Below, in pieces: positions 1 to 64,000 of a DNA stretch of 64,000 nt. Numbering within the stretch: position 1 is the first letter of the stretch; each line of letters opens with the position of its first letter. The notes beneath the pieces are model-generated. The model made no database searches, was not told the DNA's origin, and was given only the letters and a program-made list of their open reading frames with translations. Both the position numbers and the translations under genes were made by a program. This DNA comes from Promicromonospora iranensis (GTDB lineage Bacteria > Actinomycetota > Actinomycetes > Actinomycetales > Cellulomonadaceae). The stretch covers positions 1 through 64,000 of the forward strand of contig NZ_JAJQQP010000009.1 in NCBI RefSeq assembly GCF_028994805.1, written 5' to 3'.

Positions 1-105
1 AGGGCGCTGGCGATGCAGCGCTCTGACCTGCATCGCGGCTCTGGATACTCGTTCCCGCACACGCACCACGTCGAGGCGGTAGCGGTCCTGGACCGGCAGG
101 TCTGA
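1..105 (+). CDS. C-terminal end of a class I SAM-dependent RNA methyltransferase (TrmA/RlmD-like), partial
   Basis: Frame 1 is open from the window edge to a TGA at 103-105 and gives a 34-residue tail containing FPHTHHVEAVAVLD. This resembles the conserved C-terminus of COG2265 uridine-5 RNA methyltransferases (typically FP.THHVE.VA.L), in which the segment follows the catalytic cysteine region. In actinobacteria a TRAM-domain member of this family often lies close to acnA or dxs, which fits this place. Catalytic residues lie outside the window, so the call rests on a short motif and context. The next gene starts 18 nt downstream. Confidence 0.6.
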   Translation, partial: RALAMQRSDLHRGSGYSFPHTHHVEAVAVLDRQV

Positions 106-123
106 CCTCGCCGGGCGCATAGG

Positions 124-954
124 ATGCGCCTCGTGAAGCGGTGGCTAGTGGGCGGCGGGATCGTCGCGGGTGTGATGGCGGCGTTCGTCGTGGCCGTCGT
201 CGTGGGCATGGTCGCCGGTGGCGGCGGCATGACGGTCGGTGACGGCGGAGGGCAGCCGGCGGCGACGTCGACGAGGGGGCCGACGCCGACCCCGAGCGTG
301 GCGCCGACCCCGACCCCGACGCCGAGCCCGACCCCCGTCCCGTCGGCGGAGAACGCCGAGCAGGCCGCAGGGCGGACCGCCGAGCGGGCGAGCGGGGCGA
401 AGCCGCCCGTCGCGCTGTTCGTCGGCGACTCGTACACGGTCGGCCAGCGCGCGTCGGCGCCGTCGAAGCGCTGGAGCACGATCGTCGCCCGCGAGATGGG
501 CTGGACCGAGCGCAACGTCGCTGACGGCGGCACCGGGTTCGTGAGCCGCTACCCGGACCAGGACCGGCTGTCGTACGCGGAGCAGCTGCGCTCGGTGGGT
601 CCTCGCGGCATCGACCTCGTCGTGATCGCCGGGGGCCAGAACGACTTCCCGGAGCTGCGCGAGACGCCCGCGCGCGTGTTCCGCGCGGTCGCCGACACGT
701 ACGAGCTGGCCGCGCGGCGCTTCCCGGACGCCGAGATCATCGCGGTCGGGCCGTCCACGCCGTGGGAGATCGGGCTCGAGGCACGCGCCCTGGACAGCGC
801 CGTGCGAGCGGCGGCGGAGAGGCACGGGGCGACGTACGTCTCGATGCTCGACCCCGACGTGGTCAGGGACCGGTACATCGATGCGGACGGCACGCACGTC
901 AACGACCGGGGCTACGCCGCCATCTCGCGCCGGGTGGTCTCGCAGATATCTTGA
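124..954 (+). CDS. exported or membrane-anchored SGNH/GDSL-type hydrolase
   Basis: The 276-residue product has a basic N-terminus and one hydrophobic segment (about residues 8-32), then a Pro/Thr-rich linker with repeated TPTP-type motifs (about 45-75), then an SGNH hydrolase domain. Block I is FVGDSYTVG (catalytic Ser in GDS), block III is GGQND, and block V is [10 protein letters not shown] with the catalytic Asp and His. It is therefore probably an esterase or deacetylase acting outside the membrane on cell-wall or polysaccharide esters; the substrate cannot be read from the sequence. The ATG at 124 gives the full segment; a GTG at 133 preceded by AGGA is an alternative start. The stop codon lies inside the palindrome that precedes acnA. 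Confidence 0.8.
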
Positions 955-977
955 CGTCAAGATATATGCGTTATGCT
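946..977 (+). promoter_or_regulatory. acnA promoter with a perfect 20-bp palindrome
   Basis: Positions 946-965 form a perfect palindrome (ATATCTTGACGTCAAGATAT). Its centre holds a TTGACG (951-956) that can act as a -35 box, with TATGCT (972-977) as -10 after a 15-nt spacer. A dimeric regulator bound here would cover the -35 element, so repression of acnA is the simple reading. The palindrome also contains the stop codon of the upstream SGNH gene. The regulator is unknown; MarR- or TetR-type proteins bind sites of this form. The predicted leader before the acnA start is about 110 nt. Confidence 0.6.
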
Positions 978-1096
978 GGCCCGAGCAGCCCGGCTTACGC
1001 TGGGTGAAGCCCCCTGGAACCCATGCGAAGGCTCCGTTGCGCGATGACCGCGCCTGTGAGAGCCGACGCACCGTCAGCCCCGCAGAAGGAGCCACA

Positions 1097-3874
<2,778 letters not shown>

Positions 3875-3987
3875 GCCGGAGGTGCAGCGCAGGGTGGGGG
3901 CCGAGGAACGAGGCACCCGCCTGTAGCGGAACCGCAGGCTCAGGCGACAGAAAACAGAGCCTGAGCCGCTGACCCGCAGGTCCAGAA

Positions 3988-4033
3988 CGACGGCGCCCCG
4001 CCCCTCCGTGAGGAGGGGCGGGGCGCCGTCGTC
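3988..4033. terminator. bidirectional terminator between acnA and the cupredoxin gene
   Basis: A perfect 21-bp stem (3988-4008 with 4013-4033) closes a 4-nt GTGA loop. It sits between the convergent ends of acnA and the copper-protein operon. There is no clear U-tract, as is common in high-GC actinobacteria. A second, weaker 9-bp inverted repeat (3937-3945 with 3960-3968) lies just upstream. Confidence 0.85.
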
Positions 4034-4055
4034 CTACGTGGTGCCGCGGTTCGGC

Positions 4056-5933
4056 TCAGCCCCCGATCCCGGACCGCTTGGCGGCCCTGGCCATCTGGGA
4101 CTGCTCCTTCTTGGTGATGGTGCCGTCCTCCACGAGCGGGGTCGTGACCTCGGTGACGTGGGCGACGAACGTGCCGTTGTCCACCCACGGCCACGTCTCG
4201 TCGACGAGGTCAGCGATGGTGCAGCCGTTCCCGGTGTCGACGTTCGCGACCTTGCTGTCCACGCCACCGATGATCACCGTGGGGCGCTCGTCGGAGGCGG
4301 GGCAGGCGTCGGTCTCGGTCCAGGCGACCGAGAACCGCAGGGTGCCCGTGCGGGTGACGTTCCCGGCGTTGTCCGTCGCCCGGTACCGCAGGGCGTGCGC
4401 ACCGGGCTCCGTGACCTCGATCTGCGCGGTGAACTCCCGGAACGCCTCGTCGCCGAGCGCGTACTCGATGAGCGCGACCCCGGAACCGGAGTCGCGTGCG
4501 CTGATGGAGATCGTCGCCGTGCCGATGTAGGCACCCTCGGCGTCCTGCTCTCCGCGCACCTCCGCCGAGGCGATCGGCGGCGTGCCGTCCGGTGCCGGGC
4601 CCTCCTCGACGACCACCAGGTCGGCCGAGCCGACCTCCGAGACGTTGCCCGCGTTGTCCGTGGCCCGGAAGGTCACGGTGTGCTCACCGAGCGTGTCGAT
4701 GGTGATCGGCGCGGTGTAGGGCGTGAACGCCTCGCCGTCGAGCGCATACTCGACGCTTGCCACACCGGACCCGGTGTCCTCGGCGAGCAGCTGGACCGTG
4801 GCCGAGCCGCGGTAGTACCCGTCGAAGTCCTGCGAACCCGTGATCTCCGCGGTGACGGTCGGCGCCGTCGTGTCCTCGGCCTGGGCGACCACCGTGAACG
4901 TGGCCGACCCTTCCGCCGAGACGTTGCCCGCGACGTCCGTGGCCCGGTAGGTCACCGTGTGCTCGCCCGCGGTGTCGACGACGACCGGCTCCGTGTACGG
5001 CGCGTACGCACCGCCGTCGAGCGCGTACTCGACGGAGGCGACGCCCGAACCTGCGTCCTGGGCCGCGACGGTCACGGTCGCCGAGGCGATGTAGGCGCCC
5101 GACGAGTCGAGCTCGCCGGTCACCTCGGCGTCCACGACGGGTGCCGTGGTGTCCTCGCCGTCGGCTGACACGACCTCGATGTGCACCATCTCGGGCGTCG
5201 AGACGTTGCCCGCGTTGTCCGTGGCCCGGGTCTCGACCATGTACATGCCCGGCTGGTCCAGGACGAACGGCTCCGTGTACGCCTGGTAGGCGCCACCGTT
5301 GACCGAGTACTCGACGGAGGCGACGCCCGACTCGGCGTCCTGCGCGGTCAGTGCCACCGTGGCCGCGCCGATGTAGGCACCGTCGGCGTCCTGCTGCCCG
5401 GCGACGTCCGCCGTGACGGTCGGCGCCGTGGTGTCGTCCGCCGGCGCTTCGGTGACCACCAGCTCACCGGCCATCGTGCCGTGGCCGGGGATCGCGCAGA
5501 AGTACCGGTACGTGCCCGGCTTCAGGTCGACCTCCGCCTCGTACCGACCACCGTTGGCGTCGAACGGGTTGGCCAGGATGTCCAGGGTGACGTCGTGGTT
5601 GTACCCCGGTGTGCTCGTGTCGAACGTGAGCGTGTGCGACATGCCGATGTTGTTGCCGGTCGCCGCGCTGTTCTCGAACACGATCGTCGCCGGGCCCGCC
5701 GTGGCGGTCTCCGGGGCCGAGGCGTAGTCCGTGACGCTGTTGTCCCCGGTGAAGGTCAGGACCTGGTCGGCCGCTGTCTCGTCGACCGCCGCGAGGGCGG
5801 GCGACTGGGCGGGGGACTGGGCAGCGGTCAGGGCGGCGGGCGCCGCCGTGACCACCGCCGGTGCCAGCGGCAGTGCCACCAGGGCACCGACCGCTGCTCC
5901 CGCCAGCAGGCGGGACACCTTTCGTCTCAACAT
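4056..5933 (-). CDS. secreted cupredoxin with four Ig-like repeats and a C-terminal two-Cys module
   Basis: The 625-residue product has a signal peptide (residues 1-32). Residues 56-161 are a plastocyanin/azurin-like cupredoxin with type-1 copper ligands His100, Cys146, His151 and Met154 (YFCAIPGHGTM). Four OmpL47/chitobiase-type Ig-like repeats follow (about 168-255, 262-349, 354-441, 450-536), each with a SGVA..EYA and ATD.AGNV core. Residues 544-625 form a module with Cys544 and Cys571 that also occurs in the neighbouring ThuA-type protein. The likely role is extracellular electron transfer to or from the operon's oxidase and sugar dehydrogenase (inference). The ATG at 5933 is preferred: it has a GAGAGG upstream and starts the signal peptide. 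A GTG at 5966 would overlap the previous stop codon but has no ribosome site. Confidence 0.88.
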   Translation of the reverse strand: MLRRKVSRLLAGAAVGALVALPLAPAVVTAAPAALTAAQSPAQSPALAAVDETAADQVLTFTGDNSVTDYASAPETATAGPATIVFENSAATGNNIGMSHTLTFDTSTPGYNHDVTLDILANPFDANGGRYEAEVDLKPGTYRYFCAIPGHGTMAGELVVTEAPADDTTAPTVTADVAGQQDADGAYIGAATVALTAQDAESGVASVEYSVNGGAYQAYTEPFVLDQPGMYMVETRATDNAGNVSTPEMVHIEVVSADGEDTTAPVVDAEVTGELDSSGAYIASATVTVAAQDAGSGVASVEYALDGGAYAPYTEPVVVDTAGEHTVTYRATDVAGNVSAEGSATFTVVAQAEDTTAPTVTAEITGSQDFDGYYRGSATVQLLAEDTGSGVASVEYALDGEAFTPYTAPITIDTLGEHTVTFRATDNAGNVSEVGSADLVVVEEGPAPDGTPPIASAEVRGEQDAEGAYIGTATISISARDSGSGVALIEYALGDEAFREFTAQIEVTEPGAHALRYRATDNAGNVTRTGTLRFSVAWTETDACPASDERPTVIIGGVDSKVANVDTGNGCTIADLVDETWPWVDNGTFVAHVTEVTTPLVEDGTITKKEQSQMARAAKRSGIGG

Positions 5934-5962
5934 GGGGGTGCCTCTCGTCTTCGTGGGCGTGG

Positions 5963-8900
5963 TCACAAGTCACGCACCCGGATGTTGCGGAACTCCATGG
6001 CGTCCGCGTCACCGTGGTTCTGCAGACCGATGAAGCCCTTCAGGAACTGCCTCATGTCGCTCGGCGGGTCACCCGCGCGCGAGGACTCCTTGCCCGGTGA
6101 GTTCTCGAACTCGTTGATCACCACGCCGTTGCGGATGATCGTGTACTTCTGGCCGACCACCTTGATCTCGTAGTCGTTCCAGACGCCTTTCGGGGTCGCG
6201 CCCGCGTCGGGCAGCGCGACCGGGTCGAAGTTGTACACCGAACCGGTCTTCTGGGGTTCGCCCGTCGGACCGTCGTAGATCTGGATCTCGTGGCCGCAGT
6301 AGATCGCCACCCACGCCTCGGCGTCGGTCAGCTGACCGCAGTCCGGGCGGTCCTCCTTGGCGACCCGGGGGTCCGGGAACCGGGTGAAGACACCGCTGTT
6401 GGCGAACCCGTCACCCCGCGCGACGTCCTTGAACTGCAGCTTCAGCGAGAAGTCCGCCAGCTCCTCGCCCGGGTGCCACAGCATGCCGAGCCCACCACGT
6501 GCGCGGATCGAACCGTCGTCCTGCAGGTCGAAGTTGCCTCCGGGTGCCTGACGCCAGTCGTCGAGCGTCTCCGCCGTGCCGTCGAACAGCCACCGGTACC
6601 CGGTGGTGCCCCGCGCGCCGATGCCCGACTTCGTGGCGGCCGAGACGAGCGCCTTCTCCTCCTTGGCCGTGATCACCTTGTCGGCCCGCAGCTGCTTCGC
6701 CACAGCGGTGACATGGTTCACGAACTTGGCGTTGGTGTCCCACTGCGCCTCGTCGTTGATCAGGTCGTTGATGGTGCAGCCGCCCAGGTCGTCGTTCGTG
6801 ACGCCGGAGTTCGTCTCGCCCATCCACACCGTGGCCCGGTCGTCCGGGATGGTGCAGGTGGTCTCGACCGGCACGTCGAGCGTCGTGGTCTCACCGTCGG
6901 CGTAGGTCACCGTGAGCTTCGCGTCGTAGCTGCCGACACGGGCGTAGGTGTGCTTCGGGTTCGCCTCGGTCGAGGTGCTCCCGTCGCCGAAGTCCCAGGC
7001 GTAGGAGACGCCGCCGGACTTTCCGCCGGTGAAGGCGACGGTCAGCGGGTTGCTCTGCACGCTGGCGCCGGAGCCGGCGGGCGCCGGGGTCGCCGGGCCG
7101 CCCGTGTAGGTGATCCGGGTGAGCTTCTGGTTCTCGTGCAGCGTGAAGAAGCCGCTGCCGTAGTCGAGCAGGTACAGGGCACCGTCCGGACCGAACTTCG
7201 CGTCCATCCAGCTCTGCAGCTGCGTGTTGCCGTTGCCGCCCTGGACGATGCGGCGCAGGTCCTCTGCGAACAGGGGTGCGCCGGCCTCCTCGACCGTGTC
7301 CGGGTTCACCGTGACGGCCACGCGGTTGTTCGAGTTGGACTGGTCGCCCAGGAACCACTTGTTGTCCCAGTGCTCCGGCCACGCGACGCCGCTGTCGGTG
7401 TCGACCTCCGAGCGGTGGTACGTCGGGCCGTTCATGATGGCCTGACCGCCGCCGCGCAGGTACGGCTGGGTGTAGGTGGCCTCGTCCGCCTCGTAGGTGG
7501 GCACACCGTCCTCGCCGGCCGGGAAGACCGGGCCGCCGCCGTCGGGTGAGTACCAGATCATGTTCGCGCGGGCCGGCGGGATGTCCACGAGGCCCGTGTT
7601 GCGCGGCGAGGTGTTCTTCAGGTTGTCGCAGTCGTACCAGCCGGTCAGGACGCTCGCGTCCTCGTTGCTCCGGTCACGGTAGGGCTGCTTGTTGCCCATG
7701 CAGTACGGCCAGCCCTGGTTGCCCGCCGACGTGATGATCGTGGCGGTCTCGTACTTGGCCGGGCCGAGCTCCGGGCTCGGCGAGCCGGCGTCCGGCCCCA
7801 CCCAGGCGGCGGTCAGCCAGTCGTTCTTCTCGTCGTAGTCGAGGCGCGAGATGTTCCGCACGCCCATGACGTAGATCTCCTGGCGCGTCTTGTCGGCCGG
7901 GTACTCGCCCTCGGGGAACAGGTTGCCCTCGGGGATCGTGTAGGTGCCGTCCGGCTCCGGGTGGATCCGCAGGATCTTGCCGTTCAGGTCGTTCGTGTTG
8001 CCGGAGGTGCGGCGCGCGTCCTGGAACGAGATGCCCGCGTACTCCTGGGTCCAGTTGTTGCCGGAGTAGCCCTGCGAGCCACCGGACGAGTTGCTGTCAC
8101 CGGAACCGATGTAGAGGTTGCCCTCGTTGTCGAAGTCCATGCCACCACCGGCGTGGCAGCAGCTGTGGATCTGCGTCTCCCACTCCAGCAGGTCCTTGCG
8201 CGTGGACTGGTCGATCGCGTCGGCCTCGGAGTCGTACGTGAAGCGCGACACCGTGCGCAGACCGACGCGGCGCTCGCGGTCGATCGACTCGTGCGGCATC
8301 CAGTAGAGGTAGACCCAGCTGTTCTCCTCGAACTTCGGGTCGAGGGTGATGCCGAGCAGACCCTCCTCGTTCTTGACGAGCTCGCTGCCGCTACCGCGGT
8401 GGCCCATGACGTCGAGCGTGGTCAGGAGCTTGGTCTTCTCGGTCTCCGGGTCCCAGCGGTGGACGGTGCCACAGCCGAGGCCGACCTTCGGGTCGTCCCA
8501 CGACACGACGGGACCCGTCGCGCAGGCGGCCTTGCCGATGTAGAAGACGCCGCCGTCGGGGGCGACGGTCAGCCCGTGCGGCTCACCGACCTGGTCGAGC
8601 GTGCCCGCGGTGTTCTTCAGGGTCAGGCGCTGGGACTCGTAGTTGTCGGCGATGGTCGCCTGGCAGTCCCCGCGGGACATACCGGTGGACCAGAGCAGAC
8701 CGCCGAGCAGGTGGTTGCGGAACTCGGGCTGCGAGTAGCTCGCCGCCGTGCCGCCCATGCCGGTGTAGAAGGAGCGGCCGCCGTCGTAGTCACGGCACCA
8801 CGTCACCGGGTGGAAGGCGCCGTTGGCGCCCTCACCCGGCTTGTAGTCCCACTCCTGGACCTGCGCGATGGTGTGCACCTCGCCCACGGGGTTCGGCGAC

Positions 8901-9967
8901 CAGTTGAGCCACCGGTCCGAGCGGGTCCACTTGGTCGGCACGTCCTCGGCCGCCGGGTGCAGGTCGTCGACCACGTTGACGGTCGCCTTCTGGATCGGGA
9001 CGACCGGCTCCGGCTCCTCGTCCGAGGAGGCGTCGAAGAGCTCGATCTCGGCGAGCTGGGTGAGACCGTCACCCGCGTTGGCCGTGATGTCCAGGCGGTA
9101 GTGCTGGTACGCGGTCGTGTTCTCGAAGCGGTAGTCCTGCGCCGAGAACCGGTCCGGGAAGTCCTGGTCCGTCTGGGTGTCCAGGTCGGTCCAGGTCGTA
9201 CCGTCGGTGGAGCCCTGGAGCGTCCAGCTCTTCGGGTCGCGGCCGTCGAAGTCGTTGGCGGAGGTGAGCGCGTAGCGGGTGGCCACGACGGCCTCCGCCA
9301 TCGTCAGGTCGATCTTTGCCGTCGGCTCGAAGGCGAGCCACTTGGTGTTCGAGTCGCCGTCGATCAGGTTCTCGGCGTCCTCGTTCGGCGGGTTCTCCGC
9401 GTTCGCCTTGACGCTGGCGACCTCGAGGGCGTCCGGCAGGTTGCCTGCCGGGCGGGTGCCGATGAGGCCCGTGAACCACTGTGAGCGGTCCTGCGCGCGT
9501 GCGGCGTCACGGATGCCGAGGAACCCGCCACCGCCCTGCACGTACGCCTTGAGCTGCTCCTCCTGGCCGGTGGAGAGCTCGACGCCCTCCGCGGACAGGA
9601 AGACGACGCCGCGGTACTTCGAGAGGTTCTTGGCGGTGAAGACCGAGGGGTCGGACGCGGTCTCCACGGTGAAACCGTGCTCGGCCCCGAGCTCCCTGAT
9701 GGTCCGGGTCGCGAGGGTGACCGGGTCGTTCTGCTTGTCCGGTGCGCCGTGGAAGACCAGCACCGTGACGTCCTGCGCCGCCGTGGTGGCGGCAGGAGCC
9801 ACCACCGCCGAGGGGGTCTGGGCGACCGCCGTGCGCTGGGCCTGCGCGGGCACCGCCGCCATGCTGACGAGAAGGGCGGCGCCGGCGATCGCGGCCAGTG
9901 CGCCGCGCGCCGATCTGAGTGGGCTGGGCCCTCCGCGGAGTGGCGGGCTCGTTGTGATTCGTTCCAT
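5963..9967 (-). CDS. secreted multidomain ThuA / F5-8C / PQQ sugar-dehydrogenase-like / PKD / DUF1080 protein
   Basis: This 1334-residue protein has a signal peptide ending near residue 43. A ThuA-like domain (about 66-184 and 326-436) is split by an F5/8-type C (discoidin-like) domain at about 185-314. A soluble glucose/sorbosone-dehydrogenase propeller follows at about 455-955, with GVRN at 702-705 matching the family's conserved RN pair and a cysteine-rich HSCCHAGGGMDF at 601-612. Next come a PKD domain (967-1034, WDFGDGSTS), the shared two-Cys module (1036-1117, Cys1038 and Cys1064) and a C-terminal DUF1080 domain (1122-1334, 3-keto-disaccharide hydrolase-like). It is probably an extracellular enzyme that oxidises and/or cleaves a glycoside. 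The ATG at 9967 follows a strong AAAGGAG; the frame is open further upstream but only as a shadow of the oxidase gene. The gene lies 23 nt after the oxidase gene. Confidence 0.92.
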   Translation of the reverse strand: MERITTSPPLRGGPSPLRSARGALAAIAGAALLVSMAAVPAQAQRTAVAQTPSAVVAPAATTAAQDVTVLVFHGAPDKQNDPVTLATRTIRELGAEHGFTVETASDPSVFTAKNLSKYRGVVFLSAEGVELSTGQEEQLKAYVQGGGGFLGIRDAARAQDRSQWFTGLIGTRPAGNLPDALEVASVKANAENPPNEDAENLIDGDSNTKWLAFEPTAKIDLTMAEAVVATRYALTSANDFDGRDPKSWTLQGSTDGTTWTDLDTQTDQDFPDRFSAQDYRFENTTAYQHYRLDITANAGDGLTQLAEIELFDASSDEEPEPVVPIQKATVNVVDDLHPAAEDVPTKWTRSDRWLNWSPNPVGEVHTIAQVQEWDYKPGEGANGAFHPVTWCRDYDGGRSFYTGMGGTAASYSQPEFRNHLLGGLLWSTGMSRGDCQATIADNYESQRLTLKNTAGTLDQVGEPHGLTVAPDGGVFYIGKAACATGPVVSWDDPKVGLGCGTVHRWDPETEKTKLLTTLDVMGHRGSGSELVKNEEGLLGITLDPKFEENSWVYLYWMPHESIDRERRVGLRTVSRFTYDSEADAIDQSTRKDLLEWETQIHSCCHAGGGMDFDNEGNLYIGSGDSNSSGGSQGYSGNNWTQEYAGISFQDARRTSGNTNDLNGKILRIHPEPDGTYTIPEGNLFPEGEYPADKTRQEIYVMGVRNISRLDYDEKNDWLTAAWVGPDAGSPSPELGPAKYETATIITSAGNQGWPYCMGNKQPYRDRSNEDASVLTGWYDCDNLKNTSPRNTGLVDIPPARANMIWYSPDGGGPVFPAGEDGVPTYEADEATYTQPYLRGGGQAIMNGPTYHRSEVDTDSGVAWPEHWDNKWFLGDQSNSNNRVAVTVNPDTVEEAGAPLFAEDLRRIVQGGNGNTQLQSWMDAKFGPDGALYLLDYGSGFFTLHENQKLTRITYTGGPATPAPAGSGASVQSNPLTVAFTGGKSGGVSYAWDFGDGSTSTEANPKHTYARVGSYDAKLTVTYADGETTTLDVPVETTCTIPDDRATVWMGETNSGVTNDDLGGCTINDLINDEAQWDTNAKFVNHVTAVAKQLRADKVITAKEEKALVSAATKSGIGARGTTGYRWLFDGTAETLDDWRQAPGGNFDLQDDGSIRARGGLGMLWHPGEELADFSLKLQFKDVARGDGFANSGVFTRFPDPRVAKEDRPDCGQLTDAEAWVAIYCGHEIQIYDGPTGEPQKTGSVYNFDPVALPDAGATPKGVWNDYEIKVVGQKYTIIRNGVVINEFENSPGKESSRAGDPPSDMRQFLKGFIGLQNHGDADAMEFRNIRVRDL

Positions 9968-9990
9968 CACTGCTCCTTTGCGCGTGAACT

Positions 9991-11046
9991 TCAGTGGGAA
10001 CCAGCGGTGTGGCCGGTGTGCTCGTGGTGCTGGAAGCGGTCGATGGCCTCCTGGGCGCCGTCCGGCATGGAGCCGTCGGCGTTGCGCACGAGGAAGATGC
10101 CCGCCATGCCGCCGTCCGAGTGGAACTGGACGTGGCAGTGGTACATCCAGGCGCCCGGGCCCACCGCCTCGCCCGCGATGACCTGGAACCCGAACGAGGA
10201 ACCGGGGTTGAGGTCGACGTTGTCGACCACCTGGCTGGGGTCGTCGGGGCCCATCAGGTAGCCGGTGCGGTTGTCCGCCCAGCGGTGGGCGTGAAGGTGG
10301 AACGTGTGCAGCTGGTCGCCGTGGCCGATGGCGAGGATCTCGACCTTCTCGCCGAGGTTCGCCTCGAGCATGGGAGTGTCGGGCGCCATCTTGTTGTTGA
10401 TGGTCATGTCGTTGAACACGACGGTGTACTGCCGGTCGGGCAGGATGTCGCCCTTGCGCCGCACGATGAGACCGCCGTAGAGCCCCTTGCGCAGGCCCTC
10501 GGTGCCGTGGTCGCCACCCAGCGCGTGGTCGTGGTAGTGCCAGTAACCGGCGCTGCCCGGGATCCATCGGGTGTCGTCGGCCCGGTGCTGCACGTGGCTG
10601 CTCCACGTGTAGGTACGCGTCTCGCCCGGCTCGTTGAACGAGTCGTTGAACGGGCTGCCGTCCGACGTGGTCTTGTAGTCCACGCCGTGCGGGTGGATCG
10701 ACAGCCGCCGGTCGGTGTTGTTCACCAGCTCGATCTGGAGCGTGTCGCCCTCCCACATCTCGAGCATGGGCCCCGGGATGGTGGCCTCGCCCGGAGCCAG
10801 ACCGTATCCGTACTGCCCGCCCGGGAGCTCCTCGGCGTACATGGTGATGTGCCGGGTGGTGCCCTGTGTGCTGACGGGCGGGGTTGTCGGCGCCGGCGCC
10901 GGCTTGGTCGAGACCGCCGCGGCCGTGTCGGCGCCGAGCGCCAGTACCGCGGTCGGAGCCATCAGGCCGGCCAGGGTGCCGGTCAGGACACTGCGACGGG
11001 ACATACCGCCCAGGGGGGATCGGGTGTCAGGGCTGTTCTCAGGCAT
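9991..11046 (-). CDS. Tat-exported two-domain multicopper oxidase (small-laccase type)
   Basis: The 351-residue protein starts with a twin-arginine signal (SRRSVLTG, residues 16-23) and an Ala-rich cleavage region near 45. All copper-binding motifs are present: HPHG (118-121), WHYHDH (169-174), HTFHLHAH (247-254) and [12 protein letters not shown] (303-314), with Cys304 and Met314 for type-1 copper. The length and two cupredoxin folds match small laccases that work as trimers and reduce O2 to water. Tat export suits a cofactor-loaded enzyme. It is first in an operon with the ThuA-type and cupredoxin genes, so it may be the terminal oxidase of that chain (inference). ATG 11046 has GGAG 5 nt upstream. 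Confidence 0.93.
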
Positions 11047-11118
11047 GCGTCTCCGTTCGACACCGTCGGGCAGGCCTCAGGGCCGTCCCGACGAGACAGG
11101 GATCAGGGGGATGGGGGT

Positions 11119-11184
11119 TCAGACGCGCGAAGCTGTCGGCGGCGACGCCGCGGATGACAGCGATGTCACGAAGGTGGACCACAT
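11119..11184 (-). CDS. possible 21-codon leader ORF upstream of the multicopper oxidase
   Basis: An ATG at 11184, preceded by GGAGGG with 8-nt spacing, opens a 21-codon frame (starting MWSTFVTS) that ends at 11119, 72 nt before the oxidase start. It lies inside the predicted long 5' leader. No repeated rare codon or metal-binding motif is obvious. The good ribosome site and position are the only support, so this may be chance. Confidence 0.25.
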   Translation of the reverse strand: MWSTFVTSLSSAASPPTASRV

Positions 11185-11317
11185 CGTCGTTCCCTCCAAG
11201 GACGTCGGCTCGTGACCGTCTACGGCGGCGGACACGCCCTCACGACCCATGCGGCCACCGTGCCGGAAAGACCTGGATGGCTCGCATGCGTGTTGTGCAC
11301 CACAAAGTGGCTTTGCG

Positions 11318-11346
11318 AACCTATGGCGACTTCTGCCGAGTGTCAA
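11318..11346 (-). promoter_or_regulatory. promoter of the copper/sugar-oxidation operon
   Basis: On the minus strand, TTGACA (11346-11341) and TAGGTT (11323-11318) are separated by exactly 17 nt, a very good match to a housekeeping sigma promoter. Transcription should start near 11311, giving a leader of about 265 nt before the oxidase gene. The leader also holds a short inverted repeat (11065-11070 with 11087-11092). The rest of the 446-nt interval 11047-11492 holds only the possible leader ORF and the terminator of the next unit. Confidence 0.65.
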
Positions 11347-11404
11347 GCAAAAGTTGAAGGAACAACGTCAGACTTCTGTGTGACTGGAGATGCTGGACAT
11401 GACC

Positions 11405-11438
11405 GAAGCCCCGCCCCGCGGGTGCGGGACGGGGCTTC
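11405..11438 (-). terminator. hairpin terminator after the six-span membrane protein gene
   Basis: GAAGCCCCGccccgc pairs with gcgggacggggcttc, a 15-bp stem with one C-A mismatch and a short loop. It lies about 55 nt downstream of the minus-strand gene ending at 11493 and upstream of the copper operon promoter. Confidence 0.6.
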
Positions 11439-11492
11439 GAACGGGCTGGGAGGGCGGCCTGGTGGTGGCCTGAGAGGGCTGCAGGGGGCGGG

Positions 11493-12110
11493 CTACGGGG
11501 GAGGCAGCAGCACCCAGACCGCGGTGGCGACCAGGACCGCCCCGGTCAGCAGCCCTGTCAGGGGGTGGGTGAGGGCTGCCGTCGACCGGTGGTCCCGCGG
11601 GCGGGTGACGGCGCGGAGCGCCCACCCGACCGGCCAGGCGGCCAGGGCGGCCAGGACCCCGGCGGCGGCGCCGAAGTGCAGCTCGGGTACATCGAGGGTG
11701 TCGGCGATGATCGCCACCTGGACCGCCGTGGATACCGCGACGACCGTGGGGATCAGGTGGACCCGTGACTTGCCCAGGGTGACGGCGGCCTTCTTGTCGT
11801 CCTTGGCGGCCGCCACGGCCCGGCGGTACCTGCTCGCGATGGCCCCGGTGATCAGCCGGGTCAGGCCGGCGTGGACGAGGAGCGCCGCGACGTAGATGCT
11901 CACCACCCGCCCGGTCACCACCGTGCCGTCGGACCACGTGCGTACGGCTGTCAGGACAGCGACGGCCACGACGCCGGACGCCAGCACGACGCCGACGACG
12001 GGCGCCAGTCGCGTCCACGGTCCGGAGTGCCGGACGGTCCAGCCGAACCACAGTGCTGCCAGGACGCCGACCGCCGTCGCCGCCAGGGCGTGGTCGCTCG
12101 CGTGCTCCAT
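11493..12110 (-). CDS. six-span integral membrane protein of unknown function
   Basis: The 205-residue product shows about six hydrophobic segments (near 8-24, 33-55, 68-92, 117-135, 142-162, 180-202), with a basic loop (SRYRRAVAAAKDDKKAAV) between the third and fourth. I do not recognise a family, and no catalytic or metal motif is evident. The ATG at 12110 is preceded by GAGGGGGA at good spacing. It stands alone on the minus strand with its own terminator, between the oxidase operon promoter and a hydrolase gene. Confidence 0.7.
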   Translation of the reverse strand: MEHASDHALAATAVGVLAALWFGWTVRHSGPWTRLAPVVGVVLASGVVAVAVLTAVRTWSDGTVVTGRVVSIYVAALLVHAGLTRLITGAIASRYRRAVAAAKDDKKAAVTLGKSRVHLIPTVVAVSTAVQVAIIADTLDVPELHFGAAAGVLAALAAWPVGWALRAVTRPRDHRSTAALTHPLTGLLTGAVLVATAVWVLLPPP

Positions 12111-12215
12111 CGTCTTCCCCCTCTGCGGAACCGGAACGAACCGGGCATAAGCGTAGGGTGTTTCTGCAGGTCAGGGAAGCATTCGTGCATTCGGATGGGT
12201 TTTTCCGGGCGCCCG

Positions 12216-13130
12216 CTACGCGGACGCCGGTGCCGCCAGGTGGTCCAGGATCCTGGTCCGGACCGCGGGGTCGCCGAGGATCTTGTTGTGCCCCAGCCCG
12301 GTGGTCGTGAACAGCTCGCTCGACGCCGCGTGGACATCGTGGAGCCGCTCGGAGAGGACGTGCGGGTTCATGCGGTCGCCGGCGTCGTGCACCCACAGGG
12401 TGGGAATCGGTGCCGGCACCGCGCGGGTCAGCAGGTCGAAGCGCTCGTAGATGTCGGGGTGGCCGGGCAGGCCGTACCGCTGGACGGCGGTCGCGAAGCG
12501 GTCCCGCAGGTCCCAGGGGATCCCGGCCGCACGGATGAACCCGTCCGTGGTGGCGCGGACCGACGTGAGGCCGGAGATCCCGGTGAACCGCTCGGCCCGG
12601 ACGCCCTCGTGCAGCGCGACCCCGGCGGCGAGCACGCCGAGGGAGTGCCCGACGACCGCCGCCCACGGCGCGTCCTCGGCGTCGGACAGCCGGCGGATGA
12701 TGTCGAGGTCGTCGAGCCCGCTCCGCCGGCGTCCGCCGGAGGCGCCGTGGGCGGGTGCGTCATAGGCGACGACCCGGAGGCCGGCGCCGGTGAGGTCCTC
12801 GATGATCCGGCCGAACGCCGAGGCGCGGGACCGCCAGCCGTGGACCAGCAGGACGGCCGGCGCGCCGGGGTCGCCCCACGCGTACGTGGCGACCGGGACG
12901 GTACGCCCCGGTCCGTGCTGCCGGTCCTGGCCGGCCGGGCTGCGGAACGTGGGGCGGTGCGCGAGCGAGCCGCGGCGGGCGGAGTCATGGACGGGCTGGT
13001 CGGCGAGCCGGACCGGCGCCGGCGGGCCGACCTGCCAGTAGGTGGCCGCACCGAGCGCCAGGGCGAGCGGGGGAGCGGTGCGGCCGAGGGCGCGGAACGT
13101 GGCGCGGGCGACGCGCTGTGTCTGGGGCAC
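12216..13130 (-). CDS. alpha/beta hydrolase
   Basis: The 304-residue protein has an N-terminal hydrophobic stretch (about 14-34) that may anchor it. The alpha/beta hydrolase fold follows: the oxyanion motif LVHGWRSRASAFG, the nucleophile elbow VGHSLG (Ser), an Asp in the strand DAGDRMNPH and a late His in GLGHNKIL. The substrate is unknown; esterase or lipase activity is the usual outcome. It is divergent from the TetR gene at 13214. The 83-bp shared interval contains a large palindrome, so this hydrolase is the natural target of that regulator. Confidence 0.85.
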   Translation of the reverse strand: MPQTQRVARATFRALGRTAPPLALALGAATYWQVGPPAPVRLADQPVHDSARRGSLAHRPTFRSPAGQDRQHGPGRTVPVATYAWGDPGAPAVLLVHGWRSRASAFGRIIEDLTGAGLRVVAYDAPAHGASGGRRRSGLDDLDIIRRLSDAEDAPWAAVVGHSLGVLAAGVALHEGVRAERFTGISGLTSVRATTDGFIRAAGIPWDLRDRFATAVQRYGLPGHPDIYERFDLLTRAVPAPIPTLWVHDAGDRMNPHVLSERLHDVHAASSELFTTTGLGHNKILGDPAVRTRILDHLAAPASA

Positions 13131-13160
13131 GGAGATCCTCCGGTGGACGGCGAAACAATC

Positions 13161-13204
13161 TGTACGATCGTTCGCACACTATCGGATGTGCGCACGGTCG
13201 TACA
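13161..13204. promoter_or_regulatory. putative TetR operator between divergent hydrolase and regulator genes
   Basis: Two 17-nt arms, 13161-13177 (TGTACGATCGTTCGCAC) and 13188-13204 (GTGCGCACGGTCGTACA), form an inverted repeat with 15 of 17 matches around a 10-nt centre. The right arm overlaps TACACT (13201-13206), a -10 box that ends 7 nt before the TetR start codon. Binding there would block the regulator's own promoter and sits upstream of the hydrolase gene, which is the classical autoregulation layout. Confidence 0.7.
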
Positions 13205-13213
13205 CTCTCTTGT

Positions 13214-13846
13214 ATGGACCAGTCGACCGACCTGCGCCGGGCCCGTGGGGACCGCACCCGCCGCGCGGTGCTGGACAGCGCCGTGCAGGAGGCCTCCGTC
13301 CTCGGTCTGGACGCGCTCTCGTTCGGCGCGCTGGCAGCGTCGGCTCCCGTGAACAAGAGCGCGATCGCGGGGCTGTTCGGCTCCAAGGAGAAGCTCCAGC
13401 TCGCGGCGGTGGAGCGGGCGGCGGAGATCTACACGGAGCACGTGATCGTCCCGGCGCGGTCCGCGCCCCGGGGACTGCCGCGGCTGTGGGCGCTGGTGCT
13501 GGCCTGGACCGAGTACTCTCGCTCGCGCGTGTTCCGCGGCGGCTGCTTCTTCCGCACCGTCGAGGTCGAGTTCGACATGCGCGAGGGCGCCGTGCGGGAC
13601 GCGGTCGTCGCGGCGCATCGGTCCTGGGAGTCGTACGTCGAGCACCAGGTGCGCACGGCCACCGACGCCGGCGAGCTGGCCCCGGGAACCGACCCCGACC
13701 AGGTGGAGTTCGAGATCAACGCGCTGCTGAACGCGGCCAACGACCGCTCGCTGCTGTTCGGCGACGACGCCGTGTACCGGCGCGCCGAAGCAGCGGTCCG
13801 GGCCCTCCTGGTGGCGCACGGTGCGGACCCGGACGCTCTGCGCTGA
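13214..13846 (+). CDS. TetR/AcrR-family transcriptional regulator
   Basis: The 210-residue protein has an N-terminal helix-turn-helix of the TetR type (about residues 13-58; DALSFGALAASAPVNKSAIAG then LFGSKEKLQLA). A larger all-helical ligand-binding domain follows, with EYSRSRVFRGGCFFRTVEVEFD, the C-terminal type seen in YfiR/SCO1712-like regulators. It probably represses the divergent hydrolase and itself. ATG 13214 is taken because TACACT lies 7 nt upstream, suggesting a leaderless message; the frame is open to 13118 but that would run through the operator. Confidence 0.9.
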   Translation: MDQSTDLRRARGDRTRRAVLDSAVQEASVLGLDALSFGALAASAPVNKSAIAGLFGSKEKLQLAAVERAAEIYTEHVIVPARSAPRGLPRLWALVLAWTEYSRSRVFRGGCFFRTVEVEFDMREGAVRDAVVAAHRSWESYVEHQVRTATDAGELAPGTDPDQVEFEINALLNAANDRSLLFGDDAVYRRAEAAVRALLVAHGADPDALR

Positions 13847-13898
13847 GCCGGGGCCAGATGGTTCAAACCGGTATACACCTGGTCGTTACCCTCTGTTC

Positions 13899-14681
13899 AT
13901 GGTGACGCGGCACGAAGTTCCCGACGGTGCTCCCGAAACACCTGCGGCCGTCGAGCTCGCCACGACGCGCTGGGGTGCCGGTCCCGGCAGGGCGCTCCTG
14001 CTGCACGGCATCGTGTCGTCGGGCGCCACGTGGTGGCGGCTCGCGGAGAGCCTCGCCGAGGACGGCTACGAGGTGGTCGCCCCGGACCTGCGCGGCCACG
14101 GGACCAGCCCGCGCGCCGACTCCTACCTGCTCGCCGACCACGTCGCCGACGTGCACGCCCTCGGCACCGGCTGGGACCTCGTGGTGGGGCACAGCATCGG
14201 GGGCCTGCTCGGCGCGCTGGCCGCCGTCGCCGACCGCCGGTTCACGCGCCGTCTCGTGCTGCTCGACCCGGCGCTCGACCTTCCCGACGACCGGTTCGAG
14301 ACCGGCGCCGCGGAGGAGGTCGCCGAGGCCACCCACCCCCCGTCGGCCCAGGCCGTGCAGGCGGCGCACACCACCTGGGACCGGCGCGACGCGGCGGCGG
14401 TCGCGGACGCCGCGAAGGCCGCCGACGCCACCGCGGTGGCACGCACCCTGCGGGACAACACGCCGTGGCGGTACACGGGCGTCATCTCCCGCCTCGTCGT
14501 CCCGACGCTCGTGCTGGGCGCCGACCCCGCCCACGGGGCACTGTTCCGCCCTCGCACGGGCGTCGAGCTCATGATCCGCAACCCGAGCGTGCGCGTGCGC
14601 GTCGTGGTGGGCGCCGGGCACGCGGTGCACCGCGACCGGCCCGCCGCGGTGGCCGCCGCGATCCGGTCGTTCCTCTGGTGA
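13899..14681 (+). CDS. alpha/beta hydrolase
   Basis: The 260-residue product carries LLLHGIVSSGATWW (oxyanion region), PDLRGHGTSP, the nucleophile elbow VVGHSIGG and a late GAGHAVHRDRP with the catalytic His, and an Asp in VLGADP. It resembles small soluble esterases/haloperoxidase-like hydrolases. There is no signal peptide. The start at ATG 13899 has no ribosome site, but a TACCCT box ends 6 nt upstream, so a leaderless transcript is likely. The gene follows the TetR gene in the same direction with a 52-nt gap and may be independent of it. Confidence 0.85.
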   Translation: MVTRHEVPDGAPETPAAVELATTRWGAGPGRALLLHGIVSSGATWWRLAESLAEDGYEVVAPDLRGHGTSPRADSYLLADHVADVHALGTGWDLVVGHSIGGLLGALAAVADRRFTRRLVLLDPALDLPDDRFETGAAEEVAEATHPPSAQAVQAAHTTWDRRDAAAVADAAKAADATAVARTLRDNTPWRYTGVISRLVVPTLVLGADPAHGALFRPRTGVELMIRNPSVRVRVVVGAGHAVHRDRPAAVAAAIRSFLW

Positions 14682-14713
14682 GGGTCCGACGGAACCGGAG
14701 TTAAGGTCGGGCA

Positions 14714-15400
14714 GTGAGTTCTTCCGCATCCGCACGCAGGCAGCTGGTCGCGCTCGCCGAGAAGGGCTTCGAGGGGCCGTGGCGGCACGCCCGCGGTGAC
14801 TTCACGGGAGACGCCCGCCCTGCGTCGGTCCTGGTGCTCTTCGGCGTCCTGGACGACCTGGCGGCCGACCGTGACGACCACGACCTCGCGGTGTCCGACG
14901 ACCTCGACGTCCTGCTGCTGGCGCGGGCGGCCACGCTCCGTAGCCACGCCGGCCAGGTCGCCTTCCCCGGCGGACGCGCCGACGACGGCGAGGACGCCGT
15001 GACGGCCGCCCTCCGCGAGGCGGTCGAGGAGACCGGGCTCGATCCAGCGGGTGTCGAGGTGCTCGGCGCATTCGACGAGCTGCCCATGCCGGTCAGCAAC
15101 CACGTGGTCACCCCGGTGCTCGGCTGGTGGTCCCGTCCCACGCCCGTCGGCGTGGTGGACGTCGCCGAGTCCGCGCACGTGTTCCGCGCCCCCGTGGCCG
15201 ACCTCCTGGACCCCGCCAACCGCTTCACCGTGGTCGCCCGCCGCGGCAACCGGACCTGGCGGGGCCCGGGCTTCCACGTGCACGACGGCGACCTCACCCA
15301 CCTCGTGTGGGGATTCACCGCCGGGGTGCTGGACGCCATGTTCGACCAGCTCGGCTGGACCGAGGACTGGGACCGCACCAAGGAGCTCGGCATCTCATGA
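14714..15400 (+). CDS. Nudix hydrolase, CoA pyrophosphatase-like
   Basis: The 228-residue protein has LLARAATLRSHAGQVAFPGG, which matches the NudL/UPF0035 CoA-pyrophosphatase signature, followed at once by the Nudix box GGRADDGEDAVTAALREAVE ending in ETGL with the metal-binding glutamates. It should hydrolyse CoA or acyl-CoA to 4'-phosphopantetheine and 3',5'-ADP. The GTG at 14714 has AAGG 8 nt upstream. It lies 32 nt after the hydrolase stop and 31 nt before the dehydratase gene, in the same direction. Confidence 0.9.
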   Translation: MSSSASARRQLVALAEKGFEGPWRHARGDFTGDARPASVLVLFGVLDDLAADRDDHDLAVSDDLDVLLLARAATLRSHAGQVAFPGGRADDGEDAVTAALREAVEETGLDPAGVEVLGAFDELPMPVSNHVVTPVLGWWSRPTPVGVVDVAESAHVFRAPVADLLDPANRFTVVARRGNRTWRGPGFHVHDGDLTHLVWGFTAGVLDAMFDQLGWTEDWDRTKELGIS

Positions 15401-15431
15401 CCCGCACCACTGACGCCCGAAGGAGTCCCCG

Positions 15432-16364
15432 ATGACCGAGGTGACCCGCGACGCCATCCGCGCCGCCGAGACCCTGATCCGCCCGCACGTGCGGCGCACC
15501 CCCGTGCTGGACGTCGACCTCGCGGACTTCGGCCGTCCCGCCCACCCCGTCGCGCTCAAGCTCGAGTGCCTGCAGCACTCCGGCTCGTTCAAGGCGCGCG
15601 GTGCGTTCACGAGCCTCCTGACCCGCGACGTGCCCGACGCCGGGGTGGTCGCCGCCTCCGGCGGTAACCACGGAGCCGCAGTCGCCTACGCGGCCGCCCG
15701 GCTCGGGATCCCGGCCACCGTCTTCGTGCCGAGCGTCACCTCGTCCGCCAAGGCCGACCGCATCCGCGGGTACGGCGCCAAGCTCGTCGTCGGCGGTGAC
15801 CGGTACGCCGACGCGCTCGCCGCGAGCGAGGAGTTCGTCGCCGGCACCGGCGCCATGACCGTGCACGCCTACGACCAGCCCGAGACGCTGATCGGCCAGG
15901 GCACGCTCGGCCTCGAGATCGCCCAGGACCTGCCCGACATCGACACGCTGCTCGTCGCCGTCGGTGGTGGTGGGCTCATCGGTGGCATCGCCGCCTGGTT
16001 CCGCGGGGACGTCAAGGTGGTCGCCGTCGAGCCAGAGGGCTCCCCGACCCTGCACCGGGCGCTCGCGGCGGGCGAGCCCGTGGACGCGCCGACCGAGGGC
16101 ATCGCCGCCGACTCGCTGGCACCCCGCCAGGTGGGGCGGCACATGTTCCCGCTGGCCCAGCAGTTCGTCGCCGAGTCGGTGCTGGTCACCGACGACGCCA
16201 TCGCGTCGGCACAGCTCTCCCTCTGGGACACGGCCCGTGTGGTGGCCGAGCCGGGCGGCGCTGCGGCGCTCGCCGCCGTGCTGTCCGGGAGCTATGTGCC
16301 GGCGCCGGGGGAGCGGGTCGCGGTGCTGGTATGCGGGGCCAACACGACCGCCGTGCGGTTCTGA
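15432..16364 (+). CDS. threonine/serine dehydratase-like PLP enzyme
   Basis: The 310-residue protein is a fold-type II PLP enzyme. The Schiff-base lysine is Lys54 in SGSFKARGAF. The substrate loop is ASGGNHGAA, and the phosphate-binding loop is VGGGGLIGG. It lacks the C-terminal ACT domain of biosynthetic IlvA, so a catabolic threonine/serine deaminase or serine racemase-like role is more likely. The ATG at 15432 has AAGGAG 6 nt upstream. It forms a likely two-gene unit with the Nudix gene and converges on the DUF4241 gene. Confidence 0.88.
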   Translation: MTEVTRDAIRAAETLIRPHVRRTPVLDVDLADFGRPAHPVALKLECLQHSGSFKARGAFTSLLTRDVPDAGVVAASGGNHGAAVAYAAARLGIPATVFVPSVTSSAKADRIRGYGAKLVVGGDRYADALAASEEFVAGTGAMTVHAYDQPETLIGQGTLGLEIAQDLPDIDTLLVAVGGGGLIGGIAAWFRGDVKVVAVEPEGSPTLHRALAAGEPVDAPTEGIAADSLAPRQVGRHMFPLAQQFVAESVLVTDDAIASAQLSLWDTARVVAEPGGAAALAAVLSGSYVPAPGERVAVLVCGANTTAVRF

Positions 16365-16379
16365 CCGGTCCCCGGCGGT

Positions 16380-17084
16380 TCAGGCTCGGACAGTGACCGG
16401 CGCCTCCTCGTCCTCCTCGTCCTCCGGTTCGTCCGGCCCTGCGACCAGGAGGTCGATGTGCACGCCGAGCAGCGCACCGTCGGCGTCGTGCGTGGTGACC
16501 ACGGGGTAGAAGCCGTCGCCCCAGCCGGAGTGGCTGAGCACCACGTTCTCGCCGTCCGTGGCCAGCGGCAGGGTGACGTTGGCGCAGCCGTTGCGGTAGT
16601 GGGCAGGGTCGTCTTGGCGGGCGAACCAGGACGACCCGGAGTCGTTGTCGAAGACGCCGTCGTACCACTCGTCCTCCTGCGGAGGCATGTACGCGGCGAC
16701 CGCCTCGGGATCCGCGAAGGCCACCGTCCCGGCAGCGACCCCAACGCCGTAGAACTTGCCGTCGCCCGACGGTTCGGCGCCCTCCGGCGAGACGAGCCGC
16801 ACCTCGGCGACCGGCGCCGCGTCGGAAACCACCAGCGAGAGGTAGGCCTCCCGCTCGTGGCTGCCGTCCCGCTCCTCCGAGACGTCGGCGACCGTGACGC
16901 GCACCGGGTAGGAGCCGGGCGGCACCGCGGTCACCAGGCCGTCGCCCAGGGACACGTACGGGTCGGACGCCTCGACACGCCCGGACCGCACGTGCAGCAC
17001 GCCGAGCTCGTGCACCGTCTGGGGGTGGGACGTGCCGTCAGGTGTGCCTGGCAGGAGAGCGAAGAGGGGCCTGAAGTAGGACAT
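16380..17084 (-). CDS. DUF4241 family protein
   Basis: The 234-residue protein fits DUF4241: a conserved PPGSYPVRVTVAD strand, AEVRLV, GTVAFADPEA and NVTLPLATDGENVVLSHSGWGDGFYPV. Function is unknown; members occur near toxin-immunity and regulatory genes as well as alone. The C-terminus is acidic (DEPEDEEDEE). No signal peptide or membrane span. The start ATG is at 17084, 29 nt after the end of the upstream kinase-like gene on the same strand, so the two may be co-transcribed. Confidence 0.8.
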   Translation of the reverse strand: MSYFRPLFALLPGTPDGTSHPQTVHELGVLHVRSGRVEASDPYVSLGDGLVTAVPPGSYPVRVTVADVSEERDGSHEREAYLSLVVSDAAPVAEVRLVSPEGAEPSGDGKFYGVGVAAGTVAFADPEAVAAYMPPQEDEWYDGVFDNDSGSSWFARQDDPAHYRNGCANVTLPLATDGENVVLSHSGWGDGFYPVVTTHDADGALLGVHIDLLVAGPDEPEDEEDEEAPVTVRA

Positions 17085-17113
17085 GCGAGGAAGGTAGCCG
17101 GAGCCACCGACAC

Positions 17114-18004
17114 TCAGCCGAACAGCTGCTCGACCGCGTGCTCGCCGACGCCGACCATGATCGGGTGGGTGTCCGGGTAGGAGAAGCAGATGGTCGTGTA
17201 CAGCAGGGCCCAGCCCTGCGCCCGGCGCCACATCCCGGCGTCCCAGCCGCGTCCGTCCCGCGCGGAGGCGTCCACCACGCGGCGGAAGCGGTCCCGGCCC
17301 TCTGCGTCGAAGGTGAGCCACATCGCGCCCAGGTCCGACGCCGGGTCGCCGCTGGTCACGTCCCCGAAGTCGATCACGGCGGCGAGGCGGTCGCCGTCGG
17401 CCACCAGGTTGGCGGGGTGGGGGTCGCCGTGCAGCCACACGGGGACGCCGTCGTACCCCGGGGCGTCGGCGGCATCCGCCCACAGGTCGCGGGCTCGGGC
17501 GTGGAGGTGCTCCGGGAGCAGGGTGACGCGGTCCTCGAAGGTGGCGGTCCGCTCCGCGACGGGGATGCCGCGGAACCTGTTCCCGGGGGCGTCCTCGGGC
17601 GCCGGCTGGTGCAGCGCGACGAACACCTGCGCCAGGTGCTCGGCCCACGGTGTGCGCTCCGCCGCCGGGACGGTGGCGGCGGGGACACCGTGGGCCCATC
17701 GCACGATGCCCCACGGCCAGGGGTAGCCGAGCGACGCGCTCGGCGCGCCGGTACGGACCGGGTTCGGGACCGGCACGGGCAGCCGCGGGGCGAGGAGGGG
17801 CAGGACCTGGTGCTCGTTGCGCATGAGCTGTGCCCCGAGCTCGCGTCGCGGCAGGCGCAGGGCGAGGTCGTCGCCCAGCCGGATCATCACGTTGTCCCAC
17901 CCGTTCGCGACCAGCTCGAGCGGCAGGTTCGCGAGGTCGGGATGCTGCTCCTTCAGGAGCGATCGGGTGAGGTCGACGGTCACGTCGAGGTCGGCGGCGA
18001 CCAC
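17114..18004 (-). CDS. aminoglycoside phosphotransferase-fold small-molecule kinase
   Basis: The 296-residue protein has the APH/choline-kinase fold. VWLHGDPHPANLVADG holds the catalytic Asp and downstream Asn (HGDxxxxN), and VIDFGDVTSGDPASDL holds the Mg-binding Asp. The GWDNVMIRLGDDLALRLPRR start is typical of the subfamily annotated as 'aminoglycoside phosphotransferase family' in actinobacteria. The substrate is open (sugar, aminoglycoside or macrolide). GTG 18004 is firmly supported by AAGGAGG 5 nt upstream. That ribosome site abuts a tandem 17-bp repeat. Confidence 0.85.
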   Translation of the reverse strand: MVAADLDVTVDLTRSLLKEQHPDLANLPLELVANGWDNVMIRLGDDLALRLPRRELGAQLMRNEHQVLPLLAPRLPVPVPNPVRTGAPSASLGYPWPWGIVRWAHGVPAATVPAAERTPWAEHLAQVFVALHQPAPEDAPGNRFRGIPVAERTATFEDRVTLLPEHLHARARDLWADAADAPGYDGVPVWLHGDPHPANLVADGDRLAAVIDFGDVTSGDPASDLGAMWLTFDAEGRDRFRRVVDASARDGRGWDAGMWRRAQGWALLYTTICFSYPDTHPIMVGVGEHAVEQLFG

Positions 18005-18013
18005 GGCGGCCTC

Positions 18014-18047
18014 CTTAGTCCTGGTGCGTTCTTAGTCCGGGTGCGTT
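18014..18047. repeat. tandem 17-bp direct repeat in the kinase leader
   Basis: CTTAGTCCTGGTGCGTT (18014-18030) is followed directly by the same sequence with one change (18031-18047). The copy at 18014 runs into the Shine-Dalgarno of the minus-strand kinase gene. The remaining divergent interval, 18048-18270, is GC-rich. It contains a short GAACGTTC palindrome, but I saw no rifamycin-associated element or clear promoter. Confidence 0.8.
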
Positions 18048-18270
18048 GCCGGGATGTATCGCGTGGCTGCGCCGGGCGGGCGGTCAACGGTACCGGGTCG
18101 CCGGGCGCGGGCGATGGCGCCGGCCGGTCCGCCCGGGCGACGCGCCGCCGGTTCCTGAGCCATCGGTGGCCACAGAAGCGGCCCGTGTGCCACGCCCGGG
18201 TGCGGTGCGACCCCGGGAACGTTCTGCGAACCGTCCGCGTTGACACCAGGCCCAGACAACGAGGAGACCC

Positions 18271-20337
18271 GTGCAGCAACGCCAGACCGAGCAGTCCGCC
18301 GAGCAGGAGTACGTCGACGCCCTGTACGCACGGCTCGACGGAGAGGTGGCCCGCGTCAGCGCGGACCTGGCCGAGGCCGTCCGCGGCTCGTCGACCGACC
18401 CCGAGGAGGCTTTCACCCGCGAGGTGCGTGTCGGCATGCTCGATCGCCGGGCGCGGACGCTGCGAGCTGCCGAGCAGCACCTCTGCTTCGGCCGGATCGA
18501 CCACGCGGACGGCAGCTCGCTGCACATCGGCCGCACCGGCCTGAGCGACGGCGACGACCAGCTGCTCGTGGACTGGCGCGCCGACGCCGCCCGCCCGTTC
18601 TACGCCGCCACCGCCGCGCACCCCATGGGCCTGCGCCGGCGCAGGCACCTGCGCCTGGAGGGCCGCTCGGTCACCCGCGTGAGCGACGAGGTCCTGGACG
18701 GCTCCGAGCCCGGGCCGGAGGACGTCGTCGGCGACGGGCCGCTGCTGGAGGCCATCAGCGCCCGGCGCACCGGACGGATGCGCGACGTCGTGTCCACGCT
18801 GCAGGCGGAGCAGGACGCGATCATCCGCTCCGCCCACCGCGGCGTCACGGTCGTGGAGGGCGGTCCCGGCACCGGCAAGACGGTGGTCGCCCTGCACCGC
18901 GCCGCGTACGTCCTCGCGGGCTTCGAGGAGGCACGGGCCGACGGCGTGCTCGTGCTCGGCCCGGGCTCGCGCTTCCTCGACTACATCGCCGAGGTGCTGC
19001 CTTCCCTGGGGGAGAACGACGTGGCGATGACCACTGCCGACCGGCTGGTCGCCGACGCCCTCGACATCGGTCTTGACCTCGCCGACGTCCCCGAGGCGGG
19101 CCACGCCCTGCGCCGCGCCGCGGGAGACGTGCGGCTGGCGGACGAGCTGGCCGAGACGGTCCGGCGGTACCAGGCGCCCGACGGCACGCTCACCGTGATG
19201 GTCGACGGCGACGCGATCACCATGGACACCCACGCGCTCGCCGAGGCGCGGGCGACCGCCGGGGGCGCCGGCCTGCCGCACAACCAGGCCCGGTCGCTGT
19301 TCAAGGACCTGGTCGTGGACTTCGTGTCCGACGAGGTGCAGGCGCGCGCCCGGATCATGCTCGCCAAGCTGGACGAGGACATCGAGGTGCTCACGGGCGG
19401 CGTGAACGTCGACCAGGCCGCCGCGAAGGACCTGGAGCGGCTCGGGTTCGGCCCGGACGAGGGCGGCGCCTTCGGGCACGCCGCAGCGGTGGCGGAGCTC
19501 GACCCCGGCGCCCTGCGCGCCGAGCTCGCCGACGACGTCGCGCTGGAGCGGGCCGTCGAGGCCGCGTGGCCGCACCTCCAGGCGGCCGACGTGGTGCTGG
19601 ACGTGCTGGACGCGCACCCGGAGCTCGCGGTCGACGGCATCCCGGGCGACGGTGGGACGTGGACCGCCGTCCATCTGCCGCTGCTCGACGAGGCCGAGCA
19701 CCTGCTGAACGGCCCGCCCGCGCGGACGTACGGGCACGTCGTCGTGGACGAGGCGCAGGAGCTGACGCCCATGCAGTGGCGCTCGGTGCTGCGCCGCTGC
19801 CCCGGCCGGTCCATGACGGTGGTCGGCGACCTCGCGCAGGCGGGCCCGGCGACCGGCGCGGCGTCCTGGGCCGACGCGCTGGGCAGCGACCTCGCCAAGC
19901 GGGCCGACGTGCGCACCCTGACGGTCTGCTACCGCACCACCGCCGAGGTCCTGGCGGCGGCGGCGCCGCTGCTCGCGCAGATCGCCCCGCAGCAGGCGCC
20001 GAGCCGCGCGGTCCGGAACGGGGACGAGCCCCGTCGTCGGGCGGCGGACGGCGACCTCACCGGTGCGGTGGTCGAGGAGGTGGCCACCGAGGTGGCGTAC
20101 GGCGACCTCGTCGCGGTGGTGGCCGCCGACGACGCGGCGCCCGGCCTGGCCGAGGCCCTGTCCGACTCTCCGGCCGGCGGCGTGCGTGTGGTGCCCGTCT
20201 CCCAGGTGCGGGGCCTGGAGTTCGACGCCGTGGTGGTGGCCGACCCGGAGGGCATCCGGCACGCCCGGCCGGGCGGTGAGCGTGACCTCTACGTGGCGCT
20301 GACCCGCCCGACCCGGCGCCTGGTGATCGTCGGGTGA
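18271..20337 (+). CDS. helR: HelD/HelR-like RNA polymerase recycling ATPase
   Basis: The 688-residue protein belongs to the UvrD-like superfamily 1 group that removes RNA polymerase from stalled complexes; actinobacterial HelR is known to protect against rifamycins. A coiled-coil N-terminal arm (about 1-75) that enters the polymerase channel is followed by ADWRA-type HelD sequence (VDWRADAARPFY). Walker A is GGPGTGKT (197-204), the DEAQ Walker B is near residue 492 (VVVDEAQELTPMQW), and the late motifs are QVRGLEFDAVVV and LYVALTRPTRRL. GTG 18271 follows GAGGAG. The length matches HelR rather than a DNA helicase of the UvrD type (which lacks the arm). Confidence 0.85.
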   Translation: MQQRQTEQSAEQEYVDALYARLDGEVARVSADLAEAVRGSSTDPEEAFTREVRVGMLDRRARTLRAAEQHLCFGRIDHADGSSLHIGRTGLSDGDDQLLVDWRADAARPFYAATAAHPMGLRRRRHLRLEGRSVTRVSDEVLDGSEPGPEDVVGDGPLLEAISARRTGRMRDVVSTLQAEQDAIIRSAHRGVTVVEGGPGTGKTVVALHRAAYVLAGFEEARADGVLVLGPGSRFLDYIAEVLPSLGENDVAMTTADRLVADALDIGLDLADVPEAGHALRRAAGDVRLADELAETVRRYQAPDGTLTVMVDGDAITMDTHALAEARATAGGAGLPHNQARSLFKDLVVDFVSDEVQARARIMLAKLDEDIEVLTGGVNVDQAAAKDLERLGFGPDEGGAFGHAAAVAELDPGALRAELADDVALERAVEAAWPHLQAADVVLDVLDAHPELAVDGIPGDGGTWTAVHLPLLDEAEHLLNGPPARTYGHVVVDEAQELTPMQWRSVLRRCPGRSMTVVGDLAQAGPATGAASWADALGSDLAKRADVRTLTVCYRTTAEVLAAAAPLLAQIAPQQAPSRAVRNGDEPRRRAADGDLTGAVVEEVATEVAYGDLVAVVAADDAAPGLAEALSDSPAGGVRVVPVSQVRGLEFDAVVVADPEGIRHARPGGERDLYVALTRPTRRLVIVG

Positions 20338-20350
20338 CCCTCGGGCGTGG

Positions 20351-23864
<3,514 letters not shown>

Positions 23865-23901
23865 GCGGCGAGCACCGTCGCAGACGTGTGAGACTTCCCT
23901 G

Positions 23902-24999
23902 GTGAGCGGCACAGGAACTGCGACCAGGCGGACCGTCGGCGTCGAGGAAGAGCTGATGCTGATCGGGCACGACGGGGCCCCCATCCCACGAGCCCGCGAC
24001 GTGCTCGGCAGTGCGGAGCCGGCCGACGGGCCGCTCGAGCACGAGCTCATGGAGGAGCAGATCGAGACGGCCACGGCGCCGCACTCGACGCTGGAGGAGA
24101 TCGCCGCCGCGATCCGGGAGGGCCGGGCCGGCGCCCAGGCGGCGGCCGACCGGCACGACGCCCGCATCGCCGCCCTGGGCACCTCACCCCTGGCGCTCGC
24201 CGGCACGACGGTCGGCAAGCTCCGGTACCTCCTGGCGCGCGCCGAGTTCGGCCTGACGGCTCGCGAGCAGCTGACCAGCGGCTGTCACGTGCACGTCGCG
24301 GTGGCGGACGACGCCGAGGGCGTCGCCGTCCTCGACCGCATCGGGCCCTGGCTCGCGCCGCTCCTGGCGCTGTCCTCGAACTCGCCGTACTGGATGGGCG
24401 ACGACTCCGGGTACGCGAGCTTCCGCTCCCAGGTCTGGTCGCGCTGGCACACGGCGGGCCCGACGCGCCACTTCGGCACCCCGGAGGCGTACCACGCCGC
24501 GGTCGACGGCCTGGTCGCGACCGGCACCATCCTGGACGAGGGGATGGTCTACTTCGACGCACGGCTGTCCGCCCGCTATCCCACCGTCGAGATCCGGGTC
24601 GCCGACGTGTGCCTCTCCGCCGACATCGCGACGCTGCTGGCCGCGCTGGCGCGCGGGCTCGTCGAGACGGCCGCGCGGGCGGCCGACGCCCCGGCGCCCG
24701 ACGTGCCCGTCGAGATCCTGCGCACGGCGCTCTGGCGGGCCGGACGTTCCGGGCTCGGCGGCGACCTGCTGGACCCGCGGACCTGGCGGCCCGCCGCGGC
24801 GCACGACGTCGTCGGCGCGCTGGTCGACCACGTCCGTGACGCACTGGCGGACATGGGCGACCTCGACACCGTGACCGAGCTGCTGGGCGGGCTCTGGTCC
24901 GGCGGGGACGGGGCGACGCGCCAGCGGTCCTGGGCCGCCGAGGCGGACGGAGACCTCGCCGCGGTCGCCCGGCGCGCGGCCGACGCGACGCTGCTGTGA
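23902..24999 (+). CDS. carboxylate-amine ligase of the GCS2 (YbdK) family
   Basis: The 365-residue protein starts with the family hallmark RTVGVEEELMLI, followed by EHELMEEQIETATAPH, SGCHVHVAV (metal/ATP site) and YPTVEIRVADVCLSADIATLLAA. Members are weak glutamate-cysteine ligases or related carboxylate-amine ligases; in actinobacteria without glutathione the true substrates are unclear. The start GTG 23902 is chosen to fit the family N-terminus; the ribosome site is poor. It follows dxs by 37 nt in the same direction. Confidence 0.9.
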   Translation: MSGTGTATRRTVGVEEELMLIGHDGAPIPRARDVLGSAEPADGPLEHELMEEQIETATAPHSTLEEIAAAIREGRAGAQAAADRHDARIAALGTSPLALAGTTVGKLRYLLARAEFGLTAREQLTSGCHVHVAVADDAEGVAVLDRIGPWLAPLLALSSNSPYWMGDDSGYASFRSQVWSRWHTAGPTRHFGTPEAYHAAVDGLVATGTILDEGMVYFDARLSARYPTVEIRVADVCLSADIATLLAALARGLVETAARAADAPAPDVPVEILRTALWRAGRSGLGGDLLDPRTWRPAAAHDVVGALVDHVRDALADMGDLDTVTELLGGLWSGGDGATRQRSWAAEADGDLAAVARRAADATLL

Positions 25000-25130
25000 G
25001 CTCACGCGGCCGGTGAGCGGCGCTCACCAGTAGTTGCCGGCGATGTCCCGCCGCCTGGGTATGGCCGACCCTCCGTCGCCGTCCGGAATTCAGGTTGCCC
25101 GGCCGGGAGCGAGCCTGGAACCGTTCGTGC

Positions 25131-25796
25131 ATGGATCTCGCCAGCGCCTTCCCGCCGTTCGGCCTCCGGGTCGCCTGCGGCGACCTCGAGCTGCGCCTGC
25201 CCGACGACGCCGAGCTGCTCCGCCTGGCGGACCTCGTCGTGGCCGGCATCCACCCGCCCGAGCGGCGGCCGTTCGTGTTTCCCTGGAACGTCGGAGAGCC
25301 GGCCGAGGTGCGCCGCAGTCTCCTGCAGTTCCACTGGTCGGCGCGCGGCAAGATGTCGCCGGAGCTCTGGGCGCTGGAGCTCGCGGTCTTCCGGCACGGG
25401 GAGCCGATCGGCATCCAGAGCGTGGGCGGCAGGGCGTTCGGCGTGACGCGGACGGGCGGGACCGGTTCGTGGCTGGGCCTGGACCACCACGGCCAGGGCA
25501 TCGGCAAGCGGATGCGCTTGATGGCCCTGCACCTGCTGTTCGAGGGGTTCGATGCCGTCGACGCCACGACGGAGGCGTTCGACGACAACCCGGAGTCGAA
25601 CGGGGTGACGCGTGCGCTCGGCTACACGCCGAACGGCGTCGTGCGGCAGGAGCGGCAGGGCGAGCCCGCCACCGAGAACCGGTACCGCATGACGCGCGAG
25701 GCGTGGGCCGCGCGCCCGGACGCGCACCGGCTGGACGTCACGCTGGAGGGTGTGGCCCCGGTCCGGGCGATGCTCACGATGGACCCCCGGTCCTAG
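25131..25796 (+). CDS. GNAT-family N-acetyltransferase
   Basis: The 221-residue protein matches RimJ/RimL-type GNATs: the beta-strand WLGLDHHGQGIGKRMRLMAL holds the acetyl-CoA loop (Q-x-x-G-x-G/K), and AFDDNPESNGVTRALGYTPNGV is the typical motif B region. The N-terminal LRVACGDLELRLPDDAELLRLADL is the usual first strand and helix. Substrate could be a ribosomal protein N-terminus or a small amine. ATG 25131 is used because residues before it have no family counterpart. It converges on the flavoprotein gene. Confidence 0.85.
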   Translation: MDLASAFPPFGLRVACGDLELRLPDDAELLRLADLVVAGIHPPERRPFVFPWNVGEPAEVRRSLLQFHWSARGKMSPELWALELAVFRHGEPIGIQSVGGRAFGVTRTGGTGSWLGLDHHGQGIGKRMRLMALHLLFEGFDAVDATTEAFDDNPESNGVTRALGYTPNGVVRQERQGEPATENRYRMTREAWAARPDAHRLDVTLEGVAPVRAMLTMDPRS

Positions 25797-25825
25797 CCGC
25801 TCAGGTCCTTCCAGGTCCTGGCCGG

Positions 25826-26482
25826 TCAGCCGTAGATCGTCTCGGCGTACTGCGGGCCGTAGTGCTGCTCGACTTCGGCGAGGGTCTGTTCCGGACGCTC
25901 CAGGGTGTGCGCGATCACGGCGCGGCGGGGCACCGTCTCCAGGTCCCACGCGTCGGGGTCCCACGCCTTGGAGCGCAGGAAGGCCTTGGAGCAGTGGTGG
26001 AAGACCTCCTCGATGTCGACCTCGAGGGCGAGCACCGGGAGGTTGCGGCGCACCTGGAGCTCCGCGAGGTACGGCGCGTCGCGCACGATGCGGGCGGAGC
26101 CGTTGACCCGCAGCGTGTCACCACGGCCGGGGATCACGAAGATCAGGCCCACGTGCGGGTTCTCGAGCACGTTGAGATACCCGTCGGTGCGCCGGTTGCC
26201 GGGGCGCTCCGGGATGGCGATGGTGCGGTCGTCCAGGATGCGCACCAGCGAGCCGGCCGGGTCGCCCTTGGGGGAGACATCGAGGTTGCCGTCGGCGTCC
26301 GACGTCGCGACCAGGCACAGGGGCGAGGCCTCGAGCCACTGCCGGTCGAGCTCGTGCAGGGCGGTGCGCACCTTGCCGGCGGCAGGACCGAGGGGCGGCG
26401 GGATGATCTCGCGGAGCTCCTCGACGGTGCTGACGGTCGTTCCGCCGAACCTGGTCGGCCGGCTGCTCAGCTCGTGGGTCAT
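25826..26482 (-). CDS. pyridoxamine-5'-phosphate-oxidase-like FMN-binding protein (MSMEG_1061 type)
   Basis: The 218-residue protein is a split-barrel flavoprotein: SPLCLVATSDADGNLDVSPKGDPAGSLVRIL then IAIPERPGNRRTDGYLNVLENPHVGLIFVIPG and TLRVNGSARIV. These are the FMN/F420-binding strands of the PPOX family. It is probably a reductase or heme/F420-related oxidoreductase; the substrate is not known. The start ATG is preceded by TATGTT at 26494-26489, only 6 nt away, which points to a leaderless transcript. Confidence 0.85.
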   Translation of the reverse strand: MTHELSSRPTRFGGTTVSTVEELREIIPPPLGPAAGKVRTALHELDRQWLEASPLCLVATSDADGNLDVSPKGDPAGSLVRILDDRTIAIPERPGNRRTDGYLNVLENPHVGLIFVIPGRGDTLRVNGSARIVRDAPYLAELQVRRNLPVLALEVDIEEVFHHCSKAFLRSKAWDPDAWDLETVPRRAVIAHTLERPEQTLAEVEQHYGPQYAETIYG

Positions 26483-26580
26483 GACCTCAACATAGGCCGG
26501 GCACGCCGGTCGCGACCAGTGAACTGACGCGCACCACGCGAATGGGGCATGTCAGACCATCCGGGTACGCTCGCAGCGCC

Positions 26581-28782
26581 ATGACCGAGCAGACCACCCT
26601 CCCTAGCCCCGCCGATGCCCCCGCCGGCTCGCCCCGACCCTGGAAGGTGCGCGCGGCCCGCCGCGTCGTGGAGCAGGCCCAGGCGCTGCTCGACGACGCC
26701 CGGCTGCTCACCACCGCGGACGTCGGCCTGCGCGAGCGCGTCCGCGACGCCTACACGGCCACCCGCGAGGTGCGCGTGCACGCCGACCTGCGCACGGTCG
26801 GCGTCTCGGCCCTGGAGGACCGGCGCAAGAAGCTGCGGGTAGCCGTCCTGGAGAAGGCAGGGTTCAAGCACGTCACGCAGGTGCTCGTGGCAGGTACGGA
26901 CCGGCTCGTCGAGGCGGGCATCGGTGCCGGGACGGCGAAGCTCGCCACCAGCGCGGCGCGCGAGCTCGCGGACGAGGTGGACGCCGACCTGCGGTTCCGC
27001 ATCGACGTGGACCCCGACGACCCGTACGCCACGGTGCTCGTCCAGACCCTGTACGCGTTCGGGCTGGCCACCGACGCCCGCCACCGCCACCTGGACGAGG
27101 CGCGCCGCGCGGCCGCCGTCGTACCGGGGCAGCTGGAACCCGCCGCCCTCGCCGGGAGCCGCTGGCGCCGCCTGCTGGCGCCCGCCGACCGCAGGGCCGC
27201 GGCCTTCGCGGCGGTCTCCGCGCTCGCGGACCAGGTGGCCGCCGCGCGGCTCACGGACGACGCGCGGGCGGTGCGCGCCGCCGTCGGGCAGCCGCCGGAG
27301 GCCGCGGAGGTGTGGGCGGACTTCGAGGCCCGGTCGGCGGAGTACTACGGGCTGCTGTCGCAGGTCGTGGACCTGGGCGACGACCACGAGGCCGCCGAGG
27401 GCGGCCTGCCCGCCGACGTCGTGCGACGGGTCGAGGCGCAGCCGCTGGACCGCACCCTGCTGCGCGCCAACCTGCGCGGCTACCAGCAGTTCGGCGCCAG
27501 GTATGCGCTGGTGCAGCGCCGCACGATCCTCGGCGACGAGATGGGCCTGGGCAAGACCATGCAGTCGATCGCCGTGGCCGCCCACCTCGTGGCCACCGGC
27601 GGCACGCACGTGCTGGTGGTGTGCCCGGCGAGCGTCGTCACGAACTGGAAGCGCGAGGTGGAGCAGCACTCCGACCTGACGGCGGTGGTGATGCACGGCA
27701 ACGACCGGGAGAGGACGGCGGCCGCCTGGCTCGACGGCGGCGGCGTCGCGATCACGACGTTCGAGGTGCTGGGCCGGCTCGACCTCCCGTACGACCTCAC
27801 GCCGGCGCTCCTGGTCGTGGACGAGGCACACTACGTGAAGAACCCCGACACCATCCGCGGCCGCGAGGTACGGCGCTGGGCGGACCGGTCCGACCGCGTC
27901 CTGTTCCTGTCCGGCACGCCGATGGAGAACAAGGTCGCCGAGTTCAAGAACATGGTGGGCTACCTGCAGCCCGAGGTCGCCGGACAGCTCGACCCGAACG
28001 CCGACCTGTCCGGAGCCAGGGCCTTCCGCCGGATCGTCGCGCCCGCCTACCTGCGACGCAACCAGGAGGACGTGCTCACCGAGCTGCCCGAGATGGTGCA
28101 GGTCGAGGAGTGGGAGCAGTTCGGCCCCGTGGACGGCGCCGCCTACCGCGACGCCGTGCTCGCCGGCAGCTTCATGGCGATGCGGCAGGCCGCCTTCGCG
28201 GTGTCCGACGCCGCCGACTCCGCCAAGCTGGTGCGCCTGCGGGAGCTGGTCACCGAGGCCGTCGACGGCGGCCGCCGCGTCATCGTCTTCTCGTACTTCC
28301 TGTCGGTCCTGGAAAAGGTGATGGACCTGCTCGGAGATCTCGCGGTCGGCCCGCTGAACGGCTCGGTGCCCGTGCACGAGCGGCAGGCCATGGTGGACGC
28401 CCTGTCCGAGCCCGATGGGCCCTCCGTGCTGGTCAGCCAGATCACCGCCGGGGGAGTCGGCTTGAACGTGCAGGCCGCGAGCGTGGTCATCTTCTGCGAG
28501 CCGCAGGTCAAGCCCACCATCGAGGCGCAGGCCGTCGCCCGCGCACACCGCATGGGCCAGACGCGCACGGTCCAGGTGCACCGGCTGCTGGTCGAGCAGT
28601 CCGTGGACCAGCGGATGATGGAGATCCTCGGGTCCAAGTCGGCGCTCTTCGAGGAGTTCGCCCGCCAGTCCGAGATCACCGACGCCTCGCCCTCGGCCGT
28701 GGACGTCGCGGCGCCGTCCGCGACCTCTCTGTCCCGGACGATCCTGGCCGAGGAGCAGGAACGACTGAGCCGCACACCATGA
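26581..28782 (+). CDS. SNF2-family helicase/ATPase with a long unknown N-terminal domain
   Basis: The 733-residue protein has about 300 N-terminal residues without a recognised domain, rich in Arg/Ala helices. A SNF2 ATPase follows: Walker A GDEMGLGKTMQ, motif Ia LVVCPASVVTNWKREV, the DEAH box VVDEAHYVKN, motif III LSGTPMENK, and the second RecA lobe with FSYFLSVLEK, SQITAGGVGLNVQAAS and ARAHRMGQTRTVQVHRL. It should move on or remodel DNA-protein complexes. ATG 26581 has TACGCT 9 nt upstream and no ribosome site. The STAND gene starts about 48 nt downstream on the same strand. Confidence 0.88.
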   Translation: MTEQTTLPSPADAPAGSPRPWKVRAARRVVEQAQALLDDARLLTTADVGLRERVRDAYTATREVRVHADLRTVGVSALEDRRKKLRVAVLEKAGFKHVTQVLVAGTDRLVEAGIGAGTAKLATSAARELADEVDADLRFRIDVDPDDPYATVLVQTLYAFGLATDARHRHLDEARRAAAVVPGQLEPAALAGSRWRRLLAPADRRAAAFAAVSALADQVAAARLTDDARAVRAAVGQPPEAAEVWADFEARSAEYYGLLSQVVDLGDDHEAAEGGLPADVVRRVEAQPLDRTLLRANLRGYQQFGARYALVQRRTILGDEMGLGKTMQSIAVAAHLVATGGTHVLVVCPASVVTNWKREVEQHSDLTAVVMHGNDRERTAAAWLDGGGVAITTFEVLGRLDLPYDLTPALLVVDEAHYVKNPDTIRGREVRRWADRSDRVLFLSGTPMENKVAEFKNMVGYLQPEVAGQLDPNADLSGARAFRRIVAPAYLRRNQEDVLTELPEMVQVEEWEQFGPVDGAAYRDAVLAGSFMAMRQAAFAVSDAADSAKLVRLRELVTEAVDGGRRVIVFSYFLSVLEKVMDLLGDLAVGPLNGSVPVHERQAMVDALSEPDGPSVLVSQITAGGVGLNVQAASVVIFCEPQVKPTIEAQAVARAHRMGQTRTVQVHRLLVEQSVDQRMMEILGSKSALFEEFARQSEITDASPSAVDVAAPSATSLSRTILAEEQERLSRTP

Positions 28783-28830
28783 GATGACCGTCGGCAATCC
28801 ATTGGGGTGTGATATCCGGTTCAATCGGGA

Positions 28831-31377
28831 TTGAGGTTCACTGACGTCGTGTCCCTGCTGACGTCACCACCCGGTGCGACGGTCACACCCACCCTCTCGC
28901 CCGGTCGGCTGCTCGCACCGGCCCGACGCATGGTGCCGTTCGTGGGGCGCGCCGCCGAGCTCGCGGCACTCCTCGACTGGTGCACGGGCCAGGAGGCGGT
29001 AGCGATCCGGCTGGTCAGCGGACCGCGCGGCGTCGGGAAGACGCGCCTCGCCCGCGAGGCGGCACACGCGATGGCCCACGCCGGCTGGACCTGCCTCGAC
29101 GTGCCCGACGGCGCGGAACCCGCGGCGCTCGCCGCCGTACCGGACGGCGCCCCCGCGCTCCTGGTGCTCGACGACGCCGAGACGCGCGGCCCGGCGCTCG
29201 CGGAGCTCCTCCGGAGGGCTGCTCGCGGCCGCAACGGCGCGCTCCGCATCCTGCTGGTCGCGCGCGGTGTCGGGCCGTGGTTCGACCGGCTCACCGCGAC
29301 CGACCTGGCGGTCCGGGCACTGCTCGAGCCGGCGCGGGCCGGTGACGACCTGGCCACCGAGGTGCTCCCCGGGCAGGTGGACGCCCGGCTCGTCGCCGCG
29401 TTCGTGGAGCCGTACGCGCGGGCACTCGGGGTCGCCGTGCCGCGGGTCGCCGTCGCCTCGGTGCCCGGCGGAGCCCGGATGCTCGACCTGCACGCGGCGG
29501 CGCTCTGCGCCGTCCTGCGCACGCAGGCGCGGAGGCCGCTGGGCGCGCTGCCCGTCGACGTGTCCGACGCTCTCGGCGAGCTGCTCGAGCACGAGCGCTG
29601 GGCCTGGTTCCGCTCGGCGGACGACGCCGGGCTGCTCGGCGAACCCGGGTTCCGGTCCGAGGCCATCGACTGCCTGGTCGCGGCCGCGACGCTCACCGGC
29701 GTGCGCACCGCGGACGCGGCGGAGAACCTCGTACGTCGCGTGGCGGGCGTCGTGCCGGGTGTGCGGCCGGGCGCGGAGGCCGACGTCGGGCGGTGGCTGG
29801 TCGGTCTGGACCCGCAGCGGGCGCTGCCCCGGCGCCTGGTGGACCCGCACCTGCTGGCCGAGCTGACGGACACACCACGGCTGCTCGGGGCGTGCCTCGC
29901 AGGGGCCGCGACGCCGTCGGCGCGGCGGGCGGCCCTGCGCGTGGCCGGCATCGTCGCGGACCGGCTCGACGGCCGGTCGGCGGACCCGGGCGCAGCCCTC
30001 GACCAGCTCGGAGCGACGGTCGCGGTCCTTCCGGAGGACGGTGACGTGCTGCGTTCCGTCACCGGGGCGCTCCCGCACCCGTCGCTCGCGCTGGGTGAGC
30101 TGCGCGCCGAGCTGGCGCTGCGCACGCTCGCCGCCACCTCGGCCGGTGACCCCGCGGACCGCGCCGAGGCCCTGCGCGACGTCGGCATGGCGCTCGGCGA
30201 GGTGGGCCGCGCCGCGGATGCCGAGCGCTACGAGCGGCAGGCCGTCGTCCTGCTCCGTGAGCTGGCCGGGTCCGACCCGCACCGGTTCCGGCCGCGCCTG
30301 GCCGCGCTGCTCGCGAACATGGGCACCACGTTCTCCGACCAGGGGCGGCCGCAGGACGCGCTGCGGTGCGAGGAGGAGGCGGTCGAGCTGCTCCGGCTCG
30401 TCGACGCCGAGCACCCCGGCGTGGTGACGCTCGACCTGACGGCGGCGGTGTCGAACCTGGCCGTGACGTTCGCGGAGCTGGGAAAGCCGCTGGCCGCGCT
30501 CGCGCCGAGCCGTGAGGCGGTGGAGCTCGGGCGCCGGATCGCGGGCCGTCACCCCGGCCGGTTCACGGGGGCGCTGGCGCTGTCCCTGATGAACGTGGCC
30601 CGGCGGCTGCGGGAGCTCGGCCGGGGAGCGGAGGCCGGCCAGGCCGCCGAGGAGTCGCTGGAGATCCGGCGTCGGCTGGCCGCCTCCGACCCGGACGAGC
30701 ACATGTCGGCGCTGGGCGACTCCCTGGAGGTCATGGGCAGCGTGCTCACGGACCAGGGCCGGGGTCAGGAGGCGCTGCGGTACCTCGAGGAGGCGGTCGA
30801 GATCCGGCGCCGGACGGCCGAGGAGAACCCCGGCCGGTACCTGGCGGACCTCGCGTACTCCCTCCGGGCGCTGGGCACACAGCTCTCCGACCTCGGCAGG
30901 CGGGACGAAGGGCTCGGGCTGCAGCAGGAGGCGGTCGAGGTACAGCGGCGGCTCGCCGCCGACAACCCAGGCCGGTACGTGCCAGGGTTGGCCGAGGCGC
31001 TGTCCGCCCTCGGGGTGACCTGCTCCCGGCTGGACCGGCCGCAGGACGCCCTCAACGCGGAGCGTGAGGCGACCAGGACCTGGCGTGAGCTGGCCGCCGG
31101 CGACCCGCACCGCTACCGGCCCTGGCTGGCGCAGTCGCTGACGAACCTGGGCTCGATCTTCGCGGTCCGCCGGCTCGGTGACGAGGCGGTGGAGCCCGCG
31201 GGCGAGGCGGTGACGATCCTGCGGGAGCTCGCCGCCCAGAACGCGCCGAAGTACGCGCCACGGCTCGCGGAGGCACTGCGGGTGCTGGCGCTCGCGCTGC
31301 ACGACCAGGAGCGGTTCGACGAGGCCCGGCGGGCCCGGGCCGAGGCGGAGGAGCTGGGCGGGGCGCAGACCGTCTGA
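28831..31377 (+). CDS. STAND-type NTPase with C-terminal TPR array
   Basis: The product is up to 848 residues. MVPFVGRAAELAALL (near residue 35) is the usual entry to a STAND ATPase; Walker A is SGPRGVGKTRLA and Walker B is ALLVLDDAE. A winged-helix-like linker region follows to about 420. From about 430 to the end there are about nine TPR-like units, each of the form GR..EAL...EEAV.L.R.L......R..P.LA..L..LG. No effector domain (nuclease, protease, TIR) is seen at either end. The start is uncertain: TTG 28831 or GTG 28849. The role may be signal-dependent regulation or defence; only the architecture is supported. Confidence 0.8.
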   Translation: MRFTDVVSLLTSPPGATVTPTLSPGRLLAPARRMVPFVGRAAELAALLDWCTGQEAVAIRLVSGPRGVGKTRLAREAAHAMAHAGWTCLDVPDGAEPAALAAVPDGAPALLVLDDAETRGPALAELLRRAARGRNGALRILLVARGVGPWFDRLTATDLAVRALLEPARAGDDLATEVLPGQVDARLVAAFVEPYARALGVAVPRVAVASVPGGARMLDLHAAALCAVLRTQARRPLGALPVDVSDALGELLEHERWAWFRSADDAGLLGEPGFRSEAIDCLVAAATLTGVRTADAAENLVRRVAGVVPGVRPGAEADVGRWLVGLDPQRALPRRLVDPHLLAELTDTPRLLGACLAGAATPSARRAALRVAGIVADRLDGRSADPGAALDQLGATVAVLPEDGDVLRSVTGALPHPSLALGELRAELALRTLAATSAGDPADRAEALRDVGMALGEVGRAADAERYERQAVVLLRELAGSDPHRFRPRLAALLANMGTTFSDQGRPQDALRCEEEAVELLRLVDAEHPGVVTLDLTAAVSNLAVTFAELGKPLAALAPSREAVELGRRIAGRHPGRFTGALALSLMNVARRLRELGRGAEAGQAAEESLEIRRRLAASDPDEHMSALGDSLEVMGSVLTDQGRGQEALRYLEEAVEIRRRTAEENPGRYLADLAYSLRALGTQLSDLGRRDEGLGLQQEAVEVQRRLAADNPGRYVPGLAEALSALGVTCSRLDRPQDALNAEREATRTWRELAAGDPHRYRPWLAQSLTNLGSIFAVRRLGDEAVEPAGEAVTILRELAAQNAPKYAPRLAEALRVLALALHDQERFDEARRARAEAEELGGAQTV

Positions 31378-31419
31378 GGACTCGGTCCCGGTCACCGCAG
31401 AGCTGTGCTCGGCGAGGTG

Positions 31420-31455
31420 GAACGAGCTGGTCCCGACCATGGGTCGCGCTCGTTC
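31420..31455 (+). terminator. hairpin downstream of the STAND gene
   Basis: GAACGAGC (31420-31427) pairs with GCTCGTTC (31448-31455), with an inner CGACC/GGTCG pair around an ATG loop. It lies 43 nt after the STAND stop codon. No U-tract follows directly. The rest of the 363-nt interval 31378-31740 is less GC-rich than its surroundings, and I found no gene in it. Confidence 0.4.
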
Positions 31456-31740
31456 TGAACCCTCCGGAAGCCTTTTCCTGAAGAGGTCGAGCGCGTTCCG
31501 AGCGGGTGAATGGATCGTGCCCACATGACGCCCGGGAAGTGTCCATCTGAGGTCACACCCGCTATTTCCGGTCGGGTGAAAGGCTTTGCCGCGCTCCTTC
31601 TCTTCGGCCGCCGTCCTCGGCGTCTCGAACGGCGCGACAAAGCCCGTGTTCTCGCGGACGACAGGTGGAATGACCGAGTTGTCTGCGCCCACACACTGAC
31701 GTCCTTTTCCGCATCCTTGAGCGTGAGGGAGAAAAGAATC

Positions 31741-32040
31741 ATGATCGAATCTCGCAACTCGCACCGATTCGACTGGACTCCTGCGGCGTCAAGGCGCAAG
31801 ACTGGGCGTGTGAACGAAATCACATTGGAAGCAGAAGTCAACCGACCCGACCAGGACCTGACAGCGCTCGAAGCCGCGCGTCTGCTGGGAGTGTCGAAGC
31901 TGCACGTCATCGACCTTCTCGAGGCAGGTGAGATCGACTACCACATGGTCGGCAGCGACCTGATGTTCAACGCAGCGGAGATCGCGTCCTACAAGTCGGA
32001 CCGCGAGCACCGCGACTCGGAGTCCCTCGTATCCGCATGA
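31741..32040 (+). CDS. excisionase-family helix-turn-helix DNA-binding protein
   Basis: The 99-residue protein has a basic N-terminal 25 residues and then an excisionase/HTH_17-type domain: LTALEAARLLGVSKLHVIDL followed by LEAGEIDYHMVGSDLMFNAAEIASYK. The family includes phage excisionases, transcription factors and antitoxin-like proteins; the pattern with GEI...VG....F...EI..Y is the usual winged end. No integrase, toxin or phage gene is next to it. ATG 31741 has GGGAG upstream. Its leader and codons are more AT-rich than the neighbours, so recent acquisition is possible. Confidence 0.8.
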   Translation: MIESRNSHRFDWTPAASRRKTGRVNEITLEAEVNRPDQDLTALEAARLLGVSKLHVIDLLEAGEIDYHMVGSDLMFNAAEIASYKSDREHRDSESLVSA

Positions 32041-32129
32041 CCCCCGCGCGGCGGTCGGCGCCCTGGCGCTTCCGCTGACGCAGTGCGCGTGCCTCGCACA
32101 CCGGCGACGCCGCGCCCCCTGACGCCTGG

Positions 32130-32158
32130 GCGCACGTTCATCATCTGAGAACGTGCGC
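32130..32158 (+). terminator. hairpin terminator after the excisionase-like gene
   Basis: GCGCACGTTC (32130-32139) pairs perfectly with GAACGTGCGC (32149-32158) across a 9-nt loop, followed by the T-rich TCTTGTCCTT. It lies between the convergent ends of the excisionase-like and metallophosphoesterase genes. Confidence 0.75.
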
Positions 32159-32203
32159 TCTTGTCCTTACGGGCCCGTACCACTGGCGATGCCACCGACC
32201 GGG

Positions 32204-32848
32204 TCACGGCTCGGGTCGTTCCCAGCTCAGCGGCTCCAGGTCGCGCGGGCCGTCGGCCAGCAGAGCGGCGATGGCCGCAGCGGGTACGGGCCGCCCGCCC
32301 CATGCGTCGACGCCGACGTTGATCTGCCGGCCACGCTGCCGCCAGGTGTTGTGCACGTGGCCGTGCACCACCCAGGAGCCACGGTCCACGGGGCGGTACT
32401 CCACGAACCGGTCCTCCCCGTGCGAGTCGCCCTCGAACGGGAAGTGCGACAGCACGACGTTCTGGCCGCCGACGGCGACCGGGTCGGGCCGGTCGTGGAT
32501 CTCGGCGAAGCCCGCGTCCAGGTAGCGCTGTCGTTCCTTGGTGCGACGCCGCTCGCGAGCCTCCGGTTCGCCCTTGCGCAGCGTGCGCTCACCCTCCCAG
32601 CAGCGGTCGTGGTTGCCGGGAACCAGGATCTTGCGCCCAGCCAGCCGGTCGACGTGGGCGAGCGACTCGTCGAGCGCGCCCAGCGCGACGTCGCCCAGCA
32701 CCCACACGGTGTCGTCGTCGGAGACGGTCTCGTTCCAGAGCTCGACGAGCCGGGCGTTCATGGCGGGGGCACCGGGGAAGGGGCGGTCGCAGAAGCGGAT
32801 GATGTTCAGGTGCCCGAAGTGCTGGTCGGACGTGTAGTACGTAGTCAT
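32204..32848 (-). CDS. calcineurin-like metallophosphoesterase
   Basis: The 214-residue protein carries the metallophosphatase motif set: YTSDQHFGHLNI (D-x-H), WVLGDVALG (GD), LVPGNHDRCW (GNHD), LSHFPFEG (H) and VVHGHVHNTW (GHxH), which bind two metals. The phage-like short form acts on small phosphodiesters or nucleotides; the exact substrate is unknown. Start ATG 32848 follows the family N-terminus (MTTYYTSDQHFGH). It sits 73 nt downstream of the membrane-protein gene on the same strand. Confidence 0.88.
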   Translation of the reverse strand: MTTYYTSDQHFGHLNIIRFCDRPFPGAPAMNARLVELWNETVSDDDTVWVLGDVALGALDESLAHVDRLAGRKILVPGNHDRCWEGERTLRKGEPEARERRRTKERQRYLDAGFAEIHDRPDPVAVGGQNVVLSHFPFEGDSHGEDRFVEYRPVDRGSWVVHGHVHNTWRQRGRQINVGVDAWGGRPVPAAAIAALLADGPRDLEPLSWERPEP

Positions 32849-32921
32849 GTCGGAACGACATTCAACAGGCTCCCGGGTCGCCGGGGAAACGAATTCTGCG
32901 GCGCGGGAGCCTGTCGGGTGC

Positions 32922-34436
32922 TCAGCGCTCGTAGTTCCAGGTGCACAACCAGCTGTCGGTGGTGTAGCTCGCCTCGTCGGCGTCCCCGCCTTGCCAGGGG
33001 ATGACGACGCCGTCCTGCCGGGTGGCCGTGGTGTAGTCGCCTGCGGGGAGAACGACGGTCTGGCTCGGGATCGTGAGGGAGTAGCCGGAGCATTCGGGCT
33101 GGTCGCCCTTGGCGTAGTAGGTGCAGTTCTCGCACGGGTCGATCGTGACGACACCGGTGGCCGGCCCGGTGTAGACCATCTCGAACTGGTCCGGGCTGTA
33201 GTTGTAGATGGTCAGCGTCACGCTGCCTGCGGGCTCGGAGCGCGGGGGGAACGTGACACCTGACTCCGGGCTCAGCCGTGCGATGGCAGAAGCGATCTGG
33301 AGCCGCTCGGCGTACTTGGCCTCCTTCGCCCTCGGGTACGAGTCGAGGAGGCCCTTCAGGTTCGCTTCCGCGGCGAAGTGGTCCTCCGCCTCGAACTGCC
33401 GGACGGCGCACTCGAGCAGTCCGGCGGGCACCCGCTTCCGGGTCTTGTCGGCCAGTGCGCTCAGCGTGCCGGAATCGAACCCGGCCAGAAAGCCGGTCGA
33501 GCCTGTCACCGCGGCCGTGTCGGTGCAGCCGTTCTTCTGCGCGAGCCGTTTGATCAGGCCGTCCCGCCACGATGCGAGGTCGTCCGGAAGTGCTGCGGCC
33601 GGCTCGCTGGCCGGGTGGTCCGCCATCAGCTCGGTCAGCGGCCGCTGCGCGGCCCGGAGCTCCCCGTCCTCGACGAACTGCATGCCGCAGCCGTGGAGGG
33701 CACCGGGCAGCTCGCTCTCCGCGACGGACCGGAGCGGGCCGGGCGTCCCGGGCTCGGCGAAGTGCCGCACCGCGGTGAGCGTGTTGCACACCTCCGTGCC
33801 CTTGGCCCGGGCGTACAGATCGTCGATCAGACCGGGCACGCGGCCCGCGGCACGTGTCTCCGGGTGCTCCGCCGCTGTCCGGAGGTACGTCGCGTACGCG
33901 ACGTCGTACGGCTCCTTGTACGACGCGAAGGCGCTGGGCATCCCGTCCAGGCTCTGCTCCGCGCGGTCCAGGTCGTACGCGAGGTGCTGCTCCAGCACCT
34001 CGTGCTGCGTCACCACGTACGCGAGGGCCAGGATCGGGACGACGGCGAGGGTTGCCCACCCGACGCGGCCTGCGGCGCGGGGCGCCCAGACGGTGCGCCG
34101 CGGCGTCTCGCGCCGTGTGCGGCGCCGGGCGAGGAGTGCCGCGTCCAGCGCGAACAGGCCGAGGGCGCCCAGGTAGCCGAGCGCCCACCAGACGGCGATC
34201 GGTTCGCGCTCGATCGGCAGCGCGAGCCAGGCCAGCGCCGCCGTGGCGGCCAGCGCGACGACCAGGCGGAGCCAGGCCCGCAGGTGGAGGTAGCCCAGGC
34301 CGAGACCGCTCAGGTTGAGCAGGGCGGCGGTCAGCGGGCGGGCGGGCGTCACGTCGGTGGTGTCGTCGGTGCTGTCGGAGGGCGCGTCGCCCGGCTCCTC
34401 GGATGGGCTCGCCGTCGGTGCGGTCTCGGTGCTCAT
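32922..34436 (-). CDS. membrane protein with large extracytoplasmic domain, unknown function
   Basis: The 504-residue protein begins with a Ser/Thr/Glu/Asp-rich cytosolic tail (1-35). About four hydrophobic segments follow (near 36-52, 58-72, 82-101, 128-146). The rest, about 150-504, is soluble and probably outside the cell. It has several paired cysteines (such as CENCTYY near 440) and helical-repeat-like spacing, ending in a beta-rich part (SVTLTIYNYSPDQFEMVYTG). I do not recognise the family. Similar layouts occur in actinobacterial envelope proteins of no known role. It is divergent from the MocR gene. Confidence 0.75.
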   Translation of the reverse strand: MSTETAPTASPSEEPGDAPSDSTDDTTDVTPARPLTAALLNLSGLGLGYLHLRAWLRLVVALAATAALAWLALPIEREPIAVWWALGYLGALGLFALDAALLARRRTRRETPRRTVWAPRAAGRVGWATLAVVPILALAYVVTQHEVLEQHLAYDLDRAEQSLDGMPSAFASYKEPYDVAYATYLRTAAEHPETRAAGRVPGLIDDLYARAKGTEVCNTLTAVRHFAEPGTPGPLRSVAESELPGALHGCGMQFVEDGELRAAQRPLTELMADHPASEPAAALPDDLASWRDGLIKRLAQKNGCTDTAAVTGSTGFLAGFDSGTLSALADKTRKRVPAGLLECAVRQFEAEDHFAAEANLKGLLDSYPRAKEAKYAERLQIASAIARLSPESGVTFPPRSEPAGSVTLTIYNYSPDQFEMVYTGPATGVVTIDPCENCTYYAKGDQPECSGYSLTIPSQTVVLPAGDYTTATRQDGVVIPWQGGDADEASYTTDSWLCTWNYER

Positions 34437-34524
34437 GAGCCGCGATGCTAGAGCCGATAACTACCCGAAAGCGGCGAAAAGGTCCTCGTCGGCCGGGTGA
34501 ATTGACCCTTGAGTCCGAACTGTA

Positions 34525-35961
34525 ATGAGCTCCGTGATGGGCAATGATCAGCGGGTGGACCTCGCCGTCGACCTGAGCCAGCGCACCGGACGTACCGATG
34601 CCATCTACCGCGCGCTGCACGCGGCCCTGACCGGGGGCAGGATCCCGGCAGGGGAGCGGCTGCCCTCGTCCCGGGATCTGGCCAGGGATCTCGGCGTCTC
34701 GCGCGCGAGCGTCACAGAAGCCTACGACCGGCTCGTGGCGGAGGGTTTCCTGGAGACGCGGCCCGGGTCGGGCACGTTCGCCACGGCTGCGGCGAGCGAC
34801 ACCCCGTCCGTGCGGCACCGTCCGGGCGCGCTGCGTCCCCGGGCAGGCTGGCGCTGGGCCCCACGTCCCACGAGCGGCGACGTGGCCGTCCCCGCGCACG
34901 ACTTCCGGGTGGGTATCCCGGATGCGAGCCTCTTCCCCTTCGACACCTGGCGCCGCCTGCTGGCCGCGGAGTCGCGCGCCGGTCGTACGGCGGGCTCGTA
35001 CTCCGGCCCGGCGGGCCTGCCCCGGTTCCGGGAGGCCGTCGCCCGCTACGTGGCAGGCTCGCGCGGGGTCCGTGCGGGGCCCGACGACCTCGTCGCGACG
35101 ACCGGCGCGCAGCAGGCGCTCGACCTCGTGGCGCGCGTGCTGCTCGAACCGGGGGACGTCGTCGCCATGGAGGACCCGGGCTACCCCGAGGCGCGCGAGC
35201 TCTTCACGCTGCACGGCGCCCGGGTGGTGCCGGTGCCCGTCGACGCGGAGGGCCTGGTCGTCGAGAAGATCCCGGCTCGGGCGCGCCTGGTCTACACCAC
35301 GCCGTCGCACCAGTTCCCCCTCGGCATGCCGCTGTCGCTCGCCCGGCGACGGGCCCTGCTCGCGCACGCCGCACGCCACGGGGCAGCGGTGATCGAGGAC
35401 GACTACGACAGCGAGTTCCGCCGTGCCCGCCGTCCGCTGGAGTCGTTGCAGGCCCTCGACCGGGACGGGCGCGTCGTCTATGTCGGCACGTTCTCGAAGT
35501 CGCTGCTCCCCGGCCTGCGTGTCGGGTACCTGGTGGCGCCGTCGTCGCTCCGGGACGCGCTGCTCGCGGCCCGTCAGCTCACCGACGGACACGGCGCCGT
35601 GCACGTGCAGGCGGCGCTCGCGCGCCTCATCGACGACGGGCTGCTCGCCCGCCACGTCCGCAAGGCCTCGGCGCGCTACACCGAGCGGTACGAGATCCTG
35701 CTCGACGCCCTGAAGGACCTCCCGGTGGAGCCGGTGCCGACGGCAGCGGGCCTGCACGTGGCGGCCCACCTGCCCGCGGACGCCGCGCTGGGCTCGCGGG
35801 AGCTCGTGGCGCGTGCCCGACGGCGGTCGGTTGCCCTGGACTCCCTCGGCACCTACGCGGTGGGCCCGCACCGCGACGGGGTCGTGCTCGGGATCGGCGG
35901 TGCGGTCACGAGCACTATCCGGCCAGGTATTCGGGTGCTGGAGCATCTGCTGGCGCCGTGA
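34525..35961 (+). CDS. MocR/PdxR-type GntR regulator with aminotransferase domain
   Basis: The 478-residue protein has a GntR winged helix (about 15-85; LPSSRDLARDLGVSRASVTE then AYDRLVAEGFLETRPGSGTF) fused to a fold-type I aminotransferase domain. The PLP lysine is in YVGTFSKSLLPGLRVGYL, and the aspartate for the pyridine nitrogen is in IEDDYDSEFR. Such regulators sense vitamin B6, GABA, taurine or similar amines. Its 3' end overlaps the convergent APC permease gene by 47 nt, and a functional link between the two is plausible but not shown. Start ATG 34525; ATG 34537 is an alternative. Confidence 0.92.
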   Translation: MSSVMGNDQRVDLAVDLSQRTGRTDAIYRALHAALTGGRIPAGERLPSSRDLARDLGVSRASVTEAYDRLVAEGFLETRPGSGTFATAAASDTPSVRHRPGALRPRAGWRWAPRPTSGDVAVPAHDFRVGIPDASLFPFDTWRRLLAAESRAGRTAGSYSGPAGLPRFREAVARYVAGSRGVRAGPDDLVATTGAQQALDLVARVLLEPGDVVAMEDPGYPEARELFTLHGARVVPVPVDAEGLVVEKIPARARLVYTTPSHQFPLGMPLSLARRRALLAHAARHGAAVIEDDYDSEFRRARRPLESLQALDRDGRVVYVGTFSKSLLPGLRVGYLVAPSSLRDALLAARQLTDGHGAVHVQAALARLIDDGLLARHVRKASARYTERYEILLDALKDLPVEPVPTAAGLHVAAHLPADAALGSRELVARARRRSVALDSLGTYAVGPHRDGVVLGIGGAVTSTIRPGIRVLEHLLAP

Positions 35962-37204
35962 CCGCCGCGATGGCGCGTGCGCGCCGCCGGCGCCACGTCG
36001 CCCAGGCCAGGCCGCCCAGTGCGGCGAGCACCGGTCCCAACATGTGCGGTCCGGTCATCACGAGCAGCCCGATCGCCGCGACCAGTGACACGGCCGCGCA
36101 CCACCAGCTGATGCCTCGCCGCGGCAGGAGCCGCAGCGCCGCGGCCGTGCCCACCACGTAGAGCAGGGAGAACGTGGCTGTCGCCATGAGCACGATCGCG
36201 TCGGTGGACTGGTGCAGGGCGGCGAGCAGCGCCGTCGTGCCGAGGGCGACCGCGGTGATGAGCGCGAGGGAACGGCGCGGGGTGCGGCCGGGCGCGGTGG
36301 CGAGCCACCTCGGGAGTGCGCCGTCGCGGGCCAGTGCGGCGCCCATCCGGCTGCCGCCCGCGAAGTAGACGTTGATGGCGCCGACGGTCAGCAGCACGGC
36401 CAGCACCGTGGTGACGGGCCGCGCGTTCTCCCCGAACCCGAGCACGAGCAGGTCCGAGAGCGGCGCGGGACCAGGCGCCGGCCCGAGCGCCGCCACCGTC
36501 GCGAACGCGACGCCCAGGTAGAGCACGCCGACGGCCCCCACCGCGATGGCCGTGGCACGCGGGATGTCCCGGGCAGGGTCGCGGTACTCGGCGGAGAGCG
36601 AGCCCAGGATCTCCCAGCCGGCGAAGGCCCAGACCAGCAGCGCCGCCGCGGAACCCGCCGCGCCCCAGCCGTGCGGGGCGAACGGCGTCAGGTGGGCGAC
36701 CTGAGCGTGCGGCAGCGCCACGACCACGGCGACGGCCAGCAGGAGCGCCACCGCCCCCGCGATGACGAGCTGCGCCGTGCCGGACACCCGCAGGTCGAAC
36801 CAGTTCATGACCGCGCACGCCGCGATGATCGCGACCGTGGTGGCCAGCGCCGTCCCGGTACCGCCGCCCGTCGCGTCGGCGACGTACGCGCCGGCGAAGC
36901 CGGCCGCTGCGGGAGCGCCCACGCCGATGGTCCCGTAGAAGGCCCAGCCGACCATGGTGGACGCCCGCTCGCCGAAGGCGAGCCGGGCGTAGGTGGCCAC
37001 ACCGCCGCCGTCGGGGTGGCGTGCGCCGAGCGCGGCGAACGTCGTAGCGAGCGGCACGGACAGGAGCACGAGCGCCGCCCACGCGACCAGGGACGCCGGG
37101 CCTGCCGCACCCGCCGCGAGGGCCGGGAGGGAGATGACGCCGGTGCCGAGCATGGCACCGAGGGTGAGTGCGGCCCCCTGGGGGACGCTGAGTCCGTTCT
37201 GCAT
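35915..37204 (-). CDS. APC-superfamily amino acid permease
   Basis: The 429-residue protein has about 12 membrane segments and starts with the family motif LTLGAMLGTGVISLPALAAG in TM1, with LVAWAALVLLSVPLATTFAALGARHPDGGG for TM2. It should exchange or import amino acids or amines with protons. The cytosolic C-terminus is short and basic (WRRRRARAIA). Its 3' end overlaps the MocR gene. ATG 37204 is preceded by AGGG. Confidence 0.88.
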   Translation of the reverse strand: MQNGLSVPQGAALTLGAMLGTGVISLPALAAGAAGPASLVAWAALVLLSVPLATTFAALGARHPDGGGVATYARLAFGERASTMVGWAFYGTIGVGAPAAAGFAGAYVADATGGGTGTALATTVAIIAACAVMNWFDLRVSGTAQLVIAGAVALLLAVAVVVALPHAQVAHLTPFAPHGWGAAGSAAALLVWAFAGWEILGSLSAEYRDPARDIPRATAIAVGAVGVLYLGVAFATVAALGPAPGPAPLSDLLVLGFGENARPVTTVLAVLLTVGAINVYFAGGSRMGAALARDGALPRWLATAPGRTPRRSLALITAVALGTTALLAALHQSTDAIVLMATATFSLLYVVGTAAALRLLPRRGISWWCAAVSLVAAIGLLVMTGPHMLGPVLAALGGLAWATWRRRRARAIAAVTAPADAPAPEYLAG

Positions 37205-37252
37205 GCCCTGACGCTATGCGCCCGGTGGACCGTCGAACGGGCCGATCCCGGG

Positions 37253-39037
37253 TCAGTCGTTCAGGCCAGTTGCGGCTTGCCCGCTGAGGGCCGGAGCTCG
37301 CGCGAGCGTCCGCAGCCGCCGCAGCCCGGCGGTGGTCGCGATGACGACGATCGTCGTCCCGCCGGTCAGGTACCAGCCCTCCGACGGCTCGATGGTGCGG
37401 CCGCCCCCACCGCCTCCCAGGTTCTTGGTGCGGATCGCCAGCAGCCGGCTCTTCACGTCGTCGCCGTCCGCCGCGGTGCCGTCGAAGTCGACGGCGGTGG
37501 GGTGCATGGTGGCGAGCTCGCTGCCCTCCATGATCATGATCTCGGCGAGCACCAGGACCCGGTCCAGGTAGGGCACCGTCGCCTTGACCTCCTGGCCGAT
37601 CATCGCCGCGGCGAACGACGGCGCCGCGAGGAACGAGGAGCTGAGCCCCACCGAGTCGGGGATCTCGCGCCGGATGCGCCGCGACAGGTCCTTGTCGAAG
37701 ACCCGCAGGACCGTGCGGAGCTGCCGCGGCGCGTCCTTGGTCCGGGGGATCGACCGGGCGGCGAAGCCGATGCCGATGGTCGTCGCGCCGCCGCTCGTGA
37801 CCACCACGATCGCTTGGGCCGCGTCGACGTACGCGGCACGCAGGACCGCCGCGCGGCGGGCGTCGCCGATCACGACGGGGACGTCGCGGGAGCGCGCGAC
37901 GGCGATACCGCGGGCGGACTCGTCGAAGTCGACGGCGACCACCGGCACACCGCGCCGGTCCAGGGACCGCACGATGCGGGTGCCGAGATCGCCGAGGCCC
38001 ACGACCACCACGTGGTCCGACATCGGGTGCAGCGGGGAACCGGCGTCGAGCAGGCGCTGGGTGCGCACCACGCCGTCGACCACCACACCGGTGACCCACG
38101 GGATGACCGCGACGCTCACGACCGTCAGGACCACCTGGGTGACCTTGACCACCGGGTTCGCGTCGTGGTCCGGGTCGCTGCCGGCCAGGGACGGCAGCAC
38201 CGCCTCGTACAGCGCACCGGCCCAGGACGAACCGGTGGCGAGCATGATCGTGAGCGCACCGACGAGCACGACGACGAGCAGGACGCCGGCCGCGAGCAGC
38301 AGGTTCCACCCCGAGGTGATCGCGAGCGTGCGGAGGTACTCGCCGAACCGCCGGCGCCGGTGCGGGTCCACCTCGTCCTCGTCGGGCTCGAGGTCGGCCT
38401 TGACCTCCGGCAGCACGTCGTCCTCGGCGGCATCCGCCAGATGGACCTTCGGCGTGAGGTCCTGCAGGGCCTCAGCGCTCGGCAGCGCCGTGACGGTGCC
38501 GTCCGCGGCGGTCGCGAACAGCACCATGCGGGTGGCCAGGGACGTCTCGCCGTCCACGACGGCGACGAGGCGGCGGTGCTCCACCGGGAGGCGGATGAGG
38601 CGGCGCAGCGCGGCGCCGACGATCTCGGGCGCCGCGAACGCGGACGCGGACAGCACGGTGCAGCGGTCGCGCTGCAGGTGCCGGCCGAGCGACTCGTCGA
38701 AGATCCGGACCACGACGTGCAGCTCGGGCCAGGCCTCACGCAGCAGCAGCGCGAGGGCGACGTTGCCGCCGTCGTCCTGGTGCACGAGGGCGGCGGCGGA
38801 CGCGTGGCCCGCTCCGGCGTCCGCGAGGGCCTCCTCGTCGATGCGCTCCGCCTCGAGGAGGGTGACCCGGTCGATCGCCCCCATCTCCTGGGCGTACCGG
38901 GACGTGCTGTCCGGCACGATGACCGTTACGGTGCCCTTGAACCGCGTGCTGAGCGCTCGAGTCAGGCGGAAGGCGAGGGGGTTGTCGCCGACGACGACGT
39001 AGTGCGCGTGCGTGCCCGGATGCCCGGCGTCTGTCAT
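37253..39037 (-). CDS. double TrkA-N (RCK) NAD-binding protein with central membrane segment
   Basis: The 594-residue protein has two Rossmann-type RCK/TrkA-N domains: residues about 10-140 (HYVVVGDNPLAFRLTRAL) and 345-490 (DHVVVVGLGDLGTRIVRSL, with VPVVAVDFDE). Two hydrophobic segments lie between them (about 237-260 and 292-313), and a third region near 572-582 is weaker. This is the layout of CASTOR/Pollux-like or Kef-type potassium-channel regulators, so a ligand-gated ion conductance role is probable. The start ATG 39037 has TACGCT 8 nt upstream, suggesting a very short or absent leader. Confidence 0.82.
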   Translation of the reverse strand: MTDAGHPGTHAHYVVVGDNPLAFRLTRALSTRFKGTVTVIVPDSTSRYAQEMGAIDRVTLLEAERIDEEALADAGAGHASAAALVHQDDGGNVALALLLREAWPELHVVVRIFDESLGRHLQRDRCTVLSASAFAAPEIVGAALRRLIRLPVEHRRLVAVVDGETSLATRMVLFATAADGTVTALPSAEALQDLTPKVHLADAAEDDVLPEVKADLEPDEDEVDPHRRRRFGEYLRTLAITSGWNLLLAAGVLLVVVLVGALTIMLATGSSWAGALYEAVLPSLAGSDPDHDANPVVKVTQVVLTVVSVAVIPWVTGVVVDGVVRTQRLLDAGSPLHPMSDHVVVVGLGDLGTRIVRSLDRRGVPVVAVDFDESARGIAVARSRDVPVVIGDARRAAVLRAAYVDAAQAIVVVTSGGATTIGIGFAARSIPRTKDAPRQLRTVLRVFDKDLSRRIRREIPDSVGLSSSFLAAPSFAAAMIGQEVKATVPYLDRVLVLAEIMIMEGSELATMHPTAVDFDGTAADGDDVKSRLLAIRTKNLGGGGGGRTIEPSEGWYLTGGTTIVVIATTAGLRRLRTLARAPALSGQAATGLND

Positions 39038-39054
39038 GGTCGCAGAGCGTAGCG

Positions 39055-39105
39055 GGACCCTCCGACAACGAGGGCGCGACGTGCGCGCTCGTCGTCGGAG
39101 GGTCC
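39055..39105 (-). terminator. terminator of the fadA-fadB operon
   Basis: GGACCCTCCGAC (39055-39066) pairs with GTCGGAGGGTCC (39094-39105). Inner pairs (ACGAG with CTCGT, GCGC with GCGC) extend the stem to about 20 bp with one mismatch. It lies 38 nt downstream of fadB and just upstream of the TrkA-N gene, on the same strand. Confidence 0.8.
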
Positions 39106-39143
39106 GGGTGAAGTCGTCGGGCGCTACCGGCCCGGTCCCGGGA

Positions 39144-41282
39144 TCAGGCGGGGACGTTCGCCACGCCGTCGGGCAGGAACCGCTTGCCCAGGACCTTCTC
39201 GCTGTAGCCGGTGCGGTCCAGGTACGGCGTGATGCCGCCGGTGTGGAAGCCCCAGCCGGCGCCGAGGATCATCGCGAGGTCGATCTGCTGCGGGCCGGGT
39301 ACGACGCCCTCGTCCAGCATGAGGCCGATCTCGGTGGTCAGCGCCGTGAGCACGGAGTCGAGCACGCCGTCTGCGTCGAGCACGCCGGGCTCGCCCGGAC
39401 GGGCGGGGCCGAAGACCTCCTGGATGGCCGGGTCCACCGGCTTGGGCAGCCCCTTGGCGGGCGCGTCGAGCACCACGCGGACGCCGTCCTCGACGATCTT
39501 GGCCAGACCCGGCGACTCCGGGATGCGGTCGCCGAGGTCCTCGCGCAGCGAGGTGAGCACGTGGTGCGCCACGGCCGGCCCCACGAGGTCCGTCAGCTCG
39601 AAGGTCGGCATCGGGAAGCCGAGGGGCGCGAGCGCGCGGTCGGCCACCTCGACCGGCGTTCCGTTCTCGATGGCGGCAAGGACCTGGCCCATCACGAGCA
39701 GCAGGAGGCGGTTGACGATGAAGCCGGGGCGGTCGGCCGACATGATCGCCGTCTTGCGGAGCTTCTTCGTGATGGCGAACGCCGTGGCGAGGGCCTCGTC
39801 CGAGGTCTCCTGCGCGTTGATCACCTCGACCAGCGGCATCTGGGCCACCGGGTTGAAGAAGTGGATGCCGACCACGCGCTCGGGGTGCTGCAGGTCCGCC
39901 GCCATCTCGGTGACGGACAGCGCCGAGGTGTTGGTCGCCAGGACCGTCTCGGGGGAGATGACGCCCTCCAGCTCGGCGAACACCTTCTTCTTGAGCCCCA
40001 TCACCTCGGTGACGGCCTCGATCACGAAGTCGCACGAGGCGAACTCGCCGATGTCGGTGGTGCCGGACACCGACGACACGATGCGGGTCGCGGCGTCGGG
40101 GGAGAGGCGTCCGCGGCCGGCGAGCTTCTCCGCGGTCTCGCGGACGAACGCCAGGCCCTTGTCCACCCGCTCCTGGTCCAGGTCGCGCATGACGACGGGG
40201 ACACCGAGACGCTGCGCGAAGAGGAACGCCATCTGCGCGGCCATCAGACCGGCGCCGACGACGCCGACCTTGGTGATCGGGCGGGCGAGCTGGGGGTCCG
40301 GGGCGCCCTGCGGCTTCTTGCCGCCGCCGACGAGGTTGAACGCGTAGATGCTGGCACGCATCTCGTCGGACATGATCAGGTCCGCCAGGGCCTGGTCCTC
40401 CGCGTCGAACGCGTCGGTCCTGATCGCGTTCCGGGCGCCGGCGATCAGCTCCAGCGCGCGGTGCGGTGCGGGGCGCGACGTGCCGACGACGGCGTCGAGC
40501 CGCTCCTTCGTGGCGGCGACGACGGCGTCCCACACGGGCTGCGGGTCGAGCTCGCGGCGGGGCACCTCGATCTCTCCGGTGACCACCTTGGCGGCCCAGA
40601 TGATGGACTGCTCCAGGAAGTCGGCGGCCTCGAACAGCTCGTCGACCAGGCCGATCTTGAGGGCCTCGGCCGGCTTGTACGGCTTGTTCGCGGCGGGCCG
40701 CGTGAGGATGACCTCGACCGCCTTCTCGACGCCGACCAGACGCGGCACGAGGTAGGCGCCGCCCCAGCCGGGGATGAGGCCGATGCCGGTCTCGGGCAGG
40801 CCGAGCGCCGCGGCGTCGGACGCCACGGTGCGGTAGTCGCAGTTGAGCGCTACCTCGAGGCCGCCGCCGAGGGCCAGGCCGTTGACGAACGCGAAGGTCG
40901 GCACACCGGTCGTCGCGCGCAGGTCGCCGAGGATCGTGTACGCGGCGTGGCCCATGCGGCCCAGCTCGAGCGCCTCGTCGTGGCCGTGCACGGCGGTGAC
41001 GCCCTTGAGGTCGGCGCCCGCGGCGACGAAGTAGGGCTTGCCGGTGACGCCGACGGCAGCGATCTCGCCGGACTCCGCACGGGTGCGGATGACCTCGAGC
41101 GCCGCCTTGAGCTCGGCCATGCCGGCCGGTCCGAACGTGTTCGGCTTGGTGTGGTCCAGGCCGTTGTCGAGCGTGACCAGCGCGAGGACGCCGGCGCCGC
41201 CGGGCAGGTCGACGTCGCGGACCAGGGAGTGGGTGACGCGCTCCGTAGGGGCGCCGGAGGTCGTCGAAGGGGTCTCAGACAC
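39144..41282 (-). CDS. fadB: fatty acid oxidation multifunctional protein: enoyl-CoA hydratase / 3-hydroxyacyl-CoA dehydrogenase
   Basis: The 712-residue protein performs the hydration and NAD-dependent oxidation steps of beta-oxidation. The N-terminal crotonase domain (about 20-290) shows VGVTGKPYFVAAGADLKGV and FVNGLALGGGLEVAL for the oxyanion hole and LPETGIGLIPGWGG with the catalytic Glu. The dehydrogenase has VGVVGAGLMAAQMA (about 340) for NAD, FNPVAQMPLVEVI and RPGFIVNRLLLLV, then two C-terminal helical domains. It lies 3 nt after the thiolase gene, with which it should form the trifunctional complex. Confidence 0.95.
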   Translation of the reverse strand: MSETPSTTSGAPTERVTHSLVRDVDLPGGAGVLALVTLDNGLDHTKPNTFGPAGMAELKAALEVIRTRAESGEIAAVGVTGKPYFVAAGADLKGVTAVHGHDEALELGRMGHAAYTILGDLRATTGVPTFAFVNGLALGGGLEVALNCDYRTVASDAAALGLPETGIGLIPGWGGAYLVPRLVGVEKAVEVILTRPAANKPYKPAEALKIGLVDELFEAADFLEQSIIWAAKVVTGEIEVPRRELDPQPVWDAVVAATKERLDAVVGTSRPAPHRALELIAGARNAIRTDAFDAEDQALADLIMSDEMRASIYAFNLVGGGKKPQGAPDPQLARPITKVGVVGAGLMAAQMAFLFAQRLGVPVVMRDLDQERVDKGLAFVRETAEKLAGRGRLSPDAATRIVSSVSGTTDIGEFASCDFVIEAVTEVMGLKKKVFAELEGVISPETVLATNTSALSVTEMAADLQHPERVVGIHFFNPVAQMPLVEVINAQETSDEALATAFAITKKLRKTAIMSADRPGFIVNRLLLLVMGQVLAAIENGTPVEVADRALAPLGFPMPTFELTDLVGPAVAHHVLTSLREDLGDRIPESPGLAKIVEDGVRVVLDAPAKGLPKPVDPAIQEVFGPARPGEPGVLDADGVLDSVLTALTTEIGLMLDEGVVPGPQQIDLAMILGAGWGFHTGGITPYLDRTGYSEKVLGKRFLPDGVANVPA

Positions 41283-41285
41283 TGG

Positions 41286-42536
41286 TCAGTTCTCCTCGTC
41301 CGTGTGGCCGGAGTAGTCGGCGTGGTGGGGGTTCTCCCAGATGACGCTGCCGCCCTGGCCCAGGCCCACGCACATGGCGGTGAGCCCGTACCGGACCTCG
41401 GGGTGCTGCTCGAACTGCCGGGCGAGCTGCGTCATCAGGCGCACGCCGGAGCCGGCCAGGGGGTGGCCCATGGCGATGGCGCCGCCGTACGGGTTGACGC
41501 GCGGGTCGTCGTCGGCGATGCCGTAGTGGTCCAGGAAGGACAGCACCTGAACGGCGAACGCCTCGTTCAGCTCGAACAGGCCGATGTCGTCGATCGTCAG
41601 GCCTGCGGTCCCCAGGGCCCTGTCCGTGGAGGGCACGGGGCCGTAGCCCATGATCTCCGGGGGCACGCCCGCGTAGCCGTACGAGACCATGCGCATCTTC
41701 GCGGGCAGGCCCAGCTCGGCGGCGACGTCGCCGGCCGCGAGGATGGCGCCGGTCGCGCCGTCCGTCAGCGGGGAGGACGTGGCGGGGGTGACCCGGCCCC
41801 CCGCGCGGAACGGCGTCTTGAGGCCCTGGATGGACTCGAAGGTGGTCTCGGGACGGGGCAGCTCGTCGGTGGTGGCCAGGCCCCAGCCCCGCTCGGAGGA
41901 GCGGACCGCGACCGGGACGAGGTCGGGGTCGATGTTGCCGTTGGCCAGCGCCTTCGCGTACTTGGCCTGCGACTCGACGGCGAACCGGTCGGCGCGCTCC
42001 TTGGTGAGCTGCGGGAACTTGTCGTGCAGGTTCTCCGCGGTGACGCCCATGTTCAGGGACTGCGGGTCCACGAGCTTCTCGGCCACGAACCGGGGGTTCA
42101 CGTCCGCGTCGAAGCCCATCGGGTGGCGGCCCATGTGCTCCACCCCGCCCGCGATCACGACGTCGGCGGCGCCCATGGCGATGCCGGCGGCGGTCGTGGT
42201 CGCGGCGGTCATGGCCCCGGCGCACATGCGGTCGATGGCGTAGCCCGGCACGGACTGGGGGAGACCGGCGAGCATGCCGACCGTGCGGCCGAGCGTCAGC
42301 CCCTGGTCGCCCTGCTGCGTGGTGGCGGCGATGGCCACCTCGTCGATCCGCTCCGGGGGGAGCTCGGGGTGGCGCCGGAGCAGCTCGCGCACCACCTTCA
42401 CGATGAGGTCGTCGGCACGCGTCTCTGCGTAGAGGCCGTCGGGCTTGGCCTTGCCGAAGGGCGTACGGGCGCCGTCGACGAAGACGACGTCACGTACCGC
42501 ACGGCGGGCACGCGGTGATTCCGGGGCTGCGGTCAT
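41286..42536 (-). CDS. fadA: acetyl-CoA acyltransferase (3-ketoacyl-CoA thiolase)
   Basis: The 416-residue enzyme cleaves 3-ketoacyl-CoA with CoA. The acyl-accepting cysteine is in DRMCAGAMTA, the histidine in GGAIAMGHPLAGSG, and the second cysteine in AMCVGLGQGG. NEAFAVQVLSF is the conserved Asn region. ATG 42536 has AGGAG 8 nt upstream. It is the first gene of fadA-fadB. Confidence 0.95.
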   Translation of the reverse strand: MTAAPESPRARRAVRDVVFVDGARTPFGKAKPDGLYAETRADDLIVKVVRELLRRHPELPPERIDEVAIAATTQQGDQGLTLGRTVGMLAGLPQSVPGYAIDRMCAGAMTAATTTAAGIAMGAADVVIAGGVEHMGRHPMGFDADVNPRFVAEKLVDPQSLNMGVTAENLHDKFPQLTKERADRFAVESQAKYAKALANGNIDPDLVPVAVRSSERGWGLATTDELPRPETTFESIQGLKTPFRAGGRVTPATSSPLTDGATGAILAAGDVAAELGLPAKMRMVSYGYAGVPPEIMGYGPVPSTDRALGTAGLTIDDIGLFELNEAFAVQVLSFLDHYGIADDDPRVNPYGGAIAMGHPLAGSGVRLMTQLARQFEQHPEVRYGLTAMCVGLGQGGSVIWENPHHADYSGHTDEEN

Positions 42537-42595
42537 CAGCAGAACTCCTGGGGGTTTTCGGGACGGCGACGTCCGGTGAGCGACGCCGCTGGATC

Positions 42596-42625
42596 GAGAT
42601 ACACGCTACCGCGAGTACCGGTAAA
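42596..42625 (-). promoter_or_regulatory. candidate fadA promoter with an internal inverted motif
   Basis: On the minus strand TTTACC (42625-42620) and TATCTC (42601-42596) are 18 nt apart. The spacer contains TACTCGCGGTA, which with the TACCGGTA just before it makes TAC/GTA half-sites of the type bound by TetR-like fatty-acid regulators. This is a pattern reading only. The rest of the 241-nt interval to 42777 holds the hairpin below. Confidence 0.4.
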
Positions 42626-42687
42626 AAGCACGCACGATCTGAGACCCGGTCCGGACCCATCTGAAACGCAGTCTCGCCCACCCAAAA

Positions 42688-42760
42688 ACCCTCGTTGAGT
42701 GCTGGATATCTGCGGGCTCAGACGTGCGCGAGCCGCAAATACCCAGCACTCAACGAGGGT
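42688..42760 (-). terminator. long hairpin after the FemAB gene
   Basis: An 18-bp perfect stem (42688-42705 with 42743-42760) is extended inwards by about 11 more pairs with mismatches and a bulge (CTGCGG-type with CCGCAA). It lies 17 nt beyond the FemAB stop and upstream of the fadA promoter. Length and AT content (GTTGAGTGCTGG) differ from the GC-only terminators elsewhere in the window, so it may belong to a dispersed repeat family. Confidence 0.75.
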
Positions 42761-42777
42761 GTGGGCGGGGGTGGGGG

Positions 42778-43833
42778 TCAGCCGTTGCCGCGGAGCTTGC
42801 GGACTACCTTCTTCGCCGTCGGCAAGGCGGTGTTCCAGGTGTTGTACCAGCGGGAGAACGCGACGTCGATCGAGCCGACCAGCTCGTCCGTGTGCTTGGC
42901 GAAGCTCTTCTTGAAGTCGCTGATGCCGTCGTTGAGCAGGCCGTTCATGTCGTACCGCACGAGGCCCTGCTCCTGGGCGATCTCGATGGTGCGCCAGTAG
43001 GTCGGCGCGGTGGCCGTGGCCTTGCGGCCGGCGTCGTTGCCGCCGCCGTACAGCAGGAACGAGGTGCTCGCCGAGTTGACGCACCACGCGAAGCAGGCGG
43101 GCACGTCGTCGACGTACGTGGCCACCAGCACCGACTTGTCGCCCAGCGAGCGGTGGATGTCGAGGTAGTACTCGTCGGAGTGGATGGCGAAGCCGGCGCG
43201 CTGGGCGGTCTCCTTGTAGACGTCGAGCACCCGCAGCACCTCCTTCTCCTCCGTCACCCGGCGGATGTCGAGGCCCGAGCGGCTGCCCTTGCGGATCTCG
43301 TACCGCGTGGACTTGCGCATGTCCGCCAGCAGCTCGTCGCCCGTCTTGGTGAGGTCGAGGATCAGCGTGCTGGGGATCAGGATCTGGTTCGGCGCGTACC
43401 GCCGCCCGGCCAGGTCCAGCTGGGTGCCTGCCGGCCAGTCCGGCTCGATGGTGATGCCGACGCCGCCCACGTTCTCGCGCGCCCACTCCACGACGGTGTT
43501 CGTCACGGCGTTGCGGGTGGCGGAGTCACCGACACCGAAGACCGCCTGCGCGGTCTCGCCGTCGTGGTGCGCGACGACCGGTCCGCGCGGCACGTAGGAC
43601 AGCGCCCGGAACTGGGCGGGCAGCGGCCGCACGAGCAGCTGCGCCAGGCCGACGGTCGTGCCGTCCTCGACCACGCGCAGACGGTGCGCGCGCCAGTTGC
43701 CCGCGGCCTTGACCTCGCCCCATCCCCACAGCTGGAGCGGGTGTCCGCCCAGGGCGAGAACCTCGCGGTCCCAGGTCGAAGGATCGGTGACGACGTCGAC
43801 GGCGAGCGTGATGGGCTCCGACAGGGCTGGCAT
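42778..43833 (-). CDS. FemAB-family peptidoglycan bridge aminoacyltransferase-like protein
   Basis: The 351-residue protein shows the double-GNAT FemABX fold: LQLWGWGEVKAAGNWRAHRL at the start, FRALSYVPRGPVV, LDLTKTGDELLADMRKSTRYEIRKG (the FemX lysine/arginine motif), YLLYGG-like SFLLYGGGNDAGRK and RYDMNGLLNDGISDFKKSF. Such enzymes add amino acids from aminoacyl-tRNA to lipid II. It lies 33 nt downstream of rnd on the same strand, so it seems to have joined the DUF3000-rnd unit. The ATP-grasp ligase at 47426 may supply the other bridge residue. Confidence 0.88.
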   Translation of the reverse strand: MPALSEPITLAVDVVTDPSTWDREVLALGGHPLQLWGWGEVKAAGNWRAHRLRVVEDGTTVGLAQLLVRPLPAQFRALSYVPRGPVVAHHDGETAQAVFGVGDSATRNAVTNTVVEWARENVGGVGITIEPDWPAGTQLDLAGRRYAPNQILIPSTLILDLTKTGDELLADMRKSTRYEIRKGSRSGLDIRRVTEEKEVLRVLDVYKETAQRAGFAIHSDEYYLDIHRSLGDKSVLVATYVDDVPACFAWCVNSASTSFLLYGGGNDAGRKATATAPTYWRTIEIAQEQGLVRYDMNGLLNDGISDFKKSFAKHTDELVGSIDVAFSRWYNTWNTALPTAKKVVRKLRGNG

Positions 43834-43866
43834 GGGGACGACTCTACTGGGGGTGGGGCGGCCCTT

Positions 43867-45144
43867 TCACACCTGTTCGGGTGCCGCGTCGGCGAACACC
43901 CGCTCCAGGCCGCCCGCCAGCAGCTTCAGCTGCCACTCCCGGGCGCCGCGACCCCGCAGGAACTCGGTGATGGCCGCGGCGTCGGCCGGCATCGGCGGCG
44001 TCCAGCACAGGCGGCGCAGCGCGTCGGGCTGCAGCAGGTTCTCGACCGGGACGTGCAGCTCCCCGGAGAGCGCCGTCACGAGCTCGCGGGCCGCCGTGAG
44101 GCGGCGGGCGGCCGTCGGGTCGCGGTCGCCCCAGGTGCGCGGCGGGGGCGGGCCGTCGGTGCGCGGCCCTCGGACGGACGGCAGCTCGGCCTCGGGCAGG
44201 GCGCGCGCCTCGTCGATCGCCTTCTGCCAGTAGGCCGCACGCCGCTTGGTGCCCTTGCCCGCGAACTCCGGCAGTGCCACGAGCTGGCCGGCCGTCTTCG
44301 GCATGGCCTTCGCCGCCGCGACGATCGCCCGGTCGGGCAGCACCCGGCCCGGGGAGATGTCACGTGCCTGGGCGCTCGCGTCCCGGGCCAGCCACATCGC
44401 CCGGACGGCGGCGACCTGGCGCGGGTTGCGCAGCACGTGCATGCCGGACGTGCGCCGCCACGGGTCGACCCGCGGCGCCGGCGGGGCGGCGGTGCGCACC
44501 GCCTCGAACTCCTGGGCAGCCCACTCGGACTTGCCGGCGTCCGCGAGCCGTTCCGCGAGGCGGTCACGCAGCTCGACGAGCACCTCGACGTCGAGCGCGG
44601 CGTACCGCAGCCAGTCCTCGGGCAGCGGGCGGGTGGACCAGTCGACCGCCGAGTGCTCCTTCGCCAGGCCCAGCCCGAGCACCTCGCCCACGACGGCGGC
44701 GAGCCCCACGCGTTCCATGCCGAGCAGCCGGGCGGCCAGCTCGGTGTCGAAGACGCGCGCGGGGCGCAGGCCGTGCTCGGCCAGCCCCGGCAGGTCCTGG
44801 GAGGCGGCGTGCAGCACGAACTCGGCGTCGCCGACGGCCGCGCCGAGCGGTGAGAGGTCGGGGACCTCGATCGGGTCGATCAGTGCCGTGCCTGCGCCCG
44901 CCCGCCGTACCTGGACCAGGTAGGTGGCCTGCCCGTAGCGGTACCCGGAGGCGCGCTCGGCGTCGGCCGCCACCGGCCCGGAGCCGGCCGCGAACGCCTC
45001 GACGACACGTGCGAAAGCACCCTCGGTCGCCACGACGTCGGGCAGCCCGTCGGCGGGCTCGCTCAGTGGGGTGACGGGTGGGGTGACGGGTGCCGGCACG
45101 GGCGGCGATGTCTCCGCGGGGACTCCTCGCTCCGTGGTGGTCAT
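43867..45144 (-). CDS. rnd: ribonuclease D-like 3'-5' exonuclease with HRDC domain
   Basis: The 425-residue protein has a DEDD-type exonuclease: VAADAERASGYRYGQATYLVQ (D-x-E), VLHAASQDLPGL (D), DTELAARLLG and DWSTRPLPEDWLRYAALDV (Y-x3-D). An HRDC domain follows (about 210-290) and a helical C-terminal region. It should trim structured RNAs. ATG 45144 overlaps the DUF3000 stop as ATGA, so the two are translationally coupled. The frame is open further upstream but overlaps the DUF3000 gene. Confidence 0.9.
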   Translation of the reverse strand: MTTTERGVPAETSPPVPAPVTPPVTPLSEPADGLPDVVATEGAFARVVEAFAAGSGPVAADAERASGYRYGQATYLVQVRRAGAGTALIDPIEVPDLSPLGAAVGDAEFVLHAASQDLPGLAEHGLRPARVFDTELAARLLGMERVGLAAVVGEVLGLGLAKEHSAVDWSTRPLPEDWLRYAALDVEVLVELRDRLAERLADAGKSEWAAQEFEAVRTAAPPAPRVDPWRRTSGMHVLRNPRQVAAVRAMWLARDASAQARDISPGRVLPDRAIVAAAKAMPKTAGQLVALPEFAGKGTKRRAAYWQKAIDEARALPEAELPSVRGPRTDGPPPPRTWGDRDPTAARRLTAARELVTALSGELHVPVENLLQPDALRRLCWTPPMPADAAAITEFLRGRGAREWQLKLLAGGLERVFADAAPEQV

Positions 45145-45812
45145 GGACCTACCGTATGGCGTTGCTTGGATCGGTCGGTAAACCGCCTGGTGAGCGCCGC
45201 GACGCCCTCGGGCAGCGGAGGCACGCCGGCGGCCATGGTGAGCAGCGTCGCCCAGGCGCGCAGGTGGGTGCCCAGCTGGGTGTCGAGCGGCGTCCACGAC
45301 GCCCGGATCTCGAGGTCGACCGCGTCGGGCGTGCCGTCCAGCGCGCCGTAGCTCTGCGACAGGACCCGGGTGACCGTGCCGCCGTCGGCGACGGTGTCCG
45401 TGCCGCGCACGAGTCCCGCGGACTCGAGGCACTCGCCCACCCAGGACCAGGCGACGTCGGCCAGCATGGGGTCGGCGGCCATCTCGGGCTCGAGCGTGGC
45501 CCGGACCAGGGTCACCACGCGGAAGGTGCCGTGCCAGGCCTCCTGACCGGCCGGGTCGTGCAGGACGACGAAGCGGCCCGTGGCGAGCGGCTCCTCGGCG
45601 TGGTCGTGGTCGTCGGGATGGTCCCGGTCGGCCTGCCCCGGTGGCGTGCCGGGCAGCACGTCGCCCGAGAGCGCCACGCTGTACGGCGCCACCCGGCGCG
45701 GGGCGGGGATCTCCGTGAGGCGCACCTCGGCGCGCAGGGCCTGACGCCGCAGGTCGGCGAGCGCTGCTGCGAAGTCGACGGGGACGCCGGTGGGCGGGCC
45801 GCTGGTCACCAC
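45141..45812 (-). CDS. DUF3000 family protein
   Basis: The protein has about 223 residues and belongs to the actinobacterial DUF3000 family, which lies next to rnd in many genomes. Recognised parts are FAAALADLRRQALRAEVRLTEIPAPRRVAPYSVALSGDV and FVVLHDPAGQEAWHGTFRVVTLVRATLEPEMAADP. Its function is unknown. GTG 45812 (or 45809) is chosen because family members start near this point and a longer frame to 45974 would intrude on the gnd leader. An extra His/Asp-rich insert (DRDHPDDHDHAEE) is unusual. It is divergent from gnd. Confidence 0.8.
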   Translation of the reverse strand: MVTSGPPTGVPVDFAAALADLRRQALRAEVRLTEIPAPRRVAPYSVALSGDVLPGTPPGQADRDHPDDHDHAEEPLATGRFVVLHDPAGQEAWHGTFRVVTLVRATLEPEMAADPMLADVAWSWVGECLESAGLVRGTDTVADGGTVTRVLSQSYGALDGTPDAVDLEIRASWTPLDTQLGTHLRAWATLLTMAAGVPPLPEGVAALTRRFTDRSKQRHTVGP

Positions 45813-45992
45813 TTCACGGTACGTCCGCACGGCGGTCTCCCCGCGGAGGCGCGCGGCTGTCGCCGGATCGTGATCTGCCCGCCCGGCGGACGGCCCGGCA
45901 CCGTCCCGACCTCGGCCGACTAGGCTGGCCGAGGGCCACGGCGCGCCGAAGCGCGTACGCCGGCCCGTACCCACTTCTTAAGGAGCAAGAAC

Positions 45993-47429
45993 GTGTCAGG
46001 CACAGCACAGATCGGCGTCACCGGGCTGGCGGTGATGGGTCGCAACCTCGCGCGGAACTTCGCACGTCACGGCTACACGGTGGCGGTCCACAACCGTTCC
46101 TTCGCCAAGACCGGGTCACTGGTCGCGGAGCACGGCAGCGACGGTGAGTTCATCCCGAGCGAGACGATGGCCGACTTCGTCGCGTCGCTCGAGCGGCCGC
46201 GCAAGGTCGTCGTCATGGTCAAGGCCGGCGGTCCGACGGACGCCGTCATCGACGAGCTGATCCCCCTCCTGGAGGAGGGCGACATCGTGGTCGACGCCGG
46301 GAACGCGCACTTCCCGGACACGATCCGGCGCGAGGCGGCCCTCAAGGAGCACGGCCTGCACTTCGTGGGCACCGGCGTGTCCGGCGGCGAGGAGGGCGCG
46401 CTGAACGGCCCGTCGATCATGCCGGGCGGCACGCCCGAGTCGTACGAGTCCCTCGGCCCGATCCTGGAGGACATCTCCGCGAAGGTGGACGGCGTCCCGT
46501 GCTGCACGTACGTGGGCTCCGACGGCGCCGGGCACTTCGTGAAGATGGTGCACAACGGCATCGAGTACGCCGACATGCAGCTCATCGCCGAGGCGTACGA
46601 CCTGCTGCGCCAGGGGCTGGGTGCCACGGCGGCGGAGATCGGCGAGATCTTCGCGCAGTGGAACACGGGCGACCTGGAGTCGTTCCTCATCGAGATCACC
46701 GCCGACGTGCTGCAGCACGTGGACGCCGAGACGGGCAAGGCGTTCGTCGACATCGTGCTGGACCAGGCCGAGCAGAAGGGCACGGGCCGCTGGACCGTGC
46801 AGAACGGCCTGGACGTGGGCGTGCCCATCACCGGGATCGCGGAGGCCACGTTCGCCCGCTCGCTGTCCGGCTCGGTGCCGCAGCGCGCGGCGGGCCGAGC
46901 GGCGCTGCCCGCGCACGCGCAGGAGTGGGAGGTCAAGGACCGGGACGCGTTCGTCGAGGACGTCCGTCTGGCCCTGTACGCCTCGAAGGTCGTCGCCTAC
47001 TCGCAGGGCTTCGACCAGATCGCCGCGGCGGCCGTGGAGTACGACTGGGCGATCGACCGCGGCGCGATGGCGCGCATCTGGCGCGGCGGCTGCATCATCC
47101 GTGCCCGGTTCCTGGACCGGATCACGGAGGCCTACGAGCGCGACGGCGACCTCCCGCTGCTGCTGGCCGACCCGTACTTCACCGACGCCGTCGCGAGCGG
47201 TCTGCCCGCGTGGCGCCGCATCGTGGCGGGCGCTGCCCAGAACGGCGTGCCCGCGCCGGCGTTCTCGTCGTCGCTGGCGTACTACGACGGCGTCCGCGCC
47301 GAGCGCCTGCCCGCCGCCCTGGTGCAGGCACAGCGCGACTTCTTCGGCGCGCACACCTACAAGCGTGTCGACCGCGAGGGCACGTTCCACACCGAGTGGT
47401 CCGGGGACCGCACGGAGGCTGAGGCGTGA
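45993..47429 (+). CDS. gnd: 6-phosphogluconate dehydrogenase, decarboxylating, NADP-dependent
   Basis: The 478-residue enzyme oxidises 6-phosphogluconate to ribulose 5-phosphate in the pentose phosphate pathway. IGVTGLAVMGRNLARN is the dinucleotide loop; HNRSFAKT suits NADP; VGTGVSGGEEGALNGPSIMPGG and GAGHFVKMVHNGIEYADMQ are substrate and catalytic Lys regions. The length is that of long-form Gnd. GTG 45993 has AAGGAG 7 nt upstream. The stop overlaps the next gene by 4 nt. Confidence 0.96.
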   Translation: MSGTAQIGVTGLAVMGRNLARNFARHGYTVAVHNRSFAKTGSLVAEHGSDGEFIPSETMADFVASLERPRKVVVMVKAGGPTDAVIDELIPLLEEGDIVVDAGNAHFPDTIRREAALKEHGLHFVGTGVSGGEEGALNGPSIMPGGTPESYESLGPILEDISAKVDGVPCCTYVGSDGAGHFVKMVHNGIEYADMQLIAEAYDLLRQGLGATAAEIGEIFAQWNTGDLESFLIEITADVLQHVDAETGKAFVDIVLDQAEQKGTGRWTVQNGLDVGVPITGIAEATFARSLSGSVPQRAAGRAALPAHAQEWEVKDRDAFVEDVRLALYASKVVAYSQGFDQIAAAAVEYDWAIDRGAMARIWRGGCIIRARFLDRITEAYERDGDLPLLLADPYFTDAVASGLPAWRRIVAGAAQNGVPAPAFSSSLAYYDGVRAERLPAALVQAQRDFFGAHTYKRVDREGTFHTEWSGDRTEAEA

Positions 47430-48730
47430 GGGGTTTCCCCGCGGACAAGGGGCTGGAAGGCGGCGGCGGGGAGGTTCCCGTCCCGGACATGATGGTGGTG
47501 GGGATCGGCGGCGACGTCGGGATGTACGCCCTGGTGCGAGCGTTCCACGAGCAGTACCGGACCCCCGCCGTCGTGCTGTCGAAGGTGGCCACCCGGGCCA
47601 TGCAGGACTCGGCGATCGCCGAGAACGTGGTGGTACCCGGCCTGGACGAGGTGGACGTGTTCCTCTCCACGCTCGAGGGCATCGCGCAGCAGCACCGGGA
47701 CAAGGTCCTGATCCTGCTGACGAACGCGGACTGGCACGTGCGCACCGTCATCCTGAACCGGGAGCGGCTGGAGGCGGCGGGCTACGTGCTGCCGTACCCG
47801 TCGCTGCCGGTGCTGGAGCAGGTCAGCAGCAAGGAGGGTTTCGCGGAGGTGTGCGACCAGCTCGGCATCCCGACGCCGCGCACGGTGGCGGTCGACGTCG
47901 CCAAGCTGGTGGCCGACGGCGGGCGCGCGGCGGTGCCCGGTCTCGAGGTGGACCTGCAGTACCCCGTGGTCGGCAAGCCGTCCAGCAGCACCGAGTGGTA
48001 CTACGTGGACTTCCCCGGCAAGGCGAAGATCCACCACATCGACTCGCGCGCGGAGCTGGACGAGCTGCTGGGCCACCTGGCCGACGCGAAGTTCCCCGGC
48101 ACGTTCCTCGTGCAGGAGTTCATCCCGGGCGACGAGACGCAGATGCGGTCCCTGACCGCGTACCGCGACACGTCGGGCGAGGTGACGCTCCTGGCCACCG
48201 GACGGGTGCTCCTGGAGGAGCACACGCCGGGCACGCTGGGCATCCCGGCCGCCATCCTGGTGGAGGCGTACGACGACGCCATGGAGGCGGCCACCCGGTT
48301 CCTCGACGCGACCGGCTACGTCGGGTTCGCCAACTTCGACTACAAGCTGGACCCGCGTACGGGGCAGCACGTGTACTTCGAGGTGAACCCGCGGATCGGG
48401 CGCAACAACTACTACGTCACCGCGGGCGGGGCCAACGTGGCCCGCGTGCTCGTGGAGGACTGGGTGCTGCACCGGCCGATCCGCCCGGTGCGAGCGGTGC
48501 GCGACGTGCTGTACACGGTGGTGCCGTTCGGCCTGCTGTCCAAGTACGTCCTGGACCCGGAGCTCAAGACCCGGCTCAAGGCCCTCAAGGCGAGCGGCGA
48601 CGTGATCAACCCGCTGAAGTACGACCGTGACTCCGGCCTCAAGCGCCGGCTCATCGTCGAGGCGATCACGCAGAACTACCGCCGCAAGTACGCCCAGTAC
48701 TACCCGGAGCCGACGGCCACGGGCTACTGA
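47426..48730 (+). CDS. ATP-grasp ligase related to D-aspartate ligase (Asl)
   Basis: The 434-residue protein has the ATP-grasp fold: an N-terminal domain (VVGIGGDVGMYALVRAFHEQ, the start typical of Asl-fm-like enzymes), a central ATP-binding part (YPVVGKPSSSTEWYYVDF; GTFLVQEFIPGDETQMRSL) and metal ligands in VGFANFDYK and YFEVNPRIGRNNYYVTAGG. Asl in Enterococcus faecium attaches D-Asp to the lysine side chain of peptidoglycan precursors. A4-alpha bridges with D-Asp or D-Glu are common in Micrococcales, so that role fits. The GTG start overlaps the gnd stop (GTGA), giving coupled translation. Confidence 0.82.
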   Translation: MRGFPADKGLEGGGGEVPVPDMMVVGIGGDVGMYALVRAFHEQYRTPAVVLSKVATRAMQDSAIAENVVVPGLDEVDVFLSTLEGIAQQHRDKVLILLTNADWHVRTVILNRERLEAAGYVLPYPSLPVLEQVSSKEGFAEVCDQLGIPTPRTVAVDVAKLVADGGRAAVPGLEVDLQYPVVGKPSSSTEWYYVDFPGKAKIHHIDSRAELDELLGHLADAKFPGTFLVQEFIPGDETQMRSLTAYRDTSGEVTLLATGRVLLEEHTPGTLGIPAAILVEAYDDAMEAATRFLDATGYVGFANFDYKLDPRTGQHVYFEVNPRIGRNNYYVTAGGANVARVLVEDWVLHRPIRPVRAVRDVLYTVVPFGLLSKYVLDPELKTRLKALKASGDVINPLKYDRDSGLKRRLIVEAITQNYRRKYAQYYPEPTATGY

Positions 48731-48756
48731 CCCCGGCGGGCCCCGTCGACGTACCC

Positions 48757-48788
48757 GACGCCCAGGTCGCTCCGGCGGCCTGGGCGTC
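48757..48788 (+). terminator. hairpin terminator after gnd-ATP-grasp operon
   Basis: GACGCCCAGG (48757-48766) pairs perfectly with CCTGGGCGTC (48779-48788) across a 12-nt loop, 26 nt after the ATP-grasp stop codon. The remaining interval to 48954 has no gene I could support. Confidence 0.75.
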
Positions 48789-48954
48789 CGGCACGTCGGC
48801 GTGCTCCGTCCATGGGTACTTCTGCCCTGGTCGGCGCCTTGTCCGCGGCGTGGACTGCCGAGAAGCTGTGCGCGCACCGACACGCAAGACACCTGTCGAC
48901 ACGATGTCAGCCGGCAGACACCGGCCGACAAGACACAAGGGAAACATCCAACAC

Positions 48955-49389
48955 ATGTCGTTCTTCGAGTCCGTCCGTACCTGCCTGCGCAGGTACGGCG
49001 TCTTCAGCGGGCGCGCGCGGCCCGCCGAGTACTGGTTCTGGTACCTCGCGGTCACGGCCGTGTACGTGGTCATCTTCGCGACGCTGATCATCCCGGCCAT
49101 GGTCACCATGGACCCGGTCACCCAGGAACCGGGCGTGCTCGGCACCATCGGCATGTCCCTCTGGGGGATCGTCGCGCTGGGGACGTTCGTGCCTCTGATC
49201 TCCGCGGCGATCCGCCGCCTGCACGACACCGGCAGGTCGGGCTGGTTCTACCTGCTCAACCTCGTCCCGTTCGTCGGCGGCATCATCGTGATCGTGCTGC
49301 TCGCGCTGCCCGGCGAGAACGGCCCCAACCGGTTCGGTCCGGACCCCAGGGCGCAGGTGCAGCCGCCGCAGCCGGTCGGCGCCCCCTGA
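48955..49389 (+). CDS. DUF805 membrane protein (first of a tandem pair)
   Basis: The 144-residue protein has the DUF805 signature: MSFFESVRTCLRRYGVFSGRARPAEYWFWYLA, three or four membrane segments, and the conserved IRRLHDTGRSGWFYLLNLVPFVGG ending in GPNRFGPDP. Its function is unknown; YhaH-type inner membrane proteins share it. ATG 48955 matches family starts; the frame is open back to 48850 without support. Confidence 0.88.
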   Translation: MSFFESVRTCLRRYGVFSGRARPAEYWFWYLAVTAVYVVIFATLIIPAMVTMDPVTQEPGVLGTIGMSLWGIVALGTFVPLISAAIRRLHDTGRSGWFYLLNLVPFVGGIIVIVLLALPGENGPNRFGPDPRAQVQPPQPVGAP

Positions 49390-49414
49390 CGGACGTCGCC
49401 GTACCTGCGTGACG

Positions 49415-49451
49415 CGGGGCGATCCCGTCCTTCGCGGAGGGGATCGCCCCG
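49415..49451 (+). terminator. terminator between the two DUF805 genes
   Basis: CGGGGCGATCCC (49415-49426) pairs perfectly with GGGATCGCCCCG (49440-49451) across a 13-nt loop, 26 nt after the first DUF805 gene. The second copy probably has its own promoter in the following 130 nt. Confidence 0.75.
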
Positions 49452-49585
49452 TGCTCGTGGGGGAGCGCAGGACGCTGGCCAGTTCTAGCCCGCTCCGGCC
49501 CTTGTGCTCTGTTCGAGGGATGGGAACAATGTGTGCGCACTTGCCGGAGATTTCCGGCATGAAACGTGAGAGAGGTTTTCCCCCG

Positions 49586-50038
49586 ATGTCGTTCATCGAG
49601 TCGATCAAGACCGTGCTGTCCAAGTACGCGGTCTTCAACGGACGCGCTCGTCGCTCCGAGTACTGGTGGTACGCCCTGGCCGTGACGATCGTCACGACGA
49701 TCCTCTACGCGGTCCTCGTCGCGCCGAGCTACGGCGAGTACATGTCTGCCATCCTGGAGGCCTCCGCGGCCGGCGCCGCGCCGCCCGCGATGCCTGGCGC
49801 CCTGACAGCCGGCTACCTGATCATGTCGCTCATCAACCTCGCGCTGCTCCTGCCGGGCCTGGGCGTCATGGTCCGTCGTCTGCACGACACCGGCCGGTCC
49901 GGTTTCTGGGTCTTCTTCCTGCTGGTCCCGATCGTCGGCCCGATCATGCTGATCGTCTGGTTCGCGACCAACGGCACCCCCGCCCCGAACCAGTACGGCC
50001 CGGACCCCAAGGCCGCGGCGCAGCCGGCAGCTGCCTGA
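49586..50038 (+). CDS. DUF805 membrane protein (second of a tandem pair)
   Basis: The 150-residue protein is a paralogue of the previous gene: MSFIESIKTVLSKYAVFNGRARRSEYWWYALA and MVRRLHDTGRSGFWVFFLLVPIVGPIML with the same NQYGPDP end. It differs by a longer periplasmic loop (ILEASAAGAAPPAMPG). GAGAGG lies upstream of ATG 49586. The pair looks like a local duplication that diverged. Confidence 0.88.
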   Translation: MSFIESIKTVLSKYAVFNGRARRSEYWWYALAVTIVTTILYAVLVAPSYGEYMSAILEASAAGAAPPAMPGALTAGYLIMSLINLALLLPGLGVMVRRLHDTGRSGFWVFFLLVPIVGPIMLIVWFATNGTPAPNQYGPDPKAAAQPAAA

Positions 50039-50052
50039 CCTAGCCTGAGCGA

Positions 50053-50700
50053 ATGAACAGTCCTCGCCCGGTCCTCGTTGTCGGGGCGAGCGGGTTCGTC
50101 GGCAGCCGGGTCGTCCGCGGCCTGGCTGCCGGTGGCCGCCCGGTGCTCGCCACCGCCCGGCGCGAGCTGCCCGACCGGGTCACCGTCCAGCCCGGTGTGA
50201 TCCCCGTCCGCAGCCCCGCGCTCAGCACCCTGCCCGACGCCGTCCGCGACGTCTGCGCGCGGACCGGCGTGCCGCTGCCCGGGGCCGTGGTGGCCTCGAT
50301 CGGCGGCTGGCAGAAGGGAGCCCCGCTGCTGGAGGCGGACCAGGCCGAATGGACCGCCACGCTGGCCTCCCACCTCACCGCGCACCTCGACGCCGCCCGC
50401 GCGCTCGTCCCGCTGCTCGGTCCGGGCGACCCGTACGTCGTGCTCAACGGGGCGGCGTCCCGCGAGGCGATGAGCGGCTCCGGCGCGATCAGCGTCACCG
50501 GCGCGGGCCTGGCGATGCTGGTCCAGGTGCTCCGGCTGGAGTCGAGCGGCCCCCGGTTCCACGAGCTCGTGATCGACCACGCCGTCGCCGGCGACGGCCG
50601 CAACGAGGACCCGGCCCAGACCAGGGCTCCGGCCCAGGTGGTGCAGGCCCTCGGCGAGATCCTGGACGACCCGGCCGCACCCGCCGTCCGTCACGTGTGA
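50053..50700 (+). CDS. short-chain dehydrogenase/NAD(P)-binding protein
   Basis: The 215-residue protein begins VLVVGASGFVGSRVVRGLAAGG, a Rossmann dinucleotide loop, followed by ATARRELPDRVTV, and later VVASIGGWQKGAPLLEA and YVVLNGAASREAMSGSGAIS. It lacks a clear YxxxK catalytic pair, so it may be an atypical SDR or NAD(P)-binding regulator. It follows the DUF805 genes by 14 nt and precedes zapE by 52 nt. Confidence 0.75.
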   Translation: MNSPRPVLVVGASGFVGSRVVRGLAAGGRPVLATARRELPDRVTVQPGVIPVRSPALSTLPDAVRDVCARTGVPLPGAVVASIGGWQKGAPLLEADQAEWTATLASHLTAHLDAARALVPLLGPGDPYVVLNGAASREAMSGSGAISVTGAGLAMLVQVLRLESSGPRFHELVIDHAVAGDGRNEDPAQTRAPAQVVQALGEILDDPAAPAVRHV

Positions 50701-50752
50701 CCTTGCTCTCGCGGCCTCCGTGCGGGCCGCCCCGCCGGTAATCTGGTGACTC

Positions 50753-51802
50753 GTGACATCCGCTACCACCACCGACGGCCAGACCGCGACGACCGCCCTG
50801 TGTGCCGTCCGACCGCAGGTCCCTGTCGACCGGCTCGTCACCGACCTGGTGCCGCCGCGGCACTTCGCGAACGCCCGGTTCGCCACCTACCGCGCCAACC
50901 CGGCACACCCCAGCCAGGCCCGCGCGCTCGCCCGGCTGCAGGAGATCGCCCAGGAGATCACGGCCCCGAGGCGCGGCCTGTTCAGTCGACGCAAGGCCGC
51001 CCCCGCGGTCTACCTCGACGGCGGGTTCGGCGTCGGCAAGACCCACCTGCTCACCTCGCTCGCCCACGCCGTCGGTGAGGCGCTGGGAACCGACAAGGCC
51101 GCGTACGGCACGTTCGTCGAGTACACCAACCTCGTCGGAGCGCTCGGCTTCCTCCCGACCGTCGAGGCGCTCGCCGCGAAGAAGCTGGTCTGCATCGACG
51201 AGTTCGAGCTCGACGACGCCGGCGACACCACCCTCATGTCCCGCCTCATGCGGGAGCTCGCGGACCGGGGCGTGGCGCTCGCGGCGACGTCGAACACCCT
51301 GCCCGGCGCACTCGGCGAGGGCCGCTTCGCCGCCCAGGACTTCCAGCGTGAGATCAAGGCCCTGTCCGACCGCTTCGAGACCCTGCGGGTCGACGGCGAG
51401 GACTACCGCCACCGTGAGGTCGTGACCGACTCGGAGCCGCTGACCGAGGACCGGGTCACCGCCGCAGCGGCCGCCCGGCCGGGCGCCACGCTCGACGCGT
51501 TCGACGACCTGCTCGAGCACCTCGCCACCGTGCACCCGAGCCGGTACGGTGCGCTGCTCGACGGCGTCTCCGTCGTCGCGCTGACGGGCGTGCACCCCGT
51601 GACGGCGCAGGAGGTGGCACTGCGCCTCGTGGTGCTCGTGGACCGCCTCTACGACCGCGACGTGCCCGTGCTGCTCGGCGGTTCCGCGGACACCCGGGGC
51701 CTGTTCACCCAGGAGATGCTCGCCGGCGGGTACCGCAAGAAGTACTACCGGGCGCTGTCCCGCCTGGGCGCGCTCGCCGAAGAGGGCCGCAAGCTCCTCT
51801 GA
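50753..51802 (+). CDS. zapE: ZapE/AFG1-like cell division ATPase
   Basis: The 349-residue AAA+ protein has Walker A in YLDGGFGVGKTHLLTSLAH, Walker B in KKLVCIDEFELDDAGDTTLM and sensor I in ALAATSNTLPGALGEGRF, which are all typical of ZapE. The family influences Z-ring dynamics in E. coli and is related to mitochondrial AFG1. The GTG start at 50753 has no strong ribosome site. It converges on ppk2 with only 12 nt between stops. Confidence 0.92.
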   Translation: MTSATTTDGQTATTALCAVRPQVPVDRLVTDLVPPRHFANARFATYRANPAHPSQARALARLQEIAQEITAPRRGLFSRRKAAPAVYLDGGFGVGKTHLLTSLAHAVGEALGTDKAAYGTFVEYTNLVGALGFLPTVEALAAKKLVCIDEFELDDAGDTTLMSRLMRELADRGVALAATSNTLPGALGEGRFAAQDFQREIKALSDRFETLRVDGEDYRHREVVTDSEPLTEDRVTAAAAARPGATLDAFDDLLEHLATVHPSRYGALLDGVSVVALTGVHPVTAQEVALRLVVLVDRLYDRDVPVLLGGSADTRGLFTQEMLAGGYRKKYYRALSRLGALAEEGRKLL

Positions 51803-51814
51803 CCAGGATCCGGG

Positions 51815-52675
51815 TCAGCTCGCCGCGAGGCGGGCCTTCTCGGCCTCCACGTCGAACGTGGCGGCCGGCCAGCCCAGGTCGAGCGAGCGCAGGGCATCGG
51901 TCAGCAGCTCGGTGACCGCCAGGCGCGCGTACCACTTCCGGTTCGCCGGAACGACGTACCAGGGCGCCACCGCCGTGGAGGTGCGGTCCAGCATCTCCTG
52001 GTAGGCCACCAGGTACTCCGGGAGCTTCGAGCGGACGTCGATGTCGCCCGGGTCGTACTTCCAGTGCTTGTCGGGCCGTTCGAGCCGCTCGGCGAGGCGC
52101 TCCTTCTGCTCGTCCGCGGACACGAAGAGCGCCACCTTCACGATCAGGGTGCCCGACGCCGCCACCTCGGCCTCGAAGTCGTTCAGCTCCCGGAAGTGCT
52201 TGCGCCAGGTCTTGACCGGCTCGAGCCGGTTCACCCGGACCACCAGCACCTGTTCGTGGTGCGACCGGTCGAAGACGCCGAGATACCCGGGCCGGGGGAG
52301 CGCGTTGCGGATCCGCCAGAGGTAGCCGTGCTGCTGCTCCTCCGCCGTCGGTACTCCGAACCCCCGGTGCTGCACGCCCTGGGGGTCGACCATGCCGACG
52401 ACGTGGCGCACGATGCCGCCCTTGCCCGCCGTGTCCAGGCCCTGCAGCACCAGCAGCACCGACCGGTCACCTCCGGTGCGGCCGTGTGCGAAGAGCTGCT
52501 CCTGCAGGTCGGCGAGCTCGGGGGCGCGCGCCGCCAGCAGCCGCTCGCCGTCGGCCCGCTTGCCGGCCCAGCCGGGCGTGGACGAGTGGTCCAGGGCCGT
52601 CAGGTCGGTGCCGCGCACCCAGCGCAGCGCCTCCTCCGGAGGGGTCTTCCACAGCTTCTCGGGATTCTTCGCCAT
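51815..52675 (-). CDS. ppk2: polyphosphate kinase 2 family protein
   Basis: The 286-residue protein transfers phosphate between polyphosphate and nucleotides. Walker A is LQGLDTAGKGGIVRH, the Walker B Asp-Arg is FDRSHHEQVLVVRV, and lid arginines are in ERLEKRLERP-like AERLERPDKHWKYDPGDID. Length matches one-domain PPK2. The class (ADP- or AMP-using) cannot be settled by eye. ATG 52675 has AAGGAGG 5 nt upstream. The frame is open through the next gene but not used. Confidence 0.93.
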   Translation of the reverse strand: MAKNPEKLWKTPPEEALRWVRGTDLTALDHSSTPGWAGKRADGERLLAARAPELADLQEQLFAHGRTGGDRSVLLVLQGLDTAGKGGIVRHVVGMVDPQGVQHRGFGVPTAEEQQHGYLWRIRNALPRPGYLGVFDRSHHEQVLVVRVNRLEPVKTWRKHFRELNDFEAEVAASGTLIVKVALFVSADEQKERLAERLERPDKHWKYDPGDIDVRSKLPEYLVAYQEMLDRTSTAVAPWYVVPANRKWYARLAVTELLTDALRSLDLGWPAATFDVEAEKARLAAS

Positions 52676-52731
52676 CGGTGCCTCCTTCGTGGGACCGGGA
52701 CGCTCCGGTGCCAGGCCCTCAGGCTCCCAGG

Positions 52732-54492
52732 TCAGGTGTCCGCGCGCAGCACGGCGGTCATGCGGGGCGGCACGGTCAGGGTGTCGCCGACCAGGCGCGT
52801 CGCGCCCGGCTCCCAGGCCGCTGCGAGCTTGAACGCCCCCGGGAGCGGTGCCCTCGTCGCTCCGTCGGCGGGCTGCAGCAGGCTCCCCAGGCGCAGCGCG
52901 GCGAGCCCGTGGCCGGTGTTCAGCACGAACGCCAGGCGGCCGCGCAGCACCGCGACGACGGACCGGTCGGCGGTGGAGCGGATCTCCAGCGGCAGCTCCA
53001 GCTCGTCGGTGACGTCGTGCCGGATCGAGATCAGGTCGCGCGCCCAGCGCACCAGCCGTCGCTCGTTCTCGTTGCGCGGGACCACCGGCGCGTGCACGGT
53101 GTCGAGCACGAGCGGGTTGCCCGCGAGGATGACGGTGGCGAGCACGCTGGCCCGGATGTCGACGTCGTCCACGCCGAGGAGCGCCGTGGCCGGGCTCTCC
53201 TCGCCTGCCCACGGGACCGTGAGCTGGGCGGCGGGGAGCCGGGTGATGTCCTCGACGACGCTCGCGCCGGCCCGGACCCGGTTGCGGCGTCCGCTGTTCT
53301 GGCGGGTGGCCCGGCGTACCGAGGGGTGCACCAGGTCGGCGAGCATCTGCAGCGCCTGGATGTCCTCCGTCCGGCCGGGGCCGGACAGGATGCGCAGCAG
53401 GATGGTGGTCAGCCGGTCGCTCCGGCCGGGGCCGTCCACGAGCAGGCTGAAGCGCCGGTCGAGCTGCTCGCCCATCCCGACGACGTAGTCCGCCAGCTCC
53501 CCGAGGAACGGGTTGGGGGAGCGGTCCACGAGGGCGTCGACGTCGAGGACCAGGCCGTCCACGTGGTACTCGCGCAGCCAGTGCCTGGCGTCGTCCACGA
53601 GGAAGTCGCGCGGCCCGCGGCTGCCGCTGCCGTCGAGGTTGATGCGGTCGCCCACGTAGTCGGTGCGTACGGTCGGCGCGGACGGCACCTTGCCGGCCCG
53701 CGTGCCGATCGAGGGGACCTGACCGGTGCGGAGCTGGATGGGGCCCGTGCGCGGCCGGTCCAGGGGCACCTGGCCGGTTCGGGGGCGCATCGCCTGCAGG
53801 GCGTGCTCGCCCGCGTCGCCGACGTCGGGGCGCGGCGGCCGCGGGCGGCCACCGCCACCCGTCAGGTACGGGCCGTAGGCCTCCAGCCCGAGCTCGTCGG
53901 CGACCGCCCAGCGGTAGGGGATGTCCAGCACGACGGCGAGGCCCACGGAGTGCGCGGCGTCGATGAAGCGCTGCAGCGCCCGCGGGCCGCCGTAGGGCTC
54001 GTGCACCGAGTAGAGCCGTACCCCGCGGGTGGGCCCGGCGGCGGGGTCGAACGCGGCGACGGGCGCGAGCTCGATGCCGTGCACCCCGAGCTCGGCGACG
54101 GACGGCAGCAGCGCCGCGGCGGCGTCCAGCGTGCCTTCCGGCGTGAACGTCTCGACGTCGACGTGCATGAGGATGCTCGTCGAGAGGTCGGGCGGCGACC
54201 AGGAGCCGTCGGTCCACTCGAACGCCGGGTCGAAGACCCGGGTGGGCCCGTGGATGCCCTGCGGCAGCCACACGCTGCGCGGGTCGGGCAGGAGGGGGCC
54301 GCCGTCGATCGAGAAGCCGTAGTCGGTGCCGTGCCCCAGCACGCTGTCGGCGCCCCAGTACCCGGGCTCGCCGGCGCCCACGAGGCGCAGCGGCATGTGC
54401 TCGGGCTCCTCGTACGGGTCGTAGGGCACGAGCACCTCGATGATGCGCGCGCGCGGGGCCCACACCACCGGTCTGGGCCCGGGAACAGGCAT
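52732..54492 (-). CDS. TreZ-like GH13 protein with degenerate active site
   Basis: The 586-residue protein aligns with malto-oligosyltrehalose trehalohydrolase: an N-terminal CBM48-like start (VVWAPRARIIEVLVP), LGVHGIELAPVAAF, VVLDIPYRW, INLDGSGSRGPRDFLVDDAR and WLREYHVDGLVLDVDAL. Key residues are changed: the Arg two before the nucleophile Asp317 is Val315, the acid Glu region reads LLVDGPGRSD, and no NHD stabiliser motif is found. A 40-residue low-complexity insert (about 233-272) repeats RTGQVP. It is probably inactive as a hydrolase and may bind glucan. Start ATG 54492 is preferred; GTG 54579 would overlap glgX. Confidence 0.75.
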   Translation of the reverse strand: MPVPGPRPVVWAPRARIIEVLVPYDPYEEPEHMPLRLVGAGEPGYWGADSVLGHGTDYGFSIDGGPLLPDPRSVWLPQGIHGPTRVFDPAFEWTDGSWSPPDLSTSILMHVDVETFTPEGTLDAAAALLPSVAELGVHGIELAPVAAFDPAAGPTRGVRLYSVHEPYGGPRALQRFIDAAHSVGLAVVLDIPYRWAVADELGLEAYGPYLTGGGGRPRPPRPDVGDAGEHALQAMRPRTGQVPLDRPRTGPIQLRTGQVPSIGTRAGKVPSAPTVRTDYVGDRINLDGSGSRGPRDFLVDDARHWLREYHVDGLVLDVDALVDRSPNPFLGELADYVVGMGEQLDRRFSLLVDGPGRSDRLTTILLRILSGPGRTEDIQALQMLADLVHPSVRRATRQNSGRRNRVRAGASVVEDITRLPAAQLTVPWAGEESPATALLGVDDVDIRASVLATVILAGNPLVLDTVHAPVVPRNENERRLVRWARDLISIRHDVTDELELPLEIRSTADRSVVAVLRGRLAFVLNTGHGLAALRLGSLLQPADGATRAPLPGAFKLAAAWEPGATRLVGDTLTVPPRMTAVLRADT

Positions 54493-54562
54493 GTCAGGCC
54501 CTGGTCGGGGCGGTGGTGTGGTTCCCCCGGTTCCACTCCTCGGTCCGGTCACGGCGGACAGC

Positions 54563-56689
<2,127 letters not shown>

Positions 56690-56831
56690 CCGACGATCAT
56701 CACACCCCGTCGGGGTACGTGGGGGGAGATCTGCGTGCCGGGCGTGCCGTCGCCGTGGAGGCTTCGCGGTGATTCGAAATACTGTGCCAAGCGGAGATAC
56801 GAACTCCCCGATCTTCTGCGAGAATGAGACC

Positions 56832-57077
56832 ATGATCACGGGGGAACCCCAGCCCGCCACCGACCCAGTCGACTCGGTTCCGACCGATCTGGTCGACGAG
56901 TCGAATGCTTCCTACGCACGTATCGCGCCGCCGGCTGTCCGCCGCGCCGCAACCCGCCGCGGACTGCTCGGCGGCGGAGACGCCTCCAAGGCGCCGCGCA
57001 ACCTCGCCGACTGCGCCCTCGACCCCATCTCCGGAGCCTCGAGCGGAGTCTCCTGGGACGACCCGGAAGAGCTCTGA
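56832..57077 (+). CDS. small hypothetical protein
   Basis: An 81-residue frame starts at ATG 56832 (MITGEPQPATDPVDS) and ends at 57077. It has an acidic N-terminus, a basic middle (AVRRAATRRGLLGG) and an acidic end (SWDDPEEL). No family is recognised. Two hairpins follow its stop codon, which supports it as a real transcription unit, though not as a protein of known role. Confidence 0.45.
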   Translation: MITGEPQPATDPVDSVPTDLVDESNASYARIAPPAVRRAATRRGLLGGGDASKAPRNLADCALDPISGASSGVSWDDPEEL

Positions 57078-57139
57078 GGGCAGAGACGCCCCCAGAGCGG
57101 CCTCCTTGCCGGCCCGCGTCCGCGCGGTCGGCGAGGAGG
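57071..57139 (+). terminator. two consecutive hairpins after the small gene
   Basis: The first hairpin (GCTCTG 57071-57076 with CAGAGC 57093-57098, plus GGG/CCC) overlaps the stop codon. The second has a 14-bp stem with two G-T pairs (57101-57114 with 57126-57139) and is followed by TTCTCG. Together they separate this gene from the convergent gene ending at 57207. Confidence 0.55.
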
Positions 57140-57206
57140 TTCTCGTGCCACTGGCCTGACCGGGCCACCTGACCGGCCGCGCTGCTGCCGATGCTCGAGC
57201 CGTTCC

Positions 57207-57482
57207 TCAGCGGGGCAGCCGCCCCGGGTCCACGGGGATGATGCGCGGCATGCCGGCCGGCGCTACCTGGCTCAGTGCCAGGTAGCGGGCCTCGGCCCGG
57301 TGCAGGCGGATGTGCTCGTCGAGCGACCACTGCGGCCCGTTCGTCAGCGTCATGCCGCACGAGCAGTCGATCTCCTCGCGGTCGCCGGGCAGGTGCCGCA
57401 CCAGTCCCACGGTGACGTGGGAGGCGCGGGCATCGGCCTTGGCGCGGTGCATCGCGGCGCTGACGGGGGCATGTTCGGTCAC
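57207..57482 (-). CDS. small protein with a Cys2/His2-like motif
   Basis: The 91-residue protein has CSCGMTLTNGPQWSLDEHIRLH, that is, two cysteines two residues apart and two histidines after 16 to 20 residues, a possible zinc site. The N-terminus (MHRAKADARASH) is helical and basic. I do not recognise the family. Start GTG 57482; it lies 29 nt after the DUF2277 gene on the same strand. Confidence 0.6.
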   Translation of the reverse strand: MTEHAPVSAAMHRAKADARASHVTVGLVRHLPGDREEIDCSCGMTLTNGPQWSLDEHIRLHRAEARYLALSQVAPAGMPRIIPVDPGRLPR

Positions 57483-57511
57483 GCCCGCCAGAGTAGGCGC
57501 TGAGTGCGGGA

Positions 57512-57835
57512 TCAGTGCGAGTGCGCGATGCCCTGCTCGTGCATGCGCTCGTGCTCCTCGCGCTCCTTGATGCGCTGTGCGATGCGCTCCTGGACCTCGG
57601 CGCGGCGCAGGGGCGGCACGGTCTTCGGCGGCTGACGGCGTTCCGGCAGCGCGTCGAGCAGGCGCGTCACGATGTCCGCGATCTCCTGCGTGGCCTGCTC
57701 GACGGGCTCGCGCGTGGCGTCGCTGACCTTCGTCACGCCGGTGACCTTGCGCACGAACTGCAGGGCGGCGGCGGTGATCTCTTCGTCGGTGGCGGGCGGT
57801 TCGAGCCCGCGTAGCGTCGTGATGTTTCGGCACAT
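57512..57835 (-). CDS. DUF2277 family protein
   Basis: The 107-residue protein matches DUF2277 over its first 65 residues (MCRNITTLRGLEPPATDEEI, then TAAALQFVRKVTGVTKVSDA). Its function is unknown. The C-terminus is a charged helix (ERIAQRIKEREEHERMHEQG) ending in HSH, which may bind metal. It is probably co-transcribed with the small Cys/His protein. Confidence 0.88.
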   Translation of the reverse strand: MCRNITTLRGLEPPATDEEITAAALQFVRKVTGVTKVSDATREPVEQATQEIADIVTRLLDALPERRQPPKTVPPLRRAEVQERIAQRIKEREEHERMHEQGIAHSH

Positions 57836-57966
57836 GTTCCGACCGTACGCCGGGCTGCCGCGTCGCGGGAGGGGCGGAGTACGGCAAGGTGGGGGTGTGC
57901 CTGTCGAACCGCGATCAGAAGCCCTGCTCGATCCCCGGCCCGTGACCTGCGTGCGGGAGGCCTGAG

Positions 57967-58821
57967 ATGCGCTGCTCCGTGAACATCCCCAACTTCGGCG
58001 ACTTCGCCGACCCCCGCACCGTCGCGACGGTGGCCCGCGCCGCCGAGGACGCCGGCTGGGACGGCCTGTTCGTCTGGGACCACGTGGTGCACAGCAAGGA
58101 GATGCGCCGCGGCCTGCCGTTCGGCGACCCGTGGATGCTGCTCACCGCCGCGGCGCTCGCGACGTCGCGCCTCCGGCTGGGCACCCTCGTCACGCCGGTC
58201 GCCCGGCGACGTCCCGAACAGCTCGCCCGGCAGGTGGCGACGCTCGACGTGCTCAGTGGTGGCCGGGTGATCTTCGGCGCGGGCCTCGGCGGGCCGGTCG
58301 AGGACGAGTTCGGTAGCTTCGGCGACGAGACCGACCCGGTGGTGCTCGCCGAGAAGCTCGACGAAGGGCTCGGCCTCCTCGCCCGCTACTGGGCGGGGGA
58401 GCGTGTCGACCACGACGGGCCGCACTACCGGGTGCGGGACGTCGAGCTCCTGCCCGCGACCGCGCAGCAGCCGCGGCCCCCGGTCTGGGTGGGCGGGTTC
58501 TGGCCCAACCGCCGCCCGTTCCGCCGCGCGGCGCGCTGGGACGGCGTCGTGCCGCTGTTCGCCTCCGGGCACGGCGCCCCGCCGGCGCCGGACGAGGTGC
58601 GCGACGTCGCCGCGTACGTCGCCGAGCACCGCCCGGACGGCGGCGGGTTCGACCTCGTCGCCGGCGGGCTCACGACCCCGGAGGCGGCGGCCGACGTCGT
58701 CGGGCCGCTGGCCGCGGCCGGAGCGACCTGGTGGGACGAGCGTGGGCGGTACGAGTCACCCGACCTGTACTCCAGCGCCGCGGTGCTGCGTCGGATCGAG
58801 GCGGGGCCACCGCGTCCCTGA
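57967..58821 (+). CDS. LLM-class flavin-dependent oxidoreductase
   Basis: The 284-residue TIM-barrel protein carries VNIPNFGDFADPRTVATVARAAEDAGWDGLFVWDH at the start, LRLGTLVTPVARRRPEQLARQVATLDVLSGGRVIFGAGLG in the middle and RPPVWVGGFWPN for cofactor contact. Members use FMN or F420; which one is not clear. ATG 57967 has a GGGAGG-like stretch 6 nt upstream. It is divergent from the DUF2277 gene. Confidence 0.88.
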   Translation: MRCSVNIPNFGDFADPRTVATVARAAEDAGWDGLFVWDHVVHSKEMRRGLPFGDPWMLLTAAALATSRLRLGTLVTPVARRRPEQLARQVATLDVLSGGRVIFGAGLGGPVEDEFGSFGDETDPVVLAEKLDEGLGLLARYWAGERVDHDGPHYRVRDVELLPATAQQPRPPVWVGGFWPNRRPFRRAARWDGVVPLFASGHGAPPAPDEVRDVAAYVAEHRPDGGGFDLVAGGLTTPEAAADVVGPLAAAGATWWDERGRYESPDLYSSAAVLRRIEAGPPRP

Positions 58822-58875
58822 GGTCCGGTCTGCGAGGTCGGCCTGCGAGCTTCCGGCTGCGCGTGGCCCCCGGGT

Positions 58876-59346
58876 TCAGCCGTCCTGGTTCGCGCCGCTC
58901 CAGCGGGCGATGTCGTCGTCGGTCACCTCGACCGGGCCGGTGGCCGGCTGGGTGATCCGGATGTGGTTGCCGAACGGGTCGCGCAGGGCGCAGTCGATCC
59001 CGTACGGCTGCTCGACCGGCTCCTCGGTGAACTCGACGCCCTTCGCGCGGAGCTCGGCGTAGGTGCGGCGGCAGTCGTCGGTGTTGAGGATGCATGCGAC
59101 CCCGAGCGCTCCCTTGGTCAGCAGGTCCCGGACCTGGGCGGCGACCTCCTCGCTCAGCGAGGGCGGTCCCGGCACCTCGAGGAGCAGGTGGCGGTCGGGA
59201 TCGTTCGGCAGGGACACGGTGAGCCAGCGCATGAAACCCAGGTCGACGTCGTTGCTGACGGTGAACCCGAGCTTGCCGACGTAGAAGTCGAGGGCTTCGT
59301 CCTGGTCGATGACGTTCACGGCGGTGATCGAGATGTTGTTGAACAT
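58876..59346 (-). CDS. VOC-superfamily (glyoxalase/bleomycin-resistance-like) protein
   Basis: The 156-residue protein has paired beta-alpha-beta-beta-beta units: ISITAVNVIDQDEALDFYVGKLGFTV and RHLLLEVPG, then GVACILNTDDCRRTYAELRAKGVEFTEEP and CALRDPFGNHIRITQP. Metal ligands may include the Glu in LLLEVPG, although the first ligand position is not clear. It follows an AraC gene by 73 nt on the same strand; AraC-VOC pairs are common and may sense and bind the same small molecule. Confidence 0.88.
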   Translation of the reverse strand: MFNNISITAVNVIDQDEALDFYVGKLGFTVSNDVDLGFMRWLTVSLPNDPDRHLLLEVPGPPSLSEEVAAQVRDLLTKGALGVACILNTDDCRRTYAELRAKGVEFTEEPVEQPYGIDCALRDPFGNHIRITQPATGPVEVTDDDIARWSGANQDG

Positions 59347-59419
59347 GCCGACCACGCTACGGGCGCCCTCGTGCGGCGCGCTTCTCCGAAACTGCTCGGC
59401 CCCGGGTCGCTCGGTGTCG

Positions 59420-59851
59420 TCAGCCCGTGGGCCGCAGCCAGCTCTTCGTGAAGCAGACGGGGGCCACGACAAGTCGCGTCCGGCGCCGGTACTCGGACGG
59501 TGACACACCGACCACGTCGCGGAAGGTGCGGCTGAACGTCCCGAGGCTGTTGGACCCGACCATCAGCGCGACGTCGGTCACCGGGTGCGCGGTGTCGCGC
59601 AGCAGCGCCATCGCACGCTCGATCCGGCGCCGCTGCAGGTAGCGGTGCGGTGTCTCGCCGAAGGCGGCCCGGAAGCTGCGGCTGAAGTGCGCCGGCGAGA
59701 CATGGGCGATGCGCGCCAGCGTCGGCACGTCGAGCGGACGGCCGTAGTCGCGGTCGATGGCGTCCCGGGCACGCAGCAGCCGGCGGTTGTCCTGCTCGCG
59801 CGGAGACATCGCCCGGCTCGTGCCCGGGCGGAGCATCGTGCTGGAGGTCAC
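59420..59851 (-). CDS. AraC-family transcriptional regulator (HTH domain only)
   Basis: The 143-residue protein is almost only a double helix-turn-helix: RPLDVPTLARIAHVSPAHFSRSFRAAFGETPHRYLQRRRIERAMALL and DVALMVGSNSLGTFSRTFRDVVGVSPSEYRRR. There is no separate ligand domain; the small C-terminal part (LVVAPVCFTKSW) is typical of the type paired with a VOC gene. The start is uncertain: GTG 59851, ATG 59836 or ATG 59806. Confidence 0.85.
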   Translation of the reverse strand: MTSSTMLRPGTSRAMSPREQDNRRLLRARDAIDRDYGRPLDVPTLARIAHVSPAHFSRSFRAAFGETPHRYLQRRRIERAMALLRDTAHPVTDVALMVGSNSLGTFSRTFRDVVGVSPSEYRRRTRLVVAPVCFTKSWLRPTG

Positions 59852-59955
59852 GCAACCAGCCTAGGGCGTGCGCGGTGCGACCCCTGCCTCTACTGGACGC
59901 ACGTCGGCGACGTCCGTCGAGCGTGACGGCGGGGTCACGGCGAGGATGAGCGGTG

Positions 59956-60672
59956 ATGAACGCGATCCTGCTGCTCCCCGTCGGCATCGTCCTGCTGAAC
60001 GTCTTCGCCCTCGCGCTGGTGCTCCTGCGCGCGCCCTTGTTCCGGCTGCCGGTCTACTGGCCGATGGTGCTCAACGTCGGCCTGTCGGTCGCCCCGGCGG
60101 TGGTGCTGGGGATCGGCGTGGCCGTGGTCATGGCGGTGGTGAGCCTCGTGCCGAGCCAGGCGCTGCTGCTCGCGGTGATGGCGCTGGTGCTCGTGGTCTG
60201 GGTGCTGCTGCTGCCGAACTCCGCCTACCTGGTGACCGAGCTGAACTTCTCCCACCGGCGGCCCACGGACGACCCGGCGCCCCTCTGGTACGACATCGTG
60301 ATGGTGCTGTCCCTGGCGCTGTCCGGTGTGCTGAACATGCTGATGAACGTGCTGCTGGTGCAGTTCGCCTTCGTGCTGCTGGTCCGGCCGAACGACGACG
60401 ACCCGTATCGACAGCCCGACTCCTGGGTCCTGGTGGCGGTGACGCTGCTGCTGGTGAGCGTCGGCATCTATCTGGGCCGCTACGTCCGGTTCAACTCCTG
60501 GGACCTGCTGCATCCGGGATCGTTCGTGCGCAAGCTCGCCGAGCACTTCCGGGTGCCGGCCCACCTGCGGACGCTGGCCGGCTTCGTCGTCGTGCACACG
60601 CTGTTCTTCGGGCTGATGTACCTGCTCGTGGTCGCGCCCGTGCTGCTGCTGGTGGCTGCCGCGAGCCGGTGA
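59956..60672 (+). CDS. DUF1361 membrane protein
   Basis: The 238-residue protein has about seven hydrophobic segments and the DUF1361 marks LLPNSAYLVTELNFSHR then PLWYDIVMV, and GRYVRFNSWDLLHPG. Its function is unknown. The overlap GTG 59953/ATG 59956 leaves the start open; GAGGA lies upstream. It is closed by the hairpin at 60684. Confidence 0.85.
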   Translation: MNAILLLPVGIVLLNVFALALVLLRAPLFRLPVYWPMVLNVGLSVAPAVVLGIGVAVVMAVVSLVPSQALLLAVMALVLVVWVLLLPNSAYLVTELNFSHRRPTDDPAPLWYDIVMVLSLALSGVLNMLMNVLLVQFAFVLLVRPNDDDPYRQPDSWVLVAVTLLLVSVGIYLGRYVRFNSWDLLHPGSFVRKLAEHFRVPAHLRTLAGFVVVHTLFFGLMYLLVVAPVLLLVAAASR

Positions 60673-60683
60673 GTCGGGCCGGC

Positions 60684-60720
60684 GCCCGGACCCGGCGTAC
60701 CGGGTACGCCGGGTCCGGGC
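60684..60720. terminator. bidirectional terminator, DUF1361 and small secreted protein genes
   Basis: A perfect 17-bp stem (60684-60700 with 60704-60720) has a 3-nt loop, placed between two convergent genes. Confidence 0.85.
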
Positions 60721-60766
60721 ACCGGTCTCGCTCGGTGGTCGAGGTCAGTCAGGCAGGGGAGCGGCC

Positions 60767-61219
60767 TCAGCCGCAGTTGCGCCAGCCGGTCACGAAGCTG
60801 TCGTACAGACCCCCGGGGCCCGACACCTCGCCCTTGACCTTGACGCAGTGCCCGTTGGTGCTGTTCCGGTACGACGCGCCGGCGTACGAGGCGTAGACGT
60901 CGAAGTCGTACGAGTTCCGGTCGCCGCTGTCCAGCGTCCTGCTGTTGTTGTCGTCCACCCAGAGCGAGACCCCCGTGGGCACGCTGCCCGCCAGGTAGTT
61001 GTAGGTGACGACGCAGTTCTGGCCACCGCTCACCGACGAGTACCAGAGCTCGGTGCGCCCCAGGGACGTGCCACCGTCGCTGAGCTGCCACGTCGCCACC
61101 CTGGTGCCGGAGCACGACGACTTGATGGGGCCGAACGACTCGGCGCTCGCGGGCGTCGCCAGGAGCGTGATGGCGGCGAGCGTGCTGATCACGACGGCTA
61201 CGGGTCGGCTGAACCTCAT
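60767..61219 (-). CDS. small secreted protein of unknown function
   Basis: The 150-residue protein has a clear signal peptide (1-26, AITLLATPASA cut before ESF). The mature part is beta-rich and has cysteines at about 36, 69, 124 and 149, which could form two disulfides. DDNNSRTLDSGDRNS is a polar, possibly calcium-binding loop. No family is recognised. ATG 61219 has an AAAGGAG upstream. It is divergent from the GlxA-type regulator. Confidence 0.75.
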   Translation of the reverse strand: MRFSRPVAVVISTLAAITLLATPASAESFGPIKSSCSGTRVATWQLSDGGTSLGRTELWYSSVSGGQNCVVTYNYLAGSVPTGVSLWVDDNNSRTLDSGDRNSYDFDVYASYAGASYRNSTNGHCVKVKGEVSGPGGLYDSFVTGWRNCG

Positions 61220-61352
61220 GGATGTCTCCTTTGAACGAACCTGTCGGACGAACCTGCTCCGGGCGCACCACGGCGTGAGCGCTCCGTCGACGTACAGGAG
61301 GGAGAGTGGGTCCGGACCAGTACACCCACGTCGTGGTCCGTTCCCTGCCGCT

Positions 61353-61358
61353 TACGAT
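61353..61358 (+). promoter_or_regulatory. leaderless-type -10 box for the GlxA-type regulator
   Basis: TACGAT ends 7 nt before the GTG at 61366, and no ribosome site is present, so the message probably starts at or next to the start codon. The -35 region is weak. Confidence 0.45.
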
Positions 61359-61365
61359 TCCTGGC

Positions 61366-62322
61366 GTGACCGCTGCGCGCCGGAAGAACCACCAGATCGC
61401 CGTGCTCGTGCTCGAGGGCGCCAAGCCGCTCGACGTCGGCATCCCCGCGCAGGTGTTCTCGAACCGGCCGAGCATGCCCTACGAGGTGCGGGTCTGCGGC
61501 GCCGCGCCCGGGCTGGTGACCGGCGGCGACGGCCTCTCGTACCACGTGGCCGAAGGGCTGGACGCCCTGGAGCGCGCCGACACGGTGTTCGTCCCCGGCT
61601 ACCGGACGCCGGCGGCCGCCGACCCGCCCGCCGTCGTCGTCGATGCGCTCAAGACCGCCCACGCCCGCGGGGCCCGGCTGGCCGCCATCTCGACCGGGGC
61701 GTTCGCCCTGGCCGCGACGGGGCTGCTCGACGGCAAGCGGGCGACCACCCACTGGCACTACACGAAGGCCCTGCGCGAGCGGCACCCGCTCGTGCAGGTC
61801 GACGAGAACGTGCTGTTCGTCGACGAGGGCGGGGTGCTCACCTCGGCGGGGGCGGCGTCCGGCATCGACCTGTGCCTGCACCTGGTGCGGCGGGACCACG
61901 GCGTCGGCCTGTCCAACCACGTGGCCCGCAGGCTGGTGGCGGCGCCGTACCGCAGCGGGGGACAGGCGCAGTACGTGCCGCGCAGCGTGCCCGAGCCGCT
62001 CGGCGACGTCTTCGCCGAGACGCGTGCCTGGGCACTGGAGCACCTGGCCGAGCCGCTGACACTCGACGCGCTGGCCCGCAACGCGCGGGTCTCGGCGCGC
62101 ACGTTCTCCCGCCGGTTCGTCGAGGACACCGGGTACACACCCATGCAGTGGGTCCTGCGGGCGCGCGTGGACCTGGCGCGGGAGCTGCTGGAGCGCAGCG
62201 ACCTGAGCGTGGAGCAGATCGCGCACCGCGTGGGGCTGGGTACCGCGGCCAACCTGCGCCTGCACTTCCACCGGATCCTCGGCACGTCGCCCACGGAGTA
62301 CCGGCACACGTTCTCGGCCTGA
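61366..62322 (+). CDS. GlxA-family AraC regulator with DJ-1/PfpI domain
   Basis: The 318-residue protein has a DJ-1/PfpI-like N-terminal domain (about 8-180; IAVLVLEGAKPLDVGIPAQVF, with AISTGAFALAATGLLDGKRATTHW where catalytic Cys is replaced by Thr) and a C-terminal AraC double HTH (LTLDALARNARVSARTFSRRF; VEQIAHRVGLGTAANLRLHF). Such regulators sense small amines or catabolites without enzymatic activity. GTG 61366 is chosen by the family start and the TACGAT box. Confidence 0.88.
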   Translation: MTAARRKNHQIAVLVLEGAKPLDVGIPAQVFSNRPSMPYEVRVCGAAPGLVTGGDGLSYHVAEGLDALERADTVFVPGYRTPAAADPPAVVVDALKTAHARGARLAAISTGAFALAATGLLDGKRATTHWHYTKALRERHPLVQVDENVLFVDEGGVLTSAGAASGIDLCLHLVRRDHGVGLSNHVARRLVAAPYRSGGQAQYVPRSVPEPLGDVFAETRAWALEHLAEPLTLDALARNARVSARTFSRRFVEDTGYTPMQWVLRARVDLARELLERSDLSVEQIAHRVGLGTAANLRLHFHRILGTSPTEYRHTFSA

Positions 62323-62341
62323 GCGGCGGCCGGCAGAGGCG

Positions 62342-62402
62342 TGGCGAGATCCTTGCGGGTGGTGGCGTTATGTCTGGCGTGATCCTTGCGCACCATGGCG
62401 TT
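62342..62402 (+). repeat. two 28-bp direct repeats upstream of gap
   Basis: TGGCGAGATCCTTGCG (from 62342) and TGGCGTGATCCTTGCG (from 62375) begin two copies spaced by 33 nt that match at 22 of 28 positions and both end in TGGCGTT (the 62369 and 62402 ends). They fill the 123-nt interval before gap and may be regulator sites. Confidence 0.55.
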
Positions 62403-62445
62403 CCAGCCGCTGTCGGTGGTGCGCCGGTCGGCAGAGCATGGAGGC

Positions 62446-63444
62446 ATGACTCGCATAGCCATCAACGGATTCGGCCGTATCGGCCGCAACTCCCTCCGTG
62501 CCCTGCTCGAGCGCGACAGCGACCTCGAGGTGGTCGCGATCAACGACCTCACCGCTCCTGACGCACTCGCCCACCTGCTCAAGTACGACAGCGCCCTCGG
62601 CCGCCTCGGCCGGACCGTGGAGGTCGACGGCGACGAGCTCGTCGTGGACGGCCGCCGCATCACGGTGCTCGGTGAGCGCGAGCCCGCCAAGCTGCCGTGG
62701 GCCGAGCTCGGCGTCGACATCGTGCTCGAGGCGACCGGCCGGTTCACCTCGGCCGAGGCGGCTCGTGCGCACCTCGACGCCGGAGCGCGCCGGGTGCTGG
62801 TCAGCGCACCCTCGGCCGGCGCGGACGTCACGCTCGCCTACGGCGTGAACACCGGCACCTATGACCCCGCCCGGCACACGATCGTCTCGAACGCCTCGTG
62901 CACGACGAACGCGCTGGCCCCGCTGGCCTCCGTCCTGGACGACCTGGCCGGCATCGAGCACGGCTTCATGACCACCGTGCACGCCTACACCCAGGAGCAG
63001 AACCTGCAGGACGGGCCGCACCGCGACCTGCGCAGGGCCCGCGCCGCCGGCGTCAACATCGCGCCGACCACCACCGGTGCGGCGAAGGCGATCGGCCTGG
63101 TGCTGCCGAACCTGAACGGCAAGCTGTCCGGTGACTCGATCCGCGTGCCTGTCCCGGTGGGCTCGCTGGTGGAGCTGAACACGACGGTGTCCCGCGAGGT
63201 GACGCGCGACGACGTGCTCGCCGCCTACCGGGCGGCCGCCGACGGCCCGCTCCAGGGCATCCTCGACTACTCCGACGAGCCGCTGGTCTCCAGCGACATC
63301 ACCGGTGAGCCGGCGTCCGCGATCTTCGACGCCGCGCTGGTCCGCGTCGAGGGCAAGCACGTCAAGGTCGTGGCCTGGTACGACAACGAGTGGGGCTTCT
63401 CCAACCGCGTGATCGACACGCTGGAGCTGCTCGCCCGCGCGTGA
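62446..63444 (+). CDS. gap: glyceraldehyde-3-phosphate dehydrogenase, type I
   Basis: The 332-residue glycolytic enzyme shows IAINGFGRIGRNSLRALLER for NAD binding, the catalytic cysteine in SNASCTTNALAPL, the catalytic His in TTVHAYTQEQNLQDGPH and WYDNEWGFSNRV near the end. It stands apart from pgk and tpi, so it may be a second copy. ATG 62446 has GGAG 4 nt upstream. It converges on the phosphatase gene. Confidence 0.95.
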   Translation: MTRIAINGFGRIGRNSLRALLERDSDLEVVAINDLTAPDALAHLLKYDSALGRLGRTVEVDGDELVVDGRRITVLGEREPAKLPWAELGVDIVLEATGRFTSAEAARAHLDAGARRVLVSAPSAGADVTLAYGVNTGTYDPARHTIVSNASCTTNALAPLASVLDDLAGIEHGFMTTVHAYTQEQNLQDGPHRDLRRARAAGVNIAPTTTGAAKAIGLVLPNLNGKLSGDSIRVPVPVGSLVELNTTVSREVTRDDVLAAYRAAADGPLQGILDYSDEPLVSSDITGEPASAIFDAALVRVEGKHVKVVAWYDNEWGFSNRVIDTLELLARA

Positions 63445-63459
63445 CGGGACACCCATGGA

Positions 63460-63525
63460 GTGGTCGGTAGTCCGTCAGGTCATCGGTAGTTCGAGCTGCC
63501 GACAACCTGACGGACTACCGACCAC
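63460..63525. terminator. large hairpin between gap and the tyrosine phosphatase gene
   Basis: A perfect 21-bp stem (63460-63480 with 63505-63525) is topped by an inner 8-bp stem with two G-T pairs (63483-63490 with 63495-63502) around a TCGA loop. It overlaps the last codons of the minus-strand phosphatase gene. It has a similar size and AT-richer style to the hairpin at 42688. Confidence 0.8.
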
Positions 63526-63952
63526 GCGCATCGACGGCGACAAGCCCTACCCACCGCTTCTGCTGCCTGGTTTCCACCGCGCGCGGCCTGTAGTGCGCGC
63601 GCACCCACGCCACGGCGTCGTCGGGCGCTACCCCGCTCATGATCGCGAGGACCGCCAGCGCCGTGCCGGTCCTGCCGACCCCGCCGCCGCAGGCGATCTC
63701 CACCCGCTCGGCCGCCGCGCGCGTGTGTGCCTGCCGCAGCACGGCCAGTGCATGGTCCGTCGAGTCGGGCAGGCGGAAGTCACGCCAGCGGACCCACTCG
63801 TGGTCCCACCCGGGCCGCGGCTCCTTGCCGAGCAGGTAGACGGCGAAGTCCGGGGGAGGGGCGTCCCGCCGCGGACGGCGCAACCCGGTCCCGCGCACTC
63901 GCCGGCCGTCCGGCAGCTCGACGACGCCGTCGACCATGTCCCACCGGTTCAT
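63515..63952 (-). CDS. protein-tyrosine phosphatase family protein
   Basis: The 145-residue protein has the phosphate loop CGGGVGRTGTALAVLAIM with the catalytic Cys and Arg, and WVRAHYRPRAVETRQQKRWV after it. The residue before the Cys is Ala, not the usual His. The DFRLPDSTDHALAVL part may carry the general acid Asp. The short size fits atypical actinobacterial PTPs. The stop codon lies within the shared terminator hairpin. Confidence 0.8.
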   Translation of the reverse strand: MNRWDMVDGVVELPDGRRVRGTGLRRPRRDAPPPDFAVYLLGKEPRPGWDHEWVRWRDFRLPDSTDHALAVLRQAHTRAAAERVEIACGGGVGRTGTALAVLAIMSGVAPDDAVAWVRAHYRPRAVETRQQKRWVGLVAVDARGR

Positions 63953-63979
63953 GTCCTCAGCGTAGGGAGCCGCGCACCG

Positions 63980-64000
63980 ATGAGTACCGCAGTTCTCCGC
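63980..64000 (+). CDS. possible start of a divergent gene, cut by the window edge
   Basis: ATG 63980 opens a frame (MSTAVLR) to the edge, with AGGGAG about 10 nt upstream. Seven codons are too few to identify a product. Confidence 0.25.

Follow-up and report, generated by a model that had tools for sequence, protein, structure and literature searches.

The window analysed here, a stretch of 64,000 nt from Promicromonospora iranensis (contig NZ_JAJQQP010000009.1, positions 1 to 64,000), contains three genes on the minus strand separated by 23 nt (gene 1/gene 2) and 29 nt (gene 2/gene 3). Their coordinates (Table 1) bear out an earlier note on this DNA, which had described a same-strand block with these spacings, encoding a two-domain multicopper oxidase, a protein with a sugar-dehydrogenase propeller, a ThuA and a DUF1080 domain, and a type-1 cupredoxin. 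The note had placed the block behind one good promoter. This did not hold: the TTGACA at 11346-11341, with TAGGTT 17 nt further on, is located some 270 nt upstream of the start codon and fails the consensus of the promoter scan, which gave 0 sites, and a single good promoter for the block was rejected. Additional features absent from the earlier note are, in gene 2, a CBM32-like insert within ThuA and a PKD domain; in gene 3, four OmpL47-type repeats; and, in both, a shared domain of 80 residues.

Table 1. Features of the three-gene locus, with positions in the window.
Feature	Position	Strand	Evidence
Weak promoter-like site	11318..11346	-	Seen in the sequence; absent from the promoter scan
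Gene 1, small laccase (SLAC family), 351 aa	9991..11046	-	Cu-oxidase_2/_3; PDB 3t9w and 3cg8 matches; copper ligands
Gene 2, 1334-aa exported ThuA-propeller-PKD-unnamed domain-DUF1080 protein	5963..9967	-	Reading frames, Pfam, NCBIfam, PDB
ThuA domain, two halves flanking the insert (outer limits approximate)	8690..9847	-	PF06283 E 6.5e-54, matched in two segments
Insert in ThuA (residues 187-307), F5/8 type C, CBM32-like	9047..9409	-	PF00754 E 3.1e-11
GSDH-type propeller, residues 481-965	7073..8527	-	PF07995 E 7.4e-20, 71.9 bits, cut-off 25
PKD domain of gene 2	6863..7072	-	PF18911
Unnamed 80-aa domain, gene 2 copy	6623..6862	-	44% identity to the gene 3 copy
DUF1080 / 3-keto-disaccharide hydrolase domain	5972..6595	-	PF06439 E 1.3e-32
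Gene 3, exported cupredoxin protein of 625 aa carrying OmpL47-type repeats	4056..5933	-	Pfam, NCBIfam
Type-1 cupredoxin domain (H100, C146, H151, M154)	5439..5783	-	PF00127, 27 bits, cut-off 21.2
Four OmpL47-type repeats (spacer or surface part)	4329..5438	-	NF047446 E 7.6e-102, 4 stretches
Unnamed 80-aa domain, gene 3 copy	4059..4313	-	BLASTP against the gene 2 copy

Domain content of the three proteins

The gene 1 protein matches the PDB entries 3t9w (E 3.8e-131) and 3cg8 (SLAC, E 1.8e-117), and the long SLAC match together with two cupredoxin domains (Cu-oxidase_3 and Cu-oxidase_2) places it in the small-laccase family. Its N-terminus includes the twin-arginine motif SRRSVL, which was read by eye and not with a signal-peptide program. 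All four type-1 and eight type-2/3 copper ligands are present, each position being kept in 116-122 of the 122 laccase rows compared; their assignment to individual copper sites follows the SLAC arrangement. The type-1 cysteine was lost in two paralogous laccase copies (loci L081 and L082). The PDB code 3CG8 corresponds to SLAC in the available text of PMC9692349. Gene 1 is, judged from its sequence, an exported small laccase of the SLAC family with intact copper ligands, for which a trimeric form and oxidase activity are predicted. For this and the other residue comparisons, rows were kept above 150 bits for the laccase, 60 for the cupredoxin, 100 for DUF1080 and 300 for the GSDH propeller, and loci L084-L088 were left out.

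Besides its propeller, the gene 2 protein has a ThuA domain (PF06283, 183.8 bits, cut-off 33.4) whose CBM32-like insert resembles a domain of a GH92 mannosidase (PDB 7nsn; best stretch 182-320), as well as a DUF1080 domain (PF06439, named 3keto-disac_hyd in Pfam; 113.9 bits, cut-off 26.8). Proteins with DUF1080 have been linked to the hydrolysis of 3-ketotrehalose, and their cleavage of 3'-ketolactose in the periplasm is given as a proposal in the portion of PMC9007349 considered here.

The plastocyanin/azurin-type domain of gene 3 (Copper-bind, PF00127) scores above the Pfam cut-off also for the whole protein (23.1 bits), and its His-Cys-His-Met ligand set is invariant in 109/109 cupredoxin rows above 60 bits. 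The two copies of the unnamed domain in genes 2 and 3 match each other with a BLASTP E of 3e-19; the domain had no match in NCBIfam at E 0.01 or in Pfam at E 1.

Linkage and context of the block in other genomes

To assess co-occurrence, each part was searched for separately in a sample of 197 genomes from the class, one of which is the window genome. The laccase (best match E <= 1e-107) was found in 32 genomes, followed by a clean gap after which two more matched only at about 1e-24, and the cupredoxin domain (E <= 1e-10) was found in an identical list of 32, with matches of only about 1e-11 to 1e-12 in G064 and G079. A gene of the gene 2 type (E <= 1e-237, top three candidates per genome scored) was present in 31 of the laccase genomes, the exception being G016, and in 0 of the 165 others. 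Partial matches to gene 2 (E <= 1e-20) were found in at least 21 further genomes, one of them G016, which brings the total to at least 52. Some of these matches cover the CBM32-like or the DUF1080 part alone, so gene-2-like proteins in general are not tied to the laccase and one clade is.

For domain mapping, 35 regions around laccase genes were taken from the same sample. Each of the 31 genomes with gene 2, the window genome among them, has it next to a laccase gene, and 30 of them also have the cupredoxin gene at that place; in G164, the contig stops short of the cupredoxin gene, which lies on another one. The laccase occurs without gene 2 in five regions (L069, L075, L076, L077 and L083), and L075-L077 keep the cupredoxin. 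A second set consisted of loci from named genomes, the best 80 of 566 relatives and biased to laccases like that of the window, of which 76 contain the laccase, the gene 2 domains and the cupredoxin; of the exceptions, L095 has just the laccase and the cupredoxin, L112 has the laccase alone, L144 lacks the cupredoxin and L167 runs into a contig end. Four of the seven laccase loci without gene 2 (L075, L076, L077 and L095, not L069, L083 or L112) still pair the laccase with the cupredoxin. Stricter score limits for all three genes are passed by 105 of 115 loci, which are not independent since the 197-genome sample and the named records overlap. The laccase is also carried by 13/13 Promicromonospora genomes, including the P. 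iranensis genome of the window. The linkage outlasts rearrangement, the laccase gene being divergently oriented in 11 loci of the Streptomyces type and in 5 more.

The co-occurrence in relatives to which the earlier note had tied its reading is strongly borne out, and chance neighbours are rejected by the 197-genome co-occurrence together with the linkage in the named loci. The near-perfect linkage of the three genes across actinobacteria is real. Co-occurrence as such gives no direction of electron flow.

The 11 loci of the Streptomyces type (genus g28, a label inferred from the match of the L066 laccase to 3cg8) have a gene 2 that ends past the propeller and gave no match for the CBM32-like insert, and their DUF1080 forms the C-terminal part of the cupredoxin protein. 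The Pfam domains of the cupredoxin protein were checked in one such locus, L066, giving 3keto-disac_hyd at 112.6 bits and Copper-bind at 20.1 bits, just below the cut-off of 21.2. Because the L066 laccase matches SLAC (3cg8) at E 3.9e-205, the block represents the genomic setting of the textbook SLAC family. With few exceptions, DUF1080 directly follows the 80-residue domain whichever layout is present, and recombination between the two copies of that domain would thus be a simple route for the relocation of DUF1080.

Sugar-related genes lie near a minority of the blocks and so offer a weak substrate hint only. Matches of this kind occur in 5-9 of the 115 loci, including sugar isomerase (9), Gfo/Idh/MocA (6), sugar ABC components (6-7), ROK (8) and LacI (8), and in L120 and L146 the block is surrounded by sugar-type ABC genes and by genes of the Gfo/Idh/MocA and xylose-isomerase-like kinds. 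Across most of the 115 loci, no recurring transporter or glycoside hydrolase was seen. The largest flank group (30/115 loci) consists of a protein that looks secreted and that matched nothing in Pfam at E 1e-5; when the translation starts of the 22 largest groups of recurring flank genes were read by eye, no copper gene was seen. The window genome also has ThuA-GSDH paralogues on contigs C3 and C14, the former with sugar-isomerase-like and Gfo/Idh-like genes nearby (translations read by eye). Neither a cupredoxin nor a laccase was matched in the 20-kb stretches around them, so this kind of propeller can work without the laccase chain.

Active site of the propeller and the supply of PQQ

A propeller profile of 23 sequences (A3) matched 2ism best among PDB entries (E 3.7e-15) and sGDH (1c9u) at E 2.2e-11. 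Counted from the profile alignment, H605, D624, R704-N705 and G735-P736 of gene 2 align with H144, D163 (catalytic in sGDH), R228-N229 and G247-P248 of sGDH (1C9U). The catalytic His, Asp and Arg-Asn, as well as the calcium Gly-Pro, are invariant in 108/108 propeller rows. The roles of His144, Arg228, Asn229, Gly247 and Pro248 in sGDH are given in the text available for PMC6881810, which also describes the oxidation of sugars by sGDHs at C1, giving lactones; this C1 lactone chemistry speaks against the oxidation at C3 that is proposed below.

sGDH additionally uses Arg408 and Lys377 for the PQQ carboxylates, Lys377 being absent from a fungal enzyme according to the part of PMC6881789 drawn on here. 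Counterparts were searched for as R-x-R-[DTSN]-V, which was found in no aligned propeller row, in a half of the propeller that the profile alignments leave uncovered: with hhalign, only columns 17-276 of 482 aligned between the propeller and E. coli Asd plus three GSDHs of the window genome. The NCBIfam PQQ model TIGR03606 gave 38.2 bits with gene 2, far under its cut-off of 434.55. With regard to PQQ- and calcium-binding residues, the catalytic core and the calcium site expected from the earlier note are present, but no counterpart of Arg408/Lys377 was found. The reactive core is kept, and the carboxylate clamp is putative and unproven.

The earlier note had also called the pathway complete and self-contained, which is not supported. 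PqqC had no match in the window genome, and PqqE, tried in seven genomes, gave there only a weak match under the cut-off, so the chain is not self-contained if PQQ is needed. Above the cut-off, PqqC was found in 2/197 genomes, both of them carriers of the block that served as positive controls, with two more genomes matching weakly; the same two were the only ones of the seven with PqqE above its cut-off. PQQ, if used, would therefore have to be scavenged by most carriers in the sample. The PqqC and PqqE results, the TIGR03606 score, the search for carboxylate residues and the C3 and C14 paralogues without a laccase chain count against the chain proposed below.

Proposed electron route, alternatives and known systems

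Here it is proposed, with about an even chance of being right, that the block encodes an exported three-protein actinobacterial module in which the oxidation of a glycoside is coupled through a dedicated cupredoxin to a SLAC-type laccase and to O2. The GSDH-type propeller of gene 2 would oxidise the glycoside outside the cell, assisted by the carbohydrate-binding parts, and DUF1080, perhaps with ThuA, would open the oxidised, probably 3-keto, glycoside. Electrons would leave the propeller singly through the type-1 cupredoxin of gene 3 and pass to the type-1 copper of the gene 1 laccase, where O2 would be reduced to water. The propeller is probably redox-active, its cofactor possibly scavenged PQQ, and cupredoxin and laccase would be its partners in the propeller-to-O2 direction; we infer the substrate, the 3-keto step, the role of ThuA and the direction of the electrons. 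The pairing of cupredoxin with laccase finds its best support in the identical list of 32 genomes and in the four loci where the two persist although gene 2 is absent, and that of cupredoxin with sugar chemistry in the fusion of DUF1080 to the cupredoxin protein. The overall interpretation of the earlier note, an exported sugar-oxidation chain draining to oxygen, is partly supported: it gains from the co-occurrence, the intact laccase and cupredoxin ligands and the catalytic core of the propeller, but its self-containment is not supported and no match to the PQQ-carboxylate residues was found in the aligned rows.

A bolder version, which is tentative and rather doubtful, would make service as an exported terminal oxidase, and not phenol oxidation, the native job of the SLAC family, fed via its own cupredoxin by a ThuA-fused propeller whose cofactor binding differs from that of known PQQ enzymes. 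If true, it would represent a copper-only extracellular sugar respiration in Gram-positive soil bacteria.

The main rival, somewhat less likely still, is a role in lignin breakdown, in which the laccase acts on lignin or phenols, the sugar domains act on the carbohydrate side (lignin-carbohydrate bonds or phenolic glycosides) and the cupredoxin shuttles electrons from phenols, not from the propeller, to the laccase. A SilA-negative Streptomyces ipomoeae, lacking its laccase, solubilises less straw lignin in the account seen of PMC5675413, which suits phenol oxidation and speaks against the proposed chain; the carbohydrate-binding modules and the pairing of laccase and cupredoxin in four of the seven loci without gene 2 also fit this role. 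However, gene 2 accompanies the laccase in 31/32 genomes, and DUF1080 and cupredoxin on one protein in the 11 Streptomyces-type loci tie the carrier to sugar chemistry.

Quite unlikely is that the propeller has no redox activity and serves for binding only, gene 2 being a glycan-binding scaffold with a DUF1080 hydrolase. Profile A3 does match the Hedgehog-interacting protein (HIP), which only binds, at E 2e-6, most carriers are without pqqC, and the motif search of the aligned rows found no PQQ-carboxylate residues, yet the catalytic and calcium residues are invariant in every propeller row and a dedicated cupredoxin and oxidase would be left unexplained. A function in copper handling, with a cupredoxin that binds copper or delivers it to the laccase or out, a laccase that oxidises Cu(I) and gene 2 as a co-regulated passenger, is very improbable: copper sites in two of the three proteins and the copper homeostasis proposed for some bacterial laccases (in the parts of PMC3527528 and PMC5675413 at hand) would suit it, but the full type-1 ligand set in 109/109 rows suits electron transfer, the largest flank groups, read by eye, include no copper gene and sugar-type regulators lie near some blocks.

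SLAC-type laccases have been the subject of much work and have biotechnological uses, yet what they do for the cells that produce them is debated, with morphogenesis, pigment, lignin and copper among the roles proposed in the literature excerpts considered. The cupredoxin of the same 32 genomes and the sugar-enzyme gene of 31 of them constitute a concrete candidate for a natural electron donor of SLAC, the linkage is open to test in Streptomyces coelicolor, and the fields of enzyme electrodes and lignocellulose could gain a natural sugar-to-oxygen copper chain. A description of the three-gene block was not found among the open-licence PMC papers listed, and one may exist elsewhere. With the exception of the unnamed 80-residue domain, the domain families are all known ones, and the general dehydrogenase-carrier-oxidase layout also has precedent.

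SLAC/SCO6712 of Streptomyces coelicolor (3CG8), SilA and Ssl1 have, like gene 1, two domains, all copper ligands and a twin-arginine start; they are known as oxidases of phenols and ABTS, and the excerpts considered name neither a protein electron donor nor such a gene neighbourhood for them. The propeller is homologous to sGDH (1C9U) and the E. coli aldose sugar dehydrogenase YliI (2G8S), with which it has the catalytic core in common, whereas gene 2 is fused to ThuA, PKD and DUF1080, its C-terminal PQQ residues were not found and PqqC is absent from the window genome. PVC-type heme-binding dehydrogenases (TIGR02604) match the second half of the L066 propeller weakly (E 1.7e-4, 21.1 bits, cut-off 122.2), with no match listed for the gene 2 protein of the window in the NCBIfam search; they carry a fused heme domain as carrier, whereas the carrier of the block is a separate copper protein. 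The fungal AA12 pyranose dehydrogenase CcPDH similarly joins a PQQ propeller, also without Lys377, to a one-electron carrier; this carrier is, however, a fused cytochrome b domain, and the portion of PMC6881789 covered describes no laccase, ThuA or DUF1080. In Caulobacter, the 3-keto-lactose route resembles the block in having a non-cytoplasmic oxidation followed by a proposed DUF1080 protein; in the corresponding portion of PMC9007349, the dehydrogenase is LacABC, not a GSDH propeller, and no cupredoxin or laccase is described, whereas in the actinobacterial block a GSDH-type propeller, a cupredoxin and a small laccase are encoded side by side.

The 80-residue domain and the position of DUF1080

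A domain of 80 aa is common to genes 2 and 3. Each of its window copies contains two Cys, and neither Pfam nor NCBIfam gave a match for it. DUF1080 is adjoined by this domain in either gene layout, that is, with DUF1080 on gene 2, as in the window, or on the cupredoxin protein, as in the Streptomyces-type loci. In the Halopolyspora locus (L120), gene 2 lacks DUF1080, and a DUF1080 match is located just downstream of the cupredoxin ORF, an arrangement which is possibly intermediate between the two layouts.

Coordinates of the features described in this part
Feature	Location	Strand	Basis
80-aa domain, gene 2 copy	window 6623-6862		
80-aa domain, gene 3 copy	window 4059-4313		
Aconitase-like gene	window 881-3874	plus	reading of the translation
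Halopolyspora layout	L120:14327-17235		
Secreted-looking flank protein (example)	L137:16379-17392		
Second small-laccase copy	L081:10234-11013		
Second small-laccase copy	L082:5707-6606		

Paralogues of gene 2 and of the laccase

The window genome also has ThuA-GSDH-PKD-CBM6 paralogues at two loci, L084 (contig C3) and L085 (contig C14), close to sugar-isomerase-like, ABC and regulator-like genes; no cupredoxin or laccase match was found near either of them. In L081 and L082 there is a second small laccase beside another copy; its type-1 Cys has been lost, as have further ligands, and it is likely a non-catalytic paralogue.

Flanking genes and PQQ biosynthesis genes

The end of the aconitase-like gene is about 180 nt from that of gene 3, and such a gene is again close to the block in six of the 115 loci (L089-L094). 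A secreted-looking protein, having no Pfam match, is close to the block in 30 of the 115 (median distance of 249 bases). PqqC was above the cut-off in two of the 197 genomes (G073 and G153, each Streptomyces-type), with PqqE above the cut-off as well, and both of them contain the block.
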